The notes below the pieces were generated by a model that worked only from the letters and a program-made list of their open reading frames with translations, searched no databases and was not told where the DNA came from. From the NCBI GenBank assembly GCA_947630755.1, contig CANRIU010000015.1, forward strand, positions 1-36,543: DNA of 36,543 nucleotides, given 5' to 3'. Position numbers and translations under genes: made by a program. Below, piece after piece: positions 1 through 36,543 of the stretch; position 1 is the first letter of the stretch; every line of letters starts with the position of its first letter. This stretch comes from an uncultured Oscillospiraceae bacterium (GTDB lineage Bacteria > Bacillota > Clostridia > Oscillospirales > Oscillospiraceae).

Positions 1-2
1 TT

Positions 3-48
3 CACCCCCTGTTGTACCTTTTATTCTACAACAGGGGGTGTCTTTTTT
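3..48 (+). terminator. Rho-independent terminator of an upstream plus-strand gene
   Basis: A 14-bp perfect inverted repeat (arms 3-16 and 27-40, loop 17-26) is followed directly by a T-rich run at 41-48. The T-run lies only on the plus-strand side, so it ends transcription of a plus-strand gene that lies left of the window. Confidence 0.85.
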
Positions 49-69
49 CATTGTCTGTTTTTCGGGATA

Positions 70-86
70 CGGTCCAGTCTGGACCG
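70..86. other. Short palindrome just downstream of glgA
   Basis: CGGTCCAG and CTGGACCG flank a single T, giving an 8-bp palindrome. A run of eight T follows on the plus strand at about 95-102 but not adjacent to the stem. No T-run follows on the minus strand, so it is not a clear terminator for the minus-strand gene ending at 106. Role unknown. Confidence 0.35.
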
Positions 87-105
87 CAGGGGCGTTTTTT
101 TTGCA

Positions 106-2151
106 TTACATTGTCAGCTGGAGGTAGAGGTCCTTGTACTGCTGGGCGGAGGCGGACCAGGAGACGTCCTTGTCCATGTCGCGCTGGACCATCTCGTCCC
201 AGCACCAGCGGTTTGTGAAGAAGAGGGTCTTTGCCCGGTTTATGGCGTCCAGAAGAAGGCCCGCGTCGTAGCGGTCGAAGGTGAAGCCGTTTCCGGTGTT
301 GGCGTACATGTTGTAGGGCTCCACCGTGTCCCGAAGGCCGCCTGTCTCCCTGACGATGGGGATTGTGCCGTAGCGCATGGCGTTGAGCTGGGTGAGCCCG
401 CAGGGCTCAAACCGGGAGGGGACCAGCAGCGCGTCGGCTCCGGCGTAGATGCGGTGGGAGCGGGGCTCGTCATACATGATGTTGGCGCAGACGCTGCCCT
501 TATAGGCGTGCTCAAAGTATCTGAAGGAGTCCTCGTAGGTCCAGTCACCGGTGCCAAGGAGCACAAGCTGTGTGTGCTCGTCAATCACCTGGGAGATGAT
601 GGAGTTCACAAGGTCAAGGCCCTTCTGGTCGGTGAGACGGGAGATGAGGCCGATCACCATCCTGTGGTCGTCGACCGCGAGGCCGAGCTCCTCCTGAAGG
701 GCGCGCTTGTTCTCCTTCTTCCGGGGGAGGACGTTGGTGATGTCGTAGTTGACCCTGACGGAGCCGTCGGTCCAGGGGTTCCACATCTCGTAGTCGATGC
801 CGTTGACTATCCCACGGAGCTTGCCGGAGTGGTATCTCAGGTGGGCATCCAGCCTCTCGCCGTACTCGGGGGTCTGGATCTCCCTGGCGTAGGTGGGGCT
901 GACGGTGGTGATGGCGTTGGAGTAGGTCAGGCCCCCCTTGAGCATATTGGCGTCCACCCAGTCGGTGGTGAGGGCGTCCTTGTTGAACACATATTCCGGA
1001 AGGCCCGTCCAGTAGCGGATGGTGGGGATGTTGTACACGCCCTGGAATTTCAGATTGTGGATGGTGAGGACGGTCTTTGCCCGGGAGAGCCGGGTGTTCT
1101 CAAAGAGCGTCCTGAGATACACGGGCACCAGCGCGGCCTGCCAGTCGTGGCAGTGGATGATGTCGGGTATCCAGTCCATGTAGTTGAGCGCCGCCAGAGC
1201 GGCCTTGGAGAAGTAGCAGAATTTGGGGATGTCGTCCACGAGGTTCGTGTAGGGACTGCCCCAGCCGAAAAACTCCTCATTGTCGATGAAGTCGTAGACC
1301 ACGCCGTCCCAGACATACTCCATGATGCCCACATAGTAGGAGCGGCCGTCAGCGGTCAGGTCCATCTCAAAGGCGCCCCGGTAGACCATCTTCTCCTGAT
1401 ACTGCCAGGGGATGCACTTATACCTGGGGAGTATGACCTTTACGTCGCAGTTTTGCCGGACCAGCGCCCGGGGCAGGGCGTACATGACGTCGCCAAGGCC
1501 GCCGGTCTTTACAAAGGGGTAGCACTCAGAGCCGATAAACGCCACGCTCCTGCGGGGGGTATAGTCCGGCTCCGGCTGGGCGGGGACATAGGCTTCCTCC
1601 ACGGAGGCTTCGGCGGGGACCTCCGCCGGGACTTCGGCCTGTGCCTGCGCGGGTGTCTCCGCAGCAGCTTCCACGGGGGTCTCAGCGGGGGCTTCCACGG
1701 GGGCCTCAGCGGGGGCTTCCGCGGGGGCCTCCGCAACCGCGTCCACGGTGGCTTCCACCGGGAGTTCCGCCGGGGTCTCCACCGGGGCTTCCGCCGGGGC
1801 CTTCGCGGCGGCGGACCTGGAGGCGGCTTTTGCCCGGGGCTTTCCGGGCTTTGTCTCCTTCGCGGGGGTATCCTCCGCCGATGCCGCGGCGGACTTTTTC
1901 GCGGCGGTCTTTTTTACGGCGGGGGTCTTCTCCGCCTTCTCCGCTTTCTCCGCCTTTGCAGCGGCCTTCTCGGGGGCAGCCTTCTCCGTCCTTGCAGCGG
2001 CCTTCTCCCTGTCGTCGGGCTGGATCTTATCGGCCTTTTCCGTCTTCGGCGCGGCGGCCTTCCTCGGCCTGCCCACCTTTTTTGTTATTTCTTCCCCCTC
2101 GGGCCGGGACCCGGCGGGGAGAATGTTCTTATCTTCCTTAGTTTGTGACAT
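106..2151 (-). CDS. glgA: Glycogen synthase (GT5) with a long low-complexity N-terminal tail
   Basis: Transfers glucose from ADP-glucose to the non-reducing end of growing alpha-1,4-glucan in the cytoplasm. The GT5 signature KTGGLGDV (Lys215) and the C-terminal EPCGLTQLNAMRYGTIP and TGGLRDTV stretches are intact, and the catalytic part is about 475 residues, the usual GlgA size. Ahead of it lie about 200 residues rich in Ala, Pro, Glu and Lys: first a basic section containing KKVGRPRK, resembling an AT-hook, and Lys/Ala runs like a histone H1 tail, then repeats of the type EAPAEAPVEAPAE. The ATG at 2151 is chosen because GGAGGG lies 5 nt upstream; an in-frame GTG at 2157 overlaps that ribosome site. 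No other glycogen genes are in view, so it appears to be transcribed alone. The catalytic assignment is firm; the tail's function is unknown. Confidence 0.93.
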   Translation of the reverse strand: MSQTKEDKNILPAGSRPEGEEITKKVGRPRKAAAPKTEKADKIQPDDREKAAARTEKAAPEKAAAKAEKAEKAEKTPAVKKTAAKKSAAASAEDTPAKETKPGKPRAKAASRSAAAKAPAEAPVETPAELPVEATVDAVAEAPAEAPAEAPVEAPAETPVEAAAETPAQAQAEVPAEVPAEASVEEAYVPAQPEPDYTPRRSVAFIGSECYPFVKTGGLGDVMYALPRALVRQNCDVKVILPRYKCIPWQYQEKMVYRGAFEMDLTADGRSYYVGIMEYVWDGVVYDFIDNEEFFGWGSPYTNLVDDIPKFCYFSKAALAALNYMDWIPDIIHCHDWQAALVPVYLRTLFENTRLSRAKTVLTIHNLKFQGVYNIPTIRYWTGLPEYVFNKDALTTDWVDANMLKGGLTYSNAITTVSPTYAREIQTPEYGERLDAHLRYHSGKLRGIVNGIDYEMWNPWTDGSVRVNYDITNVLPRKKENKRALQEELGLAVDDHRMVIGLISRLTDQKGLDLVNSIISQVIDEHTQLVLLGTGDWTYEDSFRYFEHAYKGSVCANIMYDEPRSHRIYAGADALLVPSRFEPCGLTQLNAMRYGTIPIVRETGGLRDTVEPYNMYANTGNGFTFDRYDAGLLLDAINRAKTLFFTNRWCWDEMVQRDMDKDVSWSASAQQYKDLYLQLTM

Positions 2152-2217
2152 ATTCACCCTCCAAAATGCTTCAAAGCTTCAATGTCAATATTCCGCGTAC
2201 AATCATGCCGCTTACGA

Positions 2218-2247
2218 ATTATAGCACAATATTATTGGGCGATTCAA
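2218..2247 (-). promoter_or_regulatory. Probable glgA promoter
   Basis: TTGAAT (2242-2247) and TATAAT (2218-2223) are separated by 18 bp, on the minus strand, about 65 nt upstream of the glgA start. This matches a sigma-A type promoter with a perfect -10. Confidence 0.7.
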
Positions 2248-2331
2248 TATACTAAATTGACGTGATTTTGCGGGGGTTTACCTTAATTTTCCTATACATT
2301 TAACAAATGACCGCCCTGAAAGACGCGCTTT

Positions 2332-3024
2332 TCAGCGGCGGCCCCTGTCGCTGCGGGTGAGGATGAGAAGCCGGAGGAGCTGGAGCACGGTGGAGAAGAG
2401 CGCCGCGACGTAGGTCATTGCGGCGGCACGGAGGACCTTTCCGGCGCAGTCGAGCTCCACGTCCTCGAGGATGTGCTGCTCGCCCAGGATGCGCATGGCA
2501 CGGCGGGAGGCGTTGAACTCCACTGGCAGGGTTATGAGCTGGAAGAGGACCACCGCCCCGAAGAGCACCACGCCTATTCTGGCGAGGTTGAGCTCGCCAA
2601 GGACGAGGCCAAGGACTATGACGGGCCAGGAGAGCATGGAGCCGATATTTGCCACGGGGACGGAGAGGGACCGGAGCTTCAGCGGGAGATAGCCGGTGGC
2701 GTGCTGGATGGCGTGCCCGCACTCATGGGCGGCGACGCCTATGGCGGCGATGGAGGCGGAGCCGTAGACCGACTCCGACAGGCGCAGGACGTGCTCCCTG
2801 GGGGAGTAGTGGTCGGTGAGGCTGCCCCGGACGAGCTCGATGCGCACATCGAATATCCCGGCGCTGCGGAGGATCCTCCCGGCGCAGTCCTCGGCGGTCA
2901 TGCCCCGCATACTGAGGAGCTTTGAGTATTTTTTGTAGGTCCTGTTGACGTTGAAGGACGCCAGCGTGCAGACGAGGGCGCCAATCAACACGAGGATATA
3001 GGTGGCATCCCAATACCAGAACAT
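2332..3024 (-). CDS. YugP-like membrane zinc metallopeptidase
   Basis: Predicted integral-membrane zinc protease of 230 residues, close to the usual size of the YugP/PF04298 family. The zinc-binding HECGH motif is at residues 100-104 within AAHECGHAIQHATGY. An N-terminal membrane segment (VLIGALVCTLASF region), two central hydrophobic stretches around residues 120-165 and a last one near the C-terminus (ALFSTVLQLLRLLIL) place it in the membrane. The substrate is not known for this family and cannot be inferred here. The ATG at 3024 has AAGGAGG about 8 nt upstream. It has its own promoter and follows the terminator of the glycosyltransferase gene, so it seems to be a separate unit from glgA and plsY. 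Confidence 0.85.
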   Translation of the reverse strand: MFWYWDATYILVLIGALVCTLASFNVNRTYKKYSKLLSMRGMTAEDCAGRILRSAGIFDVRIELVRGSLTDHYSPREHVLRLSESVYGSASIAAIGVAAHECGHAIQHATGYLPLKLRSLSVPVANIGSMLSWPVIVLGLVLGELNLARIGVVLFGAVVLFQLITLPVEFNASRRAMRILGEQHILEDVELDCAGKVLRAAAMTYVAALFSTVLQLLRLLILTRSDRGRR

Positions 3025-3069
3025 TATTATTTCCTCCTTTTTCGGTGATTTCGCTTGTTTTCAAGAATA

Positions 3070-3098
3070 ATTTTACATATACCCGGGAAAAAAGTCAA
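3070..3098 (-). promoter_or_regulatory. Promoter of the YugP-like protease gene
   Basis: TTGACT (3093-3098) and TAAAAT (3070-3075) with 17 bp between them on the minus strand, about 45 nt before the start codon. Good sigma-A match. Confidence 0.65.
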
Positions 3099-3111
3099 GG
3101 ACCGGGGGGGT

Positions 3112-3153
3112 AAAAAGAATGTCGAAAAGCCCAGACAGGCTTTTTCGACATTC
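3112..3153 (-). terminator. Terminator of the plsY-glycosyltransferase operon
   Basis: Inverted repeat with arms GAATGTCGAAAAGCC (3118-3132) and GGCTTTTTCGACATTC (3138-3153), followed on the minus strand by TTTTTA and a C-run. It lies 25 nt beyond the stop codon at 3179. The GTCGAAAAGCC/GGCTTTTTCGAC stem recurs elsewhere in the window. Confidence 0.8.
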
Positions 3154-3178
3154 TCAGCAAAATTAATGATGATGGCTT

Positions 3179-4306
3179 TCAGCCGACGGCGTCGCGGCGG
3201 CTCACCCGGGTGTTCAGGCTCTCCAGAAGGCCGCATATGCTCTCGGCGGCGGCGTGGGGGATGCCGTGAAGCTGGCTTTCCATCATTCTCTCCCCGGCGG
3301 CGGGGTCGAGGAGCGTCTCACAGGCGGGGAGGAGCTCCCTTTTCGGGTCGGTGACGGGGATGCACATGCCTCGGGAGGCGAAAAACTCCATATTCCTTGT
3401 CTCACACCCGGGGATCGGGGTCATGTGGACAAGGCGGGTACCCAGATTCGCGGCCTCGGTGGAGGAGAGGCCGCCGGGCTTTGACACCACGAGGTCGCAG
3501 GCGCGCATGTATTCCGCCATATGGGGGGTGCTGTCGAGGATGGTGCACCTGTCGCCGAAGCCGTGCAGGAGGCTTGCGCGAAGGGAGGCGTTGCTGCCGC
3601 ATATGACGACGACGCGAAGGTCCGGCATCTCAAGAAGGGCGCCCACGGCGTCCTCGAGGCTGCCCGCGCCGATGCTCCCTCCGGCGACAAGGGCCGCGAG
3701 GGCGTCCTTTGCCATGCCGATTTTCGCGCGGCACTCCGCCCTGCCGGGGGCGTTGGCAAATTCCCGGCGGACGGGGATGCCCAGGGGGGCTATGCGCTCC
3801 CGGGGGATGCCGCGGTCGACGAACTCATCGGTGAGCTCCGGGGAGGGGATGACGTACACATCGCAGTCGGTCTCCTCGGTGAAGGGGATGCAGGTGTAGT
3901 CCGTGGCGATAAAGACGGTGGGTGGGACGCTGATGCCCCGGCGGCGCATATTTGTGATTATCTCCGCCGGAAATAGGTGGGTGGTGACTATCACGTCGCA
4001 GGGGTTTTCGTCAAGATATTTTTGCAGGTCCGGGACAAGGGCGCGGTTAGCGTAGTAGACCGGAGAGCGGACCGGGAGTCTGCGGTAGGCGTTGCCTAGG
4101 GAGTAGACGAAGCCGAAGGCCCGGGGCGCCCGCTGCGCAAGGCTGATGTAGGCGTTATTCACCGTGGAGGAGGCCCGCTCCCCGCGAAGGGAGTTGGGGT
4201 CGACGAGGGCGGCATGGTGTCCACGGGCGGTGAGCTCCTGCTTCAGGGCGATTCCGGCGGTGTTGTGCCCGCCGCCTGTCCCGCAGGAGAGGATCAGCGC
4301 ATCCAC
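3179..4306 (-). CDS. MGDG synthase / UgtP-like glycosyltransferase
   Basis: Cytosolic-face glycosyltransferase of the GT28-type MGDG synthase and processive diacylglycerol glucosyltransferase group, which adds hexose from a nucleotide sugar to diacylglycerol (375 residues, usual size). The N-terminal acceptor domain opens with LILSCGTGGGHNTAG, the family's GxGGGH-type signature, followed by the DVIVTTHLFPAE segment. The C-terminal donor-binding half shows VICGSN near residue 230 and VSKPGGLSSTEAANLG, the sugar-nucleotide loop. Its ATG at 4306 overlaps the plsY stop (4294-4296), so the two are translationally coupled. PlsY makes lysophosphatidate, the precursor of diacylglycerol lipids, which fits a glycolipid role. 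A murein MurG-type function is unlikely given the N-terminal motif. The exact sugar and acceptor are not determined. Confidence 0.82.
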   Translation of the reverse strand: MDALILSCGTGGGHNTAGIALKQELTARGHHAALVDPNSLRGERASSTVNNAYISLAQRAPRAFGFVYSLGNAYRRLPVRSPVYYANRALVPDLQKYLDENPCDVIVTTHLFPAEIITNMRRRGISVPPTVFIATDYTCIPFTEETDCDVYVIPSPELTDEFVDRGIPRERIAPLGIPVRREFANAPGRAECRAKIGMAKDALAALVAGGSIGAGSLEDAVGALLEMPDLRVVVICGSNASLRASLLHGFGDRCTILDSTPHMAEYMRACDLVVSKPGGLSSTEAANLGTRLVHMTPIPGCETRNMEFFASRGMCIPVTDPKRELLPACETLLDPAAGERMMESQLHGIPHAAAESICGLLESLNTRVSRRDAVG

Positions 4307-4905
4307 AGGACCTTCACCTCCATCCGCTCCTTATCCTCACGGCTGAGAGCCATCCTCACGCACACCATCGCGGCGATGAGCAGGAAGGCGAAGCTGACCC
4401 AGCCTCCGGCCCGGGAGAGGGGCATTATCACCGCCGTGACGATGTACGCGGCGATGGTGCGGTAGTAGTGGGGGGATATGCGCACGCATACGGAGAGGAA
4501 AATAAACACTCCCGCGAAAAGGAGAAGGGGCTTCATATAGGGGAACAGGCCGAGAAGCACGCCGAAGGTGACGGCGATGCCCTTCCCGCCGCGGAATCTG
4601 TTGAAAATCGGCAGGATGTGTCCCAGCACCGGGGCGGCGAGGACAAAGGGCAGGGCCTGCTGGGACAGCGCCGGAGTGAGCCTCAGAGCGAAATACACGG
4701 GCAGGGCGCCCTTCAGAAGCTCAAATATCAGCGTCAGGGTCCCGCACCAGAAGCCCCCGTATTTGTAGGCGTTTGCGGCGCCGGGGTTACGGTCGGGGCT
4801 CTCGGCATAGCGCTCCCGCACGCCGAAGATGGCGCCGAAGATATTGGCGTACATGACGCTGCCGGAGAGATACCCGAGCAGTAGGACAACAATGGCTTTG
4901 CGCAT
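4294..4905 (-). CDS. plsY: Glycerol-3-phosphate acyltransferase PlsY
   Basis: Acylates glycerol-3-phosphate from acyl-phosphate, the first committed step of phospholipid synthesis in most Gram-positives. The 203-residue protein is the usual size and has several membrane segments. The family blocks are present: LLGYLSGSVMYANI at the N-terminus, the SPDRNPGAANAY block (usually GSGNxGxTN), and GHILPIFNRFRGGKGIAVTFG. The block-1 and block-2 sequences differ somewhat from the commonest PlsY form (SPDRNPGAAN instead of GSGNPGATN), which suggests a divergent clade. The start at 4905 has GGAAG upstream. It is the first gene of a two-gene operon with the glycosyltransferase and overlaps it by 13 nt. 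Confidence 0.85.
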   Translation of the reverse strand: MRKAIVVLLLGYLSGSVMYANIFGAIFGVRERYAESPDRNPGAANAYKYGGFWCGTLTLIFELLKGALPVYFALRLTPALSQQALPFVLAAPVLGHILPIFNRFRGGKGIAVTFGVLLGLFPYMKPLLLFAGVFIFLSVCVRISPHYYRTIAAYIVTAVIMPLSRAGGWVSFAFLLIAAMVCVRMALSREDKERMEVKVLWMR

Positions 4906-4978
4906 TTCACGCTTCCTTTCGTAAAAATAAAGGGGTCAAAGGGGTTTTGGGACGTTAATTTACGCCCCGGAAATCGTA

Positions 4979-5014
4979 TGCTGCCGAAAAAGGCGCTTTC
5001 GACATTTTTCGACA
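4979..5014 (-). other. Long hairpin in the plsY 5' leader
   Basis: GCTGTCGAAAAA and TTTTTCGGCAGC form a 12-bp stem (one G-U pair) around a 13-nt loop, in the transcribed leader just after the plsY promoter. No T-run follows, so it is not an intrinsic terminator. It shares the GTCGAAAAA/TTTTTCGGC core with hairpins near 3118, 15021 and 30506. Confidence 0.5.
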
Positions 5015-5020
5015 GCCGCC

Positions 5021-5049
5021 ATTATACCACATACTGTATGCTATTTCAA
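5021..5049 (-). promoter_or_regulatory. plsY operon promoter with a palindrome in the spacer
   Basis: TTGAAA (5044-5049) and TATAAT (5021-5026) are 17 bp apart on the minus strand. The spacer contains CATACTGTATG (5030-5040), an 11-bp palindrome placed where a repressor would block RNA polymerase. It does not look like the FapR operator of Bacillus lipid genes. Confidence 0.7.
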
Positions 5050-5071
5050 TACCTGTACTCATTGAATTTTA

Positions 5072-6565
5072 TCACTTTAAATTGCCTACGGGGATGGCGC
5101 GGGTGGCGGCGGAGCTCAAAAAGGTCCGGTCGTGCTCCACGAAGAGCATCGTGGGGCGGGCGCTCAGGATAAGCTCCTCAATACGCGCCCGGGAGATCAC
5201 GTCCACGAAGTTGAGGGGCTCGTCCCAGAGGTAGAGGTGGGCGCGCGTACAGAGACTGCCCGCAATCAGGACCTTCTTTTTCTGGCCCTGGGAGTAGTCC
5301 TCCAGGGGCTTTTCAAACTGCTCCCGCTCGAAGCCCAGCTTTCGGAGGATGGACTGAAAAACGGACCTGTCGATCTTAAGCCCTGCGGCGTAGTCCTCGA
5401 GGCTGCCGCGAAGGAAGGAGGAGTCCTGGGGGACATGGGAGACGGTGATGCCGGAGGCCAGGCGCAGCAGCCCCGTGTGGGGCACGTCCGCGCCCAGGAT
5501 GAGCTTCAAAATGCTCGTCTTACCCGAGCCGTTGCGCCCGGTGAGGGCCGCCCGCTCGCCGCCCTCGAGGGTGAAGGTGAGGCCGCTGAATACTTCCCTG
5601 CCGCCGTAGCTCACCGCCAGGTCCCGGACCTCCAGGAGCCTTCCTCGGAAGGGCAGCGGGGAGAGCTTCAGCTCCTCGCTGCGCTCGATGTTGTGGAGAA
5701 GCTTTGACTTCTCCTCCACCGCCCGCTCCCGGCGCTGGTCGATGGCCCTGGCCCGGCGCTGCTGCTTCGCGGCCTTCGCCGCCTGCCGGGGCGCCCAGCC
5801 GTCCTTTACGTCGGCCTTGTCCGTGTGGGAGACGTACTTTGACCGCTCCGCCCTGTCCGACCAGTCGGAGCGCCTGCGGGCGGCGTCGGCAAGGCGGCTT
5901 ATCTCCCCTCGGAGTTTGTCGTTCTCCGCCATCTCCCACTCGTCCCGGCGGCGCTTTTCCTCCCACCAGACAGAGAAGGGGCCGCGGGTGACCTCAATGT
6001 TCTCCCTGTTGATGCTGAGGGTGTGGTCGGTGCAGCGGTCAAGGAGCGCACGGTCGTGGCTCACCAGTATGAAGCCGCGCTTTTTCGCAAGGTACTCGCC
6101 GACCGTCTTGCGGGCCTCCATGTCCAGGTGGTTCGTGGGCTCGTCGATGAGGGGGAAGGCGTCCTCCCCGGCGAAGAGCGCCGCCAGGCACAGCCTTGTC
6201 CGCTCCCCGCCGGAGAGGGTCCCGAAGGGGCGGGAGAGGGCGTCCTCCGGGATGCCGAGCCGTGTTATCTCCCGGAGAAGCTGCCAGTCCTCAAAGTCCC
6301 CGGCGCTTCTCAGGGCGTCAAGGGAGGGGGCGTCCGTGTCCGGCACGGGCAGGGGGAAATACTTGAATTTTATGCCCGGGGCGCGAATCGTCCCGGAGTA
6401 GTCAAGCTCCCCCATGAGGCACCGAAGGAAGGTGGTCTTGCCCCGCCCGTTCCGGCCCGTGAAGCCCAGGCGCCAGTCGGTGTCCATGCGAAAGGAGACA
6501 TTTTCAAATATGCTGTCGCCGCTGCCCTCATAGGCGAAGGTGAGGTTTTTTACATCTATGATCAT
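5072..6565 (-). CDS. Lsa-like ABC-F ATPase, probable antibiotic-resistance ribosome protection protein
   Basis: ABC-F proteins bind the ribosome E-site; the Lsa/Vga-type members displace lincosamides, streptogramin A and pleuromutilins. The 497-residue protein has no membrane segment and two ATPase domains: Walker A GFTGRNGRGKTT, signature LSGGERTR and Walker B LIDEPTNHLD in the first; GRNGSGKTS, signature SQGQKKKV and LWDEPLNFVD in the second. The SQGQKKK signature and EPLN-F-VDV are typical of the Lsa branch. A charged linker (roughly residues 185-300) joins the domains. The ATG at 6565 has AAAGGG upstream and begins the domain as in homologues (MIIDVKNLTFAYEGSG); an in-frame ATG at 6667 lies inside the leader hairpins and has no ribosome site. 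Regulated by an apparent attenuator. Substrate class is inferred from family likeness. Confidence 0.88.
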   Translation of the reverse strand: MIIDVKNLTFAYEGSGDSIFENVSFRMDTDWRLGFTGRNGRGKTTFLRCLMGELDYSGTIRAPGIKFKYFPLPVPDTDAPSLDALRSAGDFEDWQLLREITRLGIPEDALSRPFGTLSGGERTRLCLAALFAGEDAFPLIDEPTNHLDMEARKTVGEYLAKKRGFILVSHDRALLDRCTDHTLSINRENIEVTRGPFSVWWEEKRRRDEWEMAENDKLRGEISRLADAARRRSDWSDRAERSKYVSHTDKADVKDGWAPRQAAKAAKQQRRARAIDQRRERAVEEKSKLLHNIERSEELKLSPLPFRGRLLEVRDLAVSYGGREVFSGLTFTLEGGERAALTGRNGSGKTSILKLILGADVPHTGLLRLASGITVSHVPQDSSFLRGSLEDYAAGLKIDRSVFQSILRKLGFEREQFEKPLEDYSQGQKKKVLIAGSLCTRAHLYLWDEPLNFVDVISRARIEELILSARPTMLFVEHDRTFLSSAATRAIPVGNLK

Positions 6566-6580
6566 ATTAATACGCCCTTT

Positions 6581-6617
6581 CAACAAAAATGAGCCGCGGG
6601 AAGAAATCCCACGGCCC
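6581..6617 (-). terminator. Leader terminator (attenuator) ahead of the ABC-F gene
   Basis: GCCGTGGGA and TCCCGCGGC form a 9-bp stem (one G-U) within 6591-6617, followed on the minus strand by ATTTTTGTTG (6581-6590). It sits between the leader peptide and the ABC-F ribosome site, so it would stop transcription before the gene unless disrupted. Confidence 0.75.
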
Positions 6618-6625
6618 ATGAAACG

Positions 6626-6650
6626 GCGCAAAAAGCCCATTTTGGGTGCG
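6626..6650 (-). other. Second leader hairpin in the ABC-F 5' region
   Basis: On the minus strand CCCA and TGGG surround AAA, with complementary CGCA/TGCG bases outside, at 6626-6650. Its TGGG/CCCA arms could pair alternatively with the 5' arm of the terminator downstream, making it a candidate anti-terminator partner. Pairing was judged by eye only. Confidence 0.4.
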
Positions 6651-6719
6651 AAAAATCGAATTTCCATCCCGCTTTCGGCGCAAAGGGCACACCTGTCCCC
6701 TCAAAACGCGCCTTAAATT

Positions 6720-6740
6720 TTAAGCGGAATAAGAATCCAT
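6720..6740 (-). CDS. Leader peptide MDSYSA upstream of the ABC-F gene
   Basis: A six-codon open frame (Met-Asp-Ser-Tyr-Ser-Ala, stop TAA) with GGAGG (6748-6752) 7 nt before its ATG. It begins about 25 nt after the promoter and ends about 100 nt before the leader terminator. In known Vga/Lsa/Msr and Erm systems such short peptides stall antibiotic-bound ribosomes and release attenuation; the role here is inferred from that arrangement. Confidence 0.7.
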   Translation of the reverse strand: MDSYSA

Positions 6741-6767
6741 CCCCGCACCTCCGTTTTTATTGGTGAA

Positions 6768-6796
6768 AGTATACCAAAAAGGAAGTGAAATGTCAA
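6768..6796 (-). promoter_or_regulatory. ABC-F operon promoter
   Basis: Consensus TTGACA (6791-6796) and TATACT (6768-6773) with an optimal 17-bp spacer on the minus strand. Transcription would begin near 6760, giving a leader of about 195 nt. Confidence 0.82.
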
Positions 6797-6887
6797 TACC
6801 GGGGACAAAATCCGGCCCTGCCGGGGGAGAGTAAAAAATTTCCGCAGGGGAGGGCATAATTTCGTGAATATTTTCTGCAAAAATGTG

Positions 6888-6916
6888 TGGACACCCGGGG
6901 AAATATAGTATATAAT
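6888..6916 (+). promoter_or_regulatory. Promoter of the subtilisin-like protease gene
   Basis: TGGACA (6888-6893) and TATAAT (6911-6916), 17 bp apart on the plus strand. The spacer between the ABC-F leader and the protease gene (6741-7057) otherwise holds only this promoter, the opposite-strand ABC-F promoter, GC-rich leader sequence at about 6940-7005 with foldback potential, and a small hairpin ACCCGGC/GCCGGGT (7022-7037) just before the AAAGGAG ribosome site. Confidence 0.72.
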
Positions 6917-7057
6917 TCACTGGATTGGTATATAAATTTAGGCTCTGCCCGGGAAGCCGGGGGGCGCGCGGGGCGTCTTCCCCGGGGCTGCGGGCGGGAC
7001 CTCGATTTAAATACACAAATAACCCGGCTCGCCGGGTAAAATGAAAGGAGAAAAGGT

Positions 7058-10000
7058 ATGAAGGAATCTGCAAGGCGCCTTCTGGCATCCCTGCTGGCCT
7101 TTGTGATGGTGCTGGGGCTCACCCCGGCGGTCATCGCGGAGGAGGGAGAGAGCGGCGGAGGCCGGGTGACCTGGGAGAAGCTGGGGGAGCGCACCTCCGC
7201 CCCGGCGGACCAGGGAAAAACGCCGGGTGAGGACGCGCTCTACGGCGAGGACGACGTGGTCCGCGTCTCCATCGTCATGGACAAGCCCTCCACGCTTGAG
7301 CGGTTCGGAGGAAACGGCGAGCCCTTTGCCGTTACGGCCTCCACTCCGGCGGCGATCTCCTACCGGGAGAAGCTGGAGAGCGAGCAGGCATCCGCGGCGG
7401 CGGTCATCTCCCGCAGGGCTCTGGGCGGGGAGAAGCTGGACGTGGTGTGGAACCTCACGCTGGTGACGAATATGATCTCCGCCAACGTAAAATACGGCGA
7501 GATCGACGCCATAAAGGCGGTGCCCGGGGTACAGGATGTGTTCGTCGAGAACCGCTTCATGGCGATGAGCGGCGGCGAGGGGGACTTTGCCCCCGCAATG
7601 GCGACATCCTCAAAGCAGACGGGCAGCTCCGCGGCCTATGACGCGGGCTACTACGGCGCGGGCAGCAGGATCGCCATAATCGACACCGGGATCGACCCGG
7701 ACCACCAGTCCTTCAGCGATAAGGCGCTGGAATATGCCCTTGAGAAGGACTTCGGCAGCGACTATGCGGAGGAGCTGGACCTTCTCACCCTCGACGAGGT
7801 GGAGGAGAGGTTCTCCGAGCTGCACATAAGCTCCCTCCCCGGGAACCCGGTGAAGGACGCCGCGTCCCTGTACGCCGGCCTGAAGCGGCCCTTCAACTTC
7901 AACTATATCGACGCGTCCCTCGATGTCTCCCACGACAACGACCGTCAGGGCGCCCACGGCTCACATGTGGCGGGCATCGCCGCGGCGAACAGGTACCTGG
8001 AGAGCGGAAGCACGTTTGTCAGCGCGCTGGACAGGGCGAAGGTGCAGGGCGTGGCGCCGGACGCGCAGATTTTGACCATGAAGGTCTTTGGCAAGGCCGG
8101 AGGGTCCTATGAGTCCGACCACTTCGCGGCGATAGAGGACGCGCTGGTGCTGAAGGCTGACGTCATCAACATGTCCATCGGAACATACATGGCGGGGCAG
8201 ACCTACAACAGGCAGTACGCCGACGTGCTCGCGAAGCTCGAGAGCAGCGACACGGTCATAACCGTCGCCGCCGGAAACTACGGCTCCTATGTGGACATGG
8301 GGACCCAAAACGGGCACCTCTACTCCGACGACGTGAGCATGGACACCGTGGGCAACCCGGGAGCATACACCGGGGCGCTCACCGTGGCGTCCGTGGACAA
8401 CATCGGCGCTACGGGGTACTTCATCTCCGTGGGGGAGAACAGTATGTTCTACCTGGAGGGGAGCGGCTCCAATCCTCCCATGGCCAGCATCGGCGGGGAT
8501 ACGGAGCTGGACTTCGTGTACCTGGACAGCGTGGGACTTGTGGCGGACTACCAGCTTGAGCCGCCCGAGGTGACGGAGATTTACGAAAACCAGCTCGAGA
8601 TACTGAACAGCGAAGTCAGCCTCGAGGGCAAGGTCGTGGTGGTGAACCGCGGCGTGTCGCCCTTCTTTGCCAAGGGAAACGCGGCAGACAAGCTCAAGGC
8701 AAAGGCGCTTATCATCATAAACAACGCCGCGGGCTCCGTGGGAGCGGACATGGCGGGGTACACGGGGACAATACCCGTGGTGACGGTGAATCTCAACACA
8801 AAAGAGTACTTTGTGACCGAAAATTCCGGGACCATCAGCACCGAGTACAACAGTGACGGAGAGCAGGGGGCTTCCGAGATAAGCTATTACACCGGAAAGC
8901 TCACGGTGTCCGACGAGCTCACGTCAGAGTATTTTGACGAGGACAGCACGATAAGCGATTTCAGCGCCTGGGGCGTGCCGGGGGATCTCTCCATAAAGCC
9001 GGAAATCACCGCGCCCGGAGGGAGCATCTACTCCGTGGACGGGTCCTCCACCACATCCACAGACAAGTACACCACCATGAGCGGGACATCCATGGCGGCT
9101 CCTCAGGCGGCGGGCATGGCGGCGCTGGTGGCGGAGTATGTGAAAAAGAGCGTGACTGACAGCGAGCTTACCACGCGGCAGCTTGTGCAGTCGCTCCTCA
9201 TGTCCACCGCAGCACCCATAAAGGACGGGAACAACTACTACCCCATACTCCAGCAGGGCGCGGGACTTGCAAACGTGGGTAGCGCCGTTATGGCGGAGTC
9301 CTACATAACCGTCGCGGGGCAGCCCGACGGCAAGGTGAAGGCGGAGCTGGGCGAGGACGCCGGGCGCAGCGGCGAGTACACCGTGGGCTTCACGATACAC
9401 AACCTTAAAAATACGGAGCTCACATACAACATAAGCGCCGAGGCGTTCACCCAGGGGCTTGTGGAGATCGACGGCGAAATGTACATGGACACCGCGACCA
9501 CGGGGCTTGACGCCGATGTGAAGGTATATCTCAACGGCTACAACTCCGACGGGACGGTCAAGGTGCCCGCAAATGGGACGGCGGATGTGACGGTGGTCAT
9601 TACCCTCGCCGCCTCCGCCAGGGCGGCCCTTGCCCAGTACCCCTGCGGGGCGTACATCGAGGAGTTCATCACGGCAAAGCCCGACAGCTACGCCGACGGG
9701 AATGATATGGTGACGGGCGTGACCCACTCCATCCCGGTGCTGGCCTTCTACGGGAGCTGGACCGAGGCCTCCATGTTCGACAGGATAACAAACGAGGAGT
9801 ACATCTACGGCCTCTCCGACCGCGTCCCCTACACCAGGCTCATGGACACGAACGTGCTGACACTGCGGTATGACGGGGATCTTGCCGACATCTTCATGAT
9901 GACAGCGGGCGCGGGAGAGGGCGACGCCTACACATATCTTGCCGACCGCGCGGCCTTTGACCCGGCCTTAGCCAGCGTTGCAACATACTACTTCACCCCC

Positions 10001-11836
10001 ATACGCAACTTCGCAAACTCCCTGCTTCGGATAACCGACGCCGAGACCGGGAAGGAGTATTTCCGGGAGGAGCGGGGCGACAGCTACGCGGCCTTCTACG
10101 ACGAGGACCGGGAGGTCTGGCATTACACCGACCAGACGGCGTACTTCGACTGGCGGGGCACCGATATGAATGGCGCGGAGCTGCCCGACGGCACCACAGT
10201 ATGCGTCAGCGTCACCCTGGCCCCGGAGCTTTATGTCTCCGAGTCAGGCACTGCTTGGGATAAGCTGGGCGCCGGCGCGACCATCAGCCGCGTCGTCACC
10301 GTGGACCGGTCCGCCCCGGAGCTTCTGGACGTGGACGACACCAGAATCACCGACGACGCCCCCACGCTGGGCGTGAGGGTGCGGGACAACGAGTATATCT
10401 CCCGGGTGAGCCTATATAGCGCGGCCGACACCTCCGCAGACAGTGTGCTCTGGGAGGTCGTGCCCGACCAGATGACCGCCGGGGAGGCATACACCGTGAC
10501 GCTGGATCTCTCCAGCGCCGTGGGCGAGAGCTTTGTCCTTGAGATAGAGGACTACGCCGGACATGTAAGCGTTTACTCGCTGAAGATGGACCTGACGGCG
10601 AGGGTGAAGGCGTATTACAGCTTCTATGCCGTGAACGAGGGCGTCCTTTACGGTTATGACAAAGAGGGCACAGGAGGAATTATCGGCGAGACCTTTGACG
10701 CGGTTGATGTAGCCGATTATGTGGACGGATACATATTCTACGGTACGGCCTTTGATGAATCCTATTACGCCATGCCCTTTGGCGACCCCGCCCACGCTTC
10801 CCTTATCGGAACGTTTGACATATATGATGTCATGGGCGATGAGCTTGATTACTTTGGAGACCTTTATCCTGTTTCCCTTCCCACCGACATGGCATACAAC
10901 GCCAGGGACGGAAAGCTCTACTTCCTCGAGTATATCAGCGCGACAGATTACCCGATGGAGGATGATACTGAATACCATTGGACCAGTGAGCTAAAGTACC
11001 GCATGGTGGCGCTTGTCACACTTGATCCCAGAGACGGCACATTTGAGCTGGTGAAGGTGCTCGGCACTGACAAATTCAGCTGCGGACAATTTGGTCATAT
11101 CTCAGAGCCCGATGGGATGCTGTTCCAGACGCTTGCAATAGATACGGACGGAAATATTTATGCGACAAGGGCTTTGGATTCCATCGTAATATCAAGTGAT
11201 CTCGATTGGGAAACTGAAGAATTTTATGAGTATGAAGAAATTTCATATGAGACCAACTGGGAGATCTACCAGCTTGACCTGACTGATAATGGCGACAACA
11301 GACTTCTTGGCTCCGTATTCACCAAGGATGCCGACCATGCTCCGCATTATCTCTCCCTCGACTGGAATGACGAGCGCGATTGCCTCGCGGGCATGTTCGG
11401 ATACTATAACGAGAATTATGACAGCACCGATTTGATCCTCGAGTTTGACCTTACCGGGGACGAGCTGACATACGAAGAGATAGCGTCAATTTATGTGGAG
11501 GAAGAGTATCAGAGCCTGTCCGCCTTCACCGTTATCGGCAACTCAGCCGCAACCTTTGATTTCGACGGGGACGGGACCACGAGCAAGGTGCTTGACGGGC
11601 AGGCGCTGCTGGACCTTGTCACAGGGAAGCGCACGTCCATCGTCAAGAACGCCTATGCGGACTTAAACGGTGACGGCGTTGTAAACACCTTCGACGTGGA
11701 GATGCTCCAGCACATGGAGCTGGGGAGCCAGACCTTCGCCCCCACCACGGATGCCACGGGAGTGGTGATCTCCGCCGCCAGCGTGGAGATGCGTCTGGGA
11801 AGCGAGCTGGAGCTCTCCGCCTACGCGGACCCCTGA
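7058..11836 (+). CDS. Secreted subtilisin-like (S8, lactocepin/C5a-peptidase type) protease, N-terminal 1592 residues before an in-frame TGA
   Basis: Large extracellular serine protease. A Sec signal peptide (KESARR then a hydrophobic run ending AVIA) is followed by an inhibitor-type pro-region (about 60-190) and the S8 domain with Asp209 (IAIIDTGID), His300 (GAHGSHVAG), oxyanion Asn407 (AAGNYG) and Ser678 (GTSMAAP); all catalytic residues are present. A PA-type insert lies between Asn407 and Ser678 (KAKALIIINNAAG region). Fn3-like segments, a beta-propeller-like region (about 1190-1490) and two dockerin-type calcium loops, DFDGDG (1501) and DLNGDG (1535), follow. A Big2 domain starts near 1562 and is cut by TGA at 11834-11836, codon 1593; the same frame continues without another stop to 14698. 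AAAGGAG precedes the ATG. The region 10610-11560 is more AT-rich than its surroundings. Likely role: surface or released digestion of peptides or host proteins. Confidence 0.88.
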   Translation: MKESARRLLASLLAFVMVLGLTPAVIAEEGESGGGRVTWEKLGERTSAPADQGKTPGEDALYGEDDVVRVSIVMDKPSTLERFGGNGEPFAVTASTPAAISYREKLESEQASAAAVISRRALGGEKLDVVWNLTLVTNMISANVKYGEIDAIKAVPGVQDVFVENRFMAMSGGEGDFAPAMATSSKQTGSSAAYDAGYYGAGSRIAIIDTGIDPDHQSFSDKALEYALEKDFGSDYAEELDLLTLDEVEERFSELHISSLPGNPVKDAASLYAGLKRPFNFNYIDASLDVSHDNDRQGAHGSHVAGIAAANRYLESGSTFVSALDRAKVQGVAPDAQILTMKVFGKAGGSYESDHFAAIEDALVLKADVINMSIGTYMAGQTYNRQYADVLAKLESSDTVITVAAGNYGSYVDMGTQNGHLYSDDVSMDTVGNPGAYTGALTVASVDNIGATGYFISVGENSMFYLEGSGSNPPMASIGGDTELDFVYLDSVGLVADYQLEPPEVTEIYENQLEILNSEVSLEGKVVVVNRGVSPFFAKGNAADKLKAKALIIINNAAGSVGADMAGYTGTIPVVTVNLNTKEYFVTENSGTISTEYNSDGEQGASEISYYTGKLTVSDELTSEYFDEDSTISDFSAWGVPGDLSIKPEITAPGGSIYSVDGSSTTSTDKYTTMSGTSMAAPQAAGMAALVAEYVKKSVTDSELTTRQLVQSLLMSTAAPIKDGNNYYPILQQGAGLANVGSAVMAESYITVAGQPDGKVKAELGEDAGRSGEYTVGFTIHNLKNTELTYNISAEAFTQGLVEIDGEMYMDTATTGLDADVKVYLNGYNSDGTVKVPANGTADVTVVITLAASARAALAQYPCGAYIEEFITAKPDSYADGNDMVTGVTHSIPVLAFYGSWTEASMFDRITNEEYIYGLSDRVPYTRLMDTNVLTLRYDGDLADIFMMTAGAGEGDAYTYLADRAAFDPALASVATYYFTPIRNFANSLLRITDAETGKEYFREERGDSYAAFYDEDREVWHYTDQTAYFDWRGTDMNGAELPDGTTVCVSVTLAPELYVSESGTAWDKLGAGATISRVVTVDRSAPELLDVDDTRITDDAPTLGVRVRDNEYISRVSLYSAADTSADSVLWEVVPDQMTAGEAYTVTLDLSSAVGESFVLEIEDYAGHVSVYSLKMDLTARVKAYYSFYAVNEGVLYGYDKEGTGGIIGETFDAVDVADYVDGYIFYGTAFDESYYAMPFGDPAHASLIGTFDIYDVMGDELDYFGDLYPVSLPTDMAYNARDGKLYFLEYISATDYPMEDDTEYHWTSELKYRMVALVTLDPRDGTFELVKVLGTDKFSCGQFGHISEPDGMLFQTLAIDTDGNIYATRALDSIVISSDLDWETEEFYEYEEISYETNWEIYQLDLTDNGDNRLLGSVFTKDADHAPHYLSLDWNDERDCLAGMFGYYNENYDSTDLILEFDLTGDELTYEEIASIYVEEEYQSLSAFTVIGNSAATFDFDGDGTTSKVLDGQALLDLVTGKRTSIVKNAYADLNGDGVVNTFDVEMLQHMELGSQTFAPTTDATGVVISAASVEMRLGSELELSAYADP

Positions 11837-14698
11837 TTTTTGGCGGACAGGGGCGTGATCTGGTCGAGCTCCGACGAGAGCATAGCGAGAGTCAACGCCC
11901 AGGGCGTTGTGACCGGGATCACCCCGGGCACGGCGACAGTTACCGCGGCGTCGGTGCTGGACCCCGAGGTCACGGCACAGTGCCAGGTGACGGTCCTCGC
12001 CGCGGAGTATGACCTCACGGGCGTTGTCATGGACGCGAACAGCGACGCGCAGCTGTTTGCCATGGATGTGGCGCACCTTCAGGGGTGGCAGCCCGTGACG
12101 CCACTCAAGGACGACATCGACGTTATCTCCGGGACCTTCTACGACCCCACGGACGAGGAGGGCGACGAGATCGCCTTCGTCATGGACAGCGGATTTGTAA
12201 TTTATCAGATCGATCCGGCGACCGGGGAGACTATCACAAAGAGCGGCAGGAAGACATACCCGCTCAGTGACATGACGGTTCTGGAGGGCGTGAGCACAAA
12301 GGACAGCCCCATGGTGCTCGGTGTCTACGGGCCCATGCTGCTTTTCGGAATAAACGGGGTCATGGAGGACAAATTTGAGACGGGCTTCCTCAGTATGGCC
12401 TATGTCCTCCCCAGCTACGGCGCGGAGGCGCTGGTGGGCGTGGCCTACGCCGGGTCCTTCCGGGAGGGCACCACGGAGTATGAGGTGGTCTACGCCATCG
12501 ACGACGTGGGGAATTTCTGGCTCATGTACTTCGACTTCACCGACAGGCAAAACCCGGTGTTGGAGCAGGCGCTTTGCATCTACACCGATCTTCCGGAGGA
12601 CCAGATAAGCGCAACAGGCCAGGGCGTGCACCTGTGCTCCATGGTGGTCAGCGACATCGACACCATACTCTTCTCCCGCCAGAACGGCAAGACCGCGGAG
12701 ATCTACCTTCTGGAGCGCGAGGAGTACGAGGAGAGCGGGTCCGTACAGAACTACTTCAGCGCGGCGCACATCGCCGACATGGGCAGCGACTGCTTCCCCG
12801 CGGTGATGTTCTCCGCGGTGTCCACGGCGGCGGAGGATACGCCCGGCGGCGGATGGGACGACGATTACGATGATTATGACGACTACGACGACTGGTCCGT
12901 CATGCCGCCCCTTGGCGAGGAGCTGAGCGACCTTGCCGGGACATCCGGCGAGGATGCCTCCGCCCCGGCGGAGGACCAGCTCCCAGAGGTGGAGATCGCC
13001 GAGGTCCCCGGCAACGGCGAGACTGAGGGTGACGAGACTGAGGAGGCTGCGCCCGAGACTGACGAGACTGAGGCGGATGCGCCTGAGACTGACGAGACTG
13101 AGGCGGATGCGCCTGAGACTGACGGGGGCGAGCCGGAAATCGACATCTCCGAGCCCGTGAACGTCATAGTCGGCGGGACCGCCGCCGTCAGGCAGACATC
13201 CTCCTCCGGCGCGACGTCCACCGTGACCGTCACGGTGGATGAGGACAGTACGAACGGGCTTCTCACCGTGGATTACAAGCCCGGCGAGGTGACGCTGGTC
13301 TCCGTGAGGGGAACAGGGAGCCTTGTGAGCATAAACGACAGGGTCAGCGGCACAGTCACCATCGGCTGGGCCTGCGGCGAGGACAGCGGCGTCTTCACCT
13401 CCGGCAAGGTTATCGCGGAGCTGGTGTTCCAGCGCAGGAGCGCGGACATAACCGGGACCGAGGTGCGCCTTACCTACGGCGAGCTTGCCGACGGCGAGGG
13501 CGTGGGCGTCGGGGCGTTGCCCGAGGCGGAGGAGACCGCCGTGGCCTTCTACGAGCCCGTGGTACCCGCAGCGACACCCGATGTGGTGACGGGCAGCGCC
13601 GCCGAGGGCGGTGAGATCGTCACCGAGACCACCGCCGCTCCGACGGCCTCCGTCAGCGACGGCGAGGCGAGCGTCCAGGTCTCCGACTCCATGGGCGCGG
13701 AGATAGTCAGGCAGGCGCAGCAGAACAGCTCCGACAAGGTGGTTATCGCGCCGGAGATAGCGGGAGAGGTGACGAGGACCGAGGTCACGATCCCCGCCGG
13801 GACCGCTGCCGAAATTGGCGAAAAGACTGACGCGGACCTTGTGGTGGAGACGCCCGCGGGGGATGTCACCATACCCAACGGAGCGCTCTCCGAGCTTGAC
13901 GGGGCCATCACCGTGGCGACCGAGGCGAAGGGCGGCGCCGTCAGCGTCGAGGTCGCGGCGGACGGCGAGATCCTCACCCAGGTGCCCGGCGGCATCAGGG
14001 CCGCCCTGCCCCTCGGAGACGGCGAGGTGGCGGTGATAGTCGGCGAGGACGGCACCGAGACGATAGTTCCCAAGTCTCTGGTGGACGGCGGGGAGACCTA
14101 CGTCCTGCTCCGGGGCTCGGCGACAGTGAAGATAAAGGACAACAGCAGGAGCTTTACGGATATGCCGGAGAGCGAGGCTTACGTCAGGACGATAGACTTC
14201 GTGTCAAGCCACGAGCTCTTCCAGGGCACCGGGGCGGAGACGTTCTCCCCCTCCGCGTCCATGGACAGGGCGATGATGGTCACGGTGCTGTGGCGTCTTG
14301 AGAGCGAGGCCGCGCCGACGGCGGTGGAAAATTACAGCGATGTGTCCGCCTCCGCCTGGTACGCCGAAAGCGTGGCCTGGGCCGAGGAGAACGGCATCGC
14401 CAACGGCTACGGCAACGGCATCTACCAGCCCAAAAAGGCGATAAGCCGGCAGGAGATGGTGACGATGCTCTACCGCTACGCGATTTTTGCGGGCATGGAC
14501 ACCGATAGGACCGACGACCTTGCGGCCTTCGCCGACGCCGGGGACGTGTCCGGCTACGCCAGGGAGGCCATAGCCTGGGCCGTGGCGAACGGCATAATCA
14601 CCGGGACCGACTCCGGGCGGCTGAACCCCTCTGGAAGCGCCAGCCGCGCCCAGGTGGCGACGGTGGTGATGAGGCTCGTGGCGCTGATGGTGAAATAA
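11837..14698 (+). CDS. C-terminal part of the same protease gene: Big2, cohesin-like and three SLH repeats
   Basis: In-frame continuation of the protease after the TGA, about 950 residues. It completes a Big2 domain (VIWSSSDESIARV, GVVTGITPGTATV), then a beta-rich region, an acidic linker with DDYDDYDDYDD and 10-residue ETDETEADAP repeats, a cohesin-like domain (about 13160-13480; NGLLTVDYKPGEVTLVSV, GTVTIGWA), a Thr/Val-rich stretch and three SLH repeats (14149-14695) that would bind secondary cell-wall polymers. There is no ribosome site before the first possible starts (TTG 11840, GTG 11855) and no signal peptide, so independent translation as a functional protein is doubtful. It is either the lost anchor of a broken gene, a readthrough extension, or an artefact of a single base error (TGG to TGA would give Trp). 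Confidence 0.75.
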   Translation, partial: FLADRGVIWSSSDESIARVNAQGVVTGITPGTATVTAASVLDPEVTAQCQVTVLAAEYDLTGVVMDANSDAQLFAMDVAHLQGWQPVTPLKDDIDVISGTFYDPTDEEGDEIAFVMDSGFVIYQIDPATGETITKSGRKTYPLSDMTVLEGVSTKDSPMVLGVYGPMLLFGINGVMEDKFETGFLSMAYVLPSYGAEALVGVAYAGSFREGTTEYEVVYAIDDVGNFWLMYFDFTDRQNPVLEQALCIYTDLPEDQISATGQGVHLCSMVVSDIDTILFSRQNGKTAEIYLLEREEYEESGSVQNYFSAAHIADMGSDCFPAVMFSAVSTAAEDTPGGGWDDDYDDYDDYDDWSVMPPLGEELSDLAGTSGEDASAPAEDQLPEVEIAEVPGNGETEGDETEEAAPETDETEADAPETDETEADAPETDGGEPEIDISEPVNVIVGGTAAVRQTSSSGATSTVTVTVDEDSTNGLLTVDYKPGEVTLVSVRGTGSLVSINDRVSGTVTIGWACGEDSGVFTSGKVIAELVFQRRSADITGTEVRLTYGELADGEGVGVGALPEAEETAVAFYEPVVPAATPDVVTGSAAEGGEIVTETTAAPTASVSDGEASVQVSDSMGAEIVRQAQQNSSDKVVIAPEIAGEVTRTEVTIPAGTAAEIGEKTDADLVVETPAGDVTIPNGALSELDGAITVATEAKGGAVSVEVAADGEILTQVPGGIRAALPLGDGEVAVIVGEDGTETIVPKSLVDGGETYVLLRGSATVKIKDNSRSFTDMPESEAYVRTIDFVSSHELFQGTGAETFSPSASMDRAMMVTVLWRLESEAAPTAVENYSDVSASAWYAESVAWAEENGIANGYGNGIYQPKKAISRQEMVTMLYRYAIFAGMDTDRTDDLAAFADAGDVSGYAREAIAWAVANGIITGTDSGRLNPSGSASRAQVATVVMRLVALMVK
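13031..13123 (+). repeat. 30-bp tandem repeat encoding ETDETEADAP
   Basis: Two perfect 30-bp units (13055-13084 and 13085-13114), a degenerate unit before them and a 9-bp partial unit after. They encode an acidic linker between the beta-rich region and the cohesin-like domain. Confidence 0.85.
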
Positions 14699-14700
14699 GG

Positions 14701-14745
14701 GCAAAAAGTTAAGAAAAGCGGAGGACCGCCTGCGGCGGTCCTCCG
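14701..14745 (-). terminator. Strong hairpin after the SLH protein gene, T-rich on the minus side
   Basis: A 12-bp perfect stem (14719-14730 and 14734-14745, loop TGC). On the minus strand it is followed by CTTTTCTTAACTTTTT, so it best fits a terminator for the minus-strand GH32 operon, though that gene ends about 370 nt away. On the plus strand no T-run follows. Confidence 0.5.
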
Positions 14746-14782
14746 AAAGAGATCGCCGGAAAAGCCCGGCTTTATCGGAAGA

Positions 14783-15086
14783 CTTAAGCGGCAGGCGCTG
14801 ATGCGCCCGCCGCTTAAGTTTGTCAAAGAACTCAAATTCGATATTATTCCCGGCGGCATACGCGTCGGAAAACCCCCTTTTGCCGCCCAGACTGGCCCCG
14901 CAGGCGCCATTTCGGAGCGCAACCGCCCGTAGGGCGGCTCTTAGCGCGGAGATGTGTACGAAGTGCATGGAGGGGACCGACAAATTTCTTCCGTCGACAA
15001 AGGCTTTGCCTTTGCCGACGGCTTGAAAAGCCCGAAGGGCTTTTTCGACAGACCAAAGCGGCAGGCGCTGGTGCGCCTGCCGCTTT
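14783..15086. repeat. Intergenic hairpin-flanked element, copy A
   Basis: Left hairpin 14783-14818 and right hairpin 15055-15086 share the stem GCGGCAGGCGC/GCGCC-GCCGC and flank about 235 bp of non-coding sequence. The first 53 bp of the core (14820-14872) match copy B at 45 of 53 positions without gaps. Inside are further hairpins: CCGCCC/GGGCGG near 14925, GTCGACAAAGGC/GCCTTTGCCGAC near 14993-15020, and AAAAGCCC/GGGCTTTTTCGAC at 15026-15049. No open frame, ribosome site or transposase is seen. It fills the spacer between the convergent genes ending at 14698 and 15114. Confidence 0.65.
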
Positions 15087-15113
15087 AGCTTATGCTTATA
15101 TTTGCTTTTAAGC

Positions 15114-17471
15114 TCAGTCGAAGATGGAGCCCATGCGGGCGACATAGAGCTCCTCGATGGAGACGCTGCCCGTTGCGGCAAGGTCAATCTTATGGGAGCT
15201 GGGGTCGTCGGTGTAGGCGCGGATGCTTATGGCCTTGTAGTCGTTGAAGAAGCCCTCGACCAGGGAGCGGTCGATGTAGATCTCCATGGTGAGCTTACCG
15301 TCCTCCACCGGGAGCGCGCCGGAGACCGCGGGGGACTTGCAGCCCTCGCCCTTGTTCTCGGTGCGTCCGTTGATAGTCTGGGCAGCCGTGTCATAGCGGA
15401 AGGTGGTGGCGTCCCACTTGCCGCCCTGCTTCATGTTGATGGAGAAATCCTGGGCGGCGCTCACGTCCACGGTGAGGCGGATGTAGAGCATATCCGTGTC
15501 AACGCCCGCGAGGGCGGCGTTGGCGTCCTCAAGGGATATATTCTTCTGGTCGATGAGGACCTCCTCCTCCAGCTCGTGGAGGGTGTCGATGGGGGAGATC
15601 ATCATGTCGGTGCCGTCGTCATTGAGCCAGAGCTTTCTTGCGAGGCCCACGGTGTGGGCCCAGCCGGAGGCGCCCTGCTCGGCAGCGCCGCGCTGGTCCT
15701 GCATGATGGAGAACATGTATATGTCGCCGCTGACGGGGTCCACTATGCAGGAGGGGCCGGTGAACACGTTGGCGCCGTAGTCGAGAAGGTGGGGCTCGCC
15801 CTGGAATGCCTCGTCCGGGGTGAATTTTCCGGTCTCAAGGTCGAAGTCGCCCAGCCAGTAGTAGACCTTGTTGTCGGCGATGGAGGCGGGGGCGGGGCTG
15901 ATGGAGAAAAAATATTTGGTTATCGTCCCGGCCTCGTTGGTCACGGGGAGGAGTATGGGCAGCTCCCAGCTGGTGCCGTAGAGGGCGGACTGGTTGGCCA
16001 TCTCATAGACAGGTCCGCGGTAGACCCAGTTCTGGTCCACGGTGCCGTCGTCGCGGAGCTCCAGCGTGTCGGAGGTGTAGAGGAGCGCGGAGCCGCCTTG
16101 GGTGGTGGCGGAGCCGGAGCAGATGAGCATACACCAGGTGTCGCCCTCCTTCCAGATGGAGGGGTCGCGGAATTCGCCTGTGCGGCCCTCGCCCTGCTTC
16201 TGGATGACGGCGAGCTCGTCGCATATCACCCAGTCGGTGAGGTCGGGGTCGTTGAGGTCGGCGGGGTAGGCCACGCCGATGTTCTGGTTGGAGATGAGGC
16301 CGGGGTAGTCGCGGAAGCCGTCGTTTCCGGCGGTGAAGAAGAGGAGCGGTACGCCGTTTTTGTCATAGGTTGCGCCGCCGGACCAGACGCCGTCGGGGAC
16401 GACAGTGCCCTCGGTGGGGGTGATGGCCTCCTTTATGGGCTTCCAGTTGACCATGTCGTTGCTCACCATGTGGCCCCAGCAGATGTTGCGCCAGTAGGAG
16501 CCGGTCATGTTGGCCTGATAGAAGAGGTGGTACACGCCGTTATAGTAGATGGGCGCGTGGGGCTCGTTCATCCAGAACTGGTAGGGGCCGCCGTGGAACT
16601 GGGGGCGGGTGTAGTCGCCGGTGAGGATGTTCTGGAGCCATATCTGGTCAAAGGGTATCTCGGGGACGGTGACGCTGTCGTAATATTCCTTTATCTCGTC
16701 CGCGCCAAGGGCGGTGGACCAGATCTTGACCTCGTCAAGGTAGCCGCTGGCCACGTTCAAAAATCCTGCGGTGAGGCGCTCAGCGTCCATGTTGCGGCCC
16801 ACGGAGAGGCCCTTTGTGGAGGCGGCGGCGATGTCACCGCCGGTGAAGCCGGAACCCACAAGCTCGCCGTTGAGGTAGAGGCACATCTGGCCCTCATCCT
16901 CGTCGTAGGTGGCTGTGACCAGGTTCCAGGCGTATTTCTCAAGACGCGCCTCGTCCGACCAGACGGAGACGACCTCATATCCGGTGCCCACCTGGAAGCT
17001 CAGGCGCCCGAAGCGCTGGTAGCCCAGAATGAAGCCCTTGTTCGCGGCCTTGTCCCACTGGCTGACGATGCCCGTCAAATTGTCGTTTCCGTTGTCGGCG
17101 GCATGGGGGTCGTCCCACTCGAACATTCTGGGGGCTATCCACGCCTGAACGGTGAGGGAGGGGCCCTCCACAGTTATGTCGCCGCGCTTGTAGTTTACAT
17201 AGGTGCTCGTTCCGTCAAGGAGTATGCAGCCGCCGCTGATGCCCTCACTGCGCCACTGGGGGTCCTGAGAGTCCATGTATGTGGCGTGGGTGAAGCCGTA
17301 GCTCAGCTCCGCGTCCGGGGCCTTCCCGGCGGAGTCCTTCACGGTGGTGCCGCTGCCCTCGTCGAAGCTTAAGTGCAGCAGCAGGTCGTCCTTATGGGCG
17401 TCGCCCCCGCAGGAGGCGAGAGTCAGTATAAGGCACAATGTCACAAGCAAAAAAGCCAGTCTTTTCTTCAT
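15114..17471 (-). CDS. Extracellular LamG-GH32 lipoprotein, fructan hydrolase
   Basis: Surface lipoprotein of 785 residues with signal peptide and lipobox LASC. A LamG/concanavalin-like domain (about residues 28-230, LLLHLSFDEGSG to EVKIWSTALGADEIKEYY) precedes the GH32 five-bladed propeller and a C-terminal beta-sandwich (IYIDRSLVEGFF). GH32 landmarks: FWMNEPHAP with Glu303 at the usual Asp nucleophile position, FRDPS (Asp436, transition-state stabiliser) and WELP (Glu503, acid/base). The NEPH form replaces the common NDPN. It probably cuts levan or inulin outside the cell. The ATG follows AGGAAGGAG at a rather long spacing of about 13 nt. It is the second gene of a minus-strand operon behind the NGGFE-module lipoprotein. 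A non-hydrolytic or transfructosylating role cannot be excluded because of the changed nucleophile motif. Confidence 0.85.
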   Translation of the reverse strand: MKKRLAFLLVTLCLILTLASCGGDAHKDDLLLHLSFDEGSGTTVKDSAGKAPDAELSYGFTHATYMDSQDPQWRSEGISGGCILLDGTSTYVNYKRGDITVEGPSLTVQAWIAPRMFEWDDPHAADNGNDNLTGIVSQWDKAANKGFILGYQRFGRLSFQVGTGYEVVSVWSDEARLEKYAWNLVTATYDEDEGQMCLYLNGELVGSGFTGGDIAAASTKGLSVGRNMDAERLTAGFLNVASGYLDEVKIWSTALGADEIKEYYDSVTVPEIPFDQIWLQNILTGDYTRPQFHGGPYQFWMNEPHAPIYYNGVYHLFYQANMTGSYWRNICWGHMVSNDMVNWKPIKEAITPTEGTVVPDGVWSGGATYDKNGVPLLFFTAGNDGFRDYPGLISNQNIGVAYPADLNDPDLTDWVICDELAVIQKQGEGRTGEFRDPSIWKEGDTWCMLICSGSATTQGGSALLYTSDTLELRDDGTVDQNWVYRGPVYEMANQSALYGTSWELPILLPVTNEAGTITKYFFSISPAPASIADNKVYYWLGDFDLETGKFTPDEAFQGEPHLLDYGANVFTGPSCIVDPVSGDIYMFSIMQDQRGAAEQGASGWAHTVGLARKLWLNDDGTDMMISPIDTLHELEEEVLIDQKNISLEDANAALAGVDTDMLYIRLTVDVSAAQDFSINMKQGGKWDATTFRYDTAAQTINGRTENKGEGCKSPAVSGALPVEDGKLTMEIYIDRSLVEGFFNDYKAISIRAYTDDPSSHKIDLAATGSVSIEELYVARMGSIFD

Positions 17472-17537
17472 GTTTTATTCGTGTTCTCCTTCCTGTTGGG
17501 GGCATGATTTCAGTGTCTGCCTGTCAATCGGTTCCGA

Positions 17538-17559
17538 CCGGCTGGAATAGACCAGCCGG
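17538..17559 (-). other. Intercistronic hairpin between the two extracellular fructan genes
   Basis: CCGGCTGG and CCAGCCGG form an 8-bp stem with a 6-nt loop in the 116-bp gap between the genes ending at 17588 and starting at 17471. No T-run follows, so it more likely affects mRNA processing or stability than termination. Confidence 0.45.
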
Positions 17560-17587
17560 CCGGATACAGGGGGATGGAGGGTGGTTA

Positions 17588-19822
17588 TCAGTCGAGATTC
17601 GCAGCAAGCTGCCAGGGGATCTGGACCTCGCCGGGGACGTCGTCGGGATTGGCGGGGTCGTGTCCGTCGGTGACGGTGTCAAAGAGCGAGGCGACATCGG
17701 GGGCGGTCTCATAATAGGTCACGACCTCATCGAAGAAGGCGTGGGCCCAGCCGCCGTCAATGATCTCATCGCACAGGACTATGTAGAGCTCCTCGCCAAC
17801 GTGGGCGGAGAGGTCCATGACGTAGGTGCCCATGTCGGCCCAGGAGCCGCCCTGAGCCAGGTGCGGGTAGTTGGTGTCGCTGAAGCGGGTCTGCTTGTAG
17901 TAGCCGATCTCGGTGCCGTCGGCGGTGTAGACCCGGACAGCGGAGGCGGCGCCGCCCATGCGCACGCTGATGAAGTCGGAGCCGGCAAGGGTGAAGTTGG
18001 TGGAGCGGACGGACCAGCTCTCGGGCTCGCCGATGCCGTTGTTCCAGCCGTCAAGGTGCCAGTCGCCAGCCTGGTTGTAGGGCAGGCCCTGATCCCAGTA
18101 GGTGGCGGCGGAGATAACGCCCGCGGGCTGTCCCTCAACGACGCTCCAGGTGTCGGGGGCAACGACGGTCCATCCGGCCAGGTTCCCGGACTCAAAGCCG
18201 CCGTTGGCGACGGAGTTGTGGTCGGCCATGGCTATGACGGAGAAGGAGGACTCAGCCGTCCTGTCCTCATAGGAGGCGGCGTAGGTCACGGTGTAGGCGC
18301 CGGGGACGGTCATGTCAACGGCGTCAAAGCCCTCGGTGATCTCGGCGCCGTCGGAGGTGGTGACCTTCGTCACGGCGATGTCGGTGACGCTCTCGCTGCC
18401 GAAGGAGGCGGCGGCGCCCTCAAGGTAAGAGGTGACATCCACGGCGCCGCAGTCAACGACCTGGTTTGCCGCGTAGGCGGTGATGGTCAGGGACTGGAGA
18501 GGCACGGGATAGGGATAGTTGCTGTAGTAGTTGCGAAGGCTGGTGAGGTCGTCGTAGGAGGCGCTGGTGTAGGTCTCGTTCTGGATCTTCTCCATCTGCT
18601 CGACCTCAAGAGCGGCGACATCATCGGCAGTCAGGGAGACGCGGAAGTCGTCGACGTTGATGAAGGCGAAGCCGCCGCTGGAGCCGTCGTTGGCGTCAAC
18701 GACCTTCAGGTACACGACCCGTCCGATATACTCGCTGGCGTCCATGTACATACGAAGGAGGGTGAGGGCCAGAGCGGGGTCGGAGAAGTAGTCGTTGGTG
18801 ACCTTGATGAGCTCCTCGTCGGTATTGCCGTCGCAGAGAGCCACATAGGAGCCGCCGTTTCCGGCGCCCATCATGAATGTGATGTAGCCGTCCCCGGCAA
18901 GGGTGAACTTCTGGGAGCGGATGGCTCCGGTGAGGTTCTCGGGGGTGGCGCCGTTGTTGGAGCCGTCCAGGTAATAATTGCCGTCGCCGTAGACAGCGCG
19001 GTCAGTCCAGTAATACTGGCTGGTGGGGACCACGTTGGCAATGGTCAGCGCGGAGCCGTCCAGGAGCTTCCATCCGGTGAGGACGCCGCTCTCCAGGTCG
19101 CACTCCTCAAAGCCGCCGTTTACGATGGTGGTGGCTGTCTCGTCCTCGACGAAGGGCTTCTCGCCGTACTTGTCTATCTGGGCCTCGTACTCGGCCTGGG
19201 CCGCGGCCACGTCGGCGTCGCTCTGGCAGACCTTGAAGGCGTCCACGTTTATGTAGGCGAAGTCGCTGCCGTCGTCGTTGTCGGTGATGCGGATGTAGAT
19301 CTTCTTGCCGATGCTGCCGGAGAGGTCAACGACCTTTGTGAGCAGGTGGTCCTTGATGTACATTCCGTCGCAGTCGGTGTTGCCCACCTTCGCAAGGACG
19401 GCGTCGGTGTCGGACTCAATGAACTCCACATAGCACTTCTCCGGGTCCTTGCCCGCGCCGATCTTAAAGGTTATGAAGCCGTTGCCGCCGAGCTTGAAAA
19501 CGTCGGAGGTGAGGGTGCCCTTCATAACGGGGTTGCCGCCCTTGGCGCCGGAGAAATAGTACTCCCCGGACTTCTCCATGGGCACGCCGTTTATCTTCTC
19601 ATCGGATACAACGCCGCGGAAGTTGAACGCCGCGTCGTCCTTGGTCCAGCCCACCCATTTTCCGGTGGATGTGTCTTCAAAGTCGCCGTTGACGATGTCA
19701 TCGGCGGCCTTGGCTGTGCCCTTGACGGCGTCGCCCTGACCATCTCCGCCGCAGGCCGCGAGGGCCAGGACCATGCAGAGAGCGAGGACAAGAGCTGTGA
19801 GGCTTCTCATTGTTTTTTTCAT
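17588..19822 (-). CDS. Surface lipoprotein with three repeated carbohydrate-binding-like modules
   Basis: Signal peptide with lipobox LAAC, then three related beta-sandwich modules opening with VNGDFED (about residue 43), VNGGFEE (about 235) and ANGGFES (about 545). Each carries a YYLDG/WHLDG segment, a 'SxxFTLAGxxFI/YITFxMG' segment and a closing 'AxxNVDxFxV' or equivalent strand, typical of galactose-binding-like CBM folds. An Ig-like domain (VPGAYTVTYAASYED) lies between modules two and three. There are no recognisable catalytic motifs. Located directly upstream of the LamG-GH32 gene, it is inferred to capture fructan at the cell surface for that enzyme. The ATG at 19822 is preferred over 19828 because GAGGG lies 6-7 nt before it. 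Expression is probably controlled by the LacI-type regulator through the operator at 19898-19914. Confidence 0.75.
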   Translation of the reverse strand: MKKTMRSLTALVLALCMVLALAACGGDGQGDAVKGTAKAADDIVNGDFEDTSTGKWVGWTKDDAAFNFRGVVSDEKINGVPMEKSGEYYFSGAKGGNPVMKGTLTSDVFKLGGNGFITFKIGAGKDPEKCYVEFIESDTDAVLAKVGNTDCDGMYIKDHLLTKVVDLSGSIGKKIYIRITDNDDGSDFAYINVDAFKVCQSDADVAAAQAEYEAQIDKYGEKPFVEDETATTIVNGGFEECDLESGVLTGWKLLDGSALTIANVVPTSQYYWTDRAVYGDGNYYLDGSNNGATPENLTGAIRSQKFTLAGDGYITFMMGAGNGGSYVALCDGNTDEELIKVTNDYFSDPALALTLLRMYMDASEYIGRVVYLKVVDANDGSSGGFAFINVDDFRVSLTADDVAALEVEQMEKIQNETYTSASYDDLTSLRNYYSNYPYPVPLQSLTITAYAANQVVDCGAVDVTSYLEGAAASFGSESVTDIAVTKVTTSDGAEITEGFDAVDMTVPGAYTVTYAASYEDRTAESSFSVIAMADHNSVANGGFESGNLAGWTVVAPDTWSVVEGQPAGVISAATYWDQGLPYNQAGDWHLDGWNNGIGEPESWSVRSTNFTLAGSDFISVRMGGAASAVRVYTADGTEIGYYKQTRFSDTNYPHLAQGGSWADMGTYVMDLSAHVGEELYIVLCDEIIDGGWAHAFFDEVVTYYETAPDVASLFDTVTDGHDPANPDDVPGEVQIPWQLAANLD

Positions 19823-19897
19823 AATCATCCCTCGTAATTTTTAAAAAAATTTGATGTCCGCATCGGCTTGGCGGGCCTTTGCGTGCCGGGATGTCCA

Positions 19898-19914
19898 TGA
19901 AATAACGTTTCACG
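19898..19914 (-). promoter_or_regulatory. Operator-like site downstream of the CBM lipoprotein promoter
   Basis: TGAAATAACGTTTCACG (read on the plus strand) has TGAAA/TTTCA half-sites and lies just beyond the -10, where a LacI-family repressor would act. It matches AGAAATATCGTTTCACG at 24891-24907 at 15 of 17 positions. Confidence 0.6.
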
Positions 19915-19929
19915 TTCAAGAATGAGCTA

Positions 19930-19958
19930 ATTATAAAATCATCTTCACAATTTGTCAA
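19930..19958 (-). promoter_or_regulatory. Promoter of the extracellular fructan operon
   Basis: Consensus TTGACA (19953-19958) and TATAAT (19930-19935) with a 17-bp spacer on the minus strand. Confidence 0.85.
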
Positions 19959-19997
19959 CAGGCATTTAAAAAATAATTAACGTTTTACCTAATTAAC

Positions 19998-20045
19998 AAA
20001 AAATCAGGACCGATTTTGTGCAGAATGCTTCTGAACCGGTCCTGA
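19998..20045 (-). terminator. Terminator after fructokinase
   Basis: TCAGGACCG (20004-20012) and CGGTCCTGA (20037-20045) form a 9-bp stem with a 24-nt loop, followed on the minus strand by TTTTTTG. It lies 22 nt beyond the scrK stop and closes the lacI-to-scrK operon. Confidence 0.8.
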
Positions 20046-20067
20046 AACGATTTCGCTTTGCTTTTTC

Positions 20068-21003
20068 TCAGCTCTCGACCTCGGCAAGAGTAGGCATGGC
20101 GGGGATGGCGCCGTGGCGGCTGGTGGTGAGGCTGGCGGCGAGGTTCGCGAGAGCCAGGATGGCCTCCAGCTCCGGGACGGTGACGCGGTCAAGGTCCAGC
20201 CTGCAAAGCCGGGAGAGGGCCGCGCCGAAGAAGGTGTCTCCCGCGCCGTTGGTGTCCCCCACAACGCAGGGCACGCCGGGCACAAGGCCGGTATTCTCGC
20301 CCATGCGGTAGTAGGCGCCCCTGGGGCCAAGGGTCACGAGGACAAGGCGGATGCCGTGGGCGGCGAGGAGCCGCGTGCCCTCCTCCAGGTCCTCCGTTCC
20401 GGTGAGAAGGGGCAGCTCCTCATCGGAGACCTTGAGCACGTCCACCAGATCCAGGGGCTCCAGCATACGCTTTACGGCGGTGGCCTCGTCGCGCCAGAGG
20501 CTGGCGCGGTAGTTGGGGTCATAGCTTATGTACGCGCCAAGCTCGCGCGCCCTTCTGGCGGCGTGGAGGGTGGCGCTGCGGGCGGGCTCGGCGGTGAGGC
20601 TGACGCTGCCGAAGTGGAGGTAGCGGGTGTTTTTAAGCTGCTCGTCGGAGATCTCCTCCGCCGTCAGGTTCACGTCGGCGCTGGGGTCCCGGTAGAAGCT
20701 GAAATTCCGCTCGCCGTCGGCATCCAGGCTCACCACGGCGAGGGTGGTGTGCTGGACCTGGTCCACCGCCATGCCGGAGACGTCCACATTGTTGTCGATG
20801 AGGGTACTTCTCAGAAAATCGCCGAAGCTGTCCCGGCCCACCTTGCCGATGAAGGCCGTTTTCGCGCCCAGGCGTGAGGCGGCGACGGCCAGGTTCGCCG
20901 GGGCGCCGCCGGGGTTGGCGGCGAACTCCGGGATGCCCTGCTCCGTGACGCCGCACTGGGTGAGGTCAATGAGTATTTCGCCGACCGCGGTTATGTCTGT
21001 CAT
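20068..21003 (-). CDS. scrK: Fructokinase, PfkB family
   Basis: Phosphorylates fructose released from sucrose or fructo-oligosaccharides to fructose-6-phosphate in the cytoplasm. The 311-residue protein has the PfkB N-terminal motif NPGGAPANLAVAASRLG, the AFIGKVGRDSFGDFL segment and the C-terminal DTNGAGDTFFGAAL motif containing the anion hole and catalytic Asp. The ATG at 21003 has GGAAGG about 10 nt upstream; an in-frame TTG at 21021 would overlap that site. It is the last gene of a six-gene minus-strand operon headed by a LacI regulator and separated by 5 nt from the gene before it. Its placement beside GH32 genes makes fructose the likely substrate rather than another PfkB sugar. Confidence 0.88.
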   Translation of the reverse strand: MTDITAVGEILIDLTQCGVTEQGIPEFAANPGGAPANLAVAASRLGAKTAFIGKVGRDSFGDFLRSTLIDNNVDVSGMAVDQVQHTTLAVVSLDADGERNFSFYRDPSADVNLTAEEISDEQLKNTRYLHFGSVSLTAEPARSATLHAARRARELGAYISYDPNYRASLWRDEATAVKRMLEPLDLVDVLKVSDEELPLLTGTEDLEEGTRLLAAHGIRLVLVTLGPRGAYYRMGENTGLVPGVPCVVGDTNGAGDTFFGAALSRLCRLDLDRVTVPELEAILALANLAASLTTSRHGAIPAMPTLAEVES

Positions 21004-21008
21004 ATGTG

Positions 21009-21518
21009 TCACACCTTCCAATCGTCAATAAGTTTTAATACGCTGTCTCTGTCGCCAAGGGTGAAGCCGTCAAGATATACCATGATGCCCTGCTTGTCTT
21101 TGCTCATGAGCACCAGCATATGCGGGGTGTCGTAGGTGCGGATTATGTCCTCGTAGTTGACGATGAGCGTCCTTCCGCCGGCGTCGACCTCGAGGCGGTC
21201 CTCATAAAATCGGGTGTGGCGCTCCATCTGTCCGCCGAATTTGCTCTCCATGGCCTGCCAGCCCTTCTTCGCCCGGCTGCGGGGGGAGAATACCAGCATC
21301 CACAGCGCCAGGACCACCACCGCGAGAAGCTCGAAAAGCAGGGCTATGATGCCGCTGCCCTTCCAGATGGTGTAGACCGCCAGGCCCACCCACAGCAGGC
21401 CCAGGAAGAATATGAGCTTTTTCACCAGAGGCATGAAGTCCTCGTTGTTGAGGCGCGCCACACCCTCCATGTAAAGCTCCTTAGTCACGGTGAAGGTATT
21501 TTCGGCCTTGAGCTCCAT
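21009..21518 (-). CDS. YcxB-like membrane protein
   Basis: A 169-residue protein with two adjacent membrane helices (about residues 33-54 and 57-80) and a C-terminal soluble domain ending in VYLDGFTLGDRDSVLKLIDDW. The layout and the sequence around RHTRFYEDRLEV and YEDIIRTYDTPHMLVLM fit the YcxB-like family (PF14317), whose function is not established. GGGAGG precedes the ATG. Only 3 nt separate it from the preceding gene and 5 nt from scrK, so it is co-transcribed with sugar genes; no role in sugar metabolism can be shown from the sequence. Confidence 0.7.
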   Translation of the reverse strand: MELKAENTFTVTKELYMEGVARLNNEDFMPLVKKLIFFLGLLWVGLAVYTIWKGSGIIALLFELLAVVVLALWMLVFSPRSRAKKGWQAMESKFGGQMERHTRFYEDRLEVDAGGRTLIVNYEDIIRTYDTPHMLVLMSKDKQGIMVYLDGFTLGDRDSVLKLIDDWKV

Positions 21519-21521
21519 TTT

Positions 21522-22310
21522 TCAGTCCTCCCTGTTCTGGTTTTCCTCCGGGATCTGTCCGGGGAACTGCTCCCGGATCTGCTCCTCGATGCGGAACGCG
21601 GCGTTGAGCCGGGGGTAGATCATCATCACCACCACCAGAAGTATGTACCATATACCCAAAAACGGCACCAGAAACGCGCTCCAGGGCAGAAGCAGGAAGG
21701 TGAGCGCCCACCAGGCCACCTGGAGCAGGGACGAGCCCAGGACCTTCCAGGGGTTCTGGAGGATGAAGAGCAGGCAGTTTTTGAGCATGGTCCCGTGCTT
21801 CTGACTGAAGAGCACGATCTGGGGCCACCAGATAGAGTATACCATTGTGAACACGGTAGATGCAACAGCAAATATGGCGATATTTAAAATTGTTATCTGT
21901 CCCGTGCGCCACATGAGCTCCCCGGCGAATATGAGCACGCCCAGAAACAGTCCCTCCAGCGCCCCGGGCAGCAGCGCCGCCCGCCAGTTTTGCCCGAGGG
22001 ATTTTTTAAAGGCGAAGCCCCACCAGATCTCCGAGTCCCGGAGCCTGCGGAGGATAAAGTCGTACATCGCGGCGATGCCCTGGGCGGCTATCATTCCGCC
22101 GAGTATCGACGCCGCGATAAGAAGCACGAGGTTGCCCCGCAGCACCGCGAAGCCCACGCCCGCGCCGTAGGGGATGAGGGTCGCGAGCACGGCGAAGTCA
22201 GCGAGTATCATCTGCTTCCAGTCCCGCTCAAGGACCTGCCTGTATCTGGCGAAGCCCTTCCGCCGCCCGGGGGGCAGCTTTTCGTCGTCCATTGGGAAAA
22301 AGAGGCCCAT
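21522..22310 (-). CDS. Multi-pass membrane protein, DUF624/YesL-like layout
   Basis: A 262-residue protein with about six hydrophobic segments and a charged C-terminal tail. The order of segments resembles DUF624/YesL proteins that often accompany LplB/YtcP-type sugar transporters: two N-terminal helices, a loop with MYDFILRRLRDSEIWWGFAFKKSLGQNWR, a helix pair, the FSQKHGTMLKNCLLFILQNP loop, then two more helices. The likeness is by eye and could be superficial. GGGGAGG precedes the ATG at 22310. It overlaps or abuts its neighbours in the lacI-scrK operon. An accessory role for sugar uptake is possible but not demonstrated. Confidence 0.6.
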   Translation of the reverse strand: MGLFFPMDDEKLPPGRRKGFARYRQVLERDWKQMILADFAVLATLIPYGAGVGFAVLRGNLVLLIAASILGGMIAAQGIAAMYDFILRRLRDSEIWWGFAFKKSLGQNWRAALLPGALEGLFLGVLIFAGELMWRTGQITILNIAIFAVASTVFTMVYSIWWPQIVLFSQKHGTMLKNCLLFILQNPWKVLGSSLLQVAWWALTFLLLPWSAFLVPFLGIWYILLVVVMMIYPRLNAAFRIEEQIREQFPGQIPEENQNRED

Positions 22311-22312
22311 TT

Positions 22313-22907
22313 TTATTCCTCCCCGTCGTTGTAATGAAGTCCGCCGAGAAACTCCGACAGCGTCTCCGACGCGTCTCCGGTCCAGCCGTCCCGGCAGACG
22401 AGCTCCACGCAGATGGCGTAATTCCCACGGATGGCGAAGGCCGCCGCGCCGAAGGAGTAGGGGTTGCCGCTTTTGGAGCTTTCAAGGCTCAGCACGGAAA
22501 AATCCTGCCCGGCGAAGGTCTCCTCCGTCTCCTCGCCGCAGTCATAGCTGGCCCGCTCCCGGGCTTTCCACTCCGCCAGATCCTCACCGGCCTTATTGGA
22601 GCTTCTGCACTCCTCCACCAGAAGGTAGATCTGGGCGTCGTAGAGAGTGGCGTCCTCGCCCTCGTCGTTGATGTACGCCTCCCCCTCACCGGCGGTCCAG
22701 GTGGCGTACCAAAGGCCGGAGGGGCCCAGGGCGTCCTTGTTCTCGTTGGCGTCAAAGCCCTCCAGGGGCTCGGCGGCGAGCACCGTGCCCACGGGCGGTC
22801 CAGTCCTCCTCCCAGCCGAGGGCGGAGGGGTCAAATTCCTCCCGGGAGCACCCGGCGAGGGACAGCATCAGCGCGGCGGCTGCCGCAAGAAGCACGGCGC
22901 GTCTCAC
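22313..22907 (-). pseudogene. Lipoprotein gene disrupted by a one-base frameshift
   Basis: Translation from the GTG at 22907 gives a lipoprotein signal peptide (RRAVLLAAAALMLSLAGC) and then EEFDPSALGWEEDW. Near 22797-22803, in a run of G/C, the reading frame must shift by one base to continue as VGTVLAAEPLEGFDANENK and on to the stop at 22313. Without the shift the frame stops after about 50 residues. Removing one C restores an intact ~197-residue secreted lipoprotein of unknown family. The GTG overlaps the TGA of the upstream gene (GTGA), supporting both the start and coupling. Either a true pseudogene or a base-calling error; the rest of the frame shows no decay. Confidence 0.7.
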
Positions 22908-23629
22908 GAATATACGCCTCCCCTGGTTATGTTGGCCCAGAATTCGTCGTTGGCCTCCCGGTTTTTGTCGCGCTTTGTGTCAAAAAATCCCCGCCGACCT
23001 ATATAGAAATCGCTCAAAAGCTCCTGACTGTCCCCGTCGACGGTCATCTCGATGTAGTCCTGAGTGTAACCGCCCAGCTCCAGGGAGGCGAGGACGGGGC
23101 AGTCCGACCACTTCAGCGCCCGCCCGTTCCAGCCGAAGTCGTCGTCCGCGGGCATGGCGCCATCAGAGTCCATGAGCACCTGGTACTGGCGCTCAAACTC
23201 CTCCGGGTCCTCCATGATGAAGAATATGCTCTCCCCGGTGGAGAGGTCCGCCATAAGCGTAACCGATGTGGCGGCGGCCATCTCGTAGCTGGTGGGGCCG
23301 GAGCCGGTGACGTAGCTGCGGAGCTCCACCACCACCCTGCCGTCACCGTTCACGTCCTCCCCGAGGGAGGCAAGGCCAGCCTCAAGGGCGTCCGCCGTGT
23401 CCGTGGGCAGGGCGTTTTTCCCCACATAGGCGAAGATGTAGTCGGGGTCCGTGCGGCTGAGGATGGTCCAGAGGATGCTGCCCACCGCCGCAACGCAGGC
23501 GACCACAACGATTATGAGCACCTTATTGTAGTACAGCCAGTTTTTCACCTTGGGCCAGCCCGTCAGCGGAGGGGGCGGCTCGTCGGGCTTCACGTCCCGG
23601 TACTTCCATTTGAGGTATTCGCTTGCCAT
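22904..23629 (-). CDS. Single-pass membrane protein of unknown function
   Basis: A 241-residue protein with an N-terminal cytoplasmic part (EYLKWKYRDVKPDEPPPPL), one membrane helix (about residues 38-58, VLIIVVVACVAAVGSILW) and an external domain containing a DVNGDG loop that could bind calcium. No enzymatic motif is recognised. AAGGAGG precedes the ATG. It follows the LacI gene by 24 nt and its stop overlaps the start of the lipoprotein gene. Together with the lipoprotein and the two multi-pass proteins after it, it forms a membrane-protein block inside a sugar operon. Similar proteins seem to occur in related gut Clostridia, but this is recollection, not a search. Confidence 0.65.
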   Translation of the reverse strand: MASEYLKWKYRDVKPDEPPPPLTGWPKVKNWLYYNKVLIIVVVACVAAVGSILWTILSRTDPDYIFAYVGKNALPTDTADALEAGLASLGEDVNGDGRVVVELRSYVTGSGPTSYEMAAATSVTLMADLSTGESIFFIMEDPEEFERQYQVLMDSDGAMPADDDFGWNGRALKWSDCPVLASLELGGYTQDYIEMTVDGDSQELLSDFYIGRRGFFDTKRDKNREANDEFWANITRGGVYS

Positions 23630-23653
23630 AAGTCCTCCTTTTCCATATATCGC

Positions 23654-24643
23654 TCACTGCCTGGTTGTGCCGCCGTAGGCGTACTGCACGGGGAGGCACA
23701 CAAGTGACGGGGCCTTGGAGAGGGCCTTCTCAAGTATCATCTCCACACACGTCTCGGCAATCTGGTCCAGGGGCTGGACGATGGTGGAGCAGAAGTAGTC
23801 CTGATCGCCGAAATATTTTGTCCCGTCAAAGCCGATTATCTGCACGTCCTCCGGGACCCGGACACCCATGGCGCGGAGGCTGCGGACGATCTGGTAGGCC
23901 AGGGAGTCCGTCACGCAGAATATGCCGTCAAAGTCCAGCTTCCCATCCCGCAGGTGCTCCCGGAGGAAGTCCTCAAAGGCCGAGTAGGGCGTGCCGTCGT
24001 CCACTATTTTTAATGTATAGGGTATGTCCAGAGCCTCGCAGGCGGAGGTGAAGCCGTCCTTGCGCTTGTTGGGCTCATTCGTGAGTTTGGAGCCGATGCG
24101 CATGAAGGCCAGGTTCCGGCAGCCGTTCTCATAGAGCTTCTCCGCCGCTATCCGCCCGCCGCCGTAGTTGTCCGAGGCCACGCAGGGGATCTTCGCCCCG
24201 AAGTACCTGTCGATGGAGACGAGAGGGACATTGTCCGAGACCTTCAGCTCCGGGTTGTAGGAGAGGCAGATTATCCCGTCCACCTTCTGCTGCTCGGCAA
24301 GTATGACGTACTCCTGCTCCTGGTCCGGGTCGTAGTCCGTGGCAAAGAGCAGCATCCTGTGCTTTTTTTGGGACAGGGCGCGGTTTATGGAGTTGGCGAG
24401 CCTTGCGAAAAACGGGCTGACAAGGTTCGGGACCAGCACCGCCACGGTGTAGGTCTTGTTGGTCTTAAGACCCTTGGCATAGGAGTTGACGCGGTAGTTT
24501 AGCTTTGCCACCGCCTCCTCCACACGGACGCGGTAGCTCTCCCCCACAGGTATGCCGTTCATGACCTTTGAGACGGTGCCAAGGGCCACTCCCGCCTCCC
24601 GGGCCACGTCCTTCATGGTGGGGGCTGAACCTGATTCTCCCAT
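23654..24643 (-). CDS. LacI-family transcriptional regulator of the fructan locus
   Basis: A 329-residue repressor-type protein. The N-terminal helix-turn-helix and hinge helix are clear (PTMKDVAREAGVALGTVSKVMNG, then VNSYAKGLKTNKTYTVAVLVPN). The rest is a periplasmic-binding-like sensor domain with the usual DGIICLSYNPEL, VSIDRYFG and IIGFDGTKYF segments; the ligand is likely a sugar or sugar phosphate. The ATG at 24643 is used because GAGGTG lies 8-9 nt before it; an upstream in-frame start at 24691 lies inside the promoter region. It heads an operon ending in fructokinase and faces the transporter operon. Its own promoter contains TTTCACG half-sites, so it is probably self-regulated and also controls the transporter and surface operons. 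Confidence 0.88.
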   Translation of the reverse strand: MGESGSAPTMKDVAREAGVALGTVSKVMNGIPVGESYRVRVEEAVAKLNYRVNSYAKGLKTNKTYTVAVLVPNLVSPFFARLANSINRALSQKKHRMLLFATDYDPDQEQEYVILAEQQKVDGIICLSYNPELKVSDNVPLVSIDRYFGAKIPCVASDNYGGGRIAAEKLYENGCRNLAFMRIGSKLTNEPNKRKDGFTSACEALDIPYTLKIVDDGTPYSAFEDFLREHLRDGKLDFDGIFCVTDSLAYQIVRSLRAMGVRVPEDVQIIGFDGTKYFGDQDYFCSTIVQPLDQIAETCVEMILEKALSKAPSLVCLPVQYAYGGTTRQ

Positions 24644-24668
24644 AAGAGTCACCTCAATTATATGAAAT

Positions 24669-24719
24669 GTGGTTTTTGTTTCACGGACCAATCATATCAC
24701 ATTTCACGCCATTTGTAAA
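24669..24719 (-). promoter_or_regulatory. lacI promoter with TTTCACG half-sites
   Basis: TTTACA (24714-24719) and TATGAT (24691-24696) with 17 bp between them on the minus strand. TTTCACG occurs in the spacer (24702-24708) and downstream of the -10 (24679-24685), the same half-site found in the two other candidate operators. Confidence 0.65.
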
Positions 24720-24734
24720 GAGTATTGTGAAAAA

Positions 24735-24765
24735 ATATATGAAACGATTTTGCAACACGTTCATG
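24735..24765. promoter_or_regulatory. Possible third operator in the lacI-transporter spacer
   Basis: TGAAACGATTTTG followed by CACGTTCA, imperfectly palindromic (TGAAACG and CGTTCA), lies between the two divergent promoters. It resembles the reverse complement of the main operator. The 374-bp spacer (24644-25017) otherwise holds only the promoters and operators listed here. Confidence 0.35.
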
Positions 24766-24848
24766 GATAGTTTGCACAATTTCGCCCCTGCTGTTTTGTA
24801 CAAGTGTTACAAATCGTTGATTTTGATGAAAAATTTGTGAAATAACTA

Positions 24849-24907
24849 TTGACTTGGCCGGGGGGAATTGTGCTATCTTTATTGCGTTCAAGAAATATCG
24901 TTTCACG
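24849..24907 (+). promoter_or_regulatory. Transporter operon promoter and operator
   Basis: TTGACT (24849-24854) and TGC-TATCTT (-10 at 24874-24879, extended -10) are 19 bp apart, a long spacer suggesting a weak promoter. The operator-like AGAAATATCGTTTCACG follows at 24891-24907, over the expected transcription start. Confidence 0.6.
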
Positions 24908-25017
24908 CAAAAGGGCAGGTTTTTGGTCCAAGGCTGGCGACCCGGACACTAAAAATCTCCGAAAACTGGACTCCAATCAAAGCAATCCTTAAATTATCAA
25001 AGGAGGGAGACCCAAGC

Positions 25018-25971
25018 GTGAGTAACACTGCGAAAAAAATGCAGACCACGACCGTCTCGACCACCGGGCCGAAGAAAAAATCCCTGGGGCAGAGGATACT
25101 CCAATCCTGGCAGCTCTATGTGCTGCTGATAGTCCCCGTAATAATCACGGTCATCTACAAGTACATCCCGATGTACGGCATACAGATAGCCTTCCGGGAT
25201 TACAAGCCAAACCGCGGCTTCTTCGGGAGCGAGTGGGTCGGCCTTGAGTGGTTCGAGCGGTTCTTCACCGCGCCGACCTTCAAGCGCATGATCGTGAACA
25301 CCGTGAAGCTGAGCCTGTTCAGCCTCCTCTGGAGCTTCCCGGTGCCCATAATCCTGGCGCTGGCAATAAACCAGCTCCGGTTCAAGCGCTTCAAGAGAGT
25401 TGTCCAGACAGTCCTCTACGCGCCCCACTTCATCTCCATCATGGTCGTCTGCGGTATGCTCCGCATCTTTTTAAGCCCCTACGGCGGTCTTATCAACCTG
25501 CTTCTTGGCGGCACCAACATCGACTTCATGACGGAGCCCACGGCTTTCCGCACCATCTACATAGCCTCCGGCATCTGGCAGGACGCCGGATGGGGCACCA
25601 TCATTTACCTCGCGACGCTGTCCGCCGTTGACCCCGGCCTCTATGAGGCGGCGAAGATAGACGGCGCGTCCATGTTCCAGCGCATCCTTCACGTCGACAT
25701 CCCCGAGCTCGTTCCCCAGATAGTCCTTCAGCTCATCATGGCTGCCGGCGGGATCATGAGCGTCGGCTTCGAGAAGGTCTTCCTGCTCCAGACCGACTTA
25801 AACAAGGCCACATCCGATGTCATCGCGGTCTACGTTTACGAACAGGGTATCGTTGACCACGCGTACAGCTACTCCACAGCCATCGGCCTCTTCAACACGG
25901 TCATCAACATCATCCTGCTGATAATCGTCAACAAGATCGCCAAGAAGGCCGCGGATGTCAGCTTCGTATAA
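25018..25971 (+). CDS. Sugar ABC transporter permease, LplB-type
   Basis: One of two membrane subunits of a CUT1-type carbohydrate importer (317 residues). Six membrane helices are expected, beginning with LYVLLIVPVIITVIYKYIPMYG; the IPMYGIQIAFRDYKP segment is typical of the LplB group. The cytoplasmic EAA loop is EAAKIDGASMFQRILHVDIP, which contacts the ATPase. The GTG start at 25018 follows AAAGGAGGG with a suitable spacing and begins MSNTAKK; no better start exists. First gene of the plus-strand transporter operon, 13 nt before the next permease. Oligosaccharides from fructan are the likely cargo, inferred from the surrounding GH32 and fructokinase genes. Confidence 0.88.
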   Translation: MSNTAKKMQTTTVSTTGPKKKSLGQRILQSWQLYVLLIVPVIITVIYKYIPMYGIQIAFRDYKPNRGFFGSEWVGLEWFERFFTAPTFKRMIVNTVKLSLFSLLWSFPVPIILALAINQLRFKRFKRVVQTVLYAPHFISIMVVCGMLRIFLSPYGGLINLLLGGTNIDFMTEPTAFRTIYIASGIWQDAGWGTIIYLATLSAVDPGLYEAAKIDGASMFQRILHVDIPELVPQIVLQLIMAAGGIMSVGFEKVFLLQTDLNKATSDVIAVYVYEQGIVDHAYSYSTAIGLFNTVINIILLIIVNKIAKKAADVSFV

Positions 25972-25984
25972 GGAGGCGAGTGAA

Positions 25985-26872
25985 ATGACAGCAACAAAAA
26001 AGCACGGCCTTTCCGATAAAGTCAGCGATATAATCCTTGTCGTCATATGCGTACTTGTTATGCTCGTCGTGGCGTATCCCCTCTATTACGTCCTGGTGGC
26101 CTCGGTTTCCGACCCCTACGACGTGTACGCCGGCAAGACCTTCCTCATCCCCAGCCAGTTCACCCTCGAGGGCTACAGCGCCGTATTCAAGAATGACGAC
26201 CTGTTCCGGGGCTTTGGCTGCTCGGTGCTCTACACCGTCATTGGTACCATCTACTCCGTGGTCATGATATACATTGTGGCCTTCCCCCTCTCCAGGAAGG
26301 AGCTTCCGGGGCGCAAGTGGATCTCCATCTTCTTCATAATCACCATGTACTTCGGCGGCGGACTCATCCCCACATACCTCGTTGTCCGCGACACCGGACT
26401 TCTCAACAACATGTGGGCCCTGTTCCTCCCCGGCGGCGTCGCCGTAGGAAACGTCATTATCGTGCGAAACTTCTTTGAGAACAACATCCCCCGGGAGCTC
26501 ATGGAGGCCGCGCAGATAGACGGCGCCAACGACTTTACCGTGTTCTTCCGGGTAGTCGTGCCCCTCTCCCGCTCCATAATGGCGGTCATGGTGGTCTTCT
26601 CCATGGTGGCTTTCTGGAACGACTGGTTCACCGCTTTGATCTACCTCCGGAAGGATCAGTACCCCTTCCCCCTGGTCCTCCGCGGCATCCTCATCACCAC
26701 CGAGGCCATGCAGAACATGACAGGCGGTCTTGGCTACGCCGAGGCCAACCGTATGACGGAGCTTGTCAAGTTCGCCTCCATGATCGTCGCCGCAGTGCCC
26801 ATGCTCGTTATCTACCCCTTCGTTCAGAAGTACTTTGAGCAGGGCTTCATGACCGGCGCCGTAAAGGGCTGA
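25985..26872 (+). CDS. Sugar ABC transporter permease, YtcP/LplC-type
   Basis: Second membrane subunit of the importer (295 residues). Six helices; the EAA loop is EAAQIDGANDFTVFFRVVVPLS. The N-terminal helix (ILVVICVLVMLVVAYPLYYVLVASVSDPY) and the YFGGGLIPTYLVVRDTGLL segment are typical of the YtcP/LplC group that pairs with LplB proteins. AAGGAGG lies 9 nt before the ATG at 25985; an in-frame ATG at 25955 lies inside the preceding gene. It is followed by a hairpin and the binding-protein gene. No ATP-binding subunit gene is in the window, so a shared MsmK-like ATPase elsewhere is presumably used. Confidence 0.88.
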   Translation: MTATKKHGLSDKVSDIILVVICVLVMLVVAYPLYYVLVASVSDPYDVYAGKTFLIPSQFTLEGYSAVFKNDDLFRGFGCSVLYTVIGTIYSVVMIYIVAFPLSRKELPGRKWISIFFIITMYFGGGLIPTYLVVRDTGLLNNMWALFLPGGVAVGNVIIVRNFFENNIPRELMEAAQIDGANDFTVFFRVVVPLSRSIMAVMVVFSMVAFWNDWFTALIYLRKDQYPFPLVLRGILITTEAMQNMTGGLGYAEANRMTELVKFASMIVAAVPMLVIYPFVQKYFEQGFMTGAVKG

Positions 26873-26906
26873 GTCTCTGGCTCGAAAGGCCGAAGAAGCA
26901 ATGTTT

Positions 26907-26929
26907 TTCCCGGGGCATGTCCCCGGGAA
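26907..26929 (+). other. Intercistronic hairpin before the binding-protein gene
   Basis: TTCCCGGGG and CCCCGGGAA form a 9-bp stem with a 5-nt loop in the 97-bp gap between permease and binding-protein genes. There is no T-run directly after it. Such hairpins often protect the 5' end of a highly expressed binding-protein message. Confidence 0.5.
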
Positions 26930-26969
26930 GAATATAGAACATTTTTTAAAATGTGTAAGGAGAATCAAA

Positions 26970-28631
26970 ATGAAAAAATCAATCTTCAAAAAGGTCCTGT
27001 GCCTTGTGCTCATGGGCTGCATGCTCACCGCCGTTCTGGCGGGCTGCGGCGGCGGTAAGCAGGGCGGCGGCGACGCTGACCAGACCGACTTCCTCATCGT
27101 CGGCGGTATGTCCACCCTGAGCTCCGGCTACGACTCCAACCCTGTCCTTGAGAAGCTGGCCTCCGACGCCGGAGTCACCATCGAGTGGGACCTTATGTCC
27201 GACTCCCTGGGTGAGAAGGTGGGCGTGCTCATCGGCGGCCAGCAGCTGCCCGACGCGTTCATCGCCGTCAACTTCAGCCAGAACGACATAAACGAGTACG
27301 GCCAGGACGAGACCTTCATTGACCTGACACCCTACATCACCCCCGAGGTCATGCCCAACCTCTCCAAGATCCTTGACGAGAACCCCGAGATCCGCTCCGC
27401 CATCACCATGGCCGACGGCAAGATCTACGGCCTTCCCTCCGGCGAGCTCATGGGCACCGCCGCCATCGGCGCCGAGAACGACCTGTCCATCTACGCCATC
27501 CCCGAGTTCTCCATGATAAACAAGACCTGGCTCGACGAGCTCGGCCTTGCCGTCCCCACCAACCTCACAGAGCTCCACGACGCCCTTGTCGCCTTCAAGG
27601 AAAACGACATGGCCACCCGCAGCGGCAACGCCGTCGGCTCCACCATCCCCATGTCCACCGGTTTTGACCAGTGGTGCTGGGGCCAGGAGATCTTCTACTC
27701 CGGCTTCGGCTTCACCAACTTCACCTCCGACGTCTGCGCCGACCTCGTCGCCAACGCCGACGGCACCGTGGAGTTCGTCTCCGCCACCGACAAGTACCGC
27801 GACGCCATCACCTACTTCTCCGACTGGTACAAGGAGGGGCTCATGGACCTGGAGATGTTCTCCCAGTCCAGCTCCCAGCTCATTTCCAAGGTCTCCCAGG
27901 GCCGCGTTGGCGTGACCACCTGGTGGTACATCGAGGAGATCGCCGGCGAGCACGCTGACGACTTCGTGTTCCTGCCTCCTCTGGACGGCCCCGTGGGCAC
28001 CAAGTATGAGGGCACCCACAACATCACCCTCCGCTCCGCCCCCGCTGTCACCTCCGGCAACCTGAACATCACCTCCGCCTGCGGCAACCCCGAGCTCCTG
28101 CTCAAGTACTTCGACCAGTGGTATGATCCCGAGGTCGTCATGCAGCTCCAGTACGGCCCCATCGACGTTTACTTCACCTCTCAGGACGAGAACGGCATGT
28201 GGAAGTCCATCACCGACGACGAGGCCAAGGAGAAGTTCGGCAAGACCGCCGGCGAGCTCAAGGGCCAGTACGAGGTCTATGGTCCCCGCCTCATCCTCCC
28301 CGAGTACTACAACAACGTGTTCGAGCTTGAGGAGCGCGCCGTTGTCCGCCTTCAGGACCTTGAGAATTCCTGGATGCCCTACGTCACCTCCATGGCTGCC
28401 TACCCCAACGACGTGACCTTCACCAACGATGAGCTGGATGTCATCAGCCGCTACAAGGCCGACTTCACCAGCCAGGTCGCCGAGTACGAGGGCACATGGC
28501 TTAAGAACGGCGGGCCCACCGACGACGAGTGGAACGCTTATGTCACCATGCTCCGCGACAACTGCGGCATGGATAAGCTCCTTCAGGTCTATCAGGACGC
28601 CTACGACCGTTACATGGCCGCTTCCAAATAA
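26970..28631 (+). CDS. Extracellular sugar-binding lipoprotein of the ABC importer
   Basis: Lipid-anchored solute-binding protein of 553 residues, the size typical of LplA/YtcQ-type partners. Signal peptide and lipobox LAGC are followed by a Gly-rich linker (GGGKQGGGDADQ). Two-lobed SBP features include the DLTPYITPEVMPNLSKIL and YGLPSGELMG segments and the central WGQEIFYSGFGF aromatic region. AAGGAG lies about 7 nt before the ATG at 26970; an ATG at 26901 is inside the hairpin. It follows its two permeases and precedes the cytoplasmic GH32. Codon use is strongly biased to C-ending codons, more than its neighbours, which fits high expression. Confidence 0.87.
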   Translation: MKKSIFKKVLCLVLMGCMLTAVLAGCGGGKQGGGDADQTDFLIVGGMSTLSSGYDSNPVLEKLASDAGVTIEWDLMSDSLGEKVGVLIGGQQLPDAFIAVNFSQNDINEYGQDETFIDLTPYITPEVMPNLSKILDENPEIRSAITMADGKIYGLPSGELMGTAAIGAENDLSIYAIPEFSMINKTWLDELGLAVPTNLTELHDALVAFKENDMATRSGNAVGSTIPMSTGFDQWCWGQEIFYSGFGFTNFTSDVCADLVANADGTVEFVSATDKYRDAITYFSDWYKEGLMDLEMFSQSSSQLISKVSQGRVGVTTWWYIEEIAGEHADDFVFLPPLDGPVGTKYEGTHNITLRSAPAVTSGNLNITSACGNPELLLKYFDQWYDPEVVMQLQYGPIDVYFTSQDENGMWKSITDDEAKEKFGKTAGELKGQYEVYGPRLILPEYYNNVFELEERAVVRLQDLENSWMPYVTSMAAYPNDVTFTNDELDVISRYKADFTSQVAEYEGTWLKNGGPTDDEWNAYVTMLRDNCGMDKLLQVYQDAYDRYMAASK

Positions 28632-28647
28632 GTTTCTGAAAAATCGG

Positions 28648-28675
28648 TTGACAAACTGAAAATCCGCAATATAAT
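28648..28675 (+). promoter_or_regulatory. Internal promoter before the cytoplasmic GH32 gene
   Basis: TTGACA (28648-28653) and TATAAT (28670-28675), both consensus, with a 16-bp spacer, start 16 nt after the binding-protein stop. It would allow GH32 expression independently of the operator at 24891. Confidence 0.75.
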
Positions 28676-28691
28676 CAAATATAATCTCAAT

Positions 28692-28722
28692 GGAGAGCCG
28701 CCCCCTTTCGGGGCGGCTCTCC
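28692..28722 (+). other. Hairpin in the leader of the cytoplasmic GH32 gene
   Basis: A 13-bp perfect stem (28692-28704 and 28710-28722, loop CTTTC) directly after the expected start of transcription from the internal promoter. No T-run follows, so it is either a weak terminator for the SBP message or a stabilising 5' structure. Confidence 0.5.
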
Positions 28723-28755
28723 GAAAATCCAAATCGTCTACGGAGGTATCCTTTA

Positions 28756-30237
28756 ATGACAAGCGAGCTTTTACAAAAGGCCCGGGAGTATGAGCAGCGC
28801 GTGAGTGCGTACATAAGCCCCTCTGAGCGGCCCGTATTCCACCTCACGCCAAGGGTGGGATGGATGAACGACCCCAACGGGTTCTCCTATTATAAGGGGC
28901 AATATCACCTGAGCTACCAGTACCACCCCTACTCCACCAAGTGGGGCCCCATGCACTGGGGCCACGCCGTGAGCCGTGACCTCCTCCACTGGGAATACCT
29001 CCCCGCCACCCTCGCCCCGGACCAGCCCTACGACGACGCCGGGTGCTTCTCCGGCTCCGCCATAGAGCTGGACGACGGGCGGCAGCTTCTGATGTATACG
29101 GGCGTTGAGTCCAACATCGGCGAGGACGGCGTCCGCCGGGACCTCCAGACCCAGTGCCTTGCCGTGGGGGACGGATATGAGTTCGAGAAGGTCCCCCAGA
29201 ACCCGGTCCTTTCCGGTGACCCCCTCCCCGAGGGCTTCAGCCGTCAGGATTTCCGCGACCCGAAGATTTTCCGCAACGAGGACGGGACCTTCGGCTGCGT
29301 GGTCGGCGTGCGCACCGACGACGGCAGCGGCGCCATACTCCTCTTCGAGAGCCCCGACGGCTTTGACTGGCACTTCGTCACGGTGCTGGACAGGTGCTGG
29401 AACGAATTCGGACGCATGTGGGAGTGCCCGGACTTCTTTGCGCTTGACGGAAAGCAGATACTCATGACAAGCCCCCAGGACATGTCGGCCCTGGGCCTTG
29501 AGTTCCACAACGGCAACGGCACGCTGCTTCTTATCGGCAGCTACGACAAGGCCGCCCGGAGATTCGAGCGCGAGGGCGTCCAGGCGGTGGACTACGGCCT
29601 GGACTTCTACGCGCCCCAGACCATCATGAGCCCCGATGGGCGGCGGATCATGGTGGCGTGGATGCAAAACTGGGACACCTGCCACGCCCAGCCCGAGGAC
29701 AAGTGGTTCGGGCAGATGACCCTCCCCCGGGAGCTGGCCTTCCGGGACGGGCGCGTGGTCCAGCAGCCTATCCGGGAGCTTGACGCCCTGCGCGGGCGGC
29801 GGGTGGCATATTTCGACGTGCCCGTGCAGGAGGAGCTCACCCTTCGCGGGGTCTACGGGCGGGTCATTGACATGACCGTGACCGTCCGCCCCCGGGGCAG
29901 CGACGCCTACACAAACTTCCGCATGAAGTTCGCCTCCGGGAGCCAGCACTACACCTCCATCACCTACACGCCCCTTACCTCCACCCTCCGGGTAAGCCGC
30001 GACCACTCCGGGACGAACAGGGACTTCGTCCATGTCCGGGAGTGCTTCGTCCGGGACCGGGGCGGGGAGCTGAAGCTGCGGCTCATACTGGACCGCTTCT
30101 CCGCCGAGATTTTTGTGAACGACGGCGAGCAGGCGCTGTCCCTCACCTTCCGCACGCCCCTCTCCGCCGACGGCATCTCCTTCCAGTCACAGGGCAAAAC
30201 CGTCATAAACGTGGAGAAGTACGACATAGTAATGTAA
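28756..30237 (+). CDS. Cytoplasmic GH32 beta-fructosidase (sucrase / sucrose-6-phosphate hydrolase type)
   Basis: Hydrolyses terminal beta-fructosyl units of imported sucrose or fructo-oligosaccharides, giving fructose for the kinase. The 493-residue protein lacks a signal peptide. All GH32 catalytic motifs are canonical: WMNDPNG (Asp39 nucleophile), FRDPK (Asp168) and WECPD (Glu223 acid/base), followed by a C-terminal beta-sandwich (LRLILDRFSAEIFVND). CGGAGG is 9 nt before the ATG at 28756; an in-frame ATG at 28690 lies at the edge of the leader hairpin. Last gene of the transporter operon, also served by an internal promoter. Because the importer is ABC type and not PTS, unphosphorylated substrate is more likely than sucrose-6-phosphate. 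Confidence 0.9.
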   Translation: MTSELLQKAREYEQRVSAYISPSERPVFHLTPRVGWMNDPNGFSYYKGQYHLSYQYHPYSTKWGPMHWGHAVSRDLLHWEYLPATLAPDQPYDDAGCFSGSAIELDDGRQLLMYTGVESNIGEDGVRRDLQTQCLAVGDGYEFEKVPQNPVLSGDPLPEGFSRQDFRDPKIFRNEDGTFGCVVGVRTDDGSGAILLFESPDGFDWHFVTVLDRCWNEFGRMWECPDFFALDGKQILMTSPQDMSALGLEFHNGNGTLLLIGSYDKAARRFEREGVQAVDYGLDFYAPQTIMSPDGRRIMVAWMQNWDTCHAQPEDKWFGQMTLPRELAFRDGRVVQQPIRELDALRGRRVAYFDVPVQEELTLRGVYGRVIDMTVTVRPRGSDAYTNFRMKFASGSQHYTSITYTPLTSTLRVSRDHSGTNRDFVHVRECFVRDRGGELKLRLILDRFSAEIFVNDGEQALSLTFRTPLSADGISFQSQGKTVINVEKYDIVM

Positions 30238-30249
30238 AGATGCCGGGAT

Positions 30250-30277
30250 ATTTTCCGGGGACTGCGCCCCGGAAAAA
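30250..30277 (+). other. Hairpin after the GH32 stop codon
   Basis: ATTTTCCGGGG and CCCCGGAAAAAT form an 11-bp stem with a 6-nt loop about 12 nt after the stop. No T-run follows it. The stem resembles the CCCGGGG hairpin at 26907. Confidence 0.45.
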
Positions 30278-30292
30278 TCCGCACGTCCAATT

Positions 30293-30332
30293 AAAAAAGG
30301 CGGGAGGGAAATCGAAAGATTTCCCTCCCGCC
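30293..30332 (-). terminator. Left flanking hairpin of element copy B, minus-strand terminator
   Basis: GGCGGGAGGGAAATC and GATTTCCCTCCCGCC form a 15-bp stem at 30299-30332; on the minus strand it is followed by TTTTTTAATT. It would end the minus-strand beta-propeller gene (last codon 30590) and is nearly identical to the right hairpin at 30541. Confidence 0.65.
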
Positions 30333-30577
30333 TCAACTTGTCAAAAAAATCAAATTCAATATTTTTTCCGGCGACATGTGCGTCGGAAAAAATACCTTTT
30401 GTCGCACAAGCGTGCGGCCCTTGGGCCGTGCGCGCAGGGCGACAGTAGGGAGATTTTCACTGAATTTCGCAAAATTCAGTGAAAATCACCCGCACGTTTC
30501 CCCTTGTCGGAAAAGCCCGCAGGGCTTTTTCGACAGTCTAAGGCGGGGGGGAAAATCGAAAGATTTCCCTCCCGCCT
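30299..30577. repeat. Intergenic hairpin-flanked element, copy B
   Basis: Two near-identical hairpins (30299-30332 and 30541-30577) flank about 208 bp of non-coding sequence. The core starts with 53 bp (30338-30390) matching copy A at 45 of 53 positions. Inside are three more hairpins: CGGCCC/GGGCCG (near 30416), GATTTTCACTGAATTT/AAATTCAGTGAAAATC-type (30452-30488) and GTCGGAAAAGCCC/GGGCTTTTTCGAC (30506-30534). No coding capacity is seen. It fills the spacer between convergent genes. Confidence 0.65.
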
Positions 30578-30583
30578 TTTTAT
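30541..30583 (+). terminator. Right flanking hairpin of element copy B, plus-strand terminator
   Basis: A long stem with GAAA-type loop (30541-30577) is followed by TTTTTATTT on the plus strand, ending the transporter-GH32 operon. Confidence 0.7.
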
Positions 30584-30589
30584 TTATGC

Positions 30590-30832
30590 TTACGCTGTGT
30601 AGAGCAGGTCAACGGTGCCCTTCGACGCGTCCTTCACGAGGAAGTAGGTCCTCTCGCGCTCGTGGGTCACGCGCCAGTTCATGACACTGTCGACCTTCAC
30701 CAGCTGTGTCGCCAGGAAGTATGTCCTCGGGCCGCAGCGGCTGACGTAGCATATGTCCACCGCCCTGCTGCCGCTCGATGTCCCGGCGAGGCCCTCAAGA
30801 TACGGGGAGTAGTCCGAGGAGGTGACGATCTC
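30590..30832 (-). other. In-frame C-terminal continuation of the propeller protein beyond a TAG
   Basis: Directly after the TAG at 30833-30835 the same frame runs on for 80 codons to a TAA at 30590-30592, reading EIVTSSDYSPYLEGLAGTSS and later ending VKDASKGTVDLLYTA. The stretch repeats the 'RTYFLA/RTYFLV' strand pattern of the protein, so it looks like genuine former coding sequence, 80 residues long. No start codon with a ribosome site is seen in it. Confidence 0.7.
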
Positions 30833-33250
30833 CTACAGATTACCGCTGGTCCTGTCGTACCACCAGACGGAGCCGTCCATTATCCTGAATTTTTCCAGCG
30901 AGGAGTAGAGCATGTAGAAGTCACTGCTTTCATAGTGGCAGGTCACGGTGCCGTCCGGGGCGACCTCGAAGTCTGAGCCGCACAGCTTGTCCATGCGGCT
31001 GACCACCTCGCCGCCGGAGCCGTCATAGTTCACTCTCACGACCCTGCCGCCCTGGAAGAATGACCCGGACCCGGCGGTGGAGCCGTAGGAGAAGTATATG
31101 TAGTCCTCGGAGAAGTATATCTGGGCCACGCAGGCATAGTCGCCCATGGGGAAGGAGTCCGTGTAGAGGTCCGGCTTTGTGGTGTAGAGGTCAAGCCTGC
31201 CCGTGCCGTCGGGCATTATCCGGGAGAGCGTAAGCTTCCCGTCGTAGGCCAGCGTCTCATCGGACCAGGTCTCGTAGTAAATCACGCCATTCCAGACGAT
31301 GACCGGGTCCGCGTCCGAGACGATGATTCTGGTCTTGAGGGTCATGGTGTTTATGGTGCCTATTTCTCTGAGGCCGAAAATCACATATGTCCCATCCGTG
31401 GACACGCCCAGCAGGGCGCCGTGGCCGTGCCTCATGCTGTCGGTGCCGTCAAGGTACATCGAGCAAACATCCGAGTTGACGTCGCAGTAGAATATCCTGC
31501 CGCCGGCTATGGCGATGGTGCCGGAGCCCTTGCCGGTAAGGAGAGTTTCCTCCTCGCCCGTCTGCATATTCCGGCGGACAAGCGCGTTATCGTCGGCCAT
31601 GTAGGGGCTGAAGCTTCCGAAGGAGCCCTGATCGGAGAAGGCTTTACTGGAGTATTTCCAGTAATAGGCGTCGCCGCAGTACTCCACGACGGTGCCGCAG
31701 CCGCCGCTGAGGCCCGCCATCCAGCTCAGGTCCTCCTCCACGACTATCTTGCTCTGGGTCCCCGGGGTGGCGGGCTGGGCGGAGATCACCCGCTCGAGGA
31801 GCCTCTTGGCATAGTACTGGACGGACTCCATACGCTCCGTCCGCTCCCTTGACACCCACCCCGTGGGGATGAGGGCGTCCCTGGCGGAGATGCCCGCCAT
31901 AAGGGACAGGGCCATGGCGCTGCGCATGGTGTCCTGCCCCTCCCGGAGGCGCTTGGAGGGTATGACGTCACCCACCTTCACAAACATGCCCGTTATGGGC
32001 CGGGAGCCGAGGCAGGAGGTTATCGAAACGATGTCGGAGCATATGGTGGCGAAGCTTATCGACTCCTCCTTATCGAGTATGTTTTTCACATCGGGGAGGT
32101 CCTTCACCATCGATGTGCCCAGGCTCCAGGCCGCGGCGGGGCCGCCCCCCGCAATGCTCCACGCGGTCTTCCACAGGTTCACGAACACGTCCTTTGCCAC
32201 GTTCTCATCCAGGACGCCGTCCATCATCTTCTTTGCCTCATTGGCGGCGCGGAAGAGGGCCGGGAGCTCGCCGTAGAGCTCGTCGTCCCTGTCCACGGTG
32301 CACAGAGTGTCCCGCAGGAGCTTTTTCTGAAGGTCCTGAAGGTTATAAAACGCCTTGAAGGTCTCCGCGGCGCCCACAAGGTCCGAGGCCATCCCCGTGG
32401 CGAAGGACACGCCGTCAAAGGCGCTTATGCCCAAGGCCTCGTTCAAAACGCCGATATTGTATTCGCTGCCGCCAAGCGCGGTGCTCATGTAGTCCAGAAA
32501 GCCGGGCAAATCCGCTTCCATGGACGCAAAGTCGTTCTCCGTATGGAAAATCGAGGTGTAGACATCCCACTCGTCCGTGCCGCAGTCGGTCTTAAGTATC
32601 CGCGTGAGGGAGTCGAGATATACCTGCTTCTCCACGGTGGCGCCGTCCACGACGTAGCGCAGGAGGTTGCTGTCGTAGCCAAATATCACCGTGTCCAGGG
32701 CACTGAGGAACAGGAGCGGGTTGTTGTCGCTGTATGCCTCGCTGATATTGAAGCGGTACATGCTGTCGCTGGTGAACTCCATCCACGCGTCGAGGACGGT
32801 GTACTGGCGGTAGACATACATATGTATGCTGTCGCCGGGCTTCTCGCCGAAGGACACGCCGAAGCCCATGAACCGCAGGAAGTGGGGCGCGGACAAATAG
32901 ATCTCGCCGTCGTACTCCAGCATCGGTATCACGTCGCTGTCGTCAAAGTCAAAACCGAACTCCAGCCCGCCGGAAAAGCAGCTGAACCTCACCGGGGAGT
33001 CCTTCGTGGGCGGAAGAAGCATACCGTCGGTGAGGTACGCCAGCATGTCCGCGGCCATGTAGAAGCTCTTTCCCACCACAAGCCCGGGCAGGGCCTCCTG
33101 CCCGTGGAGGTTGGAGTAGACGCTCACCGTCACGGCAACGGGGGTGTCATCCCCGGCGCTGTCCTCGGGGCCGCTCTCCGCCGCAAGGGCGGCGGGGACG
33201 AGGGACAGCGCCAGCGCAAGGGCCAGAATAAGACTTATGGATCTTTTCAT
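30833..33250 (-). CDS. Secreted protein with a copper amine oxidase N-like domain and C-terminal propeller, ended early by TAG
   Basis: 805 residues with a signal peptide (MKRSISLILALALALSLVPAALA). Residues about 55-130 (LVVGKSFYMAADMLAYLTDG to FLRFMGFGVSFGE) resemble the small copper amine oxidase N-terminal-like domain often found in secreted Clostridial proteins. A helical middle region follows, then a beta-propeller-like C-terminal half with repeated 'GRIFYCDVNSDVCSMYLDGTD' type DUF5050-like strands. No catalytic motif is recognised. The ATG at 33250 has a GGGGGG run 8-9 nt upstream, within the end of the preceding lipoprotein gene, so the two are coupled. The last propeller blade is missing because of the in-frame TAG; the frame continues to 30590. 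Confidence 0.72.
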   Translation of the reverse strand: MKRSISLILALALALSLVPAALAAESGPEDSAGDDTPVAVTVSVYSNLHGQEALPGLVVGKSFYMAADMLAYLTDGMLLPPTKDSPVRFSCFSGGLEFGFDFDDSDVIPMLEYDGEIYLSAPHFLRFMGFGVSFGEKPGDSIHMYVYRQYTVLDAWMEFTSDSMYRFNISEAYSDNNPLLFLSALDTVIFGYDSNLLRYVVDGATVEKQVYLDSLTRILKTDCGTDEWDVYTSIFHTENDFASMEADLPGFLDYMSTALGGSEYNIGVLNEALGISAFDGVSFATGMASDLVGAAETFKAFYNLQDLQKKLLRDTLCTVDRDDELYGELPALFRAANEAKKMMDGVLDENVAKDVFVNLWKTAWSIAGGGPAAAWSLGTSMVKDLPDVKNILDKEESISFATICSDIVSITSCLGSRPITGMFVKVGDVIPSKRLREGQDTMRSAMALSLMAGISARDALIPTGWVSRERTERMESVQYYAKRLLERVISAQPATPGTQSKIVVEEDLSWMAGLSGGCGTVVEYCGDAYYWKYSSKAFSDQGSFGSFSPYMADDNALVRRNMQTGEEETLLTGKGSGTIAIAGGRIFYCDVNSDVCSMYLDGTDSMRHGHGALLGVSTDGTYVIFGLREIGTINTMTLKTRIIVSDADPVIVWNGVIYYETWSDETLAYDGKLTLSRIMPDGTGRLDLYTTKPDLYTDSFPMGDYACVAQIYFSEDYIYFSYGSTAGSGSFFQGGRVVRVNYDGSGGEVVSRMDKLCGSDFEVAPDGTVTCHYESSDFYMLYSSLEKFRIMDGSVWWYDRTSGNL

Positions 33251-33254
33251 GACG

Positions 33255-33878
33255 TCAATTCCCCCCTTCAAGCCCCTCGAGGGCCTGGCGGACGACCTCT
33301 GCCCTCGCGTCGATAAGGCCGCCCGTTATGGCGTTGGCAAGCTCCGTGCTGGAGACAAGGCACCACTGACCGTCCACATAGCGAAGTTCCAGCCGGACCT
33401 CAAACTCCTTTAACGGCGCGCTGTCGATGAGCTCCGGCAGGCGCTGGGCCAGGGCCGCTTCCATGTCGTCCTCCGGCGTCAGGCCCTCGATGGCGTCCCA
33501 CAGGACCTGCTCCATGTCCGGAGCGGAGATTTTGGCGTCGGTAAAGGCGCTCTCACCGTCCTGCTCGACCCTTCCGGTGTCCACCGTCACCCGGGACATT
33601 ATGAGGGAGGCATAGCCGGAGGTCGAAAAGCCCTCCTCCGCCTCTCCGTCCACGCCGAGGACGGCTATTTCGCCGCTGTCACCCCCGGACAGGGCCCTCG
33701 CCGCCTCCTCCATGCTCTCCCCGGGGTCGGGTATGTCCTCCTGCCCCTCATCCCGGGAGCCGCGTCCGCTCCCGTCTTCGTCATCGTCCCCGTCCCCGCC
33801 CCGGGAGCAGGCCGCCAGGGACAGCGCCAGAGCCAGGCACAGCAGGATGAGGAGAAGTCCGTATATTTTTCCCTTCAT
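33255..33878 (-). CDS. Lipoprotein of unknown function
   Basis: 207 residues with signal peptide and lipobox LAAC, an acidic/Gly/Ser linker (SRGGDGDDDEDGSGRG) and a domain of about 150 residues with no recognised family; the part ending YVDGQWCLVSSTELANAITGG looks like the closing strands of a DUF4878/NTF2-like lipoprotein domain, a weak likeness. AAAGGAGAG precedes the ATG at 33878. It lies 4 nt before the start of the propeller protein gene, so both are likely made together at the cell surface. Confidence 0.65.
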   Translation of the reverse strand: MKGKIYGLLLILLCLALALSLAACSRGGDGDDDEDGSGRGSRDEGQEDIPDPGESMEEAARALSGGDSGEIAVLGVDGEAEEGFSTSGYASLIMSRVTVDTGRVEQDGESAFTDAKISAPDMEQVLWDAIEGLTPEDDMEAALAQRLPELIDSAPLKEFEVRLELRYVDGQWCLVSSTELANAITGGLIDARAEVVRQALEGLEGGN

Positions 33879-33944
33879 TTGTCTCTCCTTTCGCCCCACG
33901 GACGGGGCAGAGTTTTTTGATGCAAAGCGCAAAGAATTATCACA

Positions 33945-33972
33945 ATTATATCACATACTCCGAAAAATTCAA
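33945..33972 (-). promoter_or_regulatory. Promoter of the lipoprotein-propeller operon
   Basis: TTGAAT (33967-33972) and TATAAT (33945-33950), 16 bp apart, on the minus strand, about 65 nt before the lipoprotein start. Confidence 0.68.
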
Positions 33973-34011
33973 CGCAAATCCCTCTCCCCGGGCTATTTGG
34001 CGATTTTTTTG

Positions 34012-34040
34012 TTGTATCCTCGCCGCCCCGGGTGTATAAT
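34012..34040 (+). promoter_or_regulatory. ddl-murF promoter
   Basis: TTGTAT (34012-34017) and TATAAT (34035-34040), 17 bp apart, on the plus strand, with the ATG of ddl 40 nt further on and GGAGG 8 nt before it. Confidence 0.68.
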
Positions 34041-34080
34041 ATGGTGTACGACAATTTTTTTCGCTATGGAGGAACGATAA

Positions 34081-35118
34081 ATGGACATAATCGTGCTGTG
34101 CGGCGGCCTTTCGACGGAGCGGGACGTGTCGCTGAAAAGCGGCGCCATGATCGCCCGGGCCCTTCGGGAGGACGGTCACAGGGCTGTACTTATAGATTCC
34201 TTTTTCGGCTACACCGGGTCTTACAGCGACCCTGAGGAGATTTTTGACCGCCGGGAGGAGGGCGGAGAGACAGGCATCAGCGCACAGGTCCCGGACCTCG
34301 CCGCGCTGATGGCCTCCCGGAAGCAGGAAAACTCAAGCCGCGTGGGGGATAACCTCATCGAGGTCTGCCGGGCGGCGGACATCGTATTTCTCGGCCTTCA
34401 CGGCGCCGACGGCGAGGACGGAAGGCTCCAGGCCATGTTTGAGATCTCCGGCATACGCTACACCGGTTCCGGTCACTTAGGCTCCGCCTGCGCCATGGAC
34501 AAGGAGACGGCAAAGCGCCTCATCGCCGCCGCTGGCGTCCGTGTGGCGGAGGGGCGGATCGTGACGAGAGACTCTGAGCCCGGCCCCGCGCCATTCCTCC
34601 CCTGCGTGGTGAAGCCCCGCGCCGGGGGCTCCTCCGTGGGGACCAGCATCGCCCGCAGCGGAGACGAGTACGCCGCGGCCCTCGAGCTTGGCTTTGAGTA
34701 CTCAGACGAGCTTCTGGTGGAGCGGTACATCAAGGGCCGGGAGATAGACGTGGGGGTACTGGCGGGGAAGGCCCTGCCGCCCATAGAGATACGCCCCAAG
34801 AGCGGCTTTTTCGACTACAAAAATAAGTATCAGGACGGGGCCACGGACGAGATATGCCCCATACCCGACCTGCCCGAGAAAACGGACGAGGCCCTTCGGG
34901 ACGCCGCCATACGGGTATATGACGCACTGGGGCTGGAGGTCTACGCCAGAATGGACTTCATAGTGGACCATGAGGGGCAGGTGTGGTGCCTCGAGGCCAA
35001 CACCCTCCCCGGCATGACCCCGGCGAGCCTTCTCCCGAAGGAGGCCGCCGCCGTGGGAATAAGCTACAACGAGCTATGCGAGACCATAATCCGCGATTCC
35101 CTGAAGAGATTTAAATAG
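34081..35118 (+). CDS. ddl: D-alanine--D-alanine ligase
   Basis: ATP-grasp enzyme joining two D-alanines for the peptidoglycan stem peptide (345 residues). Visible motifs: N-terminal LCGGLSTERDVSLKSG, FLGLHGADGEDGRLQ, YTGSG-HLGSACAMDK, PCVVKPRAGGSSVGTSI (nucleotide-binding), VERYIKGREIDVGVL and the C-terminal ARMDFIVDHEGQVWCLEANTLPGMTPASLLPK. The omega-loop region has FFDYKNKYQDGATDEICP; the Lys-Tyr pair matches D-Ala-D-Ala ligases rather than VanA-type D-Ala-D-Lac ligases. GGAGG precedes the ATG. murF follows 59 nt later, so they form a wall-precursor operon. Confidence 0.92.
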   Translation: MDIIVLCGGLSTERDVSLKSGAMIARALREDGHRAVLIDSFFGYTGSYSDPEEIFDRREEGGETGISAQVPDLAALMASRKQENSSRVGDNLIEVCRAADIVFLGLHGADGEDGRLQAMFEISGIRYTGSGHLGSACAMDKETAKRLIAAAGVRVAEGRIVTRDSEPGPAPFLPCVVKPRAGGSSVGTSIARSGDEYAAALELGFEYSDELLVERYIKGREIDVGVLAGKALPPIEIRPKSGFFDYKNKYQDGATDEICPIPDLPEKTDEALRDAAIRVYDALGLEVYARMDFIVDHEGQVWCLEANTLPGMTPASLLPKEAAAVGISYNELCETIIRDSLKRFK

Positions 35119-35177
35119 CTTAAACAGCGCCCCAGGTACATACGCGGCGCCCCGATTATTTTGAGGAGGCATTAAAA

Positions 35178-36543
35178 ATGAAGATGAAATCCCTTACCAT
35201 CGACAAGATAGCCGAGATAACAGGCGGAAAATATGTGGGTCCGCGGCATCTTCGCAACGACAGGATTTCCTCCGTCACCATGGACAGCCGGGAGGTGGAG
35301 CCCGGGGCGCTGTTCGTGTGCATAAAGGGCGCCCGGGCGGACGGGCACGACTTCGCCGTTCAGGCGGTGGAGGAGCGCGGGGCGCTGGCGTGCCTTGCCG
35401 AGAGGGAGCTCACGACCGTGCCGTACATCCGCGTGCGCTCCGTCCGGAGGGCGCTGATGGACCTGGCGGAGTACTACCGGGGGCTTTTCGACATACCCGT
35501 GGTGGGCATAATCGGCAGCGTGGGCAAGACCACCGCCAAAGAGCTCACCGCCCGGGTGCTCTCCCGGCATTACCTCACCATGCGCACCCCCGCAAACCTC
35601 AATAACGACCTGGGCGTGCCCCTGACGCTTCTGGGCCTTCGGGAGGAGCACGAGGCCGCCGTGGTGGAGATGGGCATCTCAGATTTCGGCGAGATGCGCG
35701 CCCTTGCCAGAATGGTCCGCCCCACGATCGTAGTCTTCACCTCCGTGGGCTACTGCCATCTGGAGAAGCTGGGGGACCTTCAGGGCGTTCTCCGGGCAAA
35801 GGCGGAGGCCTTTGAGTTCATGGAGCCGGAGGCCGTCGCGGTAATGAACGGCGACGACGAGCTTCTGCGGGACTTTGACCCGGGCTTTCGGAAGGTCCTC
35901 TACGGCGCGGGCCCCTGGAACGACGTGCGGGCGGAGAACGTGGAGAATCTGGGCTTCAACGGCGTGAGCTGCGACATATGCTTTGACGGGGAGCGGATAT
36001 TTACCCTCATCCCCGCCTTCGGAAGCCACATCGTCTACGGAGCCCTGGCCGCCGCAGCCGTCGGCAGGCTTCTGGGCGACAGCGGCGAGGAGATACTTCG
36101 GGGCATTGCCGACTACCGTCCGGTGGGGGGCAGGGCCAACGTGTCCGACACGGGCTACATCACCCTCATAGACGACTGCTACAACGCAAACCCCAACTCC
36201 ATGGCGGCCGCCATACGCTCGCTGAGCTCCATAAACTCCTTAAGCGGCCCCCGTGGCAAGCGGGTGGCTATCCTCGGCGACATGAAGGAGCTGGGCGCGG
36301 ACTCCGCCCACCTGCACCGCCTGATGGGGAAGCTTGCGGCGGAGTGCGGCATCGACTCTCTGGTGTGCTGCGGCGAGGAGGCAAAAAACATATACGACGC
36401 CTACCTGTCAAACGGCGGGACCAAGGCCAGATACTACCGCGACCGCCGGGACTTCTCCGGGGACATCTCCGAGACGGTCTCCCGGGGGGACGTGGTGCTT
36501 GTGAAGGCCAGCCACTCCATGGGCTTTGAGGAGATCGTGGAGG
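35178..36543 (+). CDS. murF: MurF, UDP-MurNAc-tripeptide--D-Ala-D-Ala ligase (cut by window end)
   Basis: Adds D-Ala-D-Ala to UDP-MurNAc-tripeptide, using the dipeptide made by the Ddl encoded just before it. Domains in order: N-terminal UDP-binding (ISSVTMDSREVEPGALFVCIKGARADGHDF), central ATPase with GIIGSVGKTTAKE P-loop, the NLNNDLGVPLTLL and VVEMGISDFGEM segments, and C-terminal DCYNANPNSMAAAI and GDMKELG. About 455 residues are visible, close to the whole protein; the stop lies beyond 36543. GAGGAGG is 8 nt before the ATG at 35178; a second ATG two codons later is possible. Confidence 0.92.
   Translation, partial: MKMKSLTIDKIAEITGGKYVGPRHLRNDRISSVTMDSREVEPGALFVCIKGARADGHDFAVQAVEERGALACLAERELTTVPYIRVRSVRRALMDLAEYYRGLFDIPVVGIIGSVGKTTAKELTARVLSRHYLTMRTPANLNNDLGVPLTLLGLREEHEAAVVEMGISDFGEMRALARMVRPTIVVFTSVGYCHLEKLGDLQGVLRAKAEAFEFMEPEAVAVMNGDDELLRDFDPGFRKVLYGAGPWNDVRAENVENLGFNGVSCDICFDGERIFTLIPAFGSHIVYGALAAAAVGRLLGDSGEEILRGIADYRPVGGRANVSDTGYITLIDDCYNANPNSMAAAIRSLSSINSLSGPRGKRVAILGDMKELGADSAHLHRLMGKLAAECGIDSLVCCGEEAKNIYDAYLSNGGTKARYYRDRRDFSGDISETVSRGDVVLVKASHSMGFEEIVE

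Follow-up and report, generated by a model that had tools for sequence, protein, structure and literature searches.

Two intergenic spacers of one Oscillospiraceae contig share a related core, and the hairpins bordering that core resemble each other only within each spacer. What process could place the same non-coding unit between two pairs of hairpins, each pair peculiar to its own locus? The stretch analysed here (the window) comprises 36,543 nucleotides of contig CANRIU010000015.1, from an uncultured member of the family whose draft genome amounts to 2.19 Mb in 98 contigs. The original prediction proposed either a mobile element with terminator hairpins as its insertion sites, the whole hairpin being duplicated, or an element whose hairpin is converted to match its neighbour. 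Our analysis favours the former. We consider, with a probability of about 0.87, that each spacer is the insertion of a MITE, most likely moved in trans by a DDE transposase of the IS1182 family with like ends, and that the whole terminator hairpin was duplicated on insertion. At the level of sequence, the dispersed copies, the terminal repeats, the whole-hairpin duplications and the empty sites are all apparent, as are IS1182 elements that resemble the MITE in their ends and in their type of target. The element is of a known kind, and its unusual target behaviour is well supported.

Two spacers and a dispersed family

Each spacer consists of a non-coding element of about 200-240 bp together with its locus-specific duplicated hairpin (14786-15085 and 30296-30577). 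The common core was confirmed as a 53-bp ungapped stretch with 45 identities (14820 versus 30338), and the hairpins are indeed alike within each locus. Element 1 lies on the + strand at 14816-15055, as delimited by an nhmmer match (14821-15051), the alignment and own-genome matches; it is bordered by 30-bp hairpins at 14786-14815 and 15056-15085, to which no strand is assigned and which are identical at 28 of 30 positions. Element 2, a full-length MITE, occupies 30334-30539 of the same strand, starting with CAACTTGTCAAAAAAA and ending with TTTTTCGACAGTCT, between 38-bp hairpins, likewise unstranded, at 30296-30333 and 30540-30577 (33/38 identical). Its four + strand hairpins are H1 (30360-30394), H2 (30400-30445, approximate limits), H3 (30448-30491, with strong covariation) and H4 (30505-30535), the last overlapping the right terminal repeat. 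Element 1 retains both family ends, H1 and H4, and differs in its middle, where a second repeated module lies on the + strand at approximately 14897-15027, with matches at C54:2451-2581 (95%) and C6:30914-31043 (94%). This module is itself dispersed, carries its own hairpins and has further genomic occurrences (L002-L010). As predicted, both copies sit between convergent genes, encoding an SLH-domain protein and a GH32 protein around element 1, and the GH32 protein and an ORF without Pfam match around element 2. In the region 30600-30835 of the minus strand, this ORF ends at 30833, about 250 bp before the hairpin, and is possibly a broken gene or the product of a sequence error.

The family is dispersed, since searches of the own genome with either spacer returned 81 and 82 matching pieces. 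The full-length unit measures about 200 bp and contains four hairpins. At an E value of 0.001, the unit was matched in 26 of the 34 genus genomes, the own genome being one of them, and the matches were weak or few in five of the 26 (G004, G009, G014, G024 and G030). The element was not matched in the other eight (G003, G007, G008, G016, G021, G026, G027 and G029), six of which are under 2 Mb in size. Among 26 genomes from outside the genus, only G042 gave matches (13, best E 1.5e-8), and one H1 pattern had no match in viral contigs. When species genomes were scanned with a strict pattern, 109 stretches were recovered; the 80 that were listed all belong to uncultured Oscillospiraceae from isolates named Lapin, a name that we take to mean rabbit.

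We collected 145 full-length copies from the fetched loci, deduplicated by sequence with orthologues between genomes kept separate, a sample that is skewed towards relatives of element 2. Base counts over these copies place sharp end junctions at CAGYTTGTCAAAAAAC on the left and TTTTTCGACAGTCT on the right, and the two ends, CAGYTTGTCAAAAAAC on the left and AGACTGTCGAAAAA for the right end when reversed, form imperfect terminal inverted repeats. Scanned against the own genome, the pattern of these repeats matched 35 times, versus three for the reversed control. The left end varies, CAGYYTGTCAAAAAA being exact in 56/145 copies and present within two mismatches in 103/145. We discarded a promoter-like reading of this end, as the second hexamer differs between copies. 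The own genome also contains short derivatives with H1 and H4 only, with H4 only or otherwise shortened (L246, L245, L242 and L240), and these too are found beside hairpins. Short length and a high G+C content leave some frame open by chance in 131/145 copies, and the non-coding call rests instead on the absence of a common frame: lengths modulo 3 are distributed as 53, 49 and 43, and the commonest open frame is open in 75/145 copies. The prediction that the element encodes no protein, and would be non-autonomous, agrees with this result.

Folded structure and gene context

The conservation of four hairpins invites the question of whether the unit is first and foremost a structured RNA gene with a function, or a 3'-UTR element, that spreads via a transposase, and not a plain MITE. 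We regard this as unlikely. Covariation was assessed on 140 of the 145 copies, selected by length and giving 137 distinct rows that are related and hence not independent. At least two Watson-Crick types, each in at least three sequences, occur in 35 of the 70 predicted pairs, and three or more types in 14 of 70, which speaks for a functional RNA. So does the excess of G-T over A-C cells on the + strand (852 to 85), although this ratio is inflated by a structure predicted with G-U allowed and by five mostly G-T pairs; in H3, which pairs alike on both strands, the sum is 99 to 31. Counted by columns, G-T exceeds A-C in 42 and A-C exceeds G-T in 16, with 12 ties. Mutational strand bias could also produce a G-T excess. 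Because of this possible bias and of the relatedness of the sequences, a strand-specific folded form of the element is only plausible. The window contained no Rfam 15 match at the gathering score, which likewise weighs against an RNA gene; 22 sub-threshold Rfam matches near element 2, none of them close to the gathering score, were taken as chance.

Gene context could be resolved for 76 of the 88 copies with enough flanking sequence: both neighbours are on the minus strand in 31, convergent in 25, both on the plus strand in 15 and divergent in five. The convergent placement of the two window copies is thus not general. Where both neighbours point the same way, they are more often antisense to the + strand of the element (31 versus 15), which weighs against a functional RNA. 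These contexts fit targets at gene ends and hint at an orientation bias. A tentative combined reading, to which we give slightly more credence than to a primarily RNA-based function while still doubting it, is that of a mobile structured nucleic acid: the four + strand hairpins would be selected, as RNA or as single-stranded DNA, and an IS1182-type transposase, reading the shape of hairpins and not their sequence, would carry the element between terminators and duplicate each of them. Were this true, mRNA 3' ends would have been rebuilt across the whole genus without loss of termination.

Duplicated hairpins and empty sites

Support for a duplicative insertion comes from the flanks of the copies. 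In the own genome, 29 near-complete copies were compared, truncated ones having been excluded beforehand. The left and right flanks of the same copy scored at least 39 in 16 of them, versus a cross-locus maximum of 35, and the observed sum was reached in none of 10000 permutations; the remaining 13 scored 10-22, like cross-locus pairs. For the relatives, flank scores lay above the cross-locus 99th percentile in 35 of 49 rows, a table in which four copies appear twice (L066/L222, L067/L226, L069/L230 and L070/L233) and L231 contributes two matches. Just 12 of the 49 rows exceeded the cross-locus maximum (52), because different loci can share one hairpin (for example L218 and L219). Among the 145 full-length copies, 91 are abutted by a direct repeat that exceeds the null threshold (the 99th percentile for cross-locus pairs), where one or two would be expected, and 54 are not. 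The expectation that flanks match within a locus held for 16/29 own-genome and 91/145 full-length copies and failed for 13/29 and 54/145.

All 91 duplications differ from each other in sequence. Most comprise a whole hairpin (15-38 bp) and the others 6-13 bp; 25 combine perfect identity with a length of 20 bp or more. A simple measure classes 73 as palindromic, of which 70 fall in the 15-38 bp class and are mostly whole hairpins. The 18 that are not palindromic include 12 of 6-13 bp and six longer ones with imperfect or off-centre hairpins. Fifteen duplications in total are short (6-13 bp, for example CACCTCCGTT), those of 6-8 bp being near the threshold.

Could the element simply have settled beside pre-existing terminators, the hairpins becoming alike later through gene conversion or through template switching between near-palindromes? 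The hairpins are long palindromes, and among the 73 matched pairs the loops are in direct orientation in 59, inverted in six and undecided in eight; the inverted cases are a possible product of template switching. These six (L236, L043, L044, L052, L123 and L190) combine the same stem with opposite loop orientation, and a later minor process may lie behind them. As a general explanation, conversion is very improbable: short direct repeats abut the element even where a hairpin is absent, the coding insertion sequences described below show the same perfect duplications, and the empty sites provide a direct comparison. At L212, a 36-bp hairpin is present twice in the filled genome and once in three element-free genomes (G001, G002 and G019), with 35 of 36 bases identical to the duplicated hairpin. 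The single hairpin of the empty site thus already carries the duplicated sequence, so that conversion, offered as an alternative in the original prediction, need not be invoked as the main cause.

The single-hairpin empty sites that had been proposed as a check on duplicative insertion were found in relatives. A query made of the joined flanks gave contiguous matches across a single hairpin copy at five of seven sites (identities 71-91%), and five contiguous matches were aligned base by base. Empty counterparts were found for L212 in G001, G002, G006, G019 and G023, for L214 in G001, G002, G013, G019 and G023, for L217 in G001 and G002, for L236 in G012 and G019, and for L215 in G001, where the match extends just 34 bases past the hairpin; L224 and L306 gave no contiguous match with this query. 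Base alignments are available for L212 (against L457, L458 and L460), L236 (against L459) and the uxaC locus L077 (against L082 and L083). At uxaC, G012 is filled and has two hairpins, and G001 and G002 have a single one. The single hairpin of G013 at the L214 site has diverged in its stem. The S1 locus has two hairpins in the own genome and one of the same stem in G032; in G012 and G019 it contains the element with the left hairpin only, so that duplication is not universal. Near the GH32 orthologue of G022 (L432), the element has unlike left and right hairpins, of which the left is similar to the one hairpin present in G015, G018 and G028 and the right is different. For the two window loci, neighbour-gene orthologues, at 18 further loci in the case of element 1 and at 13 in that of element 2, revealed no clean empty site, and none of these loci included the gene that lies across the spacer in the window.

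Candidate mobilisers and known systems

Which transposase could move such an element? No longer element with the same ends and duplications was found over 300 bp in 1.41 Mb of loci chosen around elements; coding insertion sequences were recovered through a search for DDE_Tnp_1, a broad family with gene matches in 17 of 34 genomes. At four of the 30 DDE_Tnp_1 loci tested, the element measures 1496-1511 bp, has ends of the type CAGTCTGTCAAAAAAC and is bordered on each side by a perfect 23-31 bp duplicated hairpin. The other 26 gave no end-plus-duplication pair by pattern, one of them, L375, passing when checked by hand. The own genome has an insertion sequence of 1648 bp with ends CAGTCTGTCGACAAAC and CAGACTGTAGACAAAC, between two identical 25-bp hairpins; it was missed by the end pattern, because one base in its right end differs, and was instead checked by hand. 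All four proteins scanned (L373, L374, L375 and L378) matched the NCBIfam IS1182 family (NF033551) at 371-440 bits, where the cut-off is 270. Ends of the CAGTCTGTCAAAAAAC type resemble the left end of the MITE, CAGYTTGTCAAAAAAC, whose consensus agrees with the four 1.5-kb elements at 14-15 of 16 positions, and at 12-13 of 16 for the right end. Agreement with the own-genome insertion sequence is 11-12/16 on the left and 12-13/16 on the right; because of this lower left-end value, the best-matching transposases are those of other species. Both these ends and the left-end variation of the MITE make the IS1182 assignment fit less tightly. MITE and coding elements share the type of target and the duplication of the whole hairpin. 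Seven genomes rich in MITE matches (G005, G012, G018, G019, G022, G028 and G033) have no DDE_Tnp_1 match, perhaps because insertion sequences were lost from the drafts.

Other transposases explain the distribution less well. We rejected IS256, found in four of 34 genomes and inconsistent with the carriers. A transposase of the IS30 family, similar to that of IS1630, would account for the duplication of inverted repeats, which is reported for IS1630 in Mycoplasma fermentans, with 16-26 bp duplications at four copies (PMC3317919), and 11 of 34 genomes have IS30 gene matches, 10 of them above the cut-off. The window's own genome, however, has no IS30 match, the carriers of IS30 and of the element are inconsistent, and at the three loci concerned the IS30 copy, found within the MITE or next to it, has ends that do not resemble those of the MITE, as judged by eye; we consider this origin extremely unlikely. 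Those IS30-family elements are located inside or beside hairpin H1 (L151 and L162 in G011, L152 in G010). The least credible proposal invokes Y1 (RAYT) transposition of a unit resembling REP/REPIN: the element is hairpin-rich, dispersed and non-coding, and 18 of 34 genomes have Y1 gene matches (two in the own genome), but five genomes with 13-15 element matches each (G005, G006, G011, G015 and G017) have no Y1 match, and the element has direct repeats and terminal inverted repeats, which are not expected of HUH elements.

We thus return to IS1182. The non-autonomous mobile element of the original prediction, duplicating terminator hairpins, draws support from the flank matches, the single-hairpin empty sites and the coding insertion sequences with the same duplications. 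In the mechanism that we propose, an IS1182-family DDE transposase would act in trans on the imperfect terminal inverted repeats of the MITE, with a preference for terminator-type hairpins as targets. The extruded hairpin or cruciform would be recognised as a structure and the element joined at its two feet, and repair would then leave a complete hairpin on each side; targets without a hairpin would receive a duplication of about 6-13 bp. With an outward hairpin left on either side, an insertion may do almost no harm, which could explain why so many copies are tolerated. Structure-directed target choice is directly testable in this system, because many perfect duplications and empty sites exist in sister species. 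The conserved folded core also raises the question of whether the structure of the MITE is itself under selection.

Bacterial MITEs are short and non-coding, with terminal inverted repeats, target-site duplications and a coding relative. The present element has all these features and differs in its four conserved covarying hairpins and its whole-hairpin duplications. A hairpin-duplicating MITE was not found described among the literature matches listed (titles and abstract openings), which is weak evidence of absence. IS1630 provides a published precedent for the duplication of inverted repeats, with a transposase of a different family from the IS1182 type found here (PMC3317919). The closest known system is IS1272/TnSha1 of Staphylococcus, an IS1182-family member which is reported to target inverted repeats or stem-loops by their structure, several of them confirmed terminators, although some older targets were not inverted repeats (PMC5678879, PMC4923244). 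Its IS1182-family DDE transposase and its stem-loop targets are like those inferred here. Targeting by IS1272 is described as destructive, Furi et al. (2016) reporting terminator hairpins as targets with deletion and without duplication (PMC4923244). This mode, in which the target stem-loop is removed, was not encountered in our data: here, members of the IS1182 family duplicate the hairpin, and most of the insertions seen are those of a MITE. Duplication of the whole stem-loop was drawn as the hypothetical pathway b by Wan et al. (2017; PMC5678879), and it is this pathway that the present data fit.
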